The notes under the pieces were generated by a model. The model was not told the DNA's origin. It made no database searches and was given only the letters and a program-made list of their open reading frames with translations. Of a DNA stretch of 64,000 nucleotides, positions 1 to 64,000 are shown piece by piece (position 1 is the stretch's first letter; every line of letters begins with the position of its first letter). The stretch is from positions 2,294,001-2,358,000 of the forward strand of contig NZ_CP084296.1 in NCBI RefSeq assembly GCF_020271745.1, read 5' to 3'. The DNA comes from Providencia alcalifaciens (GTDB taxonomy: Bacteria; Pseudomonadota; Gammaproteobacteria; Enterobacterales; Enterobacteriaceae). The position numbers and the translations under genes were made by a program.

Positions 1-438
1 GATTTTAATACCGAGCTGCCACCATTCTCCTTGTTGCAAACTCGTTTGTTGATTGAACCAGAGACTGCCGCGCTGGCAGCGCGCCACGGTACAGCTCAGG
101 AACTGAAGAGTATCCGCGAGGCATACGAACAAAATTGCCGAGATAATCTAGCGGGATCGACCTCCCACCCGGGAGACCGCTTATTCCATATCCGTATTGC
201 TCAAGCCAGTGGCAACCCAACTTACGCGTTTATCATCGGTCACCTGTTAGGTCACCGCTACGGCAGTATGTTTCGTACGCTTCAGCGCCACTATACAACG
301 GATGATATGCCACGCCGTTCCGAACAGGAACATCAGGATATTCTGGCTGCGATAGAAATGCGTGACGTGCGTGGCGCACGCAAGGCGATGAAAGCCCATT
401 TGAACGAAGTGATCGCTATTTTTACCCGTGCACAGTAG
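1..438 (+). CDS. GntR-family regulator, C-terminal FCD domain (partial)
   Basis: The frame is open from base 1 and stops at 438, so only the last 145 residues are present and the N-terminal winged-helix DNA-binding domain lies outside the window. The visible part reads as the all-helical FCD ligand-binding domain of FadR-subfamily GntR regulators. It opens with LLQTRLLIEPETAALAA, has the FHIRIAQASGNP helix that carries a metal/ligand histidine in this family, and closes with a helix of the EHQDILAAI type. Members near uxuR/exuR sense sugar acids, but the effector cannot be read from this fragment. The gene is followed by IS debris rather than a partner gene. The family call is firm; the specific function is unknown. 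Confidence 0.8.
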   Translation, partial: DFNTELPPFSLLQTRLLIEPETAALAARHGTAQELKSIREAYEQNCRDNLAGSTSHPGDRLFHIRIAQASGNPTYAFIIGHLLGHRYGSMFRTLQRHYTTDDMPRRSEQEHQDILAAIEMRDVRGARKAMKAHLNEVIAIFTRAQ

Positions 439-517
439 GTTAATGGGCTCTTTCAGAGCTACGAAAAATTTTTTATCAAATGCTGTCGTTGGTGCATAGA
501 TGGCGGTTCTGTCGCCT

Positions 518-563
518 ATTGAGTATGAGTAAAATTTTTGAAGGAATTTTGAACATACTCAAT
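518..563. repeat. Near-perfect inverted repeat between regulator and IS remnant
   Basis: The arm ATTGAGTATGAGTAAAATT (518-536) is repeated inverted at 545-563 with two mismatches, separated by 8 bases. Both arms resemble the 3' end of an IS3-type transposase gene (codons for S-P-I-E-Y-E followed by a stop on the plus strand; I-E-Y on the minus strand). It may therefore be two facing fragments of the same element. It could also serve as a hairpin terminator for the upstream regulator gene. Confidence 0.5.
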
Positions 564-900
564 GGGGGCAAATCACCGTTAGCCGTCTGAAGATTTTCTA
601 AGTTATCAATGCCAATATTTATGACATCCACCCTCATTTTTCCGAGTCGGCTGTGGGTTTTTCAATAGCCAGTCGTGCTTTGAGCTACCAAAAAAATCGT
701 TGAACAACAGCGTTATCCCGACAGCCTCTGACATCGTTCATACTGACTCGAAAACCATACCTGTCAGTAAGTAACGATAGTGATTACTTGTATATCGTGT
801 TACCCAATCACGATGAAAAACCAAGGTTTTTTATTGGCTGGCGTGAGTATCATTCCATCACGATGGCCAAATACACCCAATGTTCACCTCCGTGTTTAAT
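545..900 (-). pseudogene. Degenerate IS3-family transposase (DDE domain remnant)
   Basis: No intact ORF exists, but joining frames on the minus strand gives a recognisable IS3-family integrase core. From 900 downward it reads EHWVYLAIVME (first catalytic Asp region, D changed), then after a deletion LVFHRDWVTRYTSN (second Asp block, normally HSDRGSQYTS). It continues TDRYGFRVSMNDVRGCRDNA followed by VVQRFF (third acidic block, E changed to Q), then an in-frame stop and frameshifts, and ends near LQTANGDLPP, the usual transposase tail. Several stops, at least two frameshifts and altered catalytic residues show that it is dead. The N-terminal half and terminal repeats were not found. It lies directly against the yajL stop codon. 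Confidence 0.8.
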
Positions 901-903
901 TGG

Positions 904-1497
904 CTAATTTTCCAAGTAATCATTTATTCCCGGAGGCAAGACGAGCTGTGAGGCGACATTGGCGGCGGTTTCTCGTCCTTGCAGTAATTCAATCAATTTT
1001 AGTGCAAAATCAAAGGCTGTCGCAGGACCTTGGCTAGTCAGTAAATTCACTCGCTCATCAAAATAGACGCGCTTATCGACCCATTTATGGGCTGGAATTT
1101 TATCCTGCATGCTTGGAAAACCGGTCATGTTTCCGAGAGGGAATAATTGGTGGTACTCCAAAACTAATGCAGGGGCGGCGCAAATGGCCGCTACAATTTT
1201 TCCATCTAAATGCATACGCCTGATTTTTTCAACGACCAGTGGGCTATCACGAAAAGCTTCTGCTCCTGCCAGCCCCCCGGGTAACACGATGGCGTCAAAA
1301 GGTTCGTCTGCAACGTGGATAATGGGTAGGTCAGCGACGAGTTTAATACCTCGAGATGCTGTTATCTCTAACACTCCGTCTTCCGTCACACTGGCTAATG
1401 TCACCTGTATTCCGGCACGAACCAGTAAATCGGCGGTAGTGACTGTTTCAATTTCTTCACTACCATTGGCGATGCATATCAGCACGGAGGTTGTCAT
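904..1497 (-). CDS. yajL: Protein/nucleic acid deglycase YajL (DJ-1 family)
   Basis: The 197-residue protein belongs to the DJ-1/ThiJ/PfpI superfamily and matches E. coli YajL in length and layout. The nucleophile is Cys106 in AAICAAPA, with the acidic partner Glu15 in NGSEEIE, and the PGG loop sits at about residue 73. The family acts in the cytoplasm against oxidative and carbonyl (methylglyoxal) damage; a deglycase activity has been reported but is debated. The start codon lies inside the end of panE (38-base overlap), so the two genes are translationally coupled in a panE-yajL operon, as in E. coli. Confidence 0.93.
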
Positions 1498-2371
1498 AAC
1501 TTTGTTCTCTATTTTTAATTAAGTGGTACAAACGGTCACTCTCAGGGGTGGCTAAGCCATGAGCTCGGGCTTTTTTGATTAAGAAGCCAGTGATGTAATC
1601 AATCTCAGTTCTGCGATGATGACGAACATCTTGCTGCATGGATGAATAGTTTTCTGATGTTTGATGAATAATGTCATAGACGCGTTCAGTCATTTCTTCT
1701 TTATCAGTATGCAATCCCTCGGCAACCATCACTTGGCAGCACTCATCTATGATCTGAGCAATCTGTTCTGGATAGTGAATGATTTGCCCATTGGTACAAT
1801 TGTGTTCCGTGGAAAGCGGGTTTATCACGCAATTAATAACCATTTTTTGCCAAATGGTATTAAGGATTTGATTATGCCATGCCACATCCGGTAGAGCTTC
1901 ATGCAGAATATTAGCGATAGGGTAATAGGCTTCTGCTTGAGGGTTGACTGCACCGATGTGAGTGATGCCGCTAGCAATATGAAAAACTTGGTTGTTATCT
2001 TGCCATGCCGCATGAGTTGTGACCCCGCTCAAAAATGGATGGTGCAATGTACCTAATTCTTCCAACGTGCCTAATCCGTTATGCAGTAAGAGAATAGGGC
2101 TAGTTTCAGGAATAATGGGCAGCAGGGGTAATAAGGCATCTGAAACTTGCCATGCTTTCAAACAGACGATCACTAATTCGCTTGTGTGTAAGTGCTGATG
2201 ATTATTGCAAGGAATTAATTCGCGGAAAATTTTATCTTCAGGCCCATTAACATCAACGAATAAGTCGGATTGAGCAACTCGCAGCCATCCTTGAATATCG
2301 TGTCCTTGCGAAGTGAGGGCGGCTAGCCAAAGTTTACCAATAGCACCACAGCCAATCAGGGTTATTTTCAT
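1460..2371 (-). CDS. panE: 2-dehydropantoate 2-reductase
   Basis: This is ketopantoate reductase, which makes pantoate with NADPH in the pantothenate/CoA pathway. The N-terminal Rossmann fold has the nucleotide motif GCGAIG at residues 7-12, and the C-terminal half has the helical domain with [14 protein letters not shown], which carries the family's catalytic lysine. The ATG at 2371 is preferred over a TTG three bases upstream, because it gives the normal 303-residue length and sits behind AGGGA. The gene overlaps yajL downstream by 38 bases. Confidence 0.93.
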
Positions 2372-2545
2372 CAATTTTCCCTACTATCTGAGAGCGGTTG
2401 ATTTGGATTAATAACTGTCATCATAGCGATTTTAATATGATATCCAAATAATTAGTTATGTTATACAAGTGAGCCAATCTGACAACATGGAGTGTCATGG
2501 GCAAATAAGCTATTATAAGCCGATTGATTATAGGAGAGCGTTAAA

Positions 2546-3037
2546 ATGCCATCATTTGATATTGTATCTGAAGTTGAAATGAGTGAAGTCCGCAATGCGG
2601 TAGAAAATGCTCAGCGTGAACTTACTAGCCGTTGGGATTTTAAAAACATCACTGCAAGCTTTGAACTGAACGATAAGAATGAGTCTATCAAAGTGACCAG
2701 TGAATCCGATTTCCAAGTTTTACAGCTGCTTGATATTTTAAGAGAAAAAATGGCAAAACGGGGAATTGATGGCGCAGTACTGAATGTCCCTGAAGATATT
2801 GTACATAGTGGTAAAACTTACAGCGTGGAAGTGACTTTAAAACAAGGCATTGAAGCGAGCATGGCGAAGAAAGTCGTTAAGCTGATAAAAGACAGCAAGT
2901 TAAAGGTACAGGCGCAAATTCAAGGTGAACAAGTGCGTGTAACAGGTAAGGCGAGAGATGATTTACAAGCTGTTATGGCATTAGTCCGTGGCGGTAATTT
3001 AGGTCAACCATTCCAGTTTAATAACTTCCGCGACTAA
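2546..3037 (+). CDS. yajQ: YajQ-family nucleotide-binding protein
   Basis: The 163-residue protein has the typical start [15 protein letters not shown] and the duplicated ferredoxin-like fold of the YajQ (UPF0234) family. Members bind nucleotides or tRNA, and in Xanthomonas a homologue is a cyclic-di-GMP effector; the E. coli protein's role is less clear. A Shine-Dalgarno TAGGAGA lies 7-8 bases before the ATG. It is a single-gene unit, divergent from panE-yajL, with its own terminator. Family assignment is firm; the cellular role here is not shown by sequence. Confidence 0.92.
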
Positions 3038-3063
3038 TTGATAAGCGTGTTTTAGTTATTGAA

Positions 3064-3096
3064 AATAGCCCGCGATGTTGCGGGCTATTTGTTATT
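3064..3096 (+). terminator. Terminator after yajQ
   Basis: A perfect 10-bp stem AATAGCCCGC/GCGGGCTATT with a 6-base loop is followed by a T-rich stretch. It lies between convergent yajQ and yajR and may serve both. Confidence 0.85.
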
Positions 3097-3114
3097 TATA
3101 AGATTTACGTATGA

Positions 3115-4476
3115 TTAAGCGTGAACAATGGCTTCAAGCTCTGCTCGACTAACCACTTTTTTATCAATCTTGATATAAATACTCATCTCTTCAGCAATCA
3201 CAACCACATCAAGCACACCGTTTATGGCTTCTAACTGTTCCTGAAGCTTAGTGATGTTTTTAAAGCGATGCGGGAGAACCATACGAATACTGCTGACGTA
3301 AGGCGGTTGTTTCATGGTTAAGCTGATAACAAACCAGATAACACAAAGTAGTAATCCGCCGATAAATACGGTGCTGGCGCCTTCAAATTTATACAACCAA
3401 CCTCCCAGAATTCCGCCTAATGCTACCCCTAGAAATTGACTGGTGGAGTAGACACCCATGGCTGTACCTTTGTATCCGGCAGGGGCTTCTTTACTGATCA
3501 GGGACGGCAAAATGGCTTCCATCACGTTAAATGCAATAAAGAACAGTTGGATCCCTAAGAAGATAATCCAAAGCTGATGACCTGATTGCCATAAAACAAT
3601 TTCCGCCGCCGCTAAGAGTAAAATGCAGAACAGGAAAACCTGTTTCATTTTACGCTGTTTTTCTGCGTAAATAATAAAAGGAAGTACGCAAACAAAGGCA
3701 ACTAACATGGTAACTAAGTAAGCTTTCCAGTGATCTTTTGCCAAGTAACCGGCATCAGCCATGATCAAGGGGAGGGCGACAAAGCTGGACATTAGCAGTG
3801 TATGTAGGCTTAAAATCCCTAGATTCAATTTGAGAAGTTGAGAGTTAAGCAAAACGGCTTTTAAATTGCTTTTAACAAAAGCAGATTCACGGTTTACAAC
3901 ATGGTGAGTGTTATTAGGTACCACAAAGAGAGTAACGAAAATAGCGCCAACGGCTAATAAAGTGATTCCCCAAAATAAACCGCTTAAACCAACGGCATGG
4001 GTCACAATCGGTCCTAAAACTAAGGCAATAGCAAACGTTATACCAAAGCTAATACCTAAAAATGCCATCGCTTTTGTACGATTTTGTTCGCGAGTCAAAT
4101 CCGATAACAAAGCCATAACGGCAGCAGAGATAGCGCCAGCACCTTGTAAAGCTCGACCAATAATAATGCCCCAAATAGAATCGCTTAATGCGGCAATGGC
4201 ACTGCCAACAATAAATATCAGCAATCCAAAAATAATCAGTGGCTTACGACCAATACGGTCAGACATTAAACCAAAAGGGATTTGAAAAATAGCTTGGCTA
4301 AGCCCATAAATACCAATAGCCAAACCAATCAAAAACTCGTTAGCACCCTGTAAGTGCATCCCATAACTGGTGAGGATCGGGAGCACCATAAACATGCCGA
4401 GCATGCGAAGGGAGAATACGGATCCTAGCCCCCAAGTGGCTCGGAGTTCTAGGTGGGTCATTTTATTATCGTTCAT
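3115..4476 (-). CDS. yajR: MFS transporter YajR with C-terminal YAM domain
   Basis: The 453-residue protein is a 12-helix major facilitator (drug:H+ antiporter type) in the inner membrane. The conserved loop DRIGRKP follows helix 2. Residues from about 385 onward form a soluble ferredoxin-like YAM domain (ITKLQEQLEAINGVLDVVVI), the mark of YajR. Its substrate in E. coli is not settled. It is transcribed away from the ERIC element, convergent with yajQ. Confidence 0.92.
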   Translation of the reverse strand: MNDNKMTHLELRATWGLGSVFSLRMLGMFMVLPILTSYGMHLQGANEFLIGLAIGIYGLSQAIFQIPFGLMSDRIGRKPLIIFGLLIFIVGSAIAALSDSIWGIIIGRALQGAGAISAAVMALLSDLTREQNRTKAMAFLGISFGITFAIALVLGPIVTHAVGLSGLFWGITLLAVGAIFVTLFVVPNNTHHVVNRESAFVKSNLKAVLLNSQLLKLNLGILSLHTLLMSSFVALPLIMADAGYLAKDHWKAYLVTMLVAFVCVLPFIIYAEKQRKMKQVFLFCILLLAAAEIVLWQSGHQLWIIFLGIQLFFIAFNVMEAILPSLISKEAPAGYKGTAMGVYSTSQFLGVALGGILGGWLYKFEGASTVFIGGLLLCVIWFVISLTMKQPPYVSSIRMVLPHRFKNITKLQEQLEAINGVLDVVVIAEEMSIYIKIDKKVVSRAELEAIVHA

Positions 4477-4491
4477 AAATACTCTTCATAA

Positions 4492-4617
4492 ATACTCTTC
4501 ATATTTCGAGCTGTAGCTGTGTTGGCCGCGCTCACTAACTCAGGTCACATACTAATGTATGCTCCCTGAGATTAGCTTCACTTGCCGCCTTGCTACAACA
4601 CGAACTATTTTGAGTAT
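4492..4617. repeat. ERIC element (enterobacterial repetitive intergenic consensus)
   Basis: This 126-base imperfect palindrome runs from ATACTCTTCATATTTCGAG to the matching GAGTAT end and is centred on CATACTAATGTATG. The core ATGTATGCTCCCTGAGATT corresponds to the well-known ERIC1R primer sequence. The opposite arm, read on the minus strand as AGTATGTGACCTGAGTTAG, corresponds to ERIC2. The length also matches the classical 127-base ERIC. It lies between yajR and the cyo terminator. ERICs can fold into long hairpins in RNA; no function is implied here. Confidence 0.85.
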
Positions 4618-4647
4618 TAACTTTCAATGAGCTTAAATTATTCTTTT

Positions 4648-4671
4648 TATTTCGGGTTGTAGCTATGCTGG
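4648..4671. repeat. Truncated ERIC end fragment
   Basis: TATTTCGGGTTGTAGCTATG plus the following CTGG resembles the left end of the complete ERIC at 4501-4525 (TATTTCGAGCTGTAGCTGTG). It appears to be a terminal remnant of a second copy, about 30 bases beyond the first. Confidence 0.5.
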
Positions 4672-4784
4672 TATTAATTTAAATTTAAATCAATGAGTTA
4701 AGTGAATTTGCTATATGACAATGTTGGTTTATTGATAGCAGGCGGCTATTTAACCATAAAAATCATCACAAAAATATTCGCAGA

Positions 4785-4823
4785 CAAAGAAAAACGGCGG
4801 GAAGTTTGCACTCCCCGCCGTTT
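4785..4823 (-). terminator. Terminator of the cyoABCDE operon
   Basis: On the minus strand a 10-bp stem AAACGGCGGG/CCCGCCGTTT is followed by TTTCTTTGTC. It lies just downstream of the cyoE stop codon. Confidence 0.85.
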
Positions 4824-4853
4824 GAACGCATTTATTGTCAATGATGCAATAAA

Positions 4854-5741
4854 TTATCGGACTAACGCTATAACAGTATCGCTTGTAACGGTTGGGTCAA
4901 CTGACATCATCACACTTAGCGAGGTAATCGCTACGATGGAGAAGATGAACAGCTTACGAGCCCAAACTCGGTCGTCATTTTCGGTTTTGAAACCAGAAAT
5001 TGCCATACCAAGCCACCATAAGCTAACCGCAGCGCCGACAACCAGATATTTATAGCCCGCGTATCCGCTAATCGCTAACATTAATGTTGCGACCATAAAC
5101 GCAAGGATATACAAGAAGATATGCGTCTTAGCGACAGATATGCCCTTGATCACCGGTAACACAGGAATGTTCGCGGCTTTATAATCCTTAAAGCGGAAAA
5201 TTGCGATGGCATATGAGTGCGGCATTTGCCACAAGCTGAATATTAACAGCAGGATTAAGGCTCCAGCGTCAAATTCATTTGTGACAGCACAGTAACCAAT
5301 AACCGGTGGTGCTGCGCCAGATAGGCTGCCAATCAATGTGCCATATACTGACTTACGCTTCATGTACAGGCTGTATACGCCCACGTACACAATGAAACCA
5401 ATAAGTGCAAGTAGCATTGCCAGTGCATTGGCTGCTACAAGTAGCAGCACCATACCAGCAATACCTAATGCAGCAGCGTAAATCAGGCTAACTTTCGGGT
5501 CAATCAGCCCTTTAACTAAAGGGCGATTCTTGGTTCTTTCCATGATACGGTCAATATCACGGTCGATGTAGTTGTTAAATACACAACCAGAGGCAACGAC
5601 CAATGATACACCCAGCAAAGTCGCAATAAACAGCGGGTAATCAATTGACCCTTTAGAGGCCAGTAGAAAACCACCGATCACAGAAATCAAATTTCCGAAT
5701 ATAATTCCTGGTTTGGTCACTTGCAGGTATTGCTTAAACAT
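4854..5741 (-). CDS. cyoE: Protoheme IX farnesyltransferase (heme O synthase)
   Basis: CyoE is a polytopic UbiA-superfamily prenyltransferase that attaches farnesyl to heme B to make the heme O needed by cytochrome bo3. The 295-residue protein shows the Asp-rich prenyl-diphosphate site [12 protein letters not shown] near residues 57-68 and the second conserved block [13 protein letters not shown]. It is the last gene of the cyo operon, 12 bases after cyoD, and is followed by a strong terminator. Confidence 0.95.
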
Positions 5742-5753
5742 ATCGGCAACTCT

Positions 5754-6086
5754 TTAGTCGAGCATCATATTGATGTTCAGGTTGTACATAATCCACAGAG
5801 AGCCAATAACAACGATACCGACGATTAGCATAGTGAACAAGAATGCTACTAGGTTCCAGCGCTCATCTGATGATGTATTCATGTGCAAGAAACAGACTAA
5901 ATGTACAAGGATTTGTACGACAGCCATTCCAACAACAGTTGCTAGAATAACACCTTGTGAAGCCGTTCCATTCATCACCATCCAGAAAGGGATTACCGTC
6001 AGGATAACTGACAGAATAAAGCCAATCAGGTATGTTTTAACGCTACCGTGGCTTGCTCCGGTATGAGCATCTTTTGCATGACTCAT
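5754..6086 (-). CDS. cyoD: Cytochrome bo3 ubiquinol oxidase subunit IV
   Basis: This 110-residue protein has three predicted membrane helices (about residues 18-37, 45-65 and 80-103), the size and topology of CyoD, which assists assembly of the bo3 oxidase. The cytoplasmic N-terminus is His/Ala-rich. The start codon immediately follows the cyoC stop, indicating coupled translation. Confidence 0.94.
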
Positions 6087-6701
6087 TTAAATTGCCCCCA
6101 GCAGATAAACAACGGTAAATACACAGATCCAAACCACATCTAAGAAGTGCCAGAATAAGCTCAGGCAGTTCAGACGCGTTTTGTTCACCTCAGTTAGACC
6201 ACGGCGAGAAATTTGGATCATCATGATAATAATCCAAACTAAACCAGCAGTTACATGCAGACCGTGTGTTGCAACTAAAGCAAAGAAACCAGATAAAAAG
6301 CCACTGCGATCAGGACCGAAACCTTCAGCGATGAGTTCATGAAACTCATAAACTTCCATGATTACGAAGCCTAGACCTAATAGGAAAGTCGCAAACAACC
6401 ATAGGTTGACTGATGCGATTTTACCTTTATGCATGGCAATCATTGCGAAACCATAGGTGATACTACTGACTAGTAGTAAGAAAGTTTCGCCTAATACGAA
6501 CTTAAGACTGAAGATATCTTTACCTGCAGGGCCGCCAGCCGTTCCATCAGCAAGAACAACATAGGTAGCAAATAAACAAGCAAACAGAATTAAGTCGCTC
6601 ATGATATACAGCCAGAAACCAAAGACTTTCGTTCCGCCTGCATCATGGTGCCCATGCTCAGCATGGGCTGTATTATGGTTAGTCATTGTATTAGTTGACA
6701 T
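6087..6701 (-). CDS. cyoC: Cytochrome bo3 ubiquinol oxidase subunit III
   Basis: The 204-residue protein has five membrane helices and the family motifs [24 protein letters not shown] and [14 protein letters not shown]. It is a heme-copper oxidase subunit III without metal centres. The N-terminus ([15 protein letters not shown]) matches that of E. coli CyoC. It overlaps the end of cyoB by 11 bases. Confidence 0.95.
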
Positions 6702-8682
6702 CGTTCACACCTGCCTTACGCAATTCTTCAAAGTGCTTATTCTCGATTTGCTCGATTTCAGCCACAGGTACGTAGTAATCAACATCTTCGTCGAAGCTTT
6801 TTGCAATCCAAGTCACGATCATTCCACCGAAACCAATAATTGCGAGCCACCAGATGTGCCAGATCATTGCGAAACCAAGAATCAAGCTAAATCCAGCGAT
6901 AATAACGCCTGCGCCTGTATTTTTTGGCATATGAATTTCTTCATATGAAGTTGGTTTCTTGTAAGCGATACCTTTCTCTTTCATATCCCACCAAGCATCA
7001 CGTGTTTGAACCGGTGGTTCAATAGCGAAGTTGTAGAATGGAGCCGGAGAAGAAGTTGACCACTCAAGTGTACGTCCACCCCATGGGTCACCGGTTAAAT
7101 CACGGTTTTCATGACGATCACGGATACTGACAATAATTTGGATAACTTGGCAAGCAATACCCAGAGCAATCAGACCAGCACCACACGCAGCTGCCACTAA
7201 CATACCGTGGTAAGCAGGGTCGATATTCTGGCTCAGACGACGGGTCATACCCATAAATCCAAGGATATATAACGGCATGAATGCTAAGAAGAAACCAATG
7301 ATCCATAACCAGAAGGCACGAACACCCCATTTCTCATTTAGTGTGAAGCCGTAAGCTTTCGGGAACCAGTAAGTCATACCTGCGAAGCATCCGAATACCA
7401 CACCACCGATAATAACGTTATGGAAGTGGGCAATCAGGAACAGGCTATTGTGCAGAACGAAGTTCGCACCTGGAACCGCTAACAGAACACCAGTCATACC
7501 ACCAACAGAGAAAGTGATGATAAAACCGATAGTCCATAACATCGGTGATTTGAACTCGATACGACCTTGGTACATGGTGAACAGCCAGTTGAAAATCTTA
7601 ACCCCTGTAGGGATTGCGATAATCATCGTAGCGATACCAAAGAAGGCGTTAACGTTCGCACCTGAACCCATCGTAAAGAAGTGGTGTAACCATACGATGA
7701 AGGACATAACGGTGATAACGATGGTTGCCCACACTAATGAGGTATAACCAAATAGACGCTTTTTCGAGAAGGTTGCTGCAATTTCTGAGAACACACCGAA
7801 CACTGGCAGAACAAGGATATACACCTCAGGGTGACCCCAAGCCCAAATTAGGTTGATGTACATCATCATGTTGCCACCCATATCATTCGTGAAGAAATGG
7901 GTACCTAAATAACGGTCTAAAGTCAGCAGGGTGAGTGTTACAGTCAAGATTGGGAATGCTGCAACAATCAGAACGTTGGTACAAAGCGCAGTCCAGCTAA
8001 ATACAGGCATTTTCATCATTGACATACCCGGCGCACGCATACGGATAATAGTCGCAATAAAGTTAACGCCAGTTAAGAGTGTCCCGATACCAGATATCTG
8101 GAGACTCCAAAGCCAGTAATCGACCCCAACCCCAGGGTTGTATTCCAAACCTGATAGTGGTGGATATGCTAACCAACCTGTTTGTGCGAATTCACCTACC
8201 CCTAATGAGATGTTGATTAATACAACACCCACTACGAAGAACCAGAAGCTCAGGGAGTTAAGGAATGGGAATGCAACGTCACGGGCACCAATTTGCAGAG
8301 GAACAACTAAGTTCATCAGACCAACAACAAATGGAGTTGCCATGAAGAAAATCATGATAACGCCGTGCGCTGTAAAGATCTGGTCATAGTGGTGAGGGTT
8401 TAAGAAACCTTCTTGACCCGCTGAAGCCAGCACTTGCTGACCACGCATCATGATAGCATCCGCGAATCCACGGAATAACATCACCATCGCAACGATGATG
8501 TACATAATACCAATTTTTTTATGGTCAACAGAGGTTAACCACTCTTTCCACAGCCATTTCCATTTTCCGAAATAGGAGATTGCACCGACTAAGCCAAGTC
8601 CACCGAGGACAATGGCAATCAGTGTAACAACGATAATCGGTTCATGAAGTGGAACTGCGTCCAGTGTTAATTTTCCAAACAT
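6691..8682 (-). CDS. cyoB: Cytochrome bo3 ubiquinol oxidase subunit I
   Basis: This is the catalytic heme-copper subunit: it oxidises ubiquinol, reduces oxygen to water and pumps protons. At 663 residues it equals the E. coli length. The metal ligands are all present: [11 protein letters not shown] (low-spin heme His), [14 protein letters not shown] (CuB His and the cross-linked Tyr), HHFFTMG (two CuB His), and [12 protein letters not shown] (heme O and low-spin heme His). It follows cyoA by 4 bases in the cyoABCDE operon. Confidence 0.97.
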
Positions 8683-8686
8683 GCCC

Positions 8687-9679
8687 TTATTCCTCAGCGC
8701 CTGCAGGAGCGTTATGGCTCATATGCATTGATTGACCTGTAGATTCTTGCGCTTGAGCAGTATTGCCCATCTGCATAGAATGATTTGCTTCATTATTAGT
8801 ATCTACAGGAGCGTGACCTTTATGGTGCTCATGACCAAACTTCATAATGATGTCTTCATAAAGTTTAGGTTTCACGCTAGAGAAGTAGGTAACAGGAACG
8901 TTCATGCTAGGTTTAGCAACTTCGTCGAATGCCTGCATCGTATCCATAGTTTTAGGTGATGCTTTTACTTTCTGTACCCACTCATCGAAGCCTTGGCGAT
9001 CTGCTGTTGCAATAGCATTGAACTTCATATCTGAGAACCCGTGACCGCTATAGCTGGCTGAGAAGCCTTTATAGGTACCTGGTTCGTTAGCGATTAAGTG
9101 AAGTTTTGTTTGCATGCCTGCCATCGCGTAGATCTGTCCACCTAAAGATGGGATGAAGAATGAGTTCATCACAGAATCAGACGTGATTTTGAAATTTACA
9201 GGAACACCAGTAGGGAATGCGATTTCATTGACTGTAGCAATACCTTGATCTGGATAGATAAAGATCCATTTCCAGTCAGCTGAAATAACTTGAATGGTAA
9301 CAGGTTCCTGATCACTAACTAATGGCTGATACGGGTCCAGCTCATGAGTCGTCTTCCAAGTGATAGCACCCAGAATAATGATAATAATGATAGGAACTGT
9401 CCAGCAGACTAACTCAATTTTGTTAGAGTGAGCCCAGTTAGGACGATAAGTAGCTGACTTATTGGACTCACGATATTTTACAGCGAAGATAAACGCCATA
9501 AAAATAACAGGAATCACAACAAGGAGCATCAAGCCGATTGCAATAAGAATCAGCTCTTTTTGTTTTACGCCAACGGCGCCTTTAGGATCCATCAACACCA
9601 TATCGCAACCACCTAATAATAAGGCTGCTGCAACAAGTGAGATTGCTCCAATGCTTTTTTTGTAGTTCATAAGTCTCAT
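8687..9679 (-). CDS. cyoA: Cytochrome bo3 ubiquinol oxidase subunit II (lipoprotein)
   Basis: CyoA is the periplasm-facing subunit II. It has a lipoprotein signal ending in LLLGGC, two membrane helices, and a cupredoxin domain that lacks the CuA ligands, as in quinol oxidases. The ATG at 9679 ([11 protein letters not shown]) is preferred over one 17 codons upstream because it aligns with the E. coli start MRLRKYNKSLG and gives 330 residues. The C-terminal tail is His/Met-rich ([21 protein letters not shown]). First gene of the operon; in E. coli the operon is oxygen-regulated by ArcA and FNR, but no clear sites were identified here. Confidence 0.94.
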
Positions 9680-9730
9680 CCACGACCCCAAATGACAAGA
9701 ATCTAATTGTCGTTTCATCAGTGCGGGCAT

Positions 9731-10105
9731 TTTACGGTAAGGTTGTGCGAGTGTAAATGATTGTAAGGCAAAGAAACGGAAATGTTAGCTTTTTATGTTA
9801 ATATGATCACATGTAAAGCTTTTGCTTCTAAAAGGTTAAAGTTGCTGCTAATTATAGGTATGTTTTGATAAAACAGTATGAATACTAAATTATCTTGGTA
9901 ATTTTTCAAAGAAAAATATATACAAAATTGACAAAAAAATATGGAAACTGCTTGGATTGTTAAGAAAGTTAGTAGGGGAAATTACTGATTACATTGCCGA
10001 TAAAGCCAAATTGATGACTTTACCGGCAAAATAATACAGAAAAATTGTTATATTTTTGAAACTAAAGGAAATATGTTAAAAAAATAAACAATATTTTCGT
10101 AGTTA
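9731..10105. other. AT-rich intergenic stretch between cyoA and the Tsx-like gene
   Basis: There is no credible gene. It must hold the cyo promoter (near 9740-9850, minus strand), but no hexamer pair was clear enough to name. It also contains a 12-bp stem-loop at 9994-10029 (listed separately). Confidence 0.6.
9994..10029. other. Stem-loop downstream of the Tsx-like gene
   Basis: TTGCCGATAAAG and CTTTACCGGCAA form a 12-bp stem with one mismatch and a 12-base loop, 77 bases after the Tsx-like stop codon. There is no T-run on either side, so it is either an RNA 3' stabiliser or a weak terminator. Confidence 0.5.
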
Positions 10106-10879
10106 CTAGAAGTTATACTTTAATGTATAAATGATTGCATCTTGGTAGAAGTCATCACCTAATTTATTATCAGCATAACGATATTGAACACCCGCAGCTA
10201 AATGTGGCGTCGCGTTCCACCAGAAAGCTAATGCGCCGTTCACGCCATCACGACCACCGTTACCATAACGCTCATGACGTGCAAATTCCATTTCATGCCA
10301 GTTAGTGATCATGAAATCTTCTTGGAACATTTTGAAGTTGTAACCTGCAACCCAACCAACCACATAGCCGTTATTACCGGAATAATAGGTTTGGTCAACA
10401 TAGTGCAAAGCCACGAAAGGTTTGAACCACAGATCACCAATCGAGGTGTTATAACCTATACCATACAGTGTGTTGACTTCATGGAAGTTGCCGCCATGTT
10501 TGTCACCTGGTAAAGACCAAGTACCATAAACGTGGCCGTATAAGTTGAATCCAGTATCTGCAATATAGACACGAGCTGTTGTTTTCAGCGTATAACGTTG
10601 GTTTTTGCCTGGATCTTCATGCTGTTTATTAAATGGGTTTTCAACATCAAAGAAACCATATAATTCACCCCAATTGAAATTAGCGCCACCTTCTAACTCG
10701 AAGTAAGCGAAATCTTCCTTATGGGTTGTATTTTTAGATTTATTTTCTGTATGACGGGACCAGTCGAGATAGTTCACGTTGATATCTGCGAAACCATTCT
10801 GATACCCAAGAAAATTTTCAGCATTTGCAGTTCCTGCCAATGATGCTAAAGCAGCAGCACAGAGTAGTGTTTTTTTCAT
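10106..10879 (-). CDS. Nucleoside-specific outer-membrane channel, Tsx/OmpK family
   Basis: The 257-residue protein has a clear signal peptide (MKKTLLCAAALASLAGTANA) and an all-beta mature part rich in Tyr/Trp/Asn, ending in the outer-membrane signature ..YTLKYNF. The opening ENFLGYQNGFADINVNYLDW is typical of the channel-forming Tsx family (OmpK of vibrios, Tsx of enterics), which passes nucleosides. It is inserted between cyoA and ampG, where E. coli has no such gene. A strong CRP site lies upstream, fitting the cAMP-CRP control known for tsx. It resembles OmpK more than E. coli Tsx, so no symbol is given. Confidence 0.85.
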   Translation of the reverse strand: MKKTLLCAAALASLAGTANAENFLGYQNGFADINVNYLDWSRHTENKSKNTTHKEDFAYFELEGGANFNWGELYGFFDVENPFNKQHEDPGKNQRYTLKTTARVYIADTGFNLYGHVYGTWSLPGDKHGGNFHEVNTLYGIGYNTSIGDLWFKPFVALHYVDQTYYSGNNGYVVGWVAGYNFKMFQEDFMITNWHEMEFARHERYGNGGRDGVNGALAFWWNATPHLAAGVQYRYADNKLGDDFYQDAIIYTLKYNF

Positions 10880-10966
10880 AAGACATTATTTTCGTTTATG
10901 TATTAATAAAAATTAGTTGTTACGCAAATTTTTAGCTTGTCAACTAACCATCCTCAAACATGTGAG

Positions 10967-10972
10967 ATATTA
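10967..10972 (-). promoter_or_regulatory. Candidate -10 element of the Tsx-like gene
   Basis: TAATAT on the minus strand. It would place the start site near 10960, about 61 bases from the centre of the CRP site, which is the class I activation geometry. Confidence 0.4.
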
Positions 10973-11009
10973 AGCTTTCATTTTGCAATTAAAAAATATC
11001 TTTCAGAGA

Positions 11010-11031
11010 ATGAGTGATGCTGATCACGCTT
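11010..11031 (-). promoter_or_regulatory. CRP (cAMP receptor protein) binding site
   Basis: On the minus strand the core GTGATCAGCATCAC matches the CRP consensus GTGA-N6-TCAC exactly. It is centred about 140 bases upstream of the Tsx-like start codon. Confidence 0.75.
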
Positions 11032-11155
11032 TTGTCAATCTTTAAACGATATTTGCTAGAGAGATCTAATTTGCGGAAAAAGGAGTGATTCCCCAAATTA
11101 ATTAGTTTAACTTGGGGCGTCGCGGGCTGGATAGAGAGAGAATCAATCAAAAATA

Positions 11156-12682
11156 TCAGGAAGGTTTATGTTTTATGGTTTTGCGGACAGCGAGGAAGTC
11201 GAGGGTTCCACCGACAATAAGGCTGATGGTTCCAATGGCTATACCTATGTTAAATATGAGATTCTGATAAGAAGGGAGCGATAACCACAAGGAAATATGG
11301 GAAGTAAACAAGTAAACTTTCACCCCTGCAAATGATGTGATTAGTAAACTAATTAACCAAACCGCCAGTGTAAATACTGCTGCCATTAGTGCATAAACCG
11401 CAATTTTATATTCGCGAGGAAAAAACTCTCTGCGTTGAAACTCTCCCGTATCTTGGGTGTATAACAACGAAGTTCGGCAAGCGAGTAGTAATAAAACCCC
11501 CGGTACTGCAACGCCGATGGAGATTAAGTAGAACATTGGCCAGCCGTAGGTACTGACAAAAATACTTGCGACAGGACCGATATAAACACGACCGACAGCG
11601 GATAATGCTGAAAGCAAGGCAAATTGAGTCGCTGATAAAGACTTATTACATAAGGTCATTAATAAGGCGACAAATGCCGCGGTTCCCATTCCTGAAAAGA
11701 TATTTTCGAGGAATATAATAGATCCCATGCTAATAATATTTGGTGGTGTTACTGCGAGGAACCAGTAGCCAATATTCGAGCCACCTTGGAGCACACCGAA
11801 GACGAATAATGCTTTAAATAGGCTCATATTTTTCATCAGATAACCCCCAAATAGGGCCCCGATGATTGTAGCCGCCATACCAACGGTTTTATTTACTGTA
11901 CCCACTTCGCTTAAACTAAAGCCAAGAGCATTAAGTAAAAAGTTAGTATTTAGCGCCATAACGAAAGCATCACCCATTTTATAAAAGATGAGAAGCAACA
12001 AAATCAGCCATGCATTATTTCGGCTAAAAAATTCGGCAAGTGGCTCATAAATAGCATCTTTTAAAGACGTTGGTGGGGCGGTGTTTTCTTGAGGCTCTTT
12101 TGCGAATAAGGTAGCGAAGACCCCAATAAACATCAGACCAGCCATGACTAAGTAAAGCTGTTGCCACGTTAAGAATTTATCAGCAAGCCAAAGTGCTAAT
12201 CCCCCAGAAACCAACATACTGATGCGATATCCCATGACAGATGTTGCTGCACCAATACCTCGCTCTTCTGCGCTTAGTAAATCTGTTTTATAGGCATCAA
12301 AGACAATATCTTGGGATGCGGAACAGAATGCTACAGTGACTGCTAACGCAGCTAACCACCAAAGATGTTCCGACGGGTTCATAAAACTCATGGCGGCAAT
12401 GCTAATAACAAGCAAAATTTGCGTTGTTAATAACCACCCTCTGCGACGCCCTAAAAATGGGGGGGTATAACGATCCATCATAGGGGACCATAGAAATTTT
12501 AAAACGTAGGCTTGACCGACAAGAGAAAAGAAACCGATGGTTTTAATGTCAATTTTTTCAACGGTTAACCAAGCTTGTAATGTTCCCGCGGTTAATGCCA
12601 AGGGCAACCCTGAGACGAATCCCAGTAAAATTAAGGTAACATTATTGGGCAGTGTAAATTTGGGCAGTGTAAAACGTGGCAT
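11156..12682 (-). CDS. ampG: Muropeptide transporter AmpG
   Basis: AmpG imports anhydro-muropeptides from the periplasm for cell-wall recycling and thus influences beta-lactamase induction where AmpR/AmpC exist. The protein has 12 or more membrane helices of the MFS type and strong family blocks: SGLPLALTAGTLQAWLTVE, IGFFSLVGQAYVLKFLWSP, DRYTPPFLGRRRGW and SALSAVGRVYIGP. The start at 12682 (MPRFTLPKF) is chosen over one 23 codons upstream because AGGGA precedes it and it aligns better with E. coli AmpG. The resulting 508 residues are slightly longer than in E. coli (491). Confidence 0.93.
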   Translation of the reverse strand: MPRFTLPKFTLPNNVTLILLGFVSGLPLALTAGTLQAWLTVEKIDIKTIGFFSLVGQAYVLKFLWSPMMDRYTPPFLGRRRGWLLTTQILLVISIAAMSFMNPSEHLWWLAALAVTVAFCSASQDIVFDAYKTDLLSAEERGIGAATSVMGYRISMLVSGGLALWLADKFLTWQQLYLVMAGLMFIGVFATLFAKEPQENTAPPTSLKDAIYEPLAEFFSRNNAWLILLLLIFYKMGDAFVMALNTNFLLNALGFSLSEVGTVNKTVGMAATIIGALFGGYLMKNMSLFKALFVFGVLQGGSNIGYWFLAVTPPNIISMGSIIFLENIFSGMGTAAFVALLMTLCNKSLSATQFALLSALSAVGRVYIGPVASIFVSTYGWPMFYLISIGVAVPGVLLLLACRTSLLYTQDTGEFQRREFFPREYKIAVYALMAAVFTLAVWLISLLITSFAGVKVYLFTSHISLWLSLPSYQNLIFNIGIAIGTISLIVGGTLDFLAVRKTIKHKPS

Positions 12683-12878
12683 TATTCCCTCATCGCCTGA
12701 TGCTGGTGTATTACGTTGCGCGAAGAATGGCGCAGTGGAAAGATAAAACAACCCAAGCTATTTGTATTAAAGAAATAACTTGGGTTAGTACTTGGGTTAG
12801 TAGGAGAAAGCAGGCTATTTTTTGCTAACCCCCTATGAACCAGAATGATACTAGTATGAAATCATTCTTGACGCGCGA

Positions 12879-13460
12879 TTAATATCGTGAATTTTGTCTG
12901 ATAAAATCGGCCAGTTCTTGGTCTTTCGCCATATCTGAAATTAAATCACTTAAAGCAAGGTTAATCGCCGCAGCTATTTTTTCATTGGTTGCGCCTAATG
13001 CACCTTGGGTATTGTAATTACGGCTATAACTCCGGCTTTTGGTTGAGCCATTTGGCGCGGTAGCATTCACGACAACGCTGGAATTAACCGTAATATTATG
13101 GCGTAAACTTCCTTCGCTCACTTGGGTGCTCAATTTGTTTAATTGAACCACTAAGTTGATATTGGCGGGAGAAGTCACCATGAAACCACGAGCGGCCATC
13201 TGCTTTTCTACTGCTTCTTGCATTAGATAACGGGGATCGCGAGAGGGATTGAGCACCTCTAAAGTACCATTTCGATTAATTTCAGCCAATGAGCGATTTG
13301 TACGGTTATCAACGCTACTTACACTAATTGAAGTCGCATTGAGCGTCGGGTTTTTGGCTGGTAATGCAATTTTAGGTTCGAGGGACAGCGTATTAGACGG
13401 CGCAGTACAGCCCGCTAATAGAAATAACGCAAAAAGTGGAAAACACAGTTTTCTTAACAT
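12879..13460 (-). CDS. yajG: Lipoprotein YajG
   Basis: A lipoprotein of 193 residues with signal MLRKLCFPLFALFLLAGC (lipobox LAGC). The remainder matches the YajG family of outer-membrane-linked lipoproteins of unknown function found next to ampG. The start at 13460 is chosen because it begins the signal peptide directly; a longer frame upstream would bury it. In E. coli yajG precedes ampG in the same transcription unit; here 196 bases separate them. Divergent from bolA. Confidence 0.88.
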   Translation of the reverse strand: MLRKLCFPLFALFLLAGCTAPSNTLSLEPKIALPAKNPTLNATSISVSSVDNRTNRSLAEINRNGTLEVLNPSRDPRYLMQEAVEKQMAARGFMVTSPANINLVVQLNKLSTQVSEGSLRHNITVNSSVVVNATAPNGSTKSRSYSRNYNTQGALGATNEKIAAAINLALSDLISDMAKDQELADFIRQNSRY

Positions 13461-13726
13461 AATTCTTCCCAGTTCATCTTTCCTAATTGAAAATGTTCCG
13501 TTATGGTTCGGGGTGCAACAACGCACACTATTAGACAACAGTTTGAGAAAAAAATTCGCATAATAAATGTGCAGTCGATGAACATTTTGCATTCTCAGAC
13601 CATAGTTTCAACAATGTAGATGCTATTATCCGCTATTTCTATAATAAGAAGATAGTTGCCAGCAGAATGATTGAGTGATTTTTTTCAAATATGCTGTAGC
13701 GTTTTTTAATTAATTTAGGAGTCTTT

Positions 13727-14065
13727 ATGGACGCCAATATGCCACAAACTATGCAGTCTCGCGTGAGTGAAAAGCTACAGTCTGCATTTGAACCTGAACA
13801 CATGGAGGTGATTAATGAAAGTCATCAACATAATGTGTTACCTGGTTCAGAGAGCCATTTCAAAGTGGTTTTAGTCAGTGATAAATTTGAAAACAAACGT
13901 ATGATTGGTCGTCACCGTGAAATCTATGCTATTTTGGCTGACGAGCTTGCAGGTGGGATCCATGCTTTAGCATTACACACTTATACGCCGAAAGAGTGGA
14001 ATGAATTAGCGAGTACAGTGCTAAAATCACCTGCTTGTCGTGGTGTTGGTGGTGTGAATCGCTAA
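13727..14065 (+). CDS. bolA: BolA transcription/stress morphogen
   Basis: The 112-residue BolA-family protein shows VINESHQHNVLPGSESHFKV and the helix-loop RHREIYAILADEL, followed by HALALHTYTPKEW, as in E. coli BolA. It is a small DNA-binding/Fe-S-associated regulator of cell shape and biofilm in stationary phase, often working with monothiol glutaredoxin. The ATG at 13727 has TTAGGAG at good spacing. The N-terminus is a few residues longer than in E. coli. Confidence 0.94.
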   Translation: MDANMPQTMQSRVSEKLQSAFEPEHMEVINESHQHNVLPGSESHFKVVLVSDKFENKRMIGRHREIYAILADELAGGIHALALHTYTPKEWNELASTVLKSPACRGVGGVNR

Positions 14066-14405
14066 TCAAACGCCTTGATGACATATGAATATCAATAGTA
14101 TGTTTATAGAGGTGGCTGTAAGTGAGTGTTTTTCCCTCAATTTGAGAGAGGAAAATGAATTTTTAGTCAGAAAAGTCACAAATAAAGAGGAATGATCGCT
14201 TCTTTTATCGGCTTTTCTCGACTCAGGGCGCATGCATCGGTATAATGCTGCGTCTAATTTTCAGTAAGGTTTCGGGACGCTTCTGATATCAGGGATGACC
14301 GTTATGAAAGTAACGCCCCCGGTTCTGGAAGGGAGATTGCCATTATGATTTAATGGCATAACTCTGGAGTAGACCGATCACTAAGATTTATTTTGAGGTA
14401 AGAAG
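14066..14405 (+). promoter_or_regulatory. tig promoter and structured leader
   Basis: This 340-base stretch has no gene. It contains a TATAAT -10 box at 14241-14246 (no good -35) and, in the transcribed leader, a perfect 8-bp hairpin TGCCATTA/TAATGGCA at 14338-14358 with a 5-base loop. A purine-rich SD (TTGAGGTAAGAAG) precedes the tig ATG. Confidence 0.5.
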
Positions 14406-15710
14406 ATGCAAGTTTCTGTTGAAACGACTCAAGGCCTTGGGCGTCGTGTAACAATCACCGTTCCTGCCACTGATATTGAAAAAGCGCTGAATAGCGAGCT
14501 GGTTAACGTTGCTAAGAAAGTCCGTGTTGATGGTTTCCGTAAAGGGAAAGTACCAATGCACATCGTTAAACAACGTTACGGTGCGTCTGTAATGCAAGAC
14601 GTTCTGGGCGATGTTATGCAACGTAACTTTATCAATGCAATCATTGAACAAAAAATCAATCCAGCTGGCGCACCAAGCTACAAGCCAGAAATGTTCGAAG
14701 ACGGTAAAGACTTCGTTTACGCGGTTGAGTTCGAAGTGTACCCAGAAATCGAATTAAAAGGTTTTGAAACTATCGAAGTTGAAAAACCAGCTGTAACTGT
14801 GAAAGACGAAGACCTCAACGACATGCTGGAAACTCTGCGTAAGCAACAAGCACAGTGGAAAGAAGTTGAAGATGCAGCGGCTGCGGATTCACGTATCACT
14901 ATTAACTTCACAGGTTCTATCGACGGTGAAGAATTCGAAGGTGGTAAAGCTGAAGACTTCGCACTGGTTATGGGTGAAGGCCGTATGATCCCAGGCTTCG
15001 AAGAAGGCGTTGTTGGTCATAAAGCTGGTGAAGAATTCGATATCGAAGTTAACTTCCCAGAAGATTACCATGCAGAAAACCTGAAAGGTAAAGCGGCTAA
15101 ATTCGCAATCGTTCTAAAGAAAGTTGAGCAGCGTGAACTGCCAGAATTTACTGAAGAGTTCGTTAAGCGTTTCGGTATTGCTGACGGTTCAGTAGACGGT
15201 CTGCGTGCAGAAGTTCGTAAAAACATGGAACGTGAGCTGAAAAATGCAGTTCGTAACCGTGTTAAAGCGCAAGTTCTGGAAGGTCTGGTTAACGCTAACG
15301 AAATCGAAGTCCCAGCAGCAGTTGTTGATGGTGAAATCGATGTTCTGCGTCGTCAAGCTGCACAGCGTTTTGGTGGCAACGAAAAACAAGCGATGGAATT
15401 ACCACGTGAACTGTTCGAAGAACAAGCTAAACGTCGCGTAATTGTTGGTTTGCTGTTAGGCGAAGTTATCCGTACTAACGAGCTGAAAGCTGACGAAGAT
15501 CGCGTTAAAGCGCTGATCGAAGACATGGCTTCTGCTTACGAAGATCCATCAGAAGTTATCGAATACTACAGCAAAAATGAAGAGCTGATGAACAGTGTTC
15601 GTAACTTAGCGTTAGAAGAGCAAGCTGTAGAAACTATTCTGGCAGCGGCTAAAGTAACTGAAAAAGAAACTAACTTTACTGAGCTGATGAACCAAGTTCA
15701 AGCTGGTTAA
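14406..15710 (+). CDS. tig: Trigger factor
   Basis: Ribosome-bound chaperone with prolyl isomerase activity. The 434-residue protein has the N-terminal ribosome-docking loop GFRKGKVP at residues 43-50, a central FKBP-type domain (about 150-245) and a long helical C-terminal domain. Length and motifs equal those of E. coli Tig. It stands upstream of clpP-clpX-lon, giving a chaperone/protease cluster. Confidence 0.97.
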
Positions 15711-15734
15711 TTTTTCTTTTTAGCAGTACAAAGT

Positions 15735-15765
15735 AAAACCCGTGGTGTTTCACTGCGGGTTTTTT
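15735..15765 (+). terminator. Terminator after tig
   Basis: The stem AAAACCCG/CGGGTTTT, extended by an inner GTG/CAC pairing, runs into a T-rich tract 25 bases after the tig stop. Confidence 0.85.
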
Positions 15766-16193
15766 GTCAATTAGCGTCGTAATATTTAGACTTTGTGCAA
15801 ATCATCTTGAAAATTACATTTAAACCCTAATTATAATAAGAGTTATCAAGATATTGTTTGCTGGATGATAAGGGTATTTTTGTGTGGAGCGTGGTTTTCA
15901 ACAGCATAAAACCGTGTAACGAGATAGACTTGTGTTAAACTCTTTAACAGAGCGTCTTGCCTATCGCAGTGTTTTCAACTGTATTCTGGCTTAATTCTTT
16001 AGCTGCTTTTTAACCAAAATTTAAAAAAGTGACTAAAATAATGAAGTAAGCGAAGAGCATAAGCAGGCAGACACAACTAACTTCGAAAGAGTGTTTTTTT
16101 AGAAATATTGTTTGTAGCACGATCCCTGCCCAAAATGGCGGACAGACAGCAAATTAGGCGCAAGCACCAGAAAGTTTTTAATAGGAGATTTCG
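15766..16193 (+). other. clpP upstream region
   Basis: There is no gene in these 428 bases. It contains a heat-shock promoter candidate (15806-15832) and a tight hairpin TGTTAAA-CTC-TTTAACA at 15933-15949. The long spacing from the promoter to the clpP ATG (about 350 bases) suggests additional nearer promoters, which were not identified. Confidence 0.5.
15806..15832 (+). promoter_or_regulatory. Candidate sigma-32 (heat-shock) promoter for clpPX
   Basis: A consensus sigma-32 -35 element CTTGAAA (15806-15812) is followed after 12 bases by CCCTAATT (15825-15832), close to the -10 consensus CCCCATNT. clpP is a heat-shock gene in E. coli. Confidence 0.5.
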
Positions 16194-16814
16194 ATGTCAC
16201 ATTTTGGCGGTCAGGAGCAGTTAGCATCCCAAATGGCACTAGTGCCAATGGTTATCGAGCAAACCTCTCGAGGTGAGCGCTCATATGATATTTATTCACG
16301 TCTATTAAAAGAACGTATTATCTTCCTGACAGGTCAGGTGGAAGATCATATGGCGAACTTAATTGTCGCTCAAATGCTATTTCTTGAAGCAGAAAACCCA
16401 GAGAAAGATATTCAACTTTATATCAACTCACCTGGTGGAGTGATCACTGCAGGAATGTCAATCTATGACACCATGCAATTTATTAAACCTGATGTTAGCA
16501 CTATCTGTATGGGGCAAGCGTGCTCAATGGGTGCGTTCTTATTAACCGCAGGTACAAAAGGTAAGCGTTTCTGCTTGCCAAACTCTCGTGTCATGATCCA
16601 CCAACCATTAGGTGGCTATCAAGGACAAGCGACAGACATTGAAATTCACGCTCAAGAAATTTTGAAAGTGAAATCGCGTATGAATGAATTGATGGCTCAA
16701 CATACAGGTAAAACCATCGAAGAAATTAGCCGCGACACAGAGCGTGACCGTTTCTTATCAGCAAATGAAGCCAAAGAATATGGTCTGGTTGATAATATTT
16801 ATACCAGCCGTTAA
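16194..16814 (+). CDS. clpP: ATP-dependent Clp protease proteolytic subunit
   Basis: Serine protease that forms the 14-subunit chamber used by ClpX and ClpA. The catalytic triad falls at Ser111 (GQACSMG), His136 (MIHQP) and Asp185 (DTERD). A short N-terminal propeptide precedes ALVPMV, as in enterics. RBS TAGGAGA precedes the ATG. clpX follows after 117 bases. Confidence 0.97.
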
Positions 16815-16931
16815 TTTGCGAATATTTTGATATAATTAATTTATATCCAAAAGGTTTTGAAAATTTCTTGCCTTGTTTTACTGCGGAAGTTAGATAAAAC
16901 AAGGCATTATAAATATAAGTGAGGTCTACTG

Positions 16932-18209
16932 ATGACAGATAAACGCAAAGAAGGGGCAGGTAAATTACTGTACTGTTCTTTCTGCGGAAAAAGTCAGCAT
17001 GAAGTACGTAAGCTGATTGCCGGTCCGTCAGTCTATATTTGTGATGAATGCGTGGATTTATGCCTCGACATCATTCGTGAAGAGATAAAAGAACTTGCTC
17101 CGCATCGCGAGCGTAGTGAATTGCCAACTCCCCACGAAATCAGACAGCATCTTGACGACTACGTTATTGGTCAAGAAAAAGCGAAAAAAGTGTTAGCGGT
17201 TGCTGTTTATAACCACTACAAACGCCTACGCAATGGTGATAAAACCAGCGATGGTGTTGAATTAGGCAAAAGTAACATTCTGCTAATTGGCCCGACGGGT
17301 AGTGGTAAAACGTTATTAGCGGAAACGTTAGCTCGCTATTTAGATGTGCCATTCACTATGGCGGATGCGACCACATTAACTGAAGCGGGTTACGTGGGTG
17401 AAGACGTTGAAAATATCATCCAGAAGCTGCTACAAAAATGTGATTATGATGTTGAGAAAGCTCAACGTGGTATCGTCTATATCGATGAAATTGATAAAAT
17501 TTCTCGTAAATCTGATAACCCATCCATCACCCGTGATGTATCAGGTGAGGGGGTGCAACAAGCATTACTGAAACTGATTGAAGGCACTGTAGCTGCGGTT
17601 CCGCCGCAAGGTGGTCGTAAGCATCCGCAACAAGAGTTCTTACAGGTTGATACCTCGAAAATTCTGTTTATCTGTGGTGGTGCATTTGCAGGGTTGGATA
17701 AGGTTATTGGCCAACGTCTGAATACTCGTTCAGGGATTGGCTTTGCTGCGCAAGTTAAAGGGGAATCTGAGAAGGCAACTGAAGGTGAATTACTCACTCA
17801 AGCGGAGCCTGAAGATCTCATTAAATTTGGTTTGATTCCTGAGTTTATCGGTCGTTTACCTGTGGTTGCCACATTGACTGAACTGAGTGAAGAAGCACTG
17901 ATTCAGATCTTAAAAGAGCCGAAAAACGCATTGACTAAACAGTACCAAGCCCTGTTTAACCTCGAAGGTACTGAATTAGAGTTTCGTGAAGAGGCATTAA
18001 CGGCGATAGCGAAAAAAGCGATGGCACGTAAAACAGGTGCTCGTGGCTTACGTTCAATCGTCGAAGCAGCTCTACTTAATACCATGTACGATCTACCTTC
18101 AATGAGTGATGTTGAAAAAGTAGTTGTAGATGAAAATGTGATTAATGAACAGTCAGAACCGCTGTTAATCTACAGCAAACCGGATGCCCAAGCTTCTGGC
18201 GATAATTAA
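16932..18209 (+). CDS. clpX: ATP-dependent Clp protease ATP-binding subunit ClpX
   Basis: AAA+ unfoldase that recruits substrates to ClpP. It has the N-terminal zinc-binding domain with Cys15, Cys18, Cys37 and Cys40, Walker A GPTGSGKT, pore loop GYVG, Walker B IVYIDEID, and the IGF loop (RSGIGF) that docks on ClpP. The 425-residue length is normal. It is co-oriented with clpP and likely in one operon. Confidence 0.97.
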
Positions 18210-18240
18210 CTTCTCGTCTGTGTTCAATAAGTAATCAAAC

Positions 18241-18270
18241 AAAATGAGGGGGAACCCTCATTTTGTTTTT
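18241..18270 (+). terminator. Terminator after clpX
   Basis: A perfect 10-bp stem AAAATGAGGG/CCCTCATTTT with a 4-base loop is followed by GTTTTTTATG. Confidence 0.88.
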
Positions 18271-18286
18271 TATGTTTAACTAACCA

Positions 18287-18314
18287 TTGAATGCTAAAAT
18301 CTTGTCCCCATATA
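18287..18314 (+). promoter_or_regulatory. Sigma-32 heat-shock promoter of lon
   Basis: TTGAATG (18287-18293), a 12-base spacer and CCCCATATA (18306-18314) reproduce the arrangement of the E. coli lon heat-shock promoter as recalled, with the same hexamers and the same spacing. The start site would be near 18320, giving a leader of about 120 bases. Confidence 0.75.
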
Positions 18315-18442
18315 GTTTATATTCTTAGTTGTGGTTTCCTTATTTTGAAAGAGCACTGTTTATATCGCAGTGTTTTACAAGAATTTTTTCTGTTATAAGC
18401 AGAAACCCTTAACTGGCGTGTGCTAAACGAAGAGAGAGCTTT

Positions 18443-20872
18443 ATGAATCCAGAGCGTTCCGAACGCATTGAAATACCAGTATTGCCTCTGCGTGATGTAG
18501 TGGTGTACCCACATATGGTGATCCCACTGTTTGTTGGACGTGAAAAATCCATTCACAGTCTGGAAGCAGCAATGGATCATGATAAGCAAGTGATGCTGGT
18601 TGCGCAAAAAGAAGCCTCAACCGATGAGCCTGGGGTGAATGATTTATTTACTGTTGGGACAATTGCATCTGTGATCCAGATGCTGAAACTACCTGACGGT
18701 ACCGTTAAAGTACTCGTTGAAGGACTACGTCGTGCCCGCATTACTAGCCTGACTGATAATGGCGAGTATTTCTTAGCACAAGCTGAATATTTAGCGAATG
18801 ATAGTGCGAAAGAAGCTATCTACGATGACGAGTCAAAAGAGTCTAGCACTACGGAATTGGTTGACGAAAAAGAGCAAGAAGTTTTATATCGCACTATTGT
18901 TAGCCAGTTCGAAAGCTACATCAAACTGAACAAAAAAATTCCACCTGAAGTTTTGACTTCACTGCATGCTATTGAGCAAGACCAGCTAGATAAACTGGCT
19001 GATACGATTGCTTCACACATGCCGTTAAAACTGGCAGATAAGCAGCGCGTTTTAGAAATGGCAAACATTGCTGAGCGTGTTGAGTTCCTGATGGCAATGA
19101 TGGAATCAGAAACTGAACTACTGCAAGTTGAAAAACGCATTCGCAACCGCGTGAAAAAACAGATGGAAAAAAGCCAGCGCGAGTACTATTTGAATGAGCA
19201 AATGAAAGCGATTCAAAAAGAACTTGGCGAAATGGATGATGCTCCAGATGAAAACGAATCGCTGAAACGCAAAATCGAAGAAGCGAAAATGCCAAAAGAG
19301 GCGCAAGAAAAAGCCGAAGCTGAATTGCAGAAGCTGAAAATGATGTCTCCAATGTCAGCGGAAGCGACTGTGGTTCGTAGCTACATTGATTGGATGGTTC
19401 AGGTTCCGTGGCATAAGCGCAGCAAAGTCAAAAAAGATTTAGTGAAAGCGCAAGAAGTGCTCGACACAGACCACTATGGTTTAGAGCGCGTTAAAGACCG
19501 TATCCTTGAATACCTCGCGGTTCAAAGCCGTGTCAGTAAAATCAAAGGGCCAATCTTATGCTTAGTTGGGCCTCCAGGGGTTGGTAAAACGTCACTGGGA
19601 CAATCTATCGCGAAAGCAACAGGGCGTGAATATACCCGTATGGCTCTTGGTGGGGTTCGTGACGAAGCGGAAATTCGTGGTCACCGCCGTACTTATATTG
19701 GTTCAATGCCGGGTAAACTTATCCAGAAAATGGCGAAAGTTGGGGTTAAAAACCCACTGTTTTTACTGGATGAAATCGACAAAATGTCTTCAGATATGCG
19801 AGGGGACCCTGCATCAGCACTGTTAGAAGTGTTAGATCCAGAGCAAAACGTTGCATTCAACGACCATTATCTGGAAGTTGATTATGATCTGTCTGACGTA
19901 ATGTTTGTGGCAACATCGAACTCGATGAATATTCCGGCTCCATTGTTAGACCGTATGGAAGTGATCCGTCTGTCTGGTTATACCGAAGACGAAAAACTGA
20001 ATATTGCGAAGAGACATCTATTATCCAAGCAAATCGAGCGTAACGCCTTGAAAAAAGGTGAGTTATCTATCGATGATGGCGCAATTATGAGCATCATTCG
20101 TTACTACACTCGTGAAGCCGGCGTGCGTAGTTTAGAGCGTGAAATTTCTAAGCTGTGTCGTAAAGCGGTGAAAGCGCTGCTGATGGATAAAAAACTGAAG
20201 CATATTGAAATCACGGCAGATAATCTAAAAGACTACTTAGGTGTTCGTCGCTTTGATTATGGTCATGCGGATACGGAAAACCGTGTAGGGCAAGTCACTG
20301 GTTTAGCATGGACTGAAGTTGGTGGTGACTTACTTACCATCGAAACTGCCTGTGTACCGGGTAAAGGTAAGCTAACTTACACCGGTTCTCTGGGTGAAGT
20401 CATGCAAGAGTCAATTCAAACAGCATTGACTGTGGTACGTGCTCGTGCAGAAAAACTGGGTATTAACGGTGACTTCTATGAAAAACGTGATATCCACGTT
20501 CACGTACCAGAAGGCGCAACCCCGAAAGATGGCCCAAGTGCAGGTATCGCAATGTCAACGGCACTGGTTTCTTGCTTAACGGGCAACCCTGTCAAAGCGG
20601 ATGTAGCGATGACCGGTGAAATTACATTACGTGGGTTAGTATTACCCATTGGCGGGCTGAAAGAAAAGTTACTGGCAGCTCATCGTGGTGGTATTAAAAC
20701 GGTTCTTATCCCTGATGATAACAAACGTGATTTAGAAGAAATCCCTCAGAATGTGATTGCTGATTTGCAAATCCATCCTGTTAAGACAATTGAAGAAGTC
20801 CTCTCATTAGCATTAGTCAATCCTCCTTTTGGGGCTGAAGTGGTCCAAAAGAAAGCTAAAAGAGTGAGCTGA
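18443..20872 (+). CDS. lon: Lon ATP-dependent protease
   Basis: AAA+ serine protease that degrades misfolded and regulatory proteins. It shows the N-terminal substrate domain, coiled coil, Walker A GPPGVGKT, Walker B FLLDEIDKM, and the Ser-Lys dyad in KDGPSAGIAM and GGLKEKLLAA. At 809 residues it is 25 longer than E. coli Lon. Most of the excess is an acidic/Ser-rich insert of about 18 residues at positions 118-140 of the N-domain, plus a few extra residues at the C-terminus. Its own heat-shock promoter lies upstream. Confidence 0.97.
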   Translation: MNPERSERIEIPVLPLRDVVVYPHMVIPLFVGREKSIHSLEAAMDHDKQVMLVAQKEASTDEPGVNDLFTVGTIASVIQMLKLPDGTVKVLVEGLRRARITSLTDNGEYFLAQAEYLANDSAKEAIYDDESKESSTTELVDEKEQEVLYRTIVSQFESYIKLNKKIPPEVLTSLHAIEQDQLDKLADTIASHMPLKLADKQRVLEMANIAERVEFLMAMMESETELLQVEKRIRNRVKKQMEKSQREYYLNEQMKAIQKELGEMDDAPDENESLKRKIEEAKMPKEAQEKAEAELQKLKMMSPMSAEATVVRSYIDWMVQVPWHKRSKVKKDLVKAQEVLDTDHYGLERVKDRILEYLAVQSRVSKIKGPILCLVGPPGVGKTSLGQSIAKATGREYTRMALGGVRDEAEIRGHRRTYIGSMPGKLIQKMAKVGVKNPLFLLDEIDKMSSDMRGDPASALLEVLDPEQNVAFNDHYLEVDYDLSDVMFVATSNSMNIPAPLLDRMEVIRLSGYTEDEKLNIAKRHLLSKQIERNALKKGELSIDDGAIMSIIRYYTREAGVRSLEREISKLCRKAVKALLMDKKLKHIEITADNLKDYLGVRRFDYGHADTENRVGQVTGLAWTEVGGDLLTIETACVPGKGKLTYTGSLGEVMQESIQTALTVVRARAEKLGINGDFYEKRDIHVHVPEGATPKDGPSAGIAMSTALVSCLTGNPVKADVAMTGEITLRGLVLPIGGLKEKLLAAHRGGIKTVLIPDDNKRDLEEIPQNVIADLQIHPVKTIEEVLSLALVNPPFGAEVVQKKAKRVS

Positions 20873-20894
20873 ATCAAGAAGTTTGTATAAAATT

Positions 20895-20934
20895 AAGGCT
20901 GACAACTAATTTAGGGCTTGTCAGCCTTTTTTTT
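20895..20934 (+). terminator. Terminator after lon
   Basis: A perfect 11-bp stem AAGGCTGACAA/TTGTCAGCCTT is followed by eight T residues. Confidence 0.92.
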
Positions 20935-21110
20935 CGTCGCTACTTTAGCGAAGATTCTGATAATGGTTAGCGTGCTATCTGTTTTCTTGCCATTAATATT
21001 TAGGATTGATATAACGGCTGCATCGTTAATTAACTATACTTAGTAATGTTAACTATACTGTAGTTGGTTAATTAACCGATAAAGTCAAAACTAATATGGG
21101 GATGATAATA

Positions 21111-21386
21111 GTGAATAAGTCTCAACTGATTGAAAAAATCGCTGCAGAAGCAAATATTTCTAAAGCAGCAGCAGGTCGCGTAGTCGACGCTTTCGTTGCT
21201 TCTGTAACGAAGTCTCTGAGCAAAGGTGATGATGTTACTTTAGTTGGTTTTGGTACTTTTAATGTACGTCAACGCGCAGCACGTACAGGTCGTAACCCGC
21301 AGACAGGTAAAGAAATTAAAATTGCTGCGGCAAAAGTTCCTGCATTCCGTGCAGGTAAAGGTCTTAAAGACGCTGTTAACGGTTAA
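21111..21386 (+). CDS. hupB: DNA-binding protein HU-beta
   Basis: Nucleoid protein of 91 residues; the beta-arm sequence [12 protein letters not shown] and [13 protein letters not shown] identify HU. GTG at 21111 ([10 protein letters not shown]) is preferred over an upstream in-frame ATG because it gives the canonical HU N-terminus and E. coli hupB also starts with GTG; GGGGA lies about 8 bases before it. It follows lon, as in E. coli. Confidence 0.95.
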
Positions 21387-21461
21387 TTGAGTTTAGTTTC
21401 GTCTTTCACGCATTTTTGCGAAAACTCAAACTGACGTAATGTCTTTAATCAGCTAATATAT

Positions 21462-21492
21462 AAGCGCGCCATGGAAATGGTGCGCTTTTTTT
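21462..21492 (+). terminator. Terminator after hupB
   Basis: The stem AAGCGCGCCAT/ATGGTGCGCTT (one mismatch) is followed by eight T residues. Confidence 0.88.
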
Positions 21493-21559
21493 TCTATCTG
21501 AGTTAAAATTAGCGTAATATTAAGAAATTCAACAAAGCAAAGCGGAGTTAAGCCTTTTT

Positions 21560-23428
21560 ATGATGGAAGATCTACGCACGAAGGCGAACAGTCCTTTTAT
21601 TAAAGTGTTGTTAGCTATTATTATCTTGTCATTCGTGCTGACAGGTGTTGCTGGCTATGTGATTGGTGGCTCAAATAATAATGCTGCTGAAGTCAATGGA
21701 CAGCCAATAAGCAAGGAACAATTACAGCAAGCTTTCCAGCAAGAGCGCCAGTCATTACAAGATTACTTAGGAGATAAATTCTCTGAAGTTGCAAGTAATG
21801 ACAACTACATGAAAGAGCTGCGTACCCAAGCTTTGAATAACTTAATCAATAATCAGTTGATTAATCAATACGCTAATGAGTTACAACTCTCTGCTAGCGA
21901 CCAACAAATTGAGCAAGCTATTTTTGCTATGCAAATTTTCCAAACGAATGGGAATTTTGATAGTGAAAAATACCGCGAAATTTTAAAACGTTACAATATT
22001 AATGCAGATGATTTTGCGGCACAAATTCGCCAAGATTTAGTTCGCGCGCAATTAGGTAAATCGTTCACCGGAACAGAATTTGCACTGCCTTCAGAAGTAA
22101 AAGCGTATGCAGAACTGTTTATGCAAGAGCGTGAAGTCCGCACGGCAAGCTTGTCGTTAGCTGCGCTAGAAGCTAAACAAACTGTTTCTGAAGATGAATT
22201 AAAAGCGTATTACGCGGCAAATCAAAACAGCTTCATTTCACCTGAACAAGTTCAAGTAAGCTATGTAGAAATGGATGCGGCATCTATGCCAAAAGCATCC
22301 GTGACGGCTGAAGAAGTGAAAGCTTATTATGATGAAAATCTAAAGAATTTCACGAAAGCGGAACAAAAGCTGTATAGCATGATTCAAGTGGCATCAGAAA
22401 AAGATGCGCAAGCTATAGAAGCCGAGCTGAAAGGTGGTGCTGATTTCGCAACTTTAGCCACAGAAAAATCTACAGATAAATTCAGTGCAGGCAACAAAGG
22501 CGTGATTGGTTGGATGGAAGCAACTTCTACACCAAGCGAAATTATCAGTGCAAATTTAACCGAGAAGGGTCAAGTTTCAGCACCGATCAAAGTTCAAGAT
22601 AATTATGTTTTATTCCGTTTAGATGACGTTAAGCCAGAAGCGATTAAGCCTTTTGATGATGTTAAATCGAGTCTTGAAACTAGCTTAATCCAAGATAAAA
22701 GCGTCAAACAATTTTACGATTTACAACAGAAAGTGAGTGAAGCTGCGACTAATGACAATGAATCATTAGCATCAGTAGAAAGCATTTCTGGCTTGAAAGT
22801 TGCAACTACTGGTTGGTTTGATCGTCAAAACCCACCAGCACAACTGAATTTCCCGAAAGTCATTAACGAAGTTTTCAGCGACCGTTTAGTCGATAAAAAA
22901 GGCGCAACAGGTATCAACTCTGACGTGATAAACGTTGAAGGGGATCGTGCATTTGTCCTGCGTGTGACAGATTATAAAGCGGAATCAACAGAGCCATTCG
23001 AAACAGTAAAAGCGGATATCGAAGCATTAGTTAAGCGTCAGAAAGCGTCTGCACAATTAAAAGCGAATGGTGAAAAATTACTGGCAGAGTTACAAGCAGG
23101 TAAAGGTGATGAAGCATTGAAAGCTGCAGACACTCAGTTTGGTGCTGTTCAAACAGTTTCATTCCTGGCACCTGCAACGGATGTGACTGACGTTGCGATG
23201 AAGATGACTCCGCCAACTGACGGTAAACCAACTTATGCAATCGCTTATGACCAAAAAGATAATTTGTTAATTGTTCAATTAGATAAAGTGACTTTAGGCC
23301 AGCCAACTGCTGATGAGCTGAGCCAGTTATCTAACGAATATCGTGGTGCAATGAGCTCAGCGGTGAATGAAGCATTAATGCTGAATTTACGCGCGAATGC
23401 AAAAATTGAAGTGCAAAGCTTAGAATAA
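21560..23428 (+). CDS. ppiD: Periplasmic chaperone PpiD
   Basis: Inner-membrane-anchored periplasmic chaperone near the Sec translocon. The 622-residue protein has a short cytoplasmic N-terminus, one membrane helix (about residues 15-36), a SurA-like N-domain (about 40-180), and a parvulin-type domain near residues 265-355 (YSMIQVASEKDAQAIEAEL onward). The start MMEDLRTKANSP aligns with the E. coli start. It follows hupB with the hupB terminator between them, so it likely has its own promoter. Confidence 0.94.
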   Translation: MMEDLRTKANSPFIKVLLAIIILSFVLTGVAGYVIGGSNNNAAEVNGQPISKEQLQQAFQQERQSLQDYLGDKFSEVASNDNYMKELRTQALNNLINNQLINQYANELQLSASDQQIEQAIFAMQIFQTNGNFDSEKYREILKRYNINADDFAAQIRQDLVRAQLGKSFTGTEFALPSEVKAYAELFMQEREVRTASLSLAALEAKQTVSEDELKAYYAANQNSFISPEQVQVSYVEMDAASMPKASVTAEEVKAYYDENLKNFTKAEQKLYSMIQVASEKDAQAIEAELKGGADFATLATEKSTDKFSAGNKGVIGWMEATSTPSEIISANLTEKGQVSAPIKVQDNYVLFRLDDVKPEAIKPFDDVKSSLETSLIQDKSVKQFYDLQQKVSEAATNDNESLASVESISGLKVATTGWFDRQNPPAQLNFPKVINEVFSDRLVDKKGATGINSDVINVEGDRAFVLRVTDYKAESTEPFETVKADIEALVKRQKASAQLKANGEKLLAELQAGKGDEALKAADTQFGAVQTVSFLAPATDVTDVAMKMTPPTDGKPTYAIAYDQKDNLLIVQLDKVTLGQPTADELSQLSNEYRGAMSSAVNEALMLNLRANAKIEVQSLE

Positions 23429-23487
23429 GTTATTTGCATGGAATAATTGCGAAGCGCTTCGCAACTAAGATTGTAATATCTGTAATA

Positions 23488-23515
23488 AAAGGCCACCCAT
23501 TGGGTGGCCTTTCGC
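23488..23515 (+). terminator. Hairpin terminator after ppiD
   Basis: AAAGGCCACCCA and TGGGTGGCCTTT form a 10-12 bp stem, followed by TTCGC. The T-tract is weak, but the stem is strong. Confidence 0.7.
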
Positions 23516-23588
23516 ATTGTATAAAGCGAAGAAAAGTTTTTGGAAAAATTCTCTGGCATTGTGATGTCTCAATACACATAGGAGAACA

Positions 23589-23963
23589 ATGATGAAATGG
23601 AATAAAAGCATTAAACAAGGACTAGGGACAGCGTTAATGATGGCAATGTTATGCCCTTTATCTGCATTTGCAGCAGTCAAAAAAGCAGAAACTGAAAAAC
23701 CAGTAGCAACGATAGTGCAGCCTCAAAATAGTGATGAAGTAAAAAATGTGGTGAGTTTAGCATCCCCAGACCAAGTGAATATTAATCAAGCCACTGCTGA
23801 GGAATTAGCGAGGAAACTCAATGGGATTGGTAAACAGAAAGCTCAGGCTATTGTGGAATATCGAGAAAAATACGGCACTTTTAATACCGTGGAAAATATC
23901 CTAGAAGTACAGGGAATTGGCCCTGCATTTTTAGAGAAAAATCGTAATAAACTCGTCCTATAA
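23589..23963 (+). CDS. ybaV: Helix-hairpin-helix protein YbaV (ComEA family)
   Basis: A secreted protein of 124 residues with a signal peptide (cleavage near SAFA|AVKK at about residue 29). Its C-terminal ComEA-type HhH domain shows VNINQATAEELARKLNGIG followed by GTFNTVENILEVQGIG. ComEA proteins bind DNA in the periplasm during natural uptake; in enterics the role of YbaV is not established. The location after ppiD matches E. coli. Confidence 0.88.
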   Translation: MMKWNKSIKQGLGTALMMAMLCPLSAFAAVKKAETEKPVATIVQPQNSDEVKNVVSLASPDQVNINQATAEELARKLNGIGKQKAQAIVEYREKYGTFNTVENILEVQGIGPAFLEKNRNKLVL

Positions 23964-23965
23964 GT

Positions 23966-23999
23966 AAAAATAGCCCACTTTCAACGTGGGCTATTTTTT
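23966..23999 (+). terminator. Terminator after ybaV
   Basis: AAAATAGCCCAC and GTGGGCTATTTT form a 12-bp stem with a T-tract. Confidence 0.9.
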
Positions 24000-24177
24000 A
24001 GGAAATAGAAAGTGGCGTTATGAGATTAAAAACAAATTATGGGTAATACTTGTGCTATGAAATTTGATTTAACGCGCGAATATGAGAGCCAAGTCTGATT
24101 AGTGATATTTTTTAAGCAGCTCTTTCAAATATTTGTTATTTTTATGTTATCAAATAATTCAACTGGTCGGAGTAGTT

Positions 24178-24606
24178 ATGGCGATACACATAAAAGTGCT
24201 CGGTTATCACATTGATGTCTTTCAGCATGTCAATAACGCTCGGTACTTAGAGTTTTATGAAGCGGATAGATGGGATTGGATGGGCAAAGATAATCTTATT
24301 GAATGGGCTATCCAGCATCGAATCGTTATGGCAGCGGTGAATATTAATGTTAACTATTTCCAAGCAGTCGGGTTGGGCGATGAGCTAACCGTTATTTCAC
24401 GAATGGATAAAATTGGCGTGAAGAGTGCTGTTTGTTACCAACAAATTATTCGCCATCGTAATGGCATAGATGAAGTGGTATCTGATGCGTACGTCACGTT
24501 TGTCTTCATTGATGGTAAAGCCAATAAAGCCATGGTGATTGAGGATGAACTTCGCGAAAAAATTGAGTCACTGAAAAACAAAACAGATGCTTTTATCGAA
24601 GTATAG
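24178..24606 (+). CDS. fadM: Long-chain acyl-CoA thioesterase FadM (YbaW)
   Basis: Hot-dog-fold thioesterase of the 4HBT type. The signature HIDVFQHVNNARYLEFYE contains the catalytic-loop Asp and the HVNNARY block. The ATG at 24178 (MAIHIKVLGYH) is chosen over one 15 codons upstream because CGGAG precedes it and it gives 142 residues, close to E. coli FadM (132). FadM clears inhibitory acyl-CoA during beta-oxidation; FadR regulation is known in E. coli but no site was identified here. Confidence 0.88.
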   Translation: MAIHIKVLGYHIDVFQHVNNARYLEFYEADRWDWMGKDNLIEWAIQHRIVMAAVNINVNYFQAVGLGDELTVISRMDKIGVKSAVCYQQIIRHRNGIDEVVSDAYVTFVFIDGKANKAMVIEDELREKIESLKNKTDAFIEV

Positions 24607-24643
24607 CCAACCAGGAAACACGAATCATGGCTGGCTTTTAGAA

Positions 24644-25345
24644 TTACTTCATTGCATTGAGTTGTTTGAGTAATGAATCCATAACGGCATGTTTATTATT
24701 GAGGTAATAATTCAAGCCTTTACTGCGTAAATGGCATGCGGCGCATTCGGAACAGCCATCACCTGGAATACCATTGTAGCAAGTGAGAGTTTGAGTGCGG
24801 ATAGTCTCAAGGTGCCCATAGTAGTCAGCAAGAGCCCATGTTTGTGCTTTGTCTAACCACATAAGTGGTGTTTCGAAGCGAATATCTTTTGCTAGGCCTA
24901 GGCTAACCGCATGATTGAGCGCTTTGACAAACTCATCACGGCAATCAGGGTAACCTGAAAAGTCGGTTTCACAGACACCGGTGATCACTGCTTCTGCTTG
25001 TACTTGGTATGCATAGATAGCGGCGAGTGTTAGGAATAGAATATTACGTCCGGGTACAAAAGTACTTGGTAACCCGCTGGCTTCGCTTTCTTCATAGTCA
25101 GGAACCGGAATGTTATCACGGGTTAAGCTACTAACCGCTAACTCATTGAGTAGGGTGACATCGAGAACTTTATGCGCTTTTGCCCCTAATTGTTGGCTAA
25201 GCTTTTGTGCAATATCGATTTCTAAGTGGTGGCGCTGACCATAATCAAAGGTGACACAATGAACCTCATCATAATGTTTGAGTGCTTGAATTAGGCAGGT
25301 TGTTGAGTCTTGTCCTCCGCTGAAGACAACAACAGCACGTTTCAT
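24644..25345 (-). CDS. queC: 7-cyano-7-deazaguanine (preQ0) synthase QueC
   Basis: ATP-dependent enzyme that converts 7-carboxy-7-deazaguanine to preQ0 in queuosine tRNA modification. The PP-loop SGGQDST is at residues 9-15 and the zinc ligands are Cys189, Cys198, Cys201 and Cys204 ([16 protein letters not shown]). Length 233 is normal. Convergent with fadM; no riboswitch was recognised upstream. Confidence 0.95.
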
Positions 25346-25573
25346 GAGTCTCTCCTAAGATTAAATAATGAGGATATTAATTTAGCTCTATGTTAACGAG
25401 CCAAGAGGGGAATGAACAGTCTGTTTTTGTACCTCAGCCTCTAAATTAAGCAATTTATGCTATGTTTCGGTTATTTATGCAAATTTATTCTACAATACTA
25501 GCAATTCGTAACAGCTTTATTATTTCATCATGATAGAATTTTGCTGATAACAGGATTTGTTCAGGGGCTCAAC

Positions 25574-26035
25574 ATGCTGGATAAAATAGATAAAAAATTA
25601 CTTGGCTTATTACAAAATGACAGCAGTTTATCATTAAACTCATTAGCAGAAGCCGTCAATTTAACCTCGACACCATGCTGGAAGCGACTCAAACGGTTAG
25701 AAGACGAAGGATATATTCGAGGACGAGTCACGCTATTAGATGGCGAAAAACTGGGATTGGGATTGACGGTGATTGTCATGATCAAAACCCAACAACATAA
25801 TAGCGAATGGTATGCGCAATTTGTTTCATTTGTGGAAAAACTGCCGGAAGTTTTAGTGTTTTATCGCATGGCCGGTGAGTATGACTATCTGATGCAAGTC
25901 GAAGTTCATGATATGAAATCCTATGATCTATTTTATAAGAAATTGGTCAATGGCGTTCATGGTTTAATTGATGTAACCTCCAGTTTTGCAATGGAAAAAA
26001 TTAAATATACAACCGTGTTGCCAATCCCTGACTAA
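25574..26035 (+). CDS. decR: Lrp/AsnC-family regulator DecR (YbaO)
   Basis: The 153-residue regulator has an N-terminal winged helix ([20 protein letters not shown], then [16 protein letters not shown]) and a C-terminal RAM effector domain (residues about 65-145). The ATG at 25574 follows CAGGGG and gives the length of E. coli DecR, which activates cysteine detoxification genes. It lies before mdlA, as in E. coli. The effector is inferred from orthology. Confidence 0.87.
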
Positions 26036-26119
26036 TCAACAAGTCATATATTAGCGGAAGAGCACAAAGTTTCTAATAATAAAGTAAGCAGTCTCTAACA
26101 TCATTCAAGGCAGTAATAC

Positions 26120-27865
26120 GTGCGATTATTTTCACAGTTACGTTGGTATTTTATAAGCGAATGGCGTCGCTATGTTGGCGCTATTTGTTTTCTTGTGGTC
26201 ATTGCTATTTTACAAATTATCCCACCACGCTTTGTGGGTGTGATAGTGGATGGTATTAGTAAAGGATCGATGACTAATCAACAACTTGTGACGTACGTAT
26301 TATCCATGCTCGGAATTGCTTTAACCGTTTATGGGTTACGCTATGTTTGGCGTTTATGGCTATTTGGCGCTTCCTACAAATTGGCCGTCCGGTTAAGACA
26401 ACAAATTTATCAGCAGCTTAGCTTACAAAATCAGCCATTTTATTTGAAATATCGCACGGGAGACCTCATCGCTCGTACCACGAATGATGTGGATCGTGTG
26501 GTATTTGCCGCAGGCGAAGGCGTCTTAACTCTTGTTGACTCCTTAGTGATGGGATGTGCCGTCCTGATCATGATGAGTATCGAAATAAGTTGGCAGCTCA
26601 CACTCCTGGCATTGATCCCTATGCCCATTATGGCACTAGTCATTAAACGTTATGGTGACCAGCTTCATCACCGCTTTAAACATGCTCAAGGTGCTTTCTC
26701 ATCGTTAAATAACCATGCACAAGAGAGCCTAACCAGTATTAGAATGATCAAAGCATTTGGTCTTGAAGCCCATCAATCCAATCAATTTGAGCAAGTTGCT
26801 ACTGAGGCTGGACGCAGGAATATGCATGTAGCGAAGATTGATGCTCGTTTTGACCCAACTATTTTTATGGCGATTGGAATGGCAAACTTATTAGCCATCG
26901 CGGGTGGAAGCTGGATGGTGTTGAATGACACATTAACCCTTGGAGAGCTCACCAGCTTTGTTATGTATTTAGGGCTGATGATCTGGCCGATGCTAGCCCT
27001 TGCATGGATGTTTAACATTGTTGAACGAGGAAGTGCAGCGTATAGCCGGATTTTAAGCTTATTAGACGAGCCATTAGCGATTAAAGATGGTAGCCAAAGT
27101 TTACTTGCGGAAAAAGGCGAGTTAAACGTCAATATCAGAACATTTTCGTATCCCGAAACTCAGCGCCATGCTTTGCATGATATCCAGTTCAACGTAAAAC
27201 CAGGGAGCTTCCTTGGGTTATGTGGGCCAACGGGATCTGGGAAATCCACATTAATTACTGTGCTACAACGCCATTTTGATGTGAATGAAGGTGAGATTAT
27301 TTATCAAAATAAATCACTGACAGATATTCGACTCGATGAGTGGCGGGCAAGGTTATCAATAGTGAATCAGTCTCCATTCCTATTTTCTGATTCGGTCGCA
27401 AACAATATCGCTCTTGGGCAGCCAAATGCAACAATGGAGCAAATAGAAGAAGCGGCTCGAGTTGCTTGTGTACATGAAGACATTTTACGTCTACCGGAAG
27501 GGTATCAAACCCAAGTGGGAGAGCGCGGTGTGATGCTCTCTGGTGGGCAAAAACAGCGAATTTCCATTGCACGGGCGATTTTACAAAATGCTGAAATTCT
27601 TGTTTTGGATGATGCGTTATCTGCAGTTGATGGGCAGACAGAGCACACCATATTGCAGAATTTGTCTCGTTGGAGACAGGGAAGAACGTTGATCATTAGC
27701 GCCCATCGTCTATCAGCTTTAGTGGATGCTGATAATATTCTTGTGCTATATCATGGTGGCATAGTTGCCAAAGGCACTCATAAAGTACTTTCCCAGCAAT
27801 CTGGTTGGTACAGCGATATGTATCATTATCAGCAAATTGAAGCCGCTTTGGACGGTGATTTATGA
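26120..27865 (+). CDS. mdlA: ABC transporter half-subunit MdlA (SmdA)
   Basis: A fused membrane-ATPase half-transporter of 581 residues with six helices in the N-terminal half, Walker A GPTGSGKS, signature LSGGQKQR and Walker [13 protein letters not shown]. It probably forms a heterodimeric exporter with MdlB. It starts with GTG at 26120, giving [11 protein letters not shown] as in E. coli. The stop overlaps the mdlB start by 4 bases. Substrate unknown. Confidence 0.92.
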
Positions 27866-29646
27866 GCCAGAGAAAGCCGCTTTGGCCTGCATTAAAACGC
27901 TTATTATCATACGGTAAACCTTACCGCGGTACCATGGGGGTGGCAATTGTTATGCTATGGTTGGCTGCTGCCGCAGAAGTTAGTGGGCCATTACTGATTA
28001 GCTACTTTATTGACAATATGGTGGCGAAAAAACAGATTATTATGCCACTGACGTTGTATATGGTGATTGGATTTATTGCGCTGCAAATCATTGCTGCGCT
28101 TCTTCACTACCATCAAAAAATTCTGTTTAATCAAGCCTCTGTTGGCGTGGTGCAAAATCTACGAACAGATGTGATGAATGCGGCTCTGCGCCAGCCATTA
28201 AGTGCTTTTGATAAGCAACCAGTTGGGCAAATTATTTCTCGTGTCACCAACGACACAGAAGTGATCAAAGATCTGTTTGTCATGGTTGTACCAACTATCT
28301 TTCGCAGTTTGGCATTAATTTGTGCCATGCTCGTCGCCATGTTTTCTTTAGAGTGGCGAATGGCATCCATTGCGGTGCTCATTTTCCCTGCGGTTTTGAT
28401 CGTAATGCTGATTTATCAGCGGCTTAGTACACCAATTGTACGCCGTGTTCGGGCGTATTTGGCAGATATTAATAATGGTTTCAATGAAGTCATTAATGGT
28501 ATGACGGTTATCCAGCAATTTTTACAGCAAGCCAGATTTGGCAAAAAAATGTTGGAAGCAAGTGAAGACCACTATCATTCCCGAATGAAAGCATTGAAGT
28601 TAGATGGGTTACTACTCAGGCCACTACTGAGTTTGTTCTCTGCCTGTGTGCTATGTGGGCTATTGTTACTATTTGGATTTGACGGTACCAGCACTGTTGG
28701 TGTCGGGGTTCTGTATGTTTTCATTAACTATTTAGGTCGTTTAAACGAGCCGTTAATCGAGCTGACATCTCAGCAGTCCATGTTGCAGCAAGCGGTTGTA
28801 TCCGGTGAACGTGTTTTTGAGTTGATGGATAGTCCACAACAAGGCTATGGCGAAAATGTTGCGCCATTACAGGGCGGGGCAATTGAGATCAAACACCTCT
28901 CTTTTGCTTATCGAGATGATAAAAAAGTCCTTGATGATATTAATTTATCCGTTCCAGAACATCATTTCGTGGCACTCGTTGGGCACACAGGAAGTGGAAA
29001 AAGTACCATTGCAAACTTAGTCATGGGGTATTACCCATGGCAGGAAGGGGAAATTTTACTGGATGGACGGGATTTAAATTCACTTTCCCATCAAGTATTA
29101 CGAAATGGTATTGCTATGGTTCAGCAGGATCCTGTGGTACTCGCTGCTTCATTCTTTGATAACGTGGCACTAGGACGCGATGTTTCTCAAGAAAAAGTGT
29201 GGGAAGTCCTTGAAACCGTACAATTAGCTCAGCATGTTCGTGAATTGCCAGATGGATTGGATTCATTGTTAGGTGAGCAAGGAAACACTTTATCCGTTGG
29301 GCAACGACAGTTATTGGCGATGGCGCGGGTGCTCGTCGTAACACCGAAAATTCTGATATTGGATGAAGCGACCGCGAATATAGACTCTGGCACTGAGCAG
29401 GCCATCCAAAAGGCGTTACGAGTTATTCGTCGAAACACTACGCTGGTGGTAATCGCTCATCGCTTATCAACGATTGTGGATGCTGATCAAGTTGTTGTTC
29501 TTCATAGAGGAATGATCGTTGAGCAAGGAAATCATGCTGAACTTCTCCAGCAGGAAGGACGCTATTACCAGATGTATCAATTACAACAAGTGGGCGAGTC
29601 ATTGAATTCTCGTGATGAAGCCGTAGCGGAAGCATTATTAGATTAG
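27862..29646 (+). CDS. mdlB: ABC transporter half-subunit MdlB (SmdB)
   Basis: Partner half-transporter of 594 residues: six membrane helices, Walker A GHTGSGKS, Walker [13 protein letters not shown], and H-loop IAHRLS. The signature is LSVGQ rather than LSGGQ; the same variant occurs in E. coli MdlB. It is translationally coupled to mdlA by an ATGA overlap. In E. coli glnK-amtB follow; here tesB follows directly on the other strand. Confidence 0.92.
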
Positions 29647-29703
29647 TTAGTGCTTACTGACATATATGTTGAATTGACAAACGGATAAGGTTGCCCAGCA
29701 AGA

Positions 29704-29748
29704 AAAGCCTCACAATTAGGACCTCTATAAAGTTGAGGCTTTCTTACC
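29704..29748. terminator. Terminator between convergent mdlB and tesB
   Basis: AAAGCCTCA (29704-29712) and TGAGGCTTT (29734-29742) form a 9-bp stem followed by TTCTT. It probably ends mdlB transcription. Confidence 0.6.
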
Positions 29749-29797
29749 TAAAAGTAAGTAATAACTTACTTTTTTTGGACTGATATAAATCAGGAAG

Positions 29798-30664
29798 TTA
29801 TCGCGGTTTTCTCTTACGAATGACCCCTTCTTGTACCGTTGTTGCCACTAAATCCCCTTGCTGATTATAAATTTGCCCTTTCACAAAGCCACGCCCACCA
29901 GAAGCAGAAGGGCTTTCAATGGCATAAAGTAGCCATTCATCGAGGCGATAAGGGCGATGGAACCACATTGAATGGTCAATCGTTGCCACTTGTAAATCAC
30001 GTTCCATGAACCCACGTCCATGAGGCTGTAATGCAGCAGGAAGGAAATTGTAATCCGATGCGTAGCCTAACAAGTAGTCATGCAACTCTGGTGTCTTGGG
30101 TAGCTCTCCTTTCGCCTTAAACCAAATATAGCGAAAGGGTTCTTGAGGTGCGCTATCAAACGGGCTATAGAATTGTATTGGGCGAAACTCGAAAGGATTA
30201 GGACGCAGTGCATATTTTTTGACAGCATCGGGGAGCTGGTCTGCGATGCGTTGAATAATTTCATCTTGTGAAATCAATTGCTCTGGTGCAGGGACATCGG
30301 GCATTAAATTTTGATGGTTAAATCCATCTTCTTGTTCTTGAAATGAGGCTGTCATGAAGAAGATCGGTTTACCATTTTGAATGGCGCTAATCCGACGTGT
30401 ACTAAAGCTGCCGCCATCACGTAAAATTTCTACATCGTAGACAATCGGTTTTTGGCTGTCTCCTGGACGCAGAAAATAGCTATGAAATGAGGTTATGATG
30501 CGATCTTCTGGGGTGGTTTGTTTCGCTGCATACATGGCTTGTCCAACAACCTGCCCACCAAAAACTTGTGGCAAACCAAGATCTTCACTTTGTCCCCGAA
30601 AAATACCTTCTTCAATTTTTTCGAGTTTTATTAGGCTAATTAAGTTTTGTAATTCTGTGCTCAT
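29798..30664 (-). CDS. tesB: Acyl-CoA thioesterase II
   Basis: Double hot-dog thioesterase of 288 residues that hydrolyses medium- and long-chain acyl-CoA. Family blocks include [29 protein letters not shown] and DHSMWFHRP (catalytic Asp region), as in E. coli TesB. Divergent from ybaY. Confidence 0.93.
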
Positions 30665-30902
30665 AGTTACCTTGAAGACGGTTAAAAAATATCAGATGCA
30701 GCTATTTTCCCATTAATTCACAAAAATAGGTAGGCAGTTTGTGTACGGATTAATTGACAGCCGTTTTTGGTTACAATTTGAAATATAATTTCATTATTTA
30801 ATTTGTATTAGATATAATTTTCTAAGTTTAGATAAACTCTAATATATCAAGAATAATCATATTAAAATGTCTAATTAAATCAAAACATTACAGGTAATCA
30901 TA

Positions 30903-31361
30903 ATGACATTCTATCGCTACATGATTAGTTCGTTGATACTTATTTTCTTAGTAGGGTGTGAAGGGAACAACGCCAATCCCCCTGAAAAAAGGGTAAAAGG
31001 GAAAAGTAATCACGAAAATCAGCAGGTAGATATTGGTACGATCAGCGGAAATATCCTGATTGCTAAAAACAAAGGATTATCTGAAAACCTAGACATTACG
31101 GTCACCATGGTAGATAACTCATTTGTTGAGCTGCCAGCGCTGATATTATCTCAAAGGCACTATACTAACTTGAACAATCAAGTGACGCTCCCGTACCAGT
31201 TGACATACCACAAAAATGAAATAAGAAACCAAGCTAAAATCACGGTTAGTGCGACGTTACACGCCGATGGAAAATTAGTCTATATTACAGAATCGTCGAC
31301 CGAAGTGATCAATAATGGCATGGTTGAAAATATTGATTTACTTCTGGTTCCTGCTAACTAG
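30903..31361 (+). CDS. ybaY: YbaY-type lipoprotein (YscW family)
   Basis: The 152-residue lipoprotein has signal MTFYRYMISSLILIFLVGC, a short polar linker, and a beta-rich domain (about 45-150) with ISGNILIAKNKGLSENLDI and the QVTLPYQLTYH block seen in YbaY/YscW proteins. It sits between tesB and ffs exactly where E. coli has ybaY. Function unknown; the related YscW pilots a secretin to the outer membrane. Sequence divergence lowers certainty slightly. Confidence 0.8.
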   Translation: MTFYRYMISSLILIFLVGCEGNNANPPEKRVKGKSNHENQQVDIGTISGNILIAKNKGLSENLDITVTMVDNSFVELPALILSQRHYTNLNNQVTLPYQLTYHKNEIRNQAKITVSATLHADGKLVYITESSTEVINNGMVENIDLLLVPAN

Positions 31362-31476
31362 CGGTTGCTTCTTATTCATAAATATTAATTCCTGCCAATA
31401 TTTTTTGTTCATACTAATCTGTATTAAATAGCCTTCAGATTTTTGTGTAATAAAACAGCACTTGATCGCCACTTTC

Positions 31477-31505
31477 TTGCTATTTAACTATCTATCAAGC
31501 ATAAT
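31477..31505 (+). promoter_or_regulatory. Promoter of ffs
   Basis: A -35 TTGCTA (31477-31482), a 17-base spacer and a -10 CATAAT (31500-31505). Transcription would start near 31512, giving a 5' leader of about 21 bases; the E. coli precursor has a similar leader removed by RNase P. Confidence 0.7.
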
Positions 31506-31532
31506 GCCCGTGCTTTGAAAGAAGCAATCAAT

Positions 31533-31646
31533 GGGGGCTCTGTTGGTTCTCCCGCAACGCTAACTTGTTAACTAGGTCAGGTCCGGAAGGAAGCAGCCAT
31601 AGCAGGGGTCGTGTGTGCCGGGATGTCGCTGGCAGGGCTCCCACCC
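31533..31646 (+). ncRNA. ffs: 4.5S RNA (signal recognition particle RNA)
   Basis: The 114-base sequence begins GGGGGCTCTGTTGGTTCTCC and ends GGCAGGGCTCCCACCC, with the universally conserved SRP core loop GGTCAGGTCCGGAAGGAAGC near 31575-31594. It has the length of E. coli 4.5S RNA. With Ffh it targets nascent membrane proteins to the Sec translocon. The location after ybaY agrees with E. coli. Confidence 0.98.
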
Positions 31647-32007
31647 AATATCAAGTTCCCTCTCAATCTTCATATCCTCATTTTCATCAATCAAATGCTC
31701 AGTAACAATAACTATTGTCTCTTGGCTATGCTTTCTTGTTATTATCGTGCTTGGCTTAATCTATTTTAATAATAAGAAATTGATTGCTATTCTTAATTGG
31801 TATTTACAATGGTTCAATTGATATTGAAATAGCTATTATCGCATGAAATGTTAAATTAATTGGGATTAGGGAAAGGTGAAAATAAAAGGATATAAAGAGG
31901 TTGTCAGTATTCGGTGAATACTAACTAAAATAAGTAAGGAATTTTCATTGAGCCGATAAAGTATTACCGGCTATAACCATTCACTATCTATGCGCGTAAA
32001 TAAGTAT
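31647..32007. other. Intergenic stretch between ffs and hha
   Basis: AT-rich DNA with no supported gene. An open frame that runs out of ffs encodes a hydrophobic stretch, but it has no start codon outside the RNA gene. Confidence 0.6.
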
Positions 32008-32211
32008 TTATCTAACAAACTTCCAAACAGATGCTGGGATTTTATCGTAAAGTTTATTCATAGTGAGTTCGGCAAGACGATGATCTGCTGCAGAGTAAAA
32101 TAACTCTAATTCATCATCAGATAACTCATACTTATTTTTTTCAATAACGCGCTCAAGTGTTTCAATAGTGGTGCATTTTCTTAAACGCATCAGATAATCG
32201 GATTTGGTCAT
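32008..32211 (-). CDS. hha: Hha/YmoA-family nucleoid-associated modulator
   Basis: The 67-residue protein is nearly identical to Hha/YmoA in its core: [49 protein letters not shown]. Hha binds the H-NS dimerisation domain and helps silence AT-rich, horizontally acquired genes. It lies 72 bases downstream of tomB in the same orientation, the usual tomB-hha pair. The AT-rich adhesin region in this window would be a plausible target. Confidence 0.95.
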
Positions 32212-32283
32212 AACGCCCTTTCTTTATGTGTCGATAACCTAAAATATACTATGGGATAGTGAAATTAAAGGTAAATGGTGATT

Positions 32284-32652
32284 CTATGTCTTACTTGTCA
32301 GGCATTTTAGATCATCATCGAGCACGGCGACAAGATTTTGATTCATACTTTCCCAGTCAATGATTTCGCTGAAAGTAATTACTGGGCTGCCAAATAAATT
32401 ATATGTCTCGTCAAGATACTCTTCAACAAGAGAAATAACGAGATTTTCTTTTGGATACTTGATTTTGAATCGCCAGACAAAAGCTGCAATATGCTCAACG
32501 AGCTCATTGAGACTGATGCTTTGTGCCGAACTAAGATCATTTACCCAATGGGTGTTTGTTTTTAGTAAACTTGATATTGCGTCTCTATTCAAACTGTTAC
32601 ATAGATATTTTAATTCAGCTATATCATGTTTCTTGGGTGAGTATTCATCCAT
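32284..32652 (-). CDS. tomB: Hha toxicity modulator TomB
   Basis: The 122-residue protein begins MDEYSPKKHDIAELKYLC, the TomB signature, followed by WVNDLSSAQSISLNELVEHI. The ATG at 32652 is preferred because GGAGG lies just before it; an ATG four codons upstream overlaps that SD. TomB antagonises Hha, and the pair has been described as a toxin-antitoxin-like unit and as a biofilm regulator. Confidence 0.92.
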   Translation of the reverse strand: MDEYSPKKHDIAELKYLCNSLNRDAISSLLKTNTHWVNDLSSAQSISLNELVEHIAAFVWRFKIKYPKENLVISLVEEYLDETYNLFGSPVITFSEIIDWESMNQNLVAVLDDDLKCLTSKT

Positions 32653-33167
32653 AATCACCTCCATGGGCGAATCTGACTTTTACTTTGCGTATTTTTGTAT
32701 CAAAAATAATGCCATATCAACTAAATATAAGCATCTGTTTTCAATATAAAAAACATAGTTAGCATATTGATAAATATAAGATTATCACTAATTGAGAGAG
32801 TTTTTAGATTGTCACTAATATAAAAGTAATATTCAAATATAAACTGATTGCTCAGATTGCTTTCGCCACATCAATAATAATAGCACTTTTATTTCATAAG
32901 TCACCACCCAATAATGACTTTTTTAAGGTGGGAACCGTGAGGGGGGATTAGGAAAAATCGGGCTAATTATTTTTTCTATCACACTCTAATGAAGAATGTA
33001 AATGATATTGTGCGATTTCGGCTATTAAGTGTATTTAGATGTATGTTACCACTCAAATTGTGATCGAGACTAAGCCTAATTAAATAGCTTATTTCTAATC
33101 GTTGAATTTTATTTAATATAAAATCCCCTAAGGTTTAACCTTTATGAGGATTTTTGAAATATTTAAT
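32653..33167. other. AT-rich intergenic stretch between mltD and tomB
   Basis: These 515 bases contain no supported gene. The tomB-hha promoter must lie at the left end, and the mltD terminator hairpin is at 33119-33154. Nothing else was recognised. Confidence 0.6.
33119..33154 (-). terminator. Terminator after mltD
   Basis: AAAATCCCCTAAGGT and ACCTTTATGAGGATTTTT form an imperfect stem (AAAATCC/GGATTTT outer, AAGGT/ACCTT inner) just after the mltD stop; T-runs flank it on both strands. Confidence 0.6.
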
Positions 33168-34553
33168 TTAAAGATATAAATTCAATGTAACACCTGGCTT
33201 TAAATCTGCCATTTTAACACCTGAGTTCCAACTCATCAGGTCGTTAAGTTTAATTCCATGGCGCTTAGCAATGCTGTAATAACTATCGCCTTTTCTGACT
33301 TTGTAGGTTCCACCTTTACGGTTATTGCTAGTGCTAGTCGGTGTCGTACCTGAAATTTTTAAAGTTTGTCCTGGAACGATATTAGCTTTCGCTGTTTTTA
33401 ACCCATTTAGCTGTTGGATGTTCTTTGCCGTTGTATTGAATTTTTTAGCAATACTTGCGATAGATTCACCTTTGCGAACTTTATATCTAAAGGTTTTAGC
33501 TTGCTTTGAGTTCGCTTTTGCTGTCTGGATGTTACTGGCTGCGGCTTGAGCATAACGGTTTTGTGCTACGGCGTTACGAATATCATTTAATACGTCTTGA
33601 TCCGTCAGTGAAACTTTTAGCTGCTCAGCTTTTGCAGTGGGCAACATAATATAATGCGGACCATTTGGCGACGTAACACCTCGGGTATAACCCGAATTAT
33701 AGGTTTTAATGGATTCTTCCGTTAAACCTGTCAATTCAGCAGCTTGAGTCAATGTGATTTGTTGTCCCACATCAACTTGCGTTAACCCTCTACTCTTATT
33801 ACTTTTCGGTAATCTGACTTGATAGCGTTCTGGTTGTCTTAAAACTTGGCTAAGCGCAAGGATCTTTGGAACATATTGTTTGGTTTCTTTCGGTAACTGA
33901 AGAGACCAAAAATCTGTTGGTAAGCCAGCAGCTTCATTCTTTTTAATCGCGTTTTGTACGCAACCTTCACCGCAGTTATAAGCAGCAAGTGTGAGCTCCC
34001 AATCGTGACCGAACATAATATTCAGATTTTCAAGGAGATCTAAAGCCGCTTTTGTGGATGTCACAACATCACGTCGCTCATCAACCCATTGTGTCTGTTT
34101 TAACCCATATGAGCGTGCAGTAATGGGAACGATTTGCCAAAGGCCCGCCGCTTGCGCAGGAGAAGTGGCTTTAGGATTATATGAACTTTCAATGACAGGA
34201 ATTAAGGCTAATTCCATTGGTAAGCTACGATCATTGATTTCATCTACAATTAAGTACATGTAAGGCTCTGCTCTTACTGCCACATCATAGATAAAACTTT
34301 GTTTATTAGAGTAACTATTGGCCATTTCCCGAATTGTTGCGTTTTCGGGGATATCCATCTTCAGCTCACCACTAATATAACCCCAAAGGTCATGATCGAC
34401 TTTAGAAACCTGTCTACTTGCTGCCTGGTTATGGGATGCAACAGAGTCAATTGAGTGGTTGGCTGAAGATTTTGGTTGCTTAACGGTGACTTTGGAAGTG
34501 CCTTGACAGCCCGCAAGCAAAACAATGGCGATGAGGGTCGCGATTATCTTCAT
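33168..34553 (-). CDS. mltD: Membrane-bound lytic murein transglycosylase D
   Basis: Outer-membrane lipoprotein that cleaves peptidoglycan glycan strands. It has a lipobox (IVLLAGC), an SLT domain with catalytic Glu in LALIPVIESSYNPKATSP and AAGLWQIVP (about residues 110-250), and two LysM peptidoglycan-binding repeats at about 355-400 (YKVRKGESIASIAKKFNTTA) and 415-460 (YKVRKGDSYYSIAKRHGIKL). Length 461 agrees with E. coli MltD. Followed by gloB upstream in the E. coli-like cluster. Confidence 0.95.
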   Translation of the reverse strand: MKIIATLIAIVLLAGCQGTSKVTVKQPKSSANHSIDSVASHNQAASRQVSKVDHDLWGYISGELKMDIPENATIREMANSYSNKQSFIYDVAVRAEPYMYLIVDEINDRSLPMELALIPVIESSYNPKATSPAQAAGLWQIVPITARSYGLKQTQWVDERRDVVTSTKAALDLLENLNIMFGHDWELTLAAYNCGEGCVQNAIKKNEAAGLPTDFWSLQLPKETKQYVPKILALSQVLRQPERYQVRLPKSNKSRGLTQVDVGQQITLTQAAELTGLTEESIKTYNSGYTRGVTSPNGPHYIMLPTAKAEQLKVSLTDQDVLNDIRNAVAQNRYAQAAASNIQTAKANSKQAKTFRYKVRKGESIASIAKKFNTTAKNIQQLNGLKTAKANIVPGQTLKISGTTPTSTSNNRKGGTYKVRKGDSYYSIAKRHGIKLNDLMSWNSGVKMADLKPGVTLNLYL

Positions 34554-34635
34554 TAGCTCAGTTTTTCTTTGTTTTTAATGTTTAAAAGTTGACCAGATAA
34601 TACTGGCTTTAGCTGTTATTGACAATAATTATACA

Positions 34636-35388
34636 TCAATATTCATCTTTTAATTGGCGTAATAATGTAAAAACTGCTCGTAATGATGGATTTGTCATAT
34701 TAATGTTCAGTTTTTGTTGCAATTCAGGGTTATCGCACTGTAAAAAAATGTTGATGTTTTTCTCAGTTTTCAATGTACTAGGTACTGTTGCTTGCTGATT
34801 ATTACGTAAAATTCTTACTTTTTCGGAATAATTTGTAATTGTCTCATTTTCAGGCCAAATATGATGAGCAAATTGTAAATTAGACTGCGTATATTCATGC
34901 GCACAGCAGATGAGAGTATCATCAGGAAGTGCTGCGATTTTTTGAATTGATTGATACATTTGCTCGGGAGTACCTTCGAAGATCCGTCCACAACCAGCTG
35001 AAAATAATGTATCACCACAAAATAGGTAAGGAGCTTGGTAAAAACCGATATGCCCAAGTGTATGGCCCGGGAGACCGATAACTTGAAAATTGAAGTCACC
35101 AATAGAGACGGAATCGCCATCACACACCAACTCTGTCGCACCTTTCACTAAGGTTTCTTGGGGACCAAATACGAGGAGTTTTGGATATTGAGCAATAATG
35201 TCTTTCACACCCTGAGTATGGTCGTTATGATGATGGGTGAGTAAAATTGCAACAGGGGTCAATTGGTTAGCCGTTAATATTGAGAGAACCGCCTCTGACT
35301 CAGCAGGGTCAACAATGATACATTGCTGGTTGTTTGCTAGTAGCCAAATGTAATTATCATTTAACGCTGGTACTCGAATTAACTCCAT
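34636..35388 (-). CDS. gloB: Hydroxyacylglutathione hydrolase (glyoxalase II)
   Basis: Metallo-beta-lactamase-fold enzyme that hydrolyses S-lactoylglutathione in methylglyoxal detoxification. The metal motif THHHNDH, the later ligands in GLPGHTLGH and LFCGDTLF, and CCAHEYT are all present. The ATG at 35388 (MELIRVPALNDNYIW) with GAGG upstream is preferred over a TTG two codons earlier; 250 residues is the normal length. Confidence 0.94.
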   Translation of the reverse strand: MELIRVPALNDNYIWLLANNQQCIIVDPAESEAVLSILTANQLTPVAILLTHHHNDHTQGVKDIIAQYPKLLVFGPQETLVKGATELVCDGDSVSIGDFNFQVIGLPGHTLGHIGFYQAPYLFCGDTLFSAGCGRIFEGTPEQMYQSIQKIAALPDDTLICCAHEYTQSNLQFAHHIWPENETITNYSEKVRILRNNQQATVPSTLKTEKNINIFLQCDNPELQQKLNINMTNPSLRAVFTLLRQLKDEY

Positions 35389-35422
35389 AATCAACCTCGA
35401 TCCGATTTTTAAGGGGAATGTT

Positions 35423-36148
35423 ATGAAACCTGCGCGTATTGAAGAAAAGATTCAAATGCCCGCCAGTTGGTCTGATATTCCTTTTGGTGAACACTATCGC
35501 CAAGCCTTGGAAGCCCAGTTAGCGCCTTGGTGGCAAAAAATTTTTGGTTTTCACCTGCTTAAATTAGGGCATTTGAGTACAGAAATCCACACTAAAGAGT
35601 GCATGATCCCTCATCAATTTACGCTAGGTGAAGATCCTCACGTATTTGATGTCGCGGCAAATCCGGAAGCTTTGCCTTTTGCGGATAAGACAATTGATGC
35701 TTGTTTAATGCCCCATTTGCTGGCCTATAGCCATGATCCGCATTGGATCTTGCGGGAAGTTGATCGGGTATTGCTCGATGATGGTTGGCTGATTTTATCG
35801 GGGTTTAACCCATTTAGCCTAGCAGGAATGGCCAAATTAGTGCCTATTTTGCGTAAGCAGCAGCCTTACTGTAGCCGCTTTTTCCCTTCTCTCCGGGTAT
35901 TTGATTGGCTAGGGTTACTCAATTATGAGGTGCTATATCACCGAAATTGCCAAGTGCTTCCTTGGGCTTCATCGGAAAAACGGGTCAATAAACGTTGTGG
36001 TGGAATTGGTGTGATCAGCGTGATTGTTGCAAGAAAGCGGACATATCCATTAATGCCAACGCCCCTGAAATTTAAGCAGCCTAAGGTGAAAATTTCAACA
36101 GCGTTGGGTGCAACGAAAGAAATCAGTAAATCGAAGCAACTTCGTTAA
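35423..36148 (+). CDS. yafS: SAM-dependent methyltransferase YafS
   Basis: A class I methyltransferase-like protein of 241 residues. HVFDVAANPEALPFADKTID corresponds to the SAM-binding and acidic loops, and LREVDRVLLDDGWLILSGFN is the typical strand-4/helix region. It lies between gloB and rnhA, divergent from gloB, as in E. coli. The glycine-rich motif I is weak, and no substrate is known. Confidence 0.85.
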   Translation: MKPARIEEKIQMPASWSDIPFGEHYRQALEAQLAPWWQKIFGFHLLKLGHLSTEIHTKECMIPHQFTLGEDPHVFDVAANPEALPFADKTIDACLMPHLLAYSHDPHWILREVDRVLLDDGWLILSGFNPFSLAGMAKLVPILRKQQPYCSRFFPSLRVFDWLGLLNYEVLYHRNCQVLPWASSEKRVNKRCGGIGVISVIVARKRTYPLMPTPLKFKQPKVKISTALGATKEISKSKQLR

Positions 36149-36160
36149 ATTTGAATCTGA

Positions 36161-36631
36161 CTATTCTTGAGTAGGCTGGTAGCCTGTATCTTCTTTTGTT
36201 GGCGCATTGGCCGCGGCGCGAGCTAATTCATCACACTTTTCATTCTCCGCATGACCCGCATGACCTTTTACCCAGCGCCAATCGATGGTATGGCGCGTAA
36301 TTGCTTGGTCGAGACGCTTCCAAAGATCCACATTGACCACTGGCGATTTATCCGCTTTTTTCCATTGGCGGCGTTTCCAATTGTGGATCCACTGAGTGAT
36401 CCCTTGACGTACATATTGGCTATCGGTGGTCAGGATAATATCGCATGGTCGGGTAAGTGATTCTAAAGCAACGATTGCTGCGAGTAATTCCATACGATTA
36501 TTGGTGGTGAGGAAAAAACCATCACTGAGTGTTTTCTCATGTTGCTGATAACGAAGTACGATACCGTATCCGCCGGGCCCTGGGTTGCCTAAACAAGACC
36601 CATCAGTGAAAATTTCTACCTGCTTTGTCAT
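36161..36631 (-). CDS. rnhA: Ribonuclease HI
   Basis: Degrades RNA in RNA-DNA hybrids. The four catalytic acids are present at the E. coli positions: Asp10 (FTDGS), Glu48 (NRMELLA), Asp70 (TTDSQY) and Asp134 (EKCDELA). The 156-residue length is normal. Divergent from dnaQ with a 54-base shared promoter region, as in E. coli. Confidence 0.97.
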
Positions 36632-36685
36632 TTCTGTTACACTCTTCCTTATTCATCAACTTCTAGTTTGACACAAAAAAACATT

Positions 36686-37447
36686 ATGAGCACGGCGATA
36701 ACCCGACAAATTGTCCTCGATACTGAAACCACAGGTATGAACAAGCTTGGTGTTCATTATGAAGGGCACAATATCATTGAAATTGGTGCTGTAGAGGTGA
36801 TTAATCGCCGCTTAACAGGACGCAATTTCCATGTGTACATCAAACCAGACCGTCTCGTTGACCCGGAAGCTTTCGAAGTCCACGGAATCAGTGATGAATT
36901 TTTGCAAGACAAACCAGTATTTGCTGATATAGCCGATGAGTTTATCGAATTTATTCGCGGTGCAGAACTCGTCATTCACAATGCGCCCTTCGATATCGGC
37001 TTTATGGACTACGAATTTCGTAAGCTTAACAGAGGAATTCCTCCAACTTCAGAATTCTGCACCATTACCGACAGCTTAGTATTAGCTCGCAAGATTTTCC
37101 CCGGTAAACGTAATAACTTAGATGCCTTATGTGATAGGTACCTTATCGATAACTCCAAGCGAACATTGCACGGAGCTTTACTCGATGCTGAGATCCTCTC
37201 TGACGTCTATTTAGCGATGACAGGGGGGCAAACCTCTCTTGCATTTTCAATGGACTCTGAATCCAGCAATACAGAGCAAGCCAATGAAATTCAACGTATT
37301 GAGCGCCCAGTCAGTGGATTAAAAATTATTTATGCTTCTGCAGAAGAAATTGCAGAGCATGAAGCCCGCTTAGATATCGTGGATAAAAAAGGGGGAAAGC
37401 CCTGTTTATGGCGGCAAACTGAGCAAGATGACGAAACGCTTCATTGA
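36686..37447 (+). CDS. dnaQ: DNA polymerase III epsilon subunit (proofreading exonuclease)
   Basis: 3'-5' exonuclease of the replicative polymerase. Exo I has Asp12 and Glu14 (VLDTETTG), Exo II is HNAPFDIGF, Exo III epsilon HGALLDAEI. The clamp-binding segment GGQTSLAF near residue 182-189 is like the E. coli QTSMAF. The ATG at 36686 gives MSTAITRQIVLD exactly as in E. coli; an upstream TTG is rejected. The C-terminus ends before the tRNA-Asp gene. Confidence 0.95.
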   Translation: MSTAITRQIVLDTETTGMNKLGVHYEGHNIIEIGAVEVINRRLTGRNFHVYIKPDRLVDPEAFEVHGISDEFLQDKPVFADIADEFIEFIRGAELVIHNAPFDIGFMDYEFRKLNRGIPPTSEFCTITDSLVLARKIFPGKRNNLDALCDRYLIDNSKRTLHGALLDAEILSDVYLAMTGGQTSLAFSMDSESSNTEQANEIQRIERPVSGLKIIYASAEEIAEHEARLDIVDKKGGKPCLWRQTEQDDETLH

Positions 37448-37514
37448 GGTCGACAATTTTGTAATCGGACAAGGCTAAAAACTGCTCAACTGTACGATTT
37501 TTCAAGAAAAAGAG

Positions 37515-37543
37515 TTGACTGTTATATCAAGTATTCGTAATAT
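37515..37543 (+). promoter_or_regulatory. Promoter of tRNA-Asp
   Basis: TTGACT (37515-37520), a 17-base spacer and TAATAT (37538-37543). The start site would be near 37550, 20 bases upstream of the mature tRNA. Confidence 0.75.
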
Positions 37544-37569
37544 GCTTGGCGTTCCCAGTAGGGAACTTC

Positions 37570-37646
37570 GGAGCGGTAGTTCAGTTGGTTAGAATACCTG
37601 CCTGTCACGCAGGGGGTCGCGGGTTCGAGTCCCGTCCGTTCCGCCA
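37570..37646 (+). tRNA. aspV: tRNA-Asp (anticodon GUC)
   Basis: The 77-base cloverleaf including the encoded CCA has acceptor stem GGAGCGG/CCGTTCC, anticodon arm CCTGC-CTGTCAC-GCAGG with anticodon GTC at 37604-37606, and T arm GCGGGTTCGAGTCCCGT. It lies after dnaQ, the position of aspV in E. coli. It is followed by a strong terminator and then accessory DNA, so the tRNA sits at the boundary of the variable surface locus. Confidence 0.98.
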
Positions 37647-37653
37647 ATTTATT

Positions 37654-37687
37654 AAGCCCTGAGTCTTATGACTCGGGGCTTTTTTTT
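37654..37687 (+). terminator. Terminator after tRNA-Asp
   Basis: AAGCCCTGAGT and ACTCGGGGCTT form an 11-bp stem (one G-T pair) followed by seven or more T residues. Confidence 0.93.
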
Positions 37688-38462
37688 GCTTTAAAATCAC
37701 CAACTACATGGTATTTCCTGCCTTTGGGTGCACATGCCTCGACTTGCACCCATTCTCACTCTTCCGAGGGCAGCTAGGTGGCTTATTACTGTCTATTCTG
37801 TTTACTGTACTCTTGCGATCATATTTATTTTCAAATGGTTTTTAGGAATGAGAATTAATCCTAAGAACGATAGATTGTTATTTTTTAATATTGAAATAGA
37901 AATTAGTAATGTATTTAAATTAATATTTATTTTTATTAACTAAGAATAATTCCTAGATAAATTAGGAATTATAAGAAAATATTCTTAGTTTTTATTCAAA
38001 TTTGTTTTTTAAGCGAAATTATTAAAAATAATAGATGATATATATATCTAATTATGTGTTCTGACTATTTTGAAGGAGATTAAATGATAAGGGTGTTTAA
38101 TTCGAATGCTATAAACCTATATTGTACACGCTGTGGGAGTATTCCATGATAATACGTTTTTTACTTGTATTAAGGTATTTTTGCCAGAATGTTAATAGAT
38201 ATTAATATGGTCTATAGACCCCTATTTTATAAAGGTTTTAACTCAGCTTTAAATCCTTTTCATTTATATATATATAGAATTTAAATTTTATTTTTATCAA
38301 TTTTATGGTTTTTATTCTCACACACCATATGGGTTAGAAAAATAAATAATCTTTTAACATATCAATTTTATTAATAAAAACAATTCATTATGATTCAATT
38401 GGTAGAATAGCGACTAAAATTGATAGCATTTCTGCGGATTGGTAAAATCCAGAGGGGGGAAA
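37688..38462. other. AT-rich non-coding stretch after tRNA-Asp
   Basis: About 770 bases of strongly AT-rich DNA without a supported gene of normal size. It holds a 21-codon ORF with a good SD (38084-38149, listed separately). The composition resembles H-NS/Hha-silenced DNA upstream of acquired surface loci. No integrase gene or duplicate of the tRNA 3' end was recognised. Confidence 0.6.
38084..38149 (+). CDS. Possible 21-residue peptide with CxxC motif
   Basis: A very short ORF (MIRVFNSNAINLYCTRCGSI plus P) preceded by an unusually good Shine-Dalgarno AAGGAG at ideal spacing in otherwise empty AT-rich DNA. It contains Cys-Thr-Arg-Cys. It could be a leader peptide, a small protein or chance; no family is recognised. 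Confidence 0.25.
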   Translation: MIRVFNSNAINLYCTRCGSIP

Positions 38463-38492
38463 TTGACGCATATCAAATTTGAACGATATAAT
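38463..38492 (+). promoter_or_regulatory. Strong sigma-70 promoter candidate for the adhesin/T1SS operon
   Basis: TTGACG (38463-38468), an 18-base spacer and a perfect TATAAT (38487-38492). Transcription would start near 38499, leaving a leader of about 210 bases before the lipoprotein gene. The leader contains a hairpin with TGGAAA/TTTCCA arms near 38587-38607. Confidence 0.6.
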
Positions 38493-38710
38493 GCTGAAGT
38501 TTTCATCATGTAACAAAATGCTTCTGGTGCTCATTTTATGAGGTTGAATTGAAGCGAAAATAATTATGATTATTTTATTTTTAAGCTGGAAACTAAATGA
38601 TTTCCAACTTTAGTATTTATTCAAATCACTTAAATATTTATTCTCTCTAATATTACATAGAGGGATTTTTCTTTGCATAAATTAAACACCATAGCGTTGA
38701 AAGGATTAAT

Positions 38711-39220
38711 ATGAAAAAGTTCACTGGCGTTGTAATGCTATTATGTATTGCAGCATTGACGGGTTGTGTTCGCAATGAAGGATTGCACGGATATAATAAT
38801 GAAACATGGAAGAATAAGAATATTCTCAAAGAAAGCAAAGAAGTCGAAAGTAATAAAGCACTAGTTTCTTTCTATAGAATAGATAATCAAGTTGAAGGGA
38901 AAACAATTAATATATTTGTGAATAAACAGTACCTCACTTCATTAGAGCCTAATGCGACTAAACAAATTAAATTATGTTCAGGAAACAACAATTTTACTGC
39001 ATATAAGACAGATGTTAGCGAGCGCTATAATACTAAGTTAAATGAAATCGATAATAAGCCACTAGAGCCTGGGAAATCTTATGCGTTCTTGGTCACTGAA
39101 AGCAATGGAACAGTATCATTAAAACCAATGACAGAAAAAGAAGTTAATGAATTTAAAGGAAATGTTAGTACTCAAGTTCATACTTTACCGCGCGTGGATG
39201 TAGCTCGAAGCTGCCAATAA
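38711..39220 (+). CDS. Lipoprotein of unknown function preceding the adhesin
   Basis: The 169-residue protein has a lipoprotein signal MKKFTGVVMLLCIAALTGC and a mature beta-rich part. The segment ALVSFYRIDNQVEGKTINIF, then VNKQYLTSLEPNATKQIKLC, resembles lipoproteins that carry a small domain presenting a short peptide loop. No family could be named with confidence. It is 65 bases upstream of the adhesin in the same orientation and likely co-transcribed, so a role in adhesin anchoring or secretion is plausible but inferred. AT-rich relative to the housekeeping genes. Confidence 0.75.
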   Translation: MKKFTGVVMLLCIAALTGCVRNEGLHGYNNETWKNKNILKESKEVESNKALVSFYRIDNQVEGKTINIFVNKQYLTSLEPNATKQIKLCSGNNNFTAYKTDVSERYNTKLNEIDNKPLEPGKSYAFLVTESNGTVSLKPMTEKEVNEFKGNVSTQVHTLPRVDVARSCQ

Positions 39221-39285
39221 TTAATCCTATTTTAAACTAAATTTAATTCAATAAATAATTGTCCGATACGAGGCAATGGATAACT

Positions 39286-42200
39286 ATGTCTATTAAAAAA
39301 ATATCAATTAAAGTTAATAATAGCAAAGAGACGATTGAGCAATATTCTGTTACTGGTGGGGAAAACGGTGCAGGTAAATTAAAACAACCACTGCATATTA
39401 ATGCACAAAAAGATGTAAACTATTTATTAATTGACGAGAGTACACAATTCGCACCAGAAAACATCGCGGTTAAGCGCGTTGATAAAAACCTTGTCATCGC
39501 ATTTGAGGGCGGTGATGTAGAAAGCCCTGATTTAATTATTGAAAATTACTTTGCTGAGAATGGTGCCATTGGTTACCAAGAAGGCGATGCAAACCTCATT
39601 ATTGGTCAATATGAAAATGGCCAATACTTCCCATATGTTCCTGAAAGTGCGGTAAAAGCAGATGCCATCAGCCAATTAGCGGACGGCCAAGCGGCTGGGC
39701 AAGCCATTGGTGGCGATGCATTACCACCATTGTGGGCATTTAACCCATGGTGGTTAGCTGCACTGGTTCCTCTTATCGGTATTCCGGCTGTTGCAATCAG
39801 TGGCGGCGGCGGTGGCGGCGGTCATTCTAAAGTTGTCGACCATGCACCTATTGCGGGTGATGATTCTGCACATGCAAAACATAATACGCCAGTTACGATC
39901 CATGTTACTGCGAACGACAGTGACGTTGATGGCGATTTAAATCCGAACTCTATCCGTATCGTCAAAGAAGGTTCTAAAGGAACCGTGACAATCGGTAAAG
40001 ATGGAAACATTATTTACACCCCTAAAAAGGGTGAATATGGCGTAGATACCATCACTTACGTGGTAAAAGACCGCGCTGGCCACGAGTCGAATGTTGCGAC
40101 CATCACCGTAAAAATTGATGCAGCACCAGAAGCGCAAGACGATTCTGCTGTGACCAAAGAATCTAAGCCTGTCACCATCGATATGGAAAACAACTACTCC
40201 GATAAAGACGGTGATGTTGACCATAACTCTTTAGCGATTAAAACCAATGGTGGCAAAGGTTTCGCGAAGTTTGTTAATGGCAAATTAGTGTACCAGCCGA
40301 ATAAAGGCGAAGTGGGTACTGACACCATCACTTATACCGTGACAGATAAAAACGGTAACGTCTCTGAAGATGCGACAATCACCATCAACATCGATGCGCC
40401 GACGGTAGCAAACGACGATTCAGCCAAAGCCAACAAAGCCACGCCAGTTGAATTAGATGTTTTAGGTAATGATACCGATCTTGACGGTGATATTGACCCA
40501 ACCACATTAGAAGTTGTGGGTGAACCAACCAAAGGCACCGTCAAAGTTGTTGATGGTAAGCTGGTGTACACCGCGAACCCAGATGCAACAGGCCAAGACA
40601 CGATTACGTATTTAGTTAAAGATAAAAATGGCAACGTATCCAACAAAGCGACCGTGACCATTGATATCACTGAGCCGCCAGTCGCCAACGAAGATAAAGC
40701 CGATACTCGCCACAATACCCCAGTTGAAATTGATGTTACGGCGAACGACACCGATCTCGATGGCGATCTGGACAAAAACAGCGTGGTGATCACCCATCCG
40801 GGCACCAAAGGCACCGTGACCATCGGCGAAGATGGTAAGCTAATCTACACCCCGAATAAGGGTGAGCACGGCACGGACACCATCAAGTACACTATCAAAG
40901 ACAAGAACGGCAACGTGTCGAATGAAGCGACCGTGACCATCACCATCGATGCACCGCCAGTAGCGGGCAATGATATTGCAGATACGCGTCATAATAAACC
41001 GGTGGAAATTGACATCACTGCGAACGACACCGATCTCGATGGCGATCTGGACAAAAACAACGTAGTGATCACCAATCCGGGCACCAAAGGTACCGTGACC
41101 ATCGGCGAAGATGGCAAGCTGATCTACACTCCGAATAAGGGTGAGCACGGCACGGACACCATCAAGTACACTATCAAAGACAAGAACGGCAACGTTTCTG
41201 AAGAAGCGACGGTGACCGTCACCATCGATGCGCCGCCAGTAGCGGGCAATGATGTTGCAGATACGCGTCATAATAAACCGGTGGAAATTGATATCACTGC
41301 GAACGACACCGATCTCGATGGCGATCTGGACAAAAACAGCGTAGTGATCACCAATCCGGGTACCAAAGGCACCGTGACCATTGGTGAAGATGGCAAACTG
41401 ACTTACATCCCGAATGAAGGGGCGCACGGCACGGATACCATTAAATACACCATTAAAGACAAGAACGGCAACGTTTCTGAAGAAGCGACGGTGACCGTCA
41501 CCATCGATGCGCCGCCAATCGCCGAAAACGACAAAGGCAGCACCGTGCAAGGTAAGCCAGCGATTGTTGACTTGAGCGATAACATCAGCGATTTAGACGG
41601 TGACTACGATCTTTCCACCCTGAAAGTGGTCAGCAATGGCAAACAAGGTGTTGCGACTATTGATGCCGATGGCAAGCTGATCTACACCCCGAATGACGGC
41701 GCGCACGGCACGGACACCATCACGTACCAAGTATTTGATAAACAGGGTAATGTGTCGAACACGGCGACGGTAGTCATTACCATCGATGCGCCGCCAATCG
41801 CCGAAAACGACAAAGGCAGCACCGTGCAAGGTAAGCCAGCGATTGTTGACTTGAGCGATAACATCAGCGATTTAGACGGTGACTACGATCTTTCCACCCT
41901 GAAAGTGGTCAGCAATGGCAAACAAGGTGTTGCGACTATTGATGCCGATGGCAAGCTGATCTACACCCCGAATGACGGTGCGCACGGCACGGACACCATC
42001 ACGTACCAAGTATTTGATAAACAGGGTAATGTGTCGAACACGGCGACGGTAGTCATTACCATCAAAGCGCCGCCAATCGCCGAAAACGACAAAGGCAGCA
42101 CCGTGCAAGGTAAGCCAGCGATTGTTGACTTGAGCGATAACATCAGCGATTTAGACGGTGACTACGATCTTTCCACCCTGAAAGTGGTCAGCAATGGCAA

Positions 42201-45200
42201 ACAAGGTGTTGCGACTATTGATGCCGATGGCAAGCTGATCTACACCCCGAATGACGGCGCGCACGGCACGGACACCATCACGTACCAAGTATTTGATAAA
42301 CAGGGTAATGTGTCGAACACGGCGACGGTAGTCATTACCATCAAAGCGCCGCCAATCGCCGAAAACGACAAAGGCAGCACCGTGCAAGGTAAGCCAGCGA
42401 TTGTTGACTTGAGCGATAACATCAGCGATTTAGACGGTGACTACGATCTTTCCACCCTGAAAGTGGTCAGCAATGGCAAACAAGGTGTTGCGACTATTGA
42501 TGCCGATGGCAAGCTGATCTACACCCCGAATGACGGCGCGCACGGCACGGACACCATCACGTACCAAGTATTTGATAAACAGGGTAATGTGTCGAACACG
42601 GCGACGGTAGTCATTACCATCAAAGCGCCGCCAATCGCCGAAAACGACAAAGGCAGCACCGTGCAAGGTAAGCCAGCGATTGTTGACTTGAGCGATAACA
42701 TCAGCGATTTAGACGGTGACTACGATCTTTCCACCCTGAAAGTGGTCAGCAATGGCAAACAAGGTGTTGCGACTATTGATGCCGATGGCAAGCTGATCTA
42801 CACCCCGAATGACGGCGCGCACGGCACGGACACCATCACGTACCAAGTATTTGATAAACAGGGTAATGTGTCGAACACGGCGACGGTAGTCATTACCATC
42901 AAAGCGCCGCCAATCGCAGAAAACGACAAAGGCAGCACCGTGCAAGGTAAGCCAGCGATTGTTGACTTGAGCGATAACATCAGCGATTTAGACGGTGACT
43001 ACGATCTTTCCACCCTGAAAGTGGTCAGCAATGGCAAACAAGGTGTTGCGACTATTGATGCCGATGGCAAGCTGATCTACACCCCGAATGACGGCGCGCA
43101 CGGCACGGACACCATCACGTACCAAGTGTTTGATAAACAGGGTAATGTGTCGAACACGGCGACGGTGGTCATTACCATCGAAGCGCCGCCAATCGCCGAA
43201 AACGACAAAGGCAGCACCGTGCAAGGTAAGCCAGCGATTGTTGACTTGAGCGATAACATCAGCGATTTAGACGGTGACTACGATCTTTCCACCCTGAAAG
43301 TGGTCAGCAATGGCAAACAAGGTGTTGCGACTATTGATGCCGATGGCAAGCTGATCTACACCCCGAATGACGGCGCGCACGGTACGGACACCATCACGTA
43401 CCAAGTCAAAGACAGTAACGGCAACGTCTCTAATATCGCTACCGTAACCATCGAAATCGACGCGGCGCCAGTAGCAACCAATGACAGCGGTATTACCTTA
43501 AAAGATACGCCAGTAACGGTAGATCTGCGTGATAACGTCAGTGACTTGGATAAGGATGCCGACCTGTCCACATTAGAAATCGTGTCTAATGGTAATAAAG
43601 GAAAGGCCACGATTGTGGACGGAAAACTGGTTTACACACCAAATTCGGGTGTGACAGGGACTGATACCATCACTTACCAAGTGTTTGATAAGAATGGTAA
43701 CGTTTCAAATACAGCAACCGTCACTATCTCGATTAAAGAGAAAGGATCCGAAGCGGTTGATGTTTACGAAAAAGGTTTAAGAACGGATGGTACTGCGGGT
43801 GATTCTAAAATCCTTGTTGATGGAAAAGTCATTCTCGCAAACCCAAAAGATAAGCCAGTTGCTGAGCAAGATATTCAGATCACTAAACCAACAACGGAAT
43901 TAACCTCCGGTGGTAAGCCTATCACTTGGGAAAGTACCGATAATGGTTTTGTAGGTAAAGACGCTGACGGTAAAGAAGTGATTACGTTGACAGCCAACAG
44001 CACAACCGATAATGGTCAAACGACGGTTGACTACAAAGTTAATCTCAAAGGTCTTGTCGATCACCCTGCAGGCAAAGACTCTCTGAATATTGAGTTTGGT
44101 GTCAAGAATGGCACCGATGAAGTGAAAACCCAAATCGTGGTGCATGATGATAAGCCAAGCGCTGCGGATGTGGAGTTGTCGGTAGAGCCGCCAGCAGAAA
44201 ATACCTTCTATGCGAACGTCATTATTTCACTAGACTTCTCGACTAGTATGGATGCTGAGGATAGCGGTATAAAAGGTGACGATACTCGAACTGGAATTAA
44301 AACGCGATATGATGCGGCTTTAGATGCAATGCAGACGTTACTTGATAACTATGAAGAGCGCCTGAATAGTGCAGATAAAGGTGATGTGCGCATAAGTCTT
44401 AATGGATTTGCTGACAAGGCATCGGCTATTCATCCTGATTTTAAGTCTTCACATGATACGTCATATTGGTTCTCTATTGATGAAGCAAGAGAAATCATCG
44501 ATGGAATGAAAAAGAAACAGTTTGAAGTATCTAAGAAGTTAGGGATCACGACTAACACTAACTATGATGATGCATTACAACAAATTGTAGATATATACCA
44601 AAATCCCAATAAGTTAGGTAAAGGTCCTATTACAGATCAAAATGTAGACAATACGTTTTTCTTTATTAGTGATGGAACTCCGAATATGGGTAATGAACCA
44701 TATGGGGAAGGTATTAGTGCAAAATCTCCAGATAATTATAAACCAGGGGATTCTTACTCTGATATTGGTGAGGATAAATGGACTAAATTCTTAACTGAAA
44801 ATGGGATTCGCTCTGTCGCGATTGGTATTGGTCCTGTCATGGTCGAAAAGGATCATAATGGTAAAACGGGAGAGGATTACTTAAAACCAGTCGCTTTTGA
44901 TGGGAAAAAAGTTACAGATAATGATGGAAGTGACGTGATTGTATTAGAAGATATGAGCTCTTTAGGCAACATCCTGAGCAAATATGTTCCTAACGAAAAC
45001 ACCATCGAAAGTAGCTTCTCAAAAGCGAATGATGGCAAGGAAACCCTGAGCTTCGGCGCGGATGGCATGAAATCCATCAGCATTGAAGTCGATGGCCACA
45101 CTTACAAATACGATCCTACAACTAAGGAAATAACGTCAGATAACCTTGATAAGAGCATGTGGGTTGATTTTGGTCAGGGTGAATTAGCCGTTAAAACCGA

Positions 45201-45555
45201 TGCGGGCGGTTTACTCTCTATCTCTTTAGGTGAGAAAAACTTTGGTCACTTAACCTATCGTCCGGGGGCAACACGCCCAACAGGAATGGAAAAAGAGACC
45301 TTTACGCTGACGTTAACCGATAACGACGGAACCAGTGGTAAATCATCAATTTCAGTGGATATCAGTAAGTTAAAAGAGTCGGGCAATACGGGCTTAAACG
45401 ATACTGATTTAACCGCCCTGAAACTGTTCTCACCAGAAAGTGCAATGGAGTTACATGGAGTAGATACCGATGTCAATGCAACATCAAGTCACTCTACTGG
45501 TTTCATGAATTCATCGTTAGATGCATTACAAGAAACTCAGAGCGCCATTATTTAA
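39286..45555 (+). CDS. Giant repetitive adhesin (BapA/LapA-like), type I-secreted
   Basis: A 2,089-residue surface adhesin. Residues 1 to about 150 form a beta-rich BapA-prefix-like domain, followed by a hydrophobic segment (WWLAALVPLIGIPAVAI) and a Gly-rich hinge. Residues about 185-1485 hold 14 Ig-like (Big_9/cadherin-like) repeats of about 93 residues with the VTANDxDxDGD calcium-type motif; repeats 7-13 are near-identical. A von Willebrand A domain (about 1640-1900) has a complete MIDAS: DFSTS, TNTNYDDAL, ISDGTPN. A last beta domain and a C-terminal tail (residues about 2040-2089) fit a type I secretion signal. No RTX GGxGxD repeats and no signal peptide are present. The ATG at 39286 (MSIKKISIKV) is chosen over an upstream TTG. 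The secretion genes follow directly. Confidence 0.9.
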   Translation: MSIKKISIKVNNSKETIEQYSVTGGENGAGKLKQPLHINAQKDVNYLLIDESTQFAPENIAVKRVDKNLVIAFEGGDVESPDLIIENYFAENGAIGYQEGDANLIIGQYENGQYFPYVPESAVKADAISQLADGQAAGQAIGGDALPPLWAFNPWWLAALVPLIGIPAVAISGGGGGGGHSKVVDHAPIAGDDSAHAKHNTPVTIHVTANDSDVDGDLNPNSIRIVKEGSKGTVTIGKDGNIIYTPKKGEYGVDTITYVVKDRAGHESNVATITVKIDAAPEAQDDSAVTKESKPVTIDMENNYSDKDGDVDHNSLAIKTNGGKGFAKFVNGKLVYQPNKGEVGTDTITYTVTDKNGNVSEDATITINIDAPTVANDDSAKANKATPVELDVLGNDTDLDGDIDPTTLEVVGEPTKGTVKVVDGKLVYTANPDATGQDTITYLVKDKNGNVSNKATVTIDITEPPVANEDKADTRHNTPVEIDVTANDTDLDGDLDKNSVVITHPGTKGTVTIGEDGKLIYTPNKGEHGTDTIKYTIKDKNGNVSNEATVTITIDAPPVAGNDIADTRHNKPVEIDITANDTDLDGDLDKNNVVITNPGTKGTVTIGEDGKLIYTPNKGEHGTDTIKYTIKDKNGNVSEEATVTVTIDAPPVAGNDVADTRHNKPVEIDITANDTDLDGDLDKNSVVITNPGTKGTVTIGEDGKLTYIPNEGAHGTDTIKYTIKDKNGNVSEEATVTVTIDAPPIAENDKGSTVQGKPAIVDLSDNISDLDGDYDLSTLKVVSNGKQGVATIDADGKLIYTPNDGAHGTDTITYQVFDKQGNVSNTATVVITIDAPPIAENDKGSTVQGKPAIVDLSDNISDLDGDYDLSTLKVVSNGKQGVATIDADGKLIYTPNDGAHGTDTITYQVFDKQGNVSNTATVVITIKAPPIAENDKGSTVQGKPAIVDLSDNISDLDGDYDLSTLKVVSNGKQGVATIDADGKLIYTPNDGAHGTDTITYQVFDKQGNVSNTATVVITIKAPPIAENDKGSTVQGKPAIVDLSDNISDLDGDYDLSTLKVVSNGKQGVATIDADGKLIYTPNDGAHGTDTITYQVFDKQGNVSNTATVVITIKAPPIAENDKGSTVQGKPAIVDLSDNISDLDGDYDLSTLKVVSNGKQGVATIDADGKLIYTPNDGAHGTDTITYQVFDKQGNVSNTATVVITIKAPPIAENDKGSTVQGKPAIVDLSDNISDLDGDYDLSTLKVVSNGKQGVATIDADGKLIYTPNDGAHGTDTITYQVFDKQGNVSNTATVVITIEAPPIAENDKGSTVQGKPAIVDLSDNISDLDGDYDLSTLKVVSNGKQGVATIDADGKLIYTPNDGAHGTDTITYQVKDSNGNVSNIATVTIEIDAAPVATNDSGITLKDTPVTVDLRDNVSDLDKDADLSTLEIVSNGNKGKATIVDGKLVYTPNSGVTGTDTITYQVFDKNGNVSNTATVTISIKEKGSEAVDVYEKGLRTDGTAGDSKILVDGKVILANPKDKPVAEQDIQITKPTTELTSGGKPITWESTDNGFVGKDADGKEVITLTANSTTDNGQTTVDYKVNLKGLVDHPAGKDSLNIEFGVKNGTDEVKTQIVVHDDKPSAADVELSVEPPAENTFYANVIISLDFSTSMDAEDSGIKGDDTRTGIKTRYDAALDAMQTLLDNYEERLNSADKGDVRISLNGFADKASAIHPDFKSSHDTSYWFSIDEAREIIDGMKKKQFEVSKKLGITTNTNYDDALQQIVDIYQNPNKLGKGPITDQNVDNTFFFISDGTPNMGNEPYGEGISAKSPDNYKPGDSYSDIGEDKWTKFLTENGIRSVAIGIGPVMVEKDHNGKTGEDYLKPVAFDGKKVTDNDGSDVIVLEDMSSLGNILSKYVPNENTIESSFSKANDGKETLSFGADGMKSISIEVDGHTYKYDPTTKEITSDNLDKSMWVDFGQGELAVKTDAGGLLSISLGEKNFGHLTYRPGATRPTGMEKETFTLTLTDNDGTSGKSSISVDISKLKESGNTGLNDTDLTALKLFSPESAMELHGVDTDVNATSSHSTGFMNSSLDALQETQSAII
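41509..43461 (+). repeat. Seven tandem 279-bp near-identical repeats in the adhesin gene
   Basis: Each unit starts at GCGCCGCCAATCGC (41509, 41788, 42067, 42346, 42625, 42904, 43183) and encodes one 93-residue Ig-like domain. The period is exactly 279 bases. The units differ at only a few positions, mainly a GAT/AAA/GAA codon at the boundary; the last unit diverges after about 43405. Three upstream units (from about 40671) have the same period but a different sequence type. Such identity implies recent duplication or ongoing homogenisation, and copy number may vary between isolates or be collapsed in assemblies. Confidence 0.97.
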
Positions 45556-45638
45556 GGCTAATTATTGAGGGTTACCATGGGTAGCCCTCAATATTTTATT
45601 TTCGCCAACACCAGTTTTATTTACGTTGTGCCAACTTT

Positions 45639-46898
45639 ATGAAATCTCTAATTAATAGCATTTTAGCGATATGCTTCGTGAAGATGCTTTCTCTTTCTGC
45701 TGTGGCAGATGTGGTTGAATTAAAAAACCTATTAAAAGATTCACTCGATAATGCCCCAGAAGTCCAAGAGGCTTATGCCAATTATCAAGCAGCGCAAAGT
45801 AATGTTAGTGCAGCGGAAGCTGGGCATTACCCTGTCGTCAGTTTAATGGGCACTCAGCCTCTTGCGCAGCAACATAAATACGAAAGTAACGCGATGGAAT
45901 CGGGATTTCACCTCGGTACCAAAGCGACCATGAACATTTATGCTTGGGGCGGAATTGAAGCGGGTGTAGACCGTGAACAGTCCAAGCAAAGTTACTATGA
46001 AAACCAATATATTCTTTCTCAAGAAGATATCAGCGTGCGCATCAGCCAGCTTTATTTGCAGGTTTTACGTCACAAAGAAACCCTTGATGTGATTGATGAA
46101 AATCTCGTTCGCCATCACCAAATTGAAAAGCAACTGACCACGATTGTTCAGCATGACTCTGGTCGAATGAGTGAATTAACGCAAGTAAAAGCGCGCACTT
46201 TAAAAGTGGAAATGAGCCGCGCCGAAACAGAAAGAAACCTGAATTTAGCCCTGAGTCAATTATCGATTTTGACTCAGCGCCAGCTAACCGTTGACCAATT
46301 TGTTGACCCTTTCAGAGCAACGACCAGCGGTGCGATTTTAGCCAAATTTCAAGAAGATAATCTAGAAAATAACCCAAGCTATAAAGCCCAAGTGGCCGAT
46401 GCCCAAAGCCTTGATGCTGACGTTAAAGTCGCCAGCGCCATGAGAAAGCCAGCATTGAATTTAGAAGTTAATGCGACGCCAGATAATAGCGAAGTTTTCT
46501 TACGTGTTTCTTGGAATATTTTCGACCAAGCAAGCTATTACAGCCAAGCGCAGAAAGAGTATGCCCTGTCCGCAGCCAATGAGCGTATTAAAAAGACATT
46601 CCGTGAAATCAAAGAGATGAGCCAATCTGCGGCGATCAATATGGCGCAAAGTGAAAAGCAAGGAAACATTGCCAAAGCCTATATTGCCGAGCAAAAAGTG
46701 GTGATCAGTAATTATGAAAAGCAATTCACCATCAACCGCCGCACGTTGATAGACCTGCTTGATGCGTATAACGAGCTGGCGAGCATTCAAACCAGCGCGG
46801 TTATCTTACAAAACGACTTCCGTGACGCGACACTCAATTACCTCAGTGTGCAGGCTAAAATGTCTGCATGGATGAACCAAGAATTGGCTTCCAGATAA
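45639..46898 (+). CDS. TolC-family outer-membrane channel of the adhesin T1SS
   Basis: The 419-residue protein has a signal peptide (cleavage near SAVA|DVVEL) and the duplicated outer-membrane efflux fold: helices NAPEVQEAYANYQAAQSNVS and, in the second half, NNPSYKAQVADAQSLDADVK. It is closer to the LapE/BepC type channel dedicated to adhesin export than to housekeeping TolC. It starts 83 bases after the adhesin stop and ends 3 bases before the ABC transporter. Confidence 0.88.
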   Translation: MKSLINSILAICFVKMLSLSAVADVVELKNLLKDSLDNAPEVQEAYANYQAAQSNVSAAEAGHYPVVSLMGTQPLAQQHKYESNAMESGFHLGTKATMNIYAWGGIEAGVDREQSKQSYYENQYILSQEDISVRISQLYLQVLRHKETLDVIDENLVRHHQIEKQLTTIVQHDSGRMSELTQVKARTLKVEMSRAETERNLNLALSQLSILTQRQLTVDQFVDPFRATTSGAILAKFQEDNLENNPSYKAQVADAQSLDADVKVASAMRKPALNLEVNATPDNSEVFLRVSWNIFDQASYYSQAQKEYALSAANERIKKTFREIKEMSQSAAINMAQSEKQGNIAKAYIAEQKVVISNYEKQFTINRRTLIDLLDAYNELASIQTSAVILQNDFRDATLNYLSVQAKMSAWMNQELASR

Positions 46899-46901
46899 AT
46901 T

Positions 46902-49118
46902 ATGAACATTATTAATAACCTATCTTTAGTTACCAAGCGTTTGGGTTATACCCTTTCACCGGAAATTTTATTAGCACAAACTAAACGCACAGAATCGAAA
47001 TCTTTCGATTATGCGTCGCTGGTGAATGTGCTGAACTCCCATCAATTTGATAACCAGATCATTGAAATCGATCTGCATAAGATCCCGACGATTGCAGCGC
47101 CGTTTCTGGTGCTGTTGGCAAACAATGAATCGGTGGTGATCAGCAAAATTGAAGATAGCGAAAATGGACGCTATTTTGAGATCTTAACAGAAGAAGGCTT
47201 ACGTCAAACATTAAGCGTGCAAGATCTGGCAGTGAACTACAGCGGCTACAGCTGGTTTATTAAACGTAATATTCGCTCAGAAACCCGTTCAGAAATTGAT
47301 AAATACGAAACCAGTGGCTTCTGGAAAGTGATTTGGCGTTATAAAAAATATTACTACCAAGTGATCATTGCATCGTTTGTGATCAACTTATTAGCGTTAA
47401 TCAGTTCCCTGTATGTGATGAACGTGTATGACCGCGTGATCCCAAATCAAGCTTACGAAACCTTATGGGTACTGACTATTGGTGTTGTGCTGGCAATTGG
47501 CTTTGAATTTCTGGCCAAAATGCTGCGATCTTACCTATTAGATATCGCAGGGAAAAAAGCAGACATCGTGATCAGTGCCATGCTATTCCACCGCGTGATG
47601 GGGATCCGCCTTGATAAACGCCCAGCGTCATCGGGATCGTATGCCAACAATTTACGTGACTTCGAATCCATTCGTGAGTTTATGACCAGCGCGAGTTTAC
47701 TCGCTCTCGTCGATCTGCCGTTTATTTTGCTGTTTATCGGCGTGATCAGCATGATTGGTGGTTACCTAGCATTGGTGCCACTGACCATTATCCCGATTGT
47801 GGTGATCGCTGGCATTGTGATCCAAAAGCCACTGGCGAAAGGGATCAACGCCTCAATGAAAGAGACTTCTCAACGCCAAGGCTTAGCGGTGGAATCCATC
47901 GAAGGGATCGAAACCTTAAAGTTAAATAACGCGGTGAATTGGGCGCAACAACGTTGGGAAATACTCACAGAGAAAACGGCATTTTCATCCATTGCAGTGC
48001 GCAATCTAACTAACTTTATGGTCAACTTCAGTGCGGCGATGCAGCAGCTCAATACCGTGGGTTTAGTGTGTGTAGGGACTTACTTGATCCACGCAAACGA
48101 TGTGAACTCGCGTATTACAATGGGGGCGCTGATCGCCAGCGTGATCTTATCCGGTCGTGCGCTAGCACCGCTTGGGCAAATTGCAGGGCTGGCAACACGT
48201 TTCCAATCAGCGCGTATGGCATTAGCTGGTGTGCGCAATATCTTTAGCCGTCCTATCGAACGCGAAGATCATAAAAAATACATTTCACCGACTGCAGTTC
48301 ACGGGGCATTACGACTGGCGAATGTGACTTATCAATATAGTAAAGATGGGCAGCCTGCATTAAACAACATTAACTTAGAGATCAAAGCGGGGGAGAAAGT
48401 CGCGATCCTCGGAAAAATCGGTGGTGGGAAAAGTACATTACTGAAGCTACTGACAGGCTTGTATGAGCAACAGCAAGGGAATATCAGCTTAGATGACCTC
48501 GATATTCGCCAAATTGACCCGATTTTCCTCAGAAGCAAAGTCGGCATGCTGACGCAAAAGCCGCGTTTATTCTTCGGAACCCTGCGTGAAAACTTGGATT
48601 TAGCACGTCTTGATGGCTATTCCAGCGATGACGATTTAGTGCGCGCGCTCAAACGCTTCCAGCTTGATAAAATTATTCGTCAGCACCCTGCAGGGCTTGA
48701 TATGCCCCTTGGTGAAGATGGTTTAGGGCTTTCAGGTGGACAAAAACAGATGGTGGCACTGGCACAGTTAACCTTGCATAACCCAAATGTGGTGTTACTG
48801 GATGAGCCAACCACGGGCATTGATGTGGATACCGAAAAATTGGTACTGGATGCGTTAGAAACGTGGACAAAAGATAAAACGCTGATTGTCGTCACTCACA
48901 AATTACCAATTTTACGTTTAGTTGACCGCATTATCGTGATGGATGAAGGCAAAATTTTAATTGATGGACCGAAGCAGAAAGTCTTAAAAGCGTTAGGACA
49001 AACGGAGCAAGCCACTGGCACAGTTACCACAGATAAACCCACTCCACAGCCTGCGCCACAAGTGCGAGTTGTTTCACAGGTTAGACACGTAATTAATAAA
49101 GAAGAAGGGGCGATTTAA
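46902..49118 (+). CDS. Type I secretion ABC transporter (LapB/HlyB type)
   Basis: The 738-residue inner-membrane exporter has an N-terminal C39-like domain (about 1-125) without the catalytic Cys, as in HlyB/LapB; such domains dock the substrate rather than cleave it. Six membrane helices span about 150-420, and the ATPase has Walker A GKIGGGKST (about 503-511), signature LSGGQKQ, Walker B VVLLDEPT and H-loop VTHKL. It is coupled to the HlyD-like gene (one base apart). The cargo is almost certainly the upstream adhesin. Confidence 0.93.
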   Translation: MNIINNLSLVTKRLGYTLSPEILLAQTKRTESKSFDYASLVNVLNSHQFDNQIIEIDLHKIPTIAAPFLVLLANNESVVISKIEDSENGRYFEILTEEGLRQTLSVQDLAVNYSGYSWFIKRNIRSETRSEIDKYETSGFWKVIWRYKKYYYQVIIASFVINLLALISSLYVMNVYDRVIPNQAYETLWVLTIGVVLAIGFEFLAKMLRSYLLDIAGKKADIVISAMLFHRVMGIRLDKRPASSGSYANNLRDFESIREFMTSASLLALVDLPFILLFIGVISMIGGYLALVPLTIIPIVVIAGIVIQKPLAKGINASMKETSQRQGLAVESIEGIETLKLNNAVNWAQQRWEILTEKTAFSSIAVRNLTNFMVNFSAAMQQLNTVGLVCVGTYLIHANDVNSRITMGALIASVILSGRALAPLGQIAGLATRFQSARMALAGVRNIFSRPIEREDHKKYISPTAVHGALRLANVTYQYSKDGQPALNNINLEIKAGEKVAILGKIGGGKSTLLKLLTGLYEQQQGNISLDDLDIRQIDPIFLRSKVGMLTQKPRLFFGTLRENLDLARLDGYSSDDDLVRALKRFQLDKIIRQHPAGLDMPLGEDGLGLSGGQKQMVALAQLTLHNPNVVLLDEPTTGIDVDTEKLVLDALETWTKDKTLIVVTHKLPILRLVDRIIVMDEGKILIDGPKQKVLKALGQTEQATGTVTTDKPTPQPAPQVRVVSQVRHVINKEEGAI

Positions 49119-49119
49119 A

Positions 49120-50355
49120 ATGGAGAGTTATGGTAAAGCGCCAAAAGAGCATCGCACTTTTTCCAGTGACTTTTCTCATGATCTAGAATCCGTGATGAGA
49201 AAAGAGCGCAGTAACTTACTGTTTTTGCCTATTATCTTTCTGGCGTTGTTACTGACGATTTTTGTGGTCTGGGCCTATAACAGTCACTTAGAAGAGATCA
49301 TTCGTGGGCAAGGAACCATCATTCCAAGTAGCCGTGAACAAGTGATCCAGAGTATTGACCCTGGCAATATCCAAGAAATGTATGTTAAAGAGGGCGATAT
49401 TGTTGAAAAAGGGCAAATTTTGCTGAAGTTGGATGATGCGCGCAGTATGGCATTATTGCGTGAAAGCCAAGCGCGAGTGCAAAACCTTGAAGCTATTTCA
49501 GCGCGTTTGCAGGGAGAATCTCGCAACGAACTTCCTGATTTTTCAAAGATAGTTGATCAAGAATTAGTCGCGCGTGAAACCAACGCCTATAACGCGAAAA
49601 AAACGCAGCGTGACCAAGCTATTGCAGGCTTACGTCAAAGCAAAGGATTATTAGACAGAGAAATTGCTATCACCAAACCGCTGGCGAAAGAAGGGTTAGT
49701 CTCCAATGTGGAAATTCTGCGTATGGAAAGACAGTCCGTTGAATTAGCGACACAAATTAACGAACGCATAAATAACTACCTTGCGGAAGCAAACGCTGAA
49801 TTGGTGAAAGTGGAATCGGAGCTGGATCAAGCAGAAGAGACAATGAGCATGCGTAAAGATCCAGTCACTCGCTCGGAGATCCGCGCACCCGTTCACGGCA
49901 TCGTAAAAAACATTAAGATCAATACCATCGGTGGCGTGGTGAATACAGGGCAAGACATCCTTGAGATCATTCCCCTCGATGACAAATTGATGGTGGAAGC
50001 TTATATTCGTCCACAGGATGTGGCTTTCTTAAGACCGGGAATGCCAGTCGTGGTTAAAGTGACCGCCTATGATTACGCTATTTATGGTGGCCTAAATGGG
50101 GTTGTGAAATTAATCAGCCCAGACACCTTAAGCAATGATACTCGCCGCAGTGAGTTAAAGCTCAATCCCGATGAGACGTTCTACCGCATTCTTGTCGAAA
50201 CGGATACCAATTACTTGTTAGACAAAAATAACCAGAAAATGGAAATTATACCGGGAATGGTGGCATCGGTAGATATCAAAACGGGTGAAAAAAGTGTGTT
50301 TGATTACCTAATTAAACCGATCACACGGATGAAACAGGCGATGACAGAGCGTTGA
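49120..50355 (+). CDS. HlyD-family membrane fusion protein of the adhesin T1SS
   Basis: The periplasmic adaptor of 411 residues has one membrane helix (about 33-54, LLFLPIIFLALLLTIFVVWA), a lipoyl/barrel-sandwich half motif IQSIDPGNIQEMYVKEGDIV, a long coiled coil (about 105-245), the second half RAPVHGIVKNIKINTIGGVV, and a C-terminal beta barrel. This is the LapC/HlyD layout. Last gene of the operon, followed by a terminator. Confidence 0.92.
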   Translation: MESYGKAPKEHRTFSSDFSHDLESVMRKERSNLLFLPIIFLALLLTIFVVWAYNSHLEEIIRGQGTIIPSSREQVIQSIDPGNIQEMYVKEGDIVEKGQILLKLDDARSMALLRESQARVQNLEAISARLQGESRNELPDFSKIVDQELVARETNAYNAKKTQRDQAIAGLRQSKGLLDREIAITKPLAKEGLVSNVEILRMERQSVELATQINERINNYLAEANAELVKVESELDQAEETMSMRKDPVTRSEIRAPVHGIVKNIKINTIGGVVNTGQDILEIIPLDDKLMVEAYIRPQDVAFLRPGMPVVVKVTAYDYAIYGGLNGVVKLISPDTLSNDTRRSELKLNPDETFYRILVETDTNYLLDKNNQKMEIIPGMVASVDIKTGEKSVFDYLIKPITRMKQAMTER

Positions 50356-50395
50356 TTAGCCTGTGGAATAACGCAGTGTGATAAATTATGTAATG

Positions 50396-50427
50396 AAGGG
50401 CGCGAATATAGGCGCCCTTGTTGTTTT
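50396..50427 (+). terminator. Terminator of the adhesin/T1SS operon
   Basis: AAGGGCGC and GCGCCCTT form a perfect 8-bp stem with an 8-base loop, followed by GTTGTTTTG. Confidence 0.85.
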
Positions 50428-50838
50428 GTGTGGGTTTTCCAACAAAAAATTTGCCAAATATCACTAATATTGAGGCTAATTACTCAAGAAGCATAAATCA
50501 CCTTGATCCTAAGTGGTGAACTCAGGTTTAATAAGGTTAGGTAATTGCGCAAAGCGAAGAACTCAAAGGGATATTTTGCGCAATGGAAAGGATTCAGCTT
50601 GACGGTTGCGATAAAGATCCGCAGTCTGCTGTCATATTGTTTCAAATAATTGCTGTATGGATGAAATTGCGCTAGTTTCGTAGGGTCTCATCGCCAAACT
50701 TCAAGTTGTGGGTAGGTCTAATAAGCTTTTATGCACCTGCGGCTCGAATTATTGAGGCTAACTCTATAAACCGCAATAATTCCCTATTGCGTTGTGAATA
50801 TTGGTTTAAGTACGTTCTATCCTACTTGGAGTATACTA
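50428..50838 (+). other. tktA upstream region with two inverted repeats
   Basis: There is no gene in these 411 bases. Two structures stand out: ATTGCGCAAA (50544-50553) with TTTGCGCAAT (50575-50584), and the hairpin CGCAATA-ATTCCC-TATTGCG at 50772-50791, which ends 47 bases before the tktA ATG and would lie in the mRNA leader. The promoter was not assigned. Confidence 0.55.
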
Positions 50839-52833
50839 ATGACGACTCGTAAAACCCTTGCTAATGCTATCCGCTTTCTAAGTATGGATGCGGTTCAAAA
50901 AGCAAAATCAGGGCACCCTGGCGCACCAATGGGCATGGCTGACATTGCTGAAGTTCTTTGGCGCAACCATATGAATCATAACCCTGCAGATCCACATTGG
51001 GCTAACCGCGACCGCTTTGTACTGTCTAACGGTCACGGTTCCATGCTAATTTACAGCTTGCTGCACCTGACAGGTTATGACTTATCTATTGATGAGTTAA
51101 AGAACTTCCGTCAATTACATTCTAAAACCCCGGGTCACCCAGAATATGGTTATACGCCAGGCGTTGAAACCACCACGGGTCCTTTAGGCCAAGGTATTGC
51201 AAACGCAGTCGGTTTTGCGATTGCAGAACGTACTTTAGCGGCACAATTTAACCGCCCAGGTCATGACGTTGTCGACCACCACACCTATGTGTTCATGGGT
51301 GACGGTTGTATGATGGAAGGTATCTCCCACGAAGTGTGTTCATTAGCGGGTACCCTGAAATTAAATAAACTGGTCGCATTCTACGATGACAACGGCATCT
51401 CTATCGATGGTGAAGTTGAAGGCTGGTTTACTGATGATACCGCAGCGCGTTTCGAAGCATACGGCTGGCATGTTATCCGTGACATCGATGGTCACGATGC
51501 AGACCAAATCAACGCTGCAGTGAACGAAGCACACAAACAATCAGACAAACCAACGCTGATTATGTGCAAAACCGTTATCGGTTTTGGTTCACCAAATAAA
51601 GCAGGCACCGAAGCGGTTCACGGCGCACCTTTAGGTGATGCAGAAATCGCGGCAACTCGTGAAGCACTGGGCTGGAAATTCGGTCCATTCGAAATCCCAG
51701 CAGATATCTATCAAGCTTGGGATGCGCGCGAAGCGGGCAAAGAAAAACAGCATTCTTGGAATGAAAAATTTGCGGCATACGCAAAAGCACACCCAGAATT
51801 AGCGAAAGAATTCGAACGTCGTATGGCGGGTGAACTGCCAGCGAACTTTGATGCAGAAGCGAAAAAATTCGTTGAAAACCTGCAACAAAACCCAGCAAAT
51901 ATCGCAAGCCGTAAAGCATCTCAAAACGCGTTAGAAGCATTCGGTAAAGTATTACCAGAATTCATGGGCGGCTCTGCGGACTTAGCGCCAAGTAACTTAA
52001 CCATGTGGTCTGGCTCCAAACCTCTGAATGAAGATAAAGCGGGTAACTACATCCATTACGGTGTTCGTGAATTCGGTATGTCCGCTATCATGAACGGTAT
52101 CGCTCTGCACGGAGGTTTCGTTCCTTACGGCGCAACGTTCTTAATGTTCGTTGAATACGCGCGTAATGCAGTACGTATGGCAGCACTGATGAAAATTCGC
52201 AGCATCTTCGTTTACACTCATGACTCTATCGGTCTGGGTGAAGATGGTCCAACACACCAACCAGTAGAACAACTGGCAAGCCTGCGTGTGACACCAAACA
52301 TGAGCACATGGCGTCCATGTGACCAAGTGGAATCTGCGGTTGCATGGAAATATGCAATTGAGCGTAAAGATGGCCCAAGCGCACTGATTTTCTCTCGTCA
52401 AAACCTGGAACAGCAACCTCGTACCGCTGAGCAATTAGCGAATATCGAGAAAGGGGCTTATATCCTGAAAGATTGCGCAGGCACGCCTGAGCTTATCTTT
52501 ATTGCAACGGGTTCTGAAGTTGAATTAGCGGTGAAAGCGGCTGACCAACTGACTGCGGAAGGACGTAAAGTTCGCGTGGTTTCTATGCCTTCTACAGATG
52601 CATTCGACAAGCAAGATGCGGCTTACCGTGAAGCCGTTCTGCCTGCAAACGTAAGTGCTCGTGTGGCTATCGAAGCGGGTATCGCAGATTACTGGTTCAA
52701 ATACACTGGTCTGAATGGTGCTATCATTGGTATGCACTCATTCGGTGAATCTGCACCAGCTGATGAGCTGTACAAAGAGTTCGGCATTACGGTTGAAAAC
52801 GCGGTTAACGCGGCAAAATCTCTGCTGAAATAA
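50839..52833 (+). CDS. tktA: Transketolase
   Basis: Thiamine-diphosphate enzyme of the pentose phosphate pathway, 664 residues. It shows the substrate/cofactor blocks [33 protein letters not shown], the ThDP motif [17 protein letters not shown], and [16 protein letters not shown]. The ATG at 50839 ([13 protein letters not shown]) follows TTGGAG and matches the E. coli start; an earlier in-frame ATG 15 codons upstream is rejected. Next to epd-pgk-fbaA, as in many enterics. Confidence 0.96.
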
Positions 52834-52906
52834 TTCATTTAATGCCTTGAGGTGTGTTCCGAATAAACGGTCGCACCTCTGAAAATAAAGTGAATTAACC
52901 TAATTT

Positions 52907-52947
52907 ACGCCTCAATATCAAGTTTGGTATTGGGGCGTTGTTTTTTT
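52907..52947 (+). terminator. Terminator after tktA
   Basis: ACGCCTCAATA and TATTGGGGCGT form an 11-bp stem (one G-T pair) followed by a run of seven T residues. Confidence 0.9.
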
Positions 52948-53011
52948 GTGCACCGTTTCTTGTTTTTCTATTGCGTTCTCTAAATATATCCCTTAATCTA
53001 AAACCTAATAA

Positions 53012-53027
53012 GCTGAACCGTTTCAGT
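53012..53027 (+). promoter_or_regulatory. Cra (FruR) operator upstream of epd
   Basis: GCTGAACCGTTTCAGT matches the Cra consensus GCTGAAWCGWTTCAGC at 14 of 16 positions. The E. coli epd-pgk-fbaA operon is a known Cra target. Confidence 0.75.
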
Positions 53028-53036
53028 TTCATTTGG

Positions 53037-53042
53037 CATAAT
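53037..53042 (+). promoter_or_regulatory. Candidate -10 of the epd operon promoter
   Basis: CATAAT lies so that its -35 region (about 53014-53019) falls inside the Cra operator, a repressor-type arrangement. Confidence 0.45.
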
Positions 53043-53170
53043 GTAAATAAATTTTAAAAATGTCGAGTGAAGCACACTTTTGATGTTTGACAGTTAAAAT
53101 GAGCAGTAGAGTTGGTGGTAGTCAGTTATTCTTAGCAACCGTGTGATTTTGCTCAGATACAAGGTGTAGA

Positions 53171-54190
53171 ATGGCAATCAGGGTAGCAATAAACGGCTTC
53201 GGTCGAATTGGTCGAAGTGTTCTCAGAGCGTTATATGAATCAGGTCGCCGGGCAGAAATTGTCGTCGTTGCGGTCAATGAATTAGCGGAACCAGAAGGTA
53301 TCGCTCATTTGCTGAAGTATGATTCAAGTCACGGACGCTTTGCGTGGGATGTTCGCCTTAATGGCGACCAGCTACAAGTTGGAGATGACAGCATGCGTCT
53401 TTTCCATCAAGCGGATATCAGCAAGCTACCTTGGAAAGAGTTAGGTGTGGATGTGGTGTTAGATTGCACGGGGGTCTATGGCTCTCGCGAAGATGGAATA
53501 AAGCATCTGCAAGCTGGCGCGAAAAAAGTGCTCTTTTCCCATCCAGGAACCGATGATCTCGATGCGACCATTGTGTATGGCGTCAACCATAACAGCCTAC
53601 AAATAAGCGATAACATTGTTTCCAATGCATCTTGTACCACCAACTGTATTATTCCAGTCATCAAAGTGTTGGATGATGCATTTGGTATCGAATCGGGCAC
53701 AGTCACCACCATTCATGCATCCATGAATGACCAACCCGTGATTGATGCCTACCATAAAGATTTACGCAGAACGCGCGCAGCGAGCCAATCGATTATTCCT
53801 GTCGATACCAAATTGGCCGCGGGGATCACACGAATTTTTCCAAAATTCCAAGGTAGCTTTGAAGCGATTTCTGTACGCGTTCCAACCACCAATGTCACCG
53901 CCATTGACTTAAGCGTCACGGTGGATGCAGATGTTTGTGTTGATAAAGTCAACAAGCTATTACAGAGCGCCGCGCACGGGCATTTTCGTGGTATAGTAGA
54001 CTATACTGAACTACCGTTAGTCTCGATGGATTTTAATCATGATCCGCACAGCGCGATTATTGATGGCACGCAAACACGAGTTAGCGGCAAAAATTTAATC
54101 AAAACCCTCGTTTGGTGTGATAACGAATGGGGGTTTGCTAACCGGATGCTAGATACAACCCTAGCGATGGCAGCAACAGGTTTAAACTAA
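53171..54190 (+). CDS. epd: D-erythrose-4-phosphate dehydrogenase
   Basis: GAPDH-like enzyme for de novo pyridoxal phosphate synthesis; 339 residues, the E. coli Epd length. Rossmann start [20 protein letters not shown], and the active-site block SNASCTTNC near residue 155. The motif HASMNDQP replaces the GAPDH motif HA(Y/I)T..Q and helps separate Epd from GapA. First gene of epd-pgk-fbaA, behind a Cra site. Confidence 0.94.
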
Positions 54191-54293
54191 TTGGCGTCTG
54201 ATAGACAGCGGGGCACAATAGATAAATACACTATTGACCACCTCGTACAGTCGCTAATGAAAACTTTATAGAGAATCAACAAGAGGATTCACC

Positions 54294-55457
54294 ATGTCTG
54301 TAATTAAGATGACCGATTTGGACTTAGCGGGTAAACGCGTTTTCATTCGTTCGGACCTAAACGTTCCTGTTAAAGACGGTAAAGTTACTTCAGATGCACG
54401 TATCCGTGCTTCATTACCAACAATTGAATTAGCGCTGAAACAAGGTGCTAAAGTCATGGTTACTTCCCACCTCGGTCGTCCGACGGAAGGTGAGTACAAC
54501 GAAGAGTTTTCACTGCAACCTGTTGTTGACTATCTGGCAGAAAAATTAGACAACCCAGTTCGTTTAGTTAAAGACTACCTGAACGGTGTTGATATCGCTG
54601 CTGGCGAATTAGTGGTTTTAGAAAACGTGCGCTTTAACAAAGGCGAGAAGAAAGACGACGAAACCCTGTCTAAACAGTATGCAGCACTGTGTGATGTCTA
54701 CGTTATGGATGCATTCGGTACTGCTCACCGCGCTCAAGCGTCAACGCACGGTGTGGCTAAATTCTCGCCAGTTGCGTGTGCAGGCCCGCTGTTAAGTAAT
54801 GAATTAGAAGCATTAGGCAAAGCGTTAGGTAATCCAGCGCGCCCAATGGTTGCTATCGTAGGCGGTTCTAAAGTTTCCACTAAACTGACTGTATTAGATT
54901 CTCTGTCTAAAATTGCTGACCAACTGATTGTGGGTGGTGGTATCGCGAATACTTTCATCGCAGCAGAAGGCAACAATGTGGGTCGTTCACTGTATGAAGC
55001 GGACTTGATCCCAGAAGCGAAAAAATTACTGGCTAACTGCCAAATCCCAGTGCCAACTGATGTTCGCGTGGCTACCGAGTTCTCAGAAACTGCTGAAGCA
55101 ACACTGAAAGCAAGTAACGCTATCAAAGATGATGAGCAAATTCTGGACTTAGGCGATGAATCCGCAGAACGTCTTGCTGAAATTCTGAAAAATGCGAAAA
55201 CCATTCTTTGGAACGGCCCTGTGGGCGTATTCGAATTCCCTAACTTCCGTAAGGGAACTGAAATCGTTGCTCGTGCTATCGCAGACAGCGACGCTTTCTC
55301 AATCGCTGGTGGTGGTGACACCCTAGCGGCGATCGATTTATTCGGTATCGCTGATAAGATTTCCTACATCTCTACCGGTGGCGGTGCTTTCCTTGAATTC
55401 GTTGAAGGTAAAAAGCTCCCAGCCGTTGTCATGCTAGAAGAACGTGCTAAAGCGTAA
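54294..55457 (+). CDS. pgk: Phosphoglycerate kinase
   Basis: Glycolytic kinase of 387 residues. It has the N-domain substrate residues RSDLNVP and SHLGRP, the hinge region, and the nucleotide-binding GPVGVFE and GGGDTLAAI. The length equals that of E. coli Pgk. It is 103 bases after epd and 60 before fbaA; RBS AAGAGG precedes the ATG. Confidence 0.97.
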
Positions 55458-55517
55458 TTAAATTGTTCATACACAACAGGCAGCGTAGGCTGCCTGTTCA
55501 CCACAGGACCTTTTCAC

Positions 55518-56594
55518 ATGTCTAAAGTTTTTGATTTTGTTAAGCCTGGTGTTATCACCGGTGATGATGTACAGAAAGTTTTCGCGGTTGCCAAAGAAAA
55601 TAACTTTGCATTGCCAGCTGTGAACTGTGTTGGTACTGATTCAATTAACGCTGTACTTGAAGCGGCAGCTAAAGTACGTGCTCCTGTTATTGTACAGTTC
55701 TCTAACGGTGGTGCTGCATTTATCGCGGGTAAAGGCCTGAAAGCAGAAGGGCAACAAGCGGCTATCTTAGGTGCTATTTCGGGTGCGTACCACGTACACC
55801 AAATGGCAGAGCATTACGGTGTGCCAGTGATTCTGCACACTGACCACTGTGCGAAGAAATTGCTGCCATGGATTGACGGTCTGTTAGATGCGGGTGAAAA
55901 ACACTACGCGAAAACCGGTAAACCTCTGTTCTCTTCTCACATGATTGACCTGTCAGAAGAATCTCTGGAAGAAAACATTGCAATCTGTTCTAAATATTTA
56001 GAGCGCATGGCAAAAATTGACATGACTCTGGAAATCGAATTAGGTTGTACTGGTGGTGAAGAAGACGGTGTTGATAACACTGGCATGGACAGCTCAGAGC
56101 TGTACACCCAACCAGAAGACGTGGCTTACGCTTACGAAAAACTGAACGCTATCAGCCCTCGTTTCACTATCGCAGCTTCTTTTGGTAACGTACACGGTGT
56201 TTATAAGCCAGGTAACGTACAATTAACGCCAAAAATTTTGCGTAACTCCCAAGATTACGTATCTGAGAAATTTAACCTGCCACATAACAGCTTAGATTTC
56301 GTTTTCCACGGTGGTTCCGGTTCAAGCGCTGCTGAAATCAAAGAAGCGGTTAGCTACGGTGTTATTAAAATGAACATCGATACCGATACTCAGTGGGCAA
56401 CATGGGATGGTATTTTACAGTATTACAAAGCGAAAGAAGGCTACCTGCAATCTCAGTTAGGTAACCCAGAAGGCGATGATAAGCCAAACAAAAAATACTA
56501 CGATCCACGTGTGTGGTTGCGTAAAGCACAAGACTCAATGGTTGTTCGTTTAGAACAAGCATTTAAAGAACTGAACTGCGTAGACGTTCTGTAA
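55518..56594 (+). CDS. fbaA: Fructose-bisphosphate aldolase, class II
   Basis: Zinc-dependent aldolase of 358 residues. Catalytic Asp and zinc His lie in VILHTDHCAKK, with further ligands in ELGCTGGEEDGVD, GNVHGVYKPG and VFHGGSGS. Last gene of the epd-pgk-fbaA operon. Confidence 0.97.
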   Translation: MSKVFDFVKPGVITGDDVQKVFAVAKENNFALPAVNCVGTDSINAVLEAAAKVRAPVIVQFSNGGAAFIAGKGLKAEGQQAAILGAISGAYHVHQMAEHYGVPVILHTDHCAKKLLPWIDGLLDAGEKHYAKTGKPLFSSHMIDLSEESLEENIAICSKYLERMAKIDMTLEIELGCTGGEEDGVDNTGMDSSELYTQPEDVAYAYEKLNAISPRFTIAASFGNVHGVYKPGNVQLTPKILRNSQDYVSEKFNLPHNSLDFVFHGGSGSSAAEIKEAVSYGVIKMNIDTDTQWATWDGILQYYKAKEGYLQSQLGNPEGDDKPNKKYYDPRVWLRKAQDSMVVRLEQAFKELNCVDVL

Positions 56595-56629
56595 TTTACG
56601 AGTTTAGCTTGTGAATAAATCATCCCTCA

Positions 56630-56657
56630 GCAGGATAGCTTGCTGGGGGATTTTTTT
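56630..56657 (+). terminator. Terminator after fbaA
   Basis: An imperfect stem (ATCCCTCAGCA/TGCTGGGGGAT) is followed by seven T residues. Confidence 0.88.
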
Positions 56658-56767
56658 ATGCTTTCACGATGGTGTGTGCTCTCGCCTGTATTGATTGCGA
56701 GCGCCTTGCATTTCTTGTAACCTTCGCGTGCTTTGAACACTCTGAAATGCCCCATAAGGTAATCCAA

Positions 56768-57043
56768 ATGACTGAACATAAATCTAAAGACCCGTTACAT
56801 GGGGTTACGCTTGAAATGCAGGTAACAGAATTAGTTAACCATTATGGTTGGGCAAAATTAGGCAGCATGATTAAAATCAACTGCTTCAACAAAGATCCCA
56901 GTGTTAAATCAAGCTTAAAATTTCTACGAAGAACACCATGGGCACGGGCTGAAGTTGAAGCGCTGTATCTTGATATGCTAGAGGACGATTCAATGGATGA
57001 TGCTAATTTGTCTGATGATCCGTGGGGCAATCACCGTATTTAA
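56768..57043 (+). CDS. VF530 / DUF2132 family small protein
   Basis: The 91-residue protein shows the compact family signature [45 protein letters not shown] and [12 protein letters not shown]. The family is described as a small helical DNA-binding-like fold with no established role. The ATG at 56768 (MTEHKSKDP) follows AAGG; two upstream in-frame ATGs extend into the region after the fbaA terminator and are not favoured. The acidic C-terminus ([16 protein letters not shown]) is variable. Confidence 0.82.
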
Positions 57044-57122
57044 TACCTCGACCAAAAGATACTCCCCGTCGCGCTATGATCTTTATCTATGGATCGTCAC
57101 TACGAATGAAGAGTAAACCGCC

Positions 57123-57545
57123 ATGCTTATTCGCCTAGCCACTTTGCAGGATATTGCCTCACTGATTGATATTGATACCTATGTCACGGTTGATCCTATT
57201 CGCGGGCAGCAAATTCAACATTGGGTTATAAATCAAAGCTGTTATCTTGCAGAAGAAGATGGCGAAGTGCTGGGGTATGGTGTATTAAATTACCATTTCT
57301 TTGGTTGCGGCTTTATTGAAATGGTAATGGTTGCAGAGCGGTTTCGCCACCGAGGTGTTGGTCTTGCATTGTTGAAGGCTTTACAGGAAATTTGCCATCA
57401 CCCGAAATTATTTACATCGACAAATCAATCTAATTTGTTGATGCAAAAATTACTATTAAGAGTCGGTTTTATACCTAGCGGACAGATTGATAATCTTGAT
57501 GACAATGACCCTGAAATCATTTTTTATCAAAATAAAAACGCTTAA
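57123..57545 (+). CDS. GNAT-family N-acetyltransferase
   Basis: The 140-residue protein is a minimal GNAT fold: beta-strand start MLIRLATLQDIASL, core strand GFIEMVMVAERFRHRGVGLA with the acetyl-CoA loop (R-x-x-R-G-x-G), and a C-terminal VGFIPSG strand. The substrate is not predictable. It follows the VF530 gene by 79 bases, probably with its own expression. Confidence 0.85.
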   Translation: MLIRLATLQDIASLIDIDTYVTVDPIRGQQIQHWVINQSCYLAEEDGEVLGYGVLNYHFFGCGFIEMVMVAERFRHRGVGLALLKALQEICHHPKLFTSTNQSNLLMQKLLLRVGFIPSGQIDNLDDNDPEIIFYQNKNA

Positions 57546-57561
57546 TATCAGTAAAATGAGA

Positions 57562-57592
57562 ATGCCCTCTTAATATAGTAGAGGGCATGATT
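57562..57592. terminator. Hairpin terminator between the GNAT gene and the fimbrial operon
   Basis: ATGCCCTCT and AGAGGGCAT form a perfect 9-bp stem with a 9-base loop between convergent transcription units. Confidence 0.65.
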
Positions 57593-57628
57593 ATGTTGCG
57601 ATTAAATTAAGTTGTAGGTGGTACGTCA

Positions 57629-57886
57629 TTACAGATTAATGGGCAGTGTCACCGAAGGATTTCTACGCTCCAAAAAGTAATTTAAATCACACTGAAGCAC
57701 ATTGGCAAAAATGCATAATCGGTGGATTGTAAAATTTTGAGTTCCACGCTCATAGCGAGAAATCTGTTGTTGGCTTAAGCCAGTTTTCTTACCAAGAATA
57801 CTGGCGCTCCAGCCTAATAAGAGTCGGCGTTTACGAACTTTTGCACCAATATCGGTATTGGAGATTTGATTGTCGTAGAGAGTCAT
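57629..57886 (-). CDS. MrpJ-like XRE-family fimbrial operon regulator
   Basis: The 85-residue protein is almost entirely a Cro/C1-type helix-turn-helix: IGAKVRKRRLLLGWS, then LGKKTGLSQQQISRYERG, then FTIHRLCIFANVLQCDLNYF. The SQQQISRYERG recognition helix is characteristic of MrpJ of Proteus mirabilis and its paralogues, which repress flagellar genes when fimbriae are made. It is the last gene of the operon, 33 bases after the oligosaccharyltransferase-like gene, the same terminal position that mrpJ has in the mrp operon. Confidence 0.85.
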   Translation of the reverse strand: MTLYDNQISNTDIGAKVRKRRLLLGWSASILGKKTGLSQQQISRYERGTQNFTIHRLCIFANVLQCDLNYFLERRNPSVTLPINL

Positions 57887-57919
57887 TATGCTGTCCTCGT
57901 TTATCTTTTAATTTTCTCA

Positions 57920-59308
57920 TTATGCAAATGAGAAAATATTGGTGTGAAAGAAAGATTGACCATTAAACAAATTTAATCCAATAATAAAAACGCTGAGGCC
58001 AATAATGAAAGTGCTAAAGCTAAATAATAAAGACAAGTGCTTGTTAATATAAAAGCTGGATTGTTCTTTTAATGAAAATGATGCATCTGCAAATGATAGG
58101 AATAATATTATCATTCCCCAATGTAACACCGATTGTAAAAATGGGTGCTCTAGATTGCTATTAATAACCACAGGTGTTAATGCTAAAACCAAGGATATGG
58201 AATATCCGTTTCCATTCTTCTTATATTTAATGATTGACTGATAAATAACATATAACCCACCCGTTATTATTAGCGACATAAAAATAAGATTAATAAACCC
58301 ACCAGTCATAATCCAACGCAATATTTCATTATAAACATGTGGTACAATATAATTTTCAGAACTTAAAAATGGGAGCTGGCTTTTCTCCATGCTCGCATTA
58401 AGTATTAACGGTTGTTCCCAAACTTCAGCTGACGGAGATATAAACAATGAAATTGAAAATCGTAACATTTGCTTAAGGTGAAAGCGGTTGATTATCTCAC
58501 TGTCAATATACTTTGGGCATAGCTGAATAAGGTAAACGCCAATAAATACAGCAACGGCAATAATGAAATAACTAGCGCTCACCCTCACTTTATTTTTCTG
58601 ATAAAACAAACAGATAAAAATAAATGCACACATTGCGAAACTCAATGTCGTCGTGATGGATTGAAGTACAATCAGTGTCACCGTGAACAAGAAAATACAG
58701 ATACTTAATAGTGTTATGCGGCATTTTTCTTGAATGAGCGATGTGAGTTTAAATTGTGATAACACAAGGGTCATCAACGAAAACATGCAGCTCATCGCCA
58801 TGTTAACCGACAAAATGGTAATTTGTTGTGTCAAACCATATGACCGCATATCGGTTGCAAAATAAAAAATAGTAGTTTCAAAAAAGTATTGATAAATAGT
58901 AAATAAGCACTGAATGACATTAATCGCGATAAAGCAATAAATACAGAAAGATTGAATTAACCACTTTTCTCGTATTTGCAATCCGACAATATACAGCATG
59001 ACTCCAGTACTGACTCCAGACCAATACCAAAATATAATATTACGGCTCTCTTTTAGATAAAAAAGATTAATGCTTAATATCATTAAGGCTAAACAAAAAC
59101 ATAATGCCGGCGCTGTAATGAAAATTCGATTTTTTCTATAAAATACGGTAAATGCAATAATGGAAATAATTAATGCAATTGCTAACCAGCTAATAATATT
59201 TTGAGGCAGTGATTGCCTTAAGCTACCTAAATTATCAATATATATTATACTGGCGAGATTCCAAATAATAAAAATACTAATAAACACAGCACGAGAAAGC
59301 ATAATCAT
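57920..59308 (-). CDS. PglL/Wzy-superfamily O-oligosaccharyltransferase-like membrane protein
   Basis: The 462-residue protein has about 12-13 hydrophobic helices and one large non-cytoplasmic loop (about 266-335). Landmarks fit PglL-type O-oligosaccharyltransferases and the Wzy_C superfamily. These are RSYGLTQQITILS (155-167; family R-x-F/Y-G-x-x-x-Q-P), NRFHLKQMLRFSISLFISPS (274-293; the RLELWRxA-like segment before the loop), PHVYNEILRWIMTGG (323-337; the H-N-E-hydrophobic-L motif with catalytic His) and NSNLEHPFLQS (383-393; the HS-LEYP-like motif). Such enzymes transfer lipid-linked glycan to Ser/Thr of periplasmic proteins. The gene lies inside a chaperone-usher operon between tip adhesin and MrpJ-like regulator, and is visibly more AT-rich than its neighbours. 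An O-antigen polymerase is the main alternative. Confidence 0.62.
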   Translation of the reverse strand: MIMLSRAVFISIFIIWNLASIIYIDNLGSLRQSLPQNIISWLAIALIISIIAFTVFYRKNRIFITAPALCFCLALMILSINLFYLKESRNIIFWYWSGVSTGVMLYIVGLQIREKWLIQSFCIYCFIAINVIQCLFTIYQYFFETTIFYFATDMRSYGLTQQITILSVNMAMSCMFSLMTLVLSQFKLTSLIQEKCRITLLSICIFLFTVTLIVLQSITTTLSFAMCAFIFICLFYQKNKVRVSASYFIIAVAVFIGVYLIQLCPKYIDSEIINRFHLKQMLRFSISLFISPSAEVWEQPLILNASMEKSQLPFLSSENYIVPHVYNEILRWIMTGGFINLIFMSLIITGGLYVIYQSIIKYKKNGNGYSISLVLALTPVVINSNLEHPFLQSVLHWGMIILFLSFADASFSLKEQSSFYINKHLSLLFSFSTFIIGLSVFIIGLNLFNGQSFFHTNIFSFA

Positions 59309-59319
59309 AGTGTTTTACT

Positions 59320-59354
59320 GCATGTTAATTATAAAACAGCATGTTAATTATAAA
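59320..59354. repeat. 19-bp tandem duplication at the adhesin/transferase junction
   Basis: GCATGTTAATTATAAA occurs at 59320-59335 and again at 59339-59354, a direct tandem repeat with a 19-base period that covers the adhesin stop codon and the spacer before the next gene. Confidence 0.85.
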
Positions 59355-60415
59355 TAAGTCGCAATTAACCACGCATTGCCAGTGTATTTTCCGGGCTCAG
59401 CATCTTGTCCATAAATGTGGCTTTCGATTTCAATATTTTTCACTTTATCAATTGTGGTCATGATGGTTTTACCGCGTTCTTTACTCTCTGCATCGTACAG
59501 TAATAACTCAGAGTAAATCGTGTTAGTGCCCGATTTCATCGGCACACGCTTTTGCGGATCGTTATCCATAACATAATCTAAGGTGAACTTCACATTAACC
59601 CCTTGGCTTCTGTCACATTGGTAAGTCGCAGTGCGGGTTTGTTTACTATCAAACTCAATGGCGTTCAGTGTATTGTGGTTGATATTTAGATTATCAATAT
59701 TGGCTTTACAGTTTGATGGGTAGTTAATCACCGACTGAGTTAAATCCAGTTTAACACTCGCTTTATCCGCTGGAACGAACACATCAGGTGTGCCCGGATA
59801 TTGGAACATTCGGGTATAGCCTGCAATCATTGCTGGCGGAATAACAACTTTGCCATCTATCGGAATATCTTTCACATAAATACGGACTTCAAAAGGGAAT
59901 TGAACAGTGAAGAACTCAGCGTTTAATGGCCCCATTTCTTCAGAAGAACATCCACGCCCAGAAATATTTTTCCAACCCTGAGTAATTCCATTATCTGAAT
60001 ACAGTGTGAAGTAAGTATTTGCATTAATTTTATAAGCGGTGAGCCCTTTAATGGTAAAGCCAGCTTCTGGCACATAAGAAAAGACGCGATGAAAGGCATA
60101 GTTCCACGACAGTCCATTTTGGTAGTTACCCTCTAAAAAATTCACTTTGCAATACACCATACCGTAAGGCTGTGATGAAGTTTCATCGATCACAATGCCC
60201 TCTTTATTTGGCGGAGCAACAGAATAGTATTTCTCGCCATTGCTTCCAATTGTCGGTGTACTCGCGATGACCGAGTTATTGGAGACAAGATTCATTTTAT
60301 AGCCACCACCACTGGATGAGTAGCGAGTTAATCCATGGGAAACTTGGCTATAGAGAAACAGTGACATCAGCATGGTTACTAATGAAATTAGCGAAGTTTT
60401 AGTTGTTTTTTTCAT
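59348..60415 (-). CDS. Two-domain fimbrial tip adhesin (MrpH-like position)
   Basis: The 355-residue protein has a signal peptide (cleavage near VSHG|LTRY), an N-terminal receptor-binding region of about 200 residues (aromatic-rich, with paired Cys at about 89 and 155), and a C-terminal pilin domain. The pilin domain starts near DLTQSVINYPSNCKANIDNL, has a second Cys in ATYQCDRSQG, and ends with the beta-strand GKYTGNAWLIATYL, which would be completed by the chaperone. Twice the length of the other pilins, it should be the tip adhesin, the role of MrpH. The mature N-terminus is Ser/Gly-rich (RYSSSGGGY). Ligand unknown. Confidence 0.82.
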   Translation of the reverse strand: MKKTTKTSLISLVTMLMSLFLYSQVSHGLTRYSSSGGGYKMNLVSNNSVIASTPTIGSNGEKYYSVAPPNKEGIVIDETSSQPYGMVYCKVNFLEGNYQNGLSWNYAFHRVFSYVPEAGFTIKGLTAYKINANTYFTLYSDNGITQGWKNISGRGCSSEEMGPLNAEFFTVQFPFEVRIYVKDIPIDGKVVIPPAMIAGYTRMFQYPGTPDVFVPADKASVKLDLTQSVINYPSNCKANIDNLNINHNTLNAIEFDSKQTRTATYQCDRSQGVNVKFTLDYVMDNDPQKRVPMKSGTNTIYSELLLYDAESKERGKTIMTTIDKVKNIEIESHIYGQDAEPGKYTGNAWLIATYL

Positions 60416-60430
60416 TGTCGTTACCTAACT

Positions 60431-60943
60431 TTAAAGATAATCAATCATGACTGACAGTGCCGCACTAAACGGGCCGACTTTAAGTGTTTCAGGAACTTGA
60501 TTCGTAACTAATTGTGACTGCAAGGTCAATGTGGCGGTATCACCACTCACTGATGGGAAGATAGGCTCCCATTTCAGTAGATTGATAGCGGTATTTCTAT
60601 TGGCTTGGGAAAAACGGATCCCTAAGCCTTGGATTGTGGTGCTTAGTACGGTTTCGTTATTAATCGTGAGGGTCGAACCCTCTTTTGGGGACAAATAAAC
60701 CCGTAAGTTTTTACGCAGATCGCATTGTTTAATTAGGATCCCAAAGTTGTATTTTTCTTCTGTTATGCGATCTAATGCGACATTTTGAAAATTCACATAC
60801 AGCTCTTTATCGCCATTTTCATTGGTAATCACACAGGATGGACGCACTAATGTGGTTTCCAACGTAATTAAAATATCAGCCAGTGAAAAGCTGCTCATTA
60901 GCAGGCAAATTGCCCCTAAAAAACCGGATATTTTCATCTGCAT
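60431..60943 (-). CDS. Minor fimbrial subunit (MrpG-like position)
   Basis: The 170-residue pilin has a signal peptide (ISGFLGAICLLMSSFSLA), the two conserved cysteines (RPSCVITNEN and LIKQCDLRKN) and the C-terminal beta-zipper strand FSAALSVMIDYL needed for chaperone binding. It lies 15 bases upstream of the tip adhesin and probably forms part of the tip fibrillum or an adaptor. Confidence 0.82.
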   Translation of the reverse strand: MQMKISGFLGAICLLMSSFSLADILITLETTLVRPSCVITNENGDKELYVNFQNVALDRITEEKYNFGILIKQCDLRKNLRVYLSPKEGSTLTINNETVLSTTIQGLGIRFSQANRNTAINLLKWEPIFPSVSGDTATLTLQSQLVTNQVPETLKVGPFSAALSVMIDYL

Positions 60944-60947
60944 TCTC

Positions 60948-61484
60948 CTACTGGTAGTCCAGATTGAAAGTGACTAAGGATGAGAAACTCCCTGTTTTGA
61001 GCCGTCCGTTAAAGGGTTTTTGCGCATATACCCCAAACTGCAGTGGGTTAATAGAGCCTTTTCCCGATTCCATGACGGTACTGATATCAATTGGGGTATT
61101 AAATTTTAAAGGTTGAGCATTCTTGCCATCAGTTAATGCGAGTAACACATTGGACTCGCCAGTCGTTTTCAAATAGGTGACGCCGTTATGGGTTTCAGTA
61201 TCTTGAGTGTTTAGCGTAATTTTGATGGCTTTATTTAATGCCGCTGTTGAGCAATCGACGATATCCAACTGAAAAGGTTGAACATCAGAGCGCCCCAGAT
61301 TTTCAAGTTCAGAAAAGCGCAGACCCGATAAGTAAACCGTTTTCTTCGTGTCATCGTCGGATAAGCGACAACCAATAGGCACTAGCGTCCCTTCGAAATA
61401 GACAGATAGACTATTTGCCAAGCTGTCGTAGCTGGTGAATAACAAGCTACTCATGCCAACCATAAGTGCGAATGTTTTAGTCAT
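60948..61484 (-). CDS. Minor fimbrial subunit (MrpF-like position)
   Basis: The 178-residue pilin has a signal peptide ending near SLA, cysteines in VPIGCRLSDDD and LDIVDCSTAA, and the terminal strand FSSLVTFNLDYQ. The Ig-like pilin fold lacks one strand and is complemented by the neighbouring subunit. It overlaps the previous gene by 8 bases and precedes the next by 4. Confidence 0.83.
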   Translation of the reverse strand: MTKTFALMVGMSSLLFTSYDSLANSLSVYFEGTLVPIGCRLSDDDTKKTVYLSGLRFSELENLGRSDVQPFQLDIVDCSTAALNKAIKITLNTQDTETHNGVTYLKTTGESNVLLALTDGKNAQPLKFNTPIDISTVMESGKGSINPLQFGVYAQKPFNGRLKTGSFSSLVTFNLDYQ

Positions 61485-61842
61485 AAATCATCTCCAAACG
61501 GCGTGCTGAATTCTCGGCTGGAAGTAAAAAGGTCATATTTTTATTTGTCTGCGGCTTTGAAAAAACATATTGCTGACCCGCAAATTTCAACGTGAATGGC
61601 GCCCACGTTTGTTTATAAGTGCGGGTGGCACAATGGGCATAACTCACGGTAAATTGATAAACAGGCTCATTGACATGATTGACCGCTCTCGTCATTGTCA
61701 CATTAGGCTGGCACGGCGTGATGAGAAAACGCGCATGAACATAAACAGTGCCTGTTGTTTCCAATAATGAGGGTTGCGATGGCGTTTCTGCCAATACAGG
61801 CATGGCGAACATGAGCGATAACCCAAAGTGATACAGTTTCAT
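61477..61842 (-). CDS. Short fimbria-associated protein (MrpE-like position)
   Basis: The 121-residue secreted protein (signal MKLYHFGLSLMFAMPVLA) has two cysteines (LITPCQPNV and YAHCATRTY) but is shorter than a normal pilin, ending in ARRLEMIYD. The position directly after the chaperone matches mrpE of the MR/P operon. It may be a terminator or anchor subunit; sequence evidence for that is limited. Confidence 0.7.
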   Translation of the reverse strand: MKLYHFGLSLMFAMPVLAETPSQPSLLETTGTVYVHARFLITPCQPNVTMTRAVNHVNEPVYQFTVSYAHCATRTYKQTWAPFTLKFAGQQYVFSKPQTNKNMTFLLPAENSARRLEMIYD

Positions 61843-61869
61843 GTTGATATTCCTGTTTATCCGTTACGT

Positions 61870-62598
61870 CTAGGGTGTGACTGTGCACTGCGATGCTTGG
61901 CACTTAAACGCAAGTGAAGGTTTTCCACCATAATCATTGATATAAGTGAGATATGGCGTTGCGAACTTCGCTGACTTTAGGTTATGGGTTGATTTTGGTG
62001 GCACCATAACGGCATCAAAGTCACTCTGTTCAGACTGCTTTTGGCTGTTACCAATACCTATAACGGTCAGGTAAAAACTTGTTGGGTTATTCAGCTGATA
62101 ACCATTGGCTGTCGGAGTTAATGTCACCTGTTTTGCCCACTCTTTTTTACTATCAGCCACAATCGCTTCTGGGCGATAAAACAGTTTTACACGGCTTTGT
62201 AGGGCGATTTGTAGAACACCTGCTTCTGTTGATTTTGGTGGAATTTCGCGCAAGTTATAGTAAAACAGAGACTCTCTATCCTGTGGTAATTTACTGATAT
62301 CAGGAGCCGTACTTAAACGAACTAAGCTGGTGGATTTTGGCTCCATACGCTGAATCGGCGGTGTTGCGATAATCGGGCCTGCTTCCAGTTTTTTCTCTGA
62401 CGCATCTTCTAACCATGACTGCGCTAAGTAAGGTAGTTCAGCGTTATCATTGCGAATAGTGATGTTAATAGACTGCTGATCACCATCAAAAATAATACGA
62501 GTACGATCAAGTGTAACTGCGGCGTAAGTGGCGCCCATTGCACCGATAGAGGTCAATAAGACACTGGTGCGAAGTAAATTAAAAAGATTTGATTTCAT
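61870..62598 (-). CDS. Periplasmic fimbrial chaperone (PapD/MrpD-like)
   Basis: The 242-residue protein has a signal peptide (GAMGATYA|AVTLDRTRIIF) and the two-domain PapD fold. The conserved Arg in LDRTRIIFDG and Lys in LQSRVKLFYRPEAI anchor the subunit C-terminus, and the segment NLREIPP is the family signature before the G1 strand. It follows the usher by 12 bases and chaperones the pilins encoded downstream. Confidence 0.93.
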   Translation of the reverse strand: MKSNLFNLLRTSVLLTSIGAMGATYAAVTLDRTRIIFDGDQQSINITIRNDNAELPYLAQSWLEDASEKKLEAGPIIATPPIQRMEPKSTSLVRLSTAPDISKLPQDRESLFYYNLREIPPKSTEAGVLQIALQSRVKLFYRPEAIVADSKKEWAKQVTLTPTANGYQLNNPTSFYLTVIGIGNSQKQSEQSDFDAVMVPPKSTHNLKSAKFATPYLTYINDYGGKPSLAFKCQASQCTVTP

Positions 62599-62610
62599 TT
62601 AAATTGTTTC

Positions 62611-64000
62611 CTAATGACAAATTAATACAGGGTAGCTTTCGGCACTGTTTTTAAACTCAGTGACTTGCGTGCTGCATTGCAATTTATTTCCCCAGTACAG
62701 GTTAAGCAGGTCATTTGGCATCACGCCGACAATCCATGTGATCCCTTGCTCACCTACAATGCCGAGCTCAATGTTATTTTTATTACGCACACTGGCACCA
62801 AACGGTGGATAAGTGCCGTCTGCCAGTTTTAAACGGGCAAAGGTTTTTTCCCCTTGAATAACATTCAGGCTGCGATAACCGATGGCTCCACGAGTTAGTG
62901 TGGCTTCGGTTACACTCTCTAACGCTTCGATATTGCTCGGTAATTTACTGGTATTAATTGATGCTGTTGTTTTGCGATAGCTACTCACGTTAGGGAGCAC
63001 AGTTAAGCCAAAGCGGTTAGTTTTATAAACGCCACCGTTTAATGGCACGTTGCTTGCTCCCGGTGTTTCAACGACTAAGCGCGTTCCACCATAGGCTGCC
63101 TGATGCAGCGCAATTCCTTCTTTGACCAATGTGATCCCGCCGTTAATCGACCCACCAATGGTGTGGTACTCGTTAGGAACATAACTGGCATTGGCCGAGA
63201 GTGATGCCGTTGGGAAGTTCTGGCTCAAATAACCACTGAAACTAGTTTGTGAGTCCTGATCCTGCCCCGTTTGGTAACCCAAGTTCAGGTTATAACTACG
63301 CTGATCGCTGTAGCCGCTATAGCCCACGTTATGAGTTGAAGAGCGGCGTCCATTTTGGTCGCGTGTATAGCCTTCAGAGAAACTCATGCTGCTACCCATG
63401 GTGAGGGGTACAGTGACATACAGCGTAATGGCATCATCCTGATATCCCGCTCTTTTAGAACGTGTCGCAGATGCGGTTAAACTGATGTTTTTTAACCCTA
63501 AATAGGCAATATTGAAGGCGGTGTTGATATAGGCCCCAAATTGCTCTTCCGTTTGGCTATTCCAATACGTGTTGTACTGGTAATTTCCACCCAATGAGAA
63601 CTCGTCAAAATATTTATTAATATTGACCTGATAGCTCTCTTTGTGTGCTTGGGTTTCAGTCCCCGTACGGCGTTCGTCCAACGTTTGTTGCAATGAACGA
63701 TAGGTTTCATCCGAGAATCGATAGCCTGCGAAGGTAATGTCGGTTCGCGCCTCATCAAACGATTTCGAGTAACTTAAACGGTAACTGCGTCCTGTTAGGG
63801 TATCGTTCAGTAACTTTGCATGGGACTGTGTTATGTCAAATGACAAGCTCCCGAAGGTAAATAAATCACGTCCAAAACCGGCTGAAAATGCTTGGTAGTT
63901 TTTGGATAAAATCGACCCACCATAAATCGACCAAATATTATTAAGTCCATAAGAAAGTTCACCCGATGCGGTCATATCTCCTTCGAGGTGACGGCCATCG
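62611..64000 (-). CDS. Fimbrial usher, C-terminal part (partial)
   Basis: The 5' end lies beyond base 64000; the frame is open to the window edge. About 460 residues of the outer-membrane usher are visible: the second half of the beta barrel (LSYGLNNIWSIYGGSILSKN, FGRDLFTFGSLSFDITQSHA), the typical GGTRLVVETPGASNVPLNGG and TNRFGLTVLPNVSSYRKTT, and the C-terminal plug-like domains ending in the Cys pair of KLQCSTQV and PVLICH. It assembles and exports pilin subunits received from the chaperone. Confidence 0.95.
   Translation of the reverse strand, partial: DGRHLEGDMTASGELSYGLNNIWSIYGGSILSKNYQAFSAGFGRDLFTFGSLSFDITQSHAKLLNDTLTGRSYRLSYSKSFDEARTDITFAGYRFSDETYRSLQQTLDERRTGTETQAHKESYQVNINKYFDEFSLGGNYQYNTYWNSQTEEQFGAYINTAFNIAYLGLKNISLTASATRSKRAGYQDDAITLYVTVPLTMGSSMSFSEGYTRDQNGRRSSTHNVGYSGYSDQRSYNLNLGYQTGQDQDSQTSFSGYLSQNFPTASLSANASYVPNEYHTIGGSINGGITLVKEGIALHQAAYGGTRLVVETPGASNVPLNGGVYKTNRFGLTVLPNVSSYRKTTASINTSKLPSNIEALESVTEATLTRGAIGYRSLNVIQGEKTFARLKLADGTYPPFGASVRNKNNIELGIVGEQGITWIVGVMPNDLLNLYWGNKLQCSTQVTEFKNSAESYPVLICH

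What the first reader, a model, noticed from the sequence alone, without database searches (positions are those of the whole stretch)
57920..59308. PglL-like O-oligosaccharyltransferase embedded in a chaperone-usher fimbrial operon
Seen: a polytopic protein with the order of PglL/Wzy_C landmarks (R-x-Y-G..Q near 155, a RLELWR-like segment near 275, PHVYNEILRW near 323, LEHPF near 386) lies in line with, and only 39 bases after, a two-domain tip adhesin. It is followed after 33 bases by an MrpJ-like regulator. Known: PglL-type enzymes glycosylate type IV pilins and other periplasmic proteins en bloc, and subunits of chaperone-usher fimbriae pass through the same periplasm. Inference: this operon may encode a self-contained glycosylated fimbria, with the tip adhesin or a minor pilin as acceptor. 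The Ser/Gly-rich mature N-terminus of the adhesin and the small MrpE-like protein are candidate sites. I do not know of a described chaperone-usher operon with its own O-OTase, so it may be undescribed.
Basis: partly seen in the sequence, partly recalled or inferred. Interest (0 to 1): 0.78.

Follow-up and report, generated by a model that had tools for sequence, protein, structure and literature searches.

The report
Degenerate sugar-transferase relative in fimbrial operon
A fimbria-building gene set in Providencia carries a membrane protein descended from enzymes that attach sugars to proteins; intact versions of it sit beside the same type of fimbria genes in many related bacteria, but this copy has lost key active-site residues although selection still preserves it.

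Summary
The 462-residue protein at 57920-59308(-) is real: 39 bases after an MrpH-like adhesin gene, 33 before a small helix-turn-helix gene. Alone it matches no Pfam or PDB family, but its distant relatives are PglL-type O-oligosaccharyltransferases. In one locus fimbria and PglL genes are followed by glycan-synthesis genes. In 33 aligned relatives nine PglL residues are invariant.

The window's copy differs. It lacks two active-site arginines, the catalytic histidine (Tyr here, Phe in one relative), other PglL residues and most of the C-terminal domain. Yet dN/dS is about 0.05, and it occurs in exactly the 15 of 24 Providencia genomes with the orthologous adhesin.

My reading: a descendant of fimbria-linked PglL, now probably non-catalytic or altered, kept as part of this fimbria. 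Ten paper searches listed no description of PglL linked to chaperone-usher fimbriae. Glycosylation itself is untested.

The parts
57920..59308 (-). PglL-descended polytopic membrane protein, 462 aa, most of the C-terminal domain missing, active site degenerate
58643..58663 (-). QSITTTL, where most PglL relatives have QSRxGWL (Arg equivalent to Nm PglL R224 is absent; it is also absent in some relatives)
58298..58342 (-). PHVYNEILRWIMTGG, where relatives have HPHNEILLWWVEGG; the His next to Asn (Nm PglL H349) is Tyr326, His324 is kept
58139..58153 (-). LEHPF, equivalent of LEYPF; Glu387 and Pro389 (Nm PglL E404, P406) are kept
57629..57886 (-). HTH_3 regulator, 85 aa, MrpJ-like by position (name recalled)
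59348..60415 (-). MrpH-like putative tip adhesin, 355 aa
   Evidence: MrpH_C E 5e-5, below cut-off; orthologue found in the same 15 of 24 genomes as the PglL-like gene
60431..60943 (-). minor fimbrial subunit
   Evidence: PF00419
60948..61484 (-). minor fimbrial subunit
   Evidence: PF00419
61477..61842 (-). small MrpE-like protein (by position, name recalled; no Pfam match)
61870..62598 (-). periplasmic chaperone
   Evidence: PapD_N, PapD_C
62611..63999 (-). outer-membrane usher, cut by the window edge (829 aa when complete)
   Evidence: Usher, PapC_C; L093

Best explanation
The gene descends from a PglL-type O-oligosaccharyltransferase that accompanies chaperone-usher fimbriae across the enterobacterial family and, by inference, glycosylates their subunits in the periplasm. 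In the Providencia clade that carries this MR/P-like operon, the protein lost most of the C-terminal Wzy_C_2 part and the two active-site arginines examined; in the window's sub-clade it also lost the catalytic histidine. It is probably expressed with the operon (inferred from gene spacing) and is held by strong purifying selection (shown). Most likely it is now a non-catalytic inner-membrane partner of this fimbria: it keeps the fold and probably the ability to bind fimbrial subunits or a lipid-linked glycan, and helps assembly or quality control without transferring sugar in the canonical way. Shown: homology, context, residue loss, selection. Inferred: loss of activity and the partner role.
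For: Homology: 42 of 392 genomes match the protein; hhalign of the Providencia clade against 33 relatives gives 100%, E 6e-46, 22% identity over 447 columns. Of 41 aligned members (7 of the Providencia clade), 36 match Wzy_C, 36 Wzy_C_2 and 32 PglL_A. PDB WaaL 7tpg matches the family profile at E 5.6e-15. Residues equivalent to Nm PglL Q178, N180, R298, G316, G318, H349, H400, E404 and P406 (list from PMC3643930, section 15; column mapping mine) are invariant in 33 of 33 relatives. In the window these are Q, T, H or L, V, E, Y, N, E, P. Of 43 columns conserved in at least 30 of 33 relatives, 35 align to a window residue and 18 of those are retained. Selection: dN/dS 0.054 among the 6 genomes without the HN histidine, lower than the adhesin's 0.066. 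Co-occurrence: the same 15 of 24 Providencia genomes carry the gene and the orthologous adhesin.
Against: Arg155, Gln162, Glu387, Pro389 and the first His of the HxHN pair are kept in the window; 15 of 15 genomes keep at least one of the two His, and Arg275 lies close to the missing R298 position in the six window-like genomes. Glu387 corresponds to PglL E404, whose mutation dramatically reduced PglL activity (PMC12800693, passages). The R224 position is not invariant among relatives either. So a remodelled active site cannot be excluded. The residue calls rest on 22% identity alignments and one register is uncertain (H277 or L278). The structure prediction failed (mean pLDDT 34). A weak promoter-like match spans the gap before the gene (59328-59301, 9 of 12; fewer such matches in the region than in shuffles). 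No expression data.
Confidence: 0.5

Rival explanations
1. It is still an active O-oligosaccharyltransferase with a remodelled active site (His324 or Tyr326 replacing the usual base, Arg155 and neighbours holding the pyrophosphate) and glycosylates a subunit of this fimbria.
For: Found in the same 15 of 24 genomes as the adhesin orthologue; dN/dS 0.05-0.10; Glu387, Arg155, Gln162 and one His of the HxHN pair kept in the window. Relatives with all nine PglL residues mostly sit at the end of, or next to, fimbrial operons.
Against: The R224 and R298 equivalents are absent in 15 of 15 and the H349 equivalent in 6 of 15 (one has Phe, which cannot act as a base); G316, G318 and H400 equivalents are absent in the window; most of the C-terminal domain is missing. 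The proposed acceptor serines are not conserved.
Confidence: 0.3
2. It does something unrelated to glycans, such as a membrane sensor or regulator coupled to the downstream HTH gene.
For: It lies beside the HTH gene in all nine Providencia loci (some are the same genome). One relative lies beside an annotated LuxR-type regulator (S. entomophila).
Against: The homology and the 24-genus association of PglL genes with fimbriae point to an ancestral glycan role.
Confidence: 0.12
3. It is a decaying pseudogene or hitch-hiker.
For: Long stem branch (2.25 substitutions per site), loss of conserved residues, AT-rich (33% GC).
Against: Open frame of at least 456 aa in 15 of 15 genomes that have the adhesin orthologue; dN/dS 0.054 in the window's sub-clade, as strict as the adhesin.
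Confidence: 0.05

Closest known systems
PglL-type O-oligosaccharyltransferases (Neisseria PglL, Acinetobacter PglL and PglS)
   Same: Family by profile comparison, order of motifs, Glu and Pro of the EYP motif, location beside genes for secreted filament subunits (type IV pilins in 21 of 31 in PMC3643930)
   Different: Partner is a chaperone-usher fimbria, not a type IV pilin; in the window the active-site Arg, Arg and His and most of the C-terminal domain are missing
WaaL O-antigen ligase (PDB 7tpg)
   Same: Same superfamily; R191, R265 and H313 of 7tpg (numbers counted by me on the alignment) align with the QSR, invariant Arg and HN positions of the relatives
   Different: Not in a lipopolysaccharide locus; Pfam Wzy_C does not reach the window protein; the own genome has a separate Wzy_C protein
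MR/P fimbriae of Proteus mirabilis
   Same: Order of usher, chaperone, minor subunits, MrpH-like adhesin, then a small HTH regulator (order recalled)
   Different: No membrane protein between mrpH and mrpJ in MR/P (recalled); no PglL-like gene was found near the second MrpH-like operon of this genome either (L205)
Sef fimbria of Serratia entomophila plasmids
   Same: A plasmid fimbrial operon of this species (L039), possibly Sef, is followed by a PglL gene with all three Pfam domains; sefA-J made fimbriae in E. coli (PMC10758657, passages)
   Different: That the PglL neighbour acts on the fimbria is untested; the words O-antigen and ligase do not occur in that paper's main text; I did not match L039 gene by gene to sef

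Membership tests
PglL O-oligosaccharyltransferase (window protein) | Wzy_C / PglL_A / Wzy_C_2 profile match | tested here: not met
   0 families for the window protein; with E up to 1, 6 of 13 clade members match Wzy_C (best E 2.4e-4) and 6 Wzy_C_2 (best 0.0034)
PglL O-oligosaccharyltransferase (window protein) | Catalytic His next to Asn (Nm H349) | tested here: not met
   Tyr326
PglL O-oligosaccharyltransferase (window protein) | Active-site arginines R224 and R298 | tested here: not met
   I218; H277 or L278
PglL O-oligosaccharyltransferase (window protein) | Common ancestry with PglL | tested here: met
   hhalign 100%, E 6e-46
PglL O-oligosaccharyltransferase (window protein) | Transfers glycan to protein | not testable with these tools
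   needs mass spectrometry
PglL O-oligosaccharyltransferase (fimbria-linked relatives) | PglL motifs and conserved residues | tested here: met
   nine residues invariant in 33 of 33 aligned; Wzy_C 36, Wzy_C_2 36, PglL_A 32 of 41 members
PglL O-oligosaccharyltransferase (fimbria-linked relatives) | Glycosylates the adjacent subunit | not testable with these tools
   no glycoproteomic data
Chaperone-usher fimbrial operon | Usher, PapD-like chaperone and fimbrial subunits in one strand-uniform cluster | tested here: met
Chaperone-usher fimbrial operon | MrpH-type adhesin | tested here: inconclusive
   MrpH_C E 5e-5, below cut-off
WaaL O-antigen ligase | Location in a lipopolysaccharide locus | tested here: not met
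   flanked by fimbrial genes and, beyond the HTH gene, a GNAT-like frame and glycolytic genes (gene names by eye)

The most novel reading that the evidence does not exclude
In the enterobacterial family, PglL oligosaccharyltransferases are dedicated partners of chaperone-usher fimbriae, some with their own glycan-synthesis cluster, so that a class of glycosylated chaperone-usher fimbriae exists; in Providencia one such enzyme has been turned into a conserved pseudo-transferase serving the same fimbria.
Probability: 0.45. Interest if true: 0.82.

Novelty: new variant of a known kind. Interest (0 to 1): 0.62.

Why it matters
Chaperone-usher fimbriae are major adhesins of enteric bacteria and, as far as the listings of ten searches of the held library show, are not described as substrates of a dedicated oligosaccharyltransferase. 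The association (57 of 67 loci, 24 of 26 genera, against 0 of 40 controls) makes the question directly testable by mass spectrometry. A conserved degenerate member would be a useful case of a pseudo-oligosaccharyltransferase and could show what the protein does besides catalysis.

Tried and rejected
Structure prediction with the only five sequences allowed (window plus L032-L035) gave mean pLDDT 34 and was not used for a fold search. A scan of viral contigs with the family alignment found no relative. The profile of the Providencia clade alone found no PDB chain. Low-complexity Ser/Thr/Pro/Ala/Gly stretches in genes of 24 other loci were listed but not compared with a control, so no acceptor is claimed. 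The Ser/Gly-rich adhesin N-terminus as acceptor was rejected: SSSGGG is AGAGGG, APYGG or TNTGG in some orthologues. The placement of the Providencia clade in the tree (sister L150, support 0.83) is not trusted because of its long stem. The promoter and terminator scan found fewer promoter-like sites than shuffles and no terminator-like site between adhesin and PglL-like gene. An usher census scored at most three or four ushers per genome and listed only part of the places, so it was used only to choose control genomes. Whether the Yersinia 'pilin' neighbours in Table 1 of PMC3643930 are in fact chaperone-usher genes was not tested.

Full report
Observation. The window (one contig of 4.2 Mb; 94% identical orthologue in Providencia rettgeri PROV023) holds a 462-aa frame at 57920-59308(-), 39 bases after an adhesin gene and 33 bases before an HTH gene, at the end of an operon with usher, chaperone, a small protein and two fimbrial subunits.

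What family. The protein alone matches nothing in Pfam, NCBIfam or the PDB. Searching 392 genomes of the family with it gave matches in 42; four genomes have a close match (the own genome and three of the same genus, 64-94%), the other matches are 20-34% identical over part or most of the protein. The distant relatives are mostly 500-620 aa. Of 41 aligned members (7 of the Providencia clade), 36 match Wzy_C, 36 Wzy_C_2 and 32 PglL_A. Their profile finds WaaL (7tpg, E 5.6e-15) with Arg, Arg and His-Asn in register. The Providencia clade aligns with 33 relatives at E 6e-46. So the lineage is PglL.

Fimbrial context is a family trait. I fetched stretches, mostly 20 kb, around 67 distant PglL places (the distant hits and the over-cut-off hits of the Wzy_C_2 search) and looked for ushers with a profile built from this set. 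57 of 67 have an usher in the stretch, mostly upstream on the same strand, 1.5 to 6.7 kb away. The ten without are L049, L050, L052, L053, L066 (truncated gene), L080 (contig of 5.8 kb), L089, L144 (fimbrial-like frames about 6 kb upstream, by N-terminus), L157 (truncated beside a transposase-like frame) and L159; at least six of these are intact PglL genes with no usher within about 9 kb, so the link is not absolute. By genus handle, 24 of 26 have at least one positive. Controls: 40 loci with WaaL-type Wzy_C proteins, taken one per genome in list order where the frame is under 500 aa and the genome has ushers; 0 of 40 have an usher nearby (L172 is only 5.7 kb; Fisher P 2.5e-20). Related genomes are not independent and some genomes give several places. 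A second control, five PglL loci from four other families of the order (five of the 109 genomes over the cut-off; 12 kb each), has 0 of 5 ushers; four of the five have a uvrA-like frame and two of them also an aminotransferase-like frame next to the gene (my reading of N-termini), the 'EA' context listed in PMC3643930. Named examples beside fimbrial genes are Klebsiella aerogenes NCTC10006, Serratia entomophila AGR_220 and S. marcescens pQC19; the Winslowiella plasmid copy (the same record as L159) has no usher nearby. Six Providencia genomes carry a second, distant copy, and all six lie beside an usher (L078, also one of the 67, and L200-L204).

A hint of function. In L155 the fimbrial operon and PglL gene are followed by genes matching NTP_transferase, WavE, ABC2_membrane, ABC_tran and HAD_2; L154 shows the same series and L157 part of it by their N-termini. 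A glycan-making cluster next to fimbria and transferase is what a self-contained glycosylated fimbria would look like. This is inference.

The window's copy is degenerate. PMC3643930 (passages; section 15 read) lists residues conserved in PglL. With my column mapping, Q178, N180, R298, G316, G318, H349, H400, E404 and P406 are invariant in 33 of 33 relatives. In the window they are Gln, Thr, His or Leu (register uncertain), Val, Glu, Tyr, Asn, Glu and Pro. The R224 position is Ile; it is not invariant among relatives either (QSQ or QSL in some). Across 15 Providencia orthologues: R224 position Ile/Val in 15, no Arg at R298 in 15, H349 position His in 9, Tyr in 5, Phe in 1; the preceding His is kept in 14; Glu of E404 in 14. 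The proteins end before most of the C-terminal domain of relatives.

But it is kept. dN/dS (Nei-Gojobori, ratio of sums over pairs) is 0.054 among the six genomes without the HN histidine and 0.098 among eight others (three saturated pairs and one pair with dS under 0.02 left out), against 0.066 and 0.108 for the adhesin (G401, broken, left out; three saturated pairs and one close pair left out). The fifteenth genome, G405, was in neither group. Several dS values exceed 1, so ratios are approximate. The gene is found in exactly the 15 of 24 Providencia genomes that have the orthologous adhesin at 54% or more; the frame is open for 456 aa or more in all 15. MrpH-like paralogous adhesins (35-41%) occur without it; in the same genome one lies at L205 with no PglL-like gene detected in the 20 kb.

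Mechanism. I favour a non-catalytic or altered membrane partner of this fimbria, derived from a subunit-glycosylating enzyme. The strongest argument against is that Glu387, Arg155 and one His persist. No usable structure could be obtained.

Literature. Ten full-text searches listed no paper whose title or shown abstract start links PglL or an O-antigen-ligase-like gene with chaperone-usher fimbriae; the listed papers were not opened except PMC3643930, PMC12800693 and PMC10758657, subscription papers and preprints are not covered, and searches returned nothing. and asked narrower questions. PMC10758657 (passages) describes the Sef fimbria and does not contain the words O-antigen or ligase in its main text.

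Noticed in passing
L155:8639-17557 and L154:4250-11187, L157:5295-10587: PglL gene followed by a series of glycan and ABC-transporter genes (NTP transferase, WavE, ABC-2, ABC ATPase, HAD by Pfam in L155; the same series by N-termini in L154 and part of it in L157), a possible self-contained glycosylated-fimbria locus (an usher was found in L154 and L155, not in L157).
   Followed up: partly
L205 (G000:C1:1860000-1879900), 4136-9963: Second MrpH-like fimbrial operon of the same genome without a detected PglL-like gene: a natural control.
   Followed up: partly
L036 (NZ_OU659131.1): The record is called a 489-kb plasmid but carries fbaA, pgk, epd and tkt, so it may be a chromosome fragment; its annotation covers the PglL-like frame by a partial protein and a short antisense one.
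   Followed up: no
L039:11581-12180, L054:10317-10883, L047:12897-13508, L045:8236-8829: A LuxR-type regulator gene (annotated in L039; frames with look-alike N-termini in the others) lies downstream of the PglL gene, directly or after one gene.
   Followed up: no
window 46902-50355: Frames that look like a type I secretion ABC transporter and HlyD-like adaptor next to the glycolytic cluster; annotated so in P. alcalifaciens (L036), where the neighbour is a large Ig-like domain protein.
   Followed up: no
window 57920-59308: The gene has about 33% GC against 41-47% in most windows around it.
   Followed up: partly
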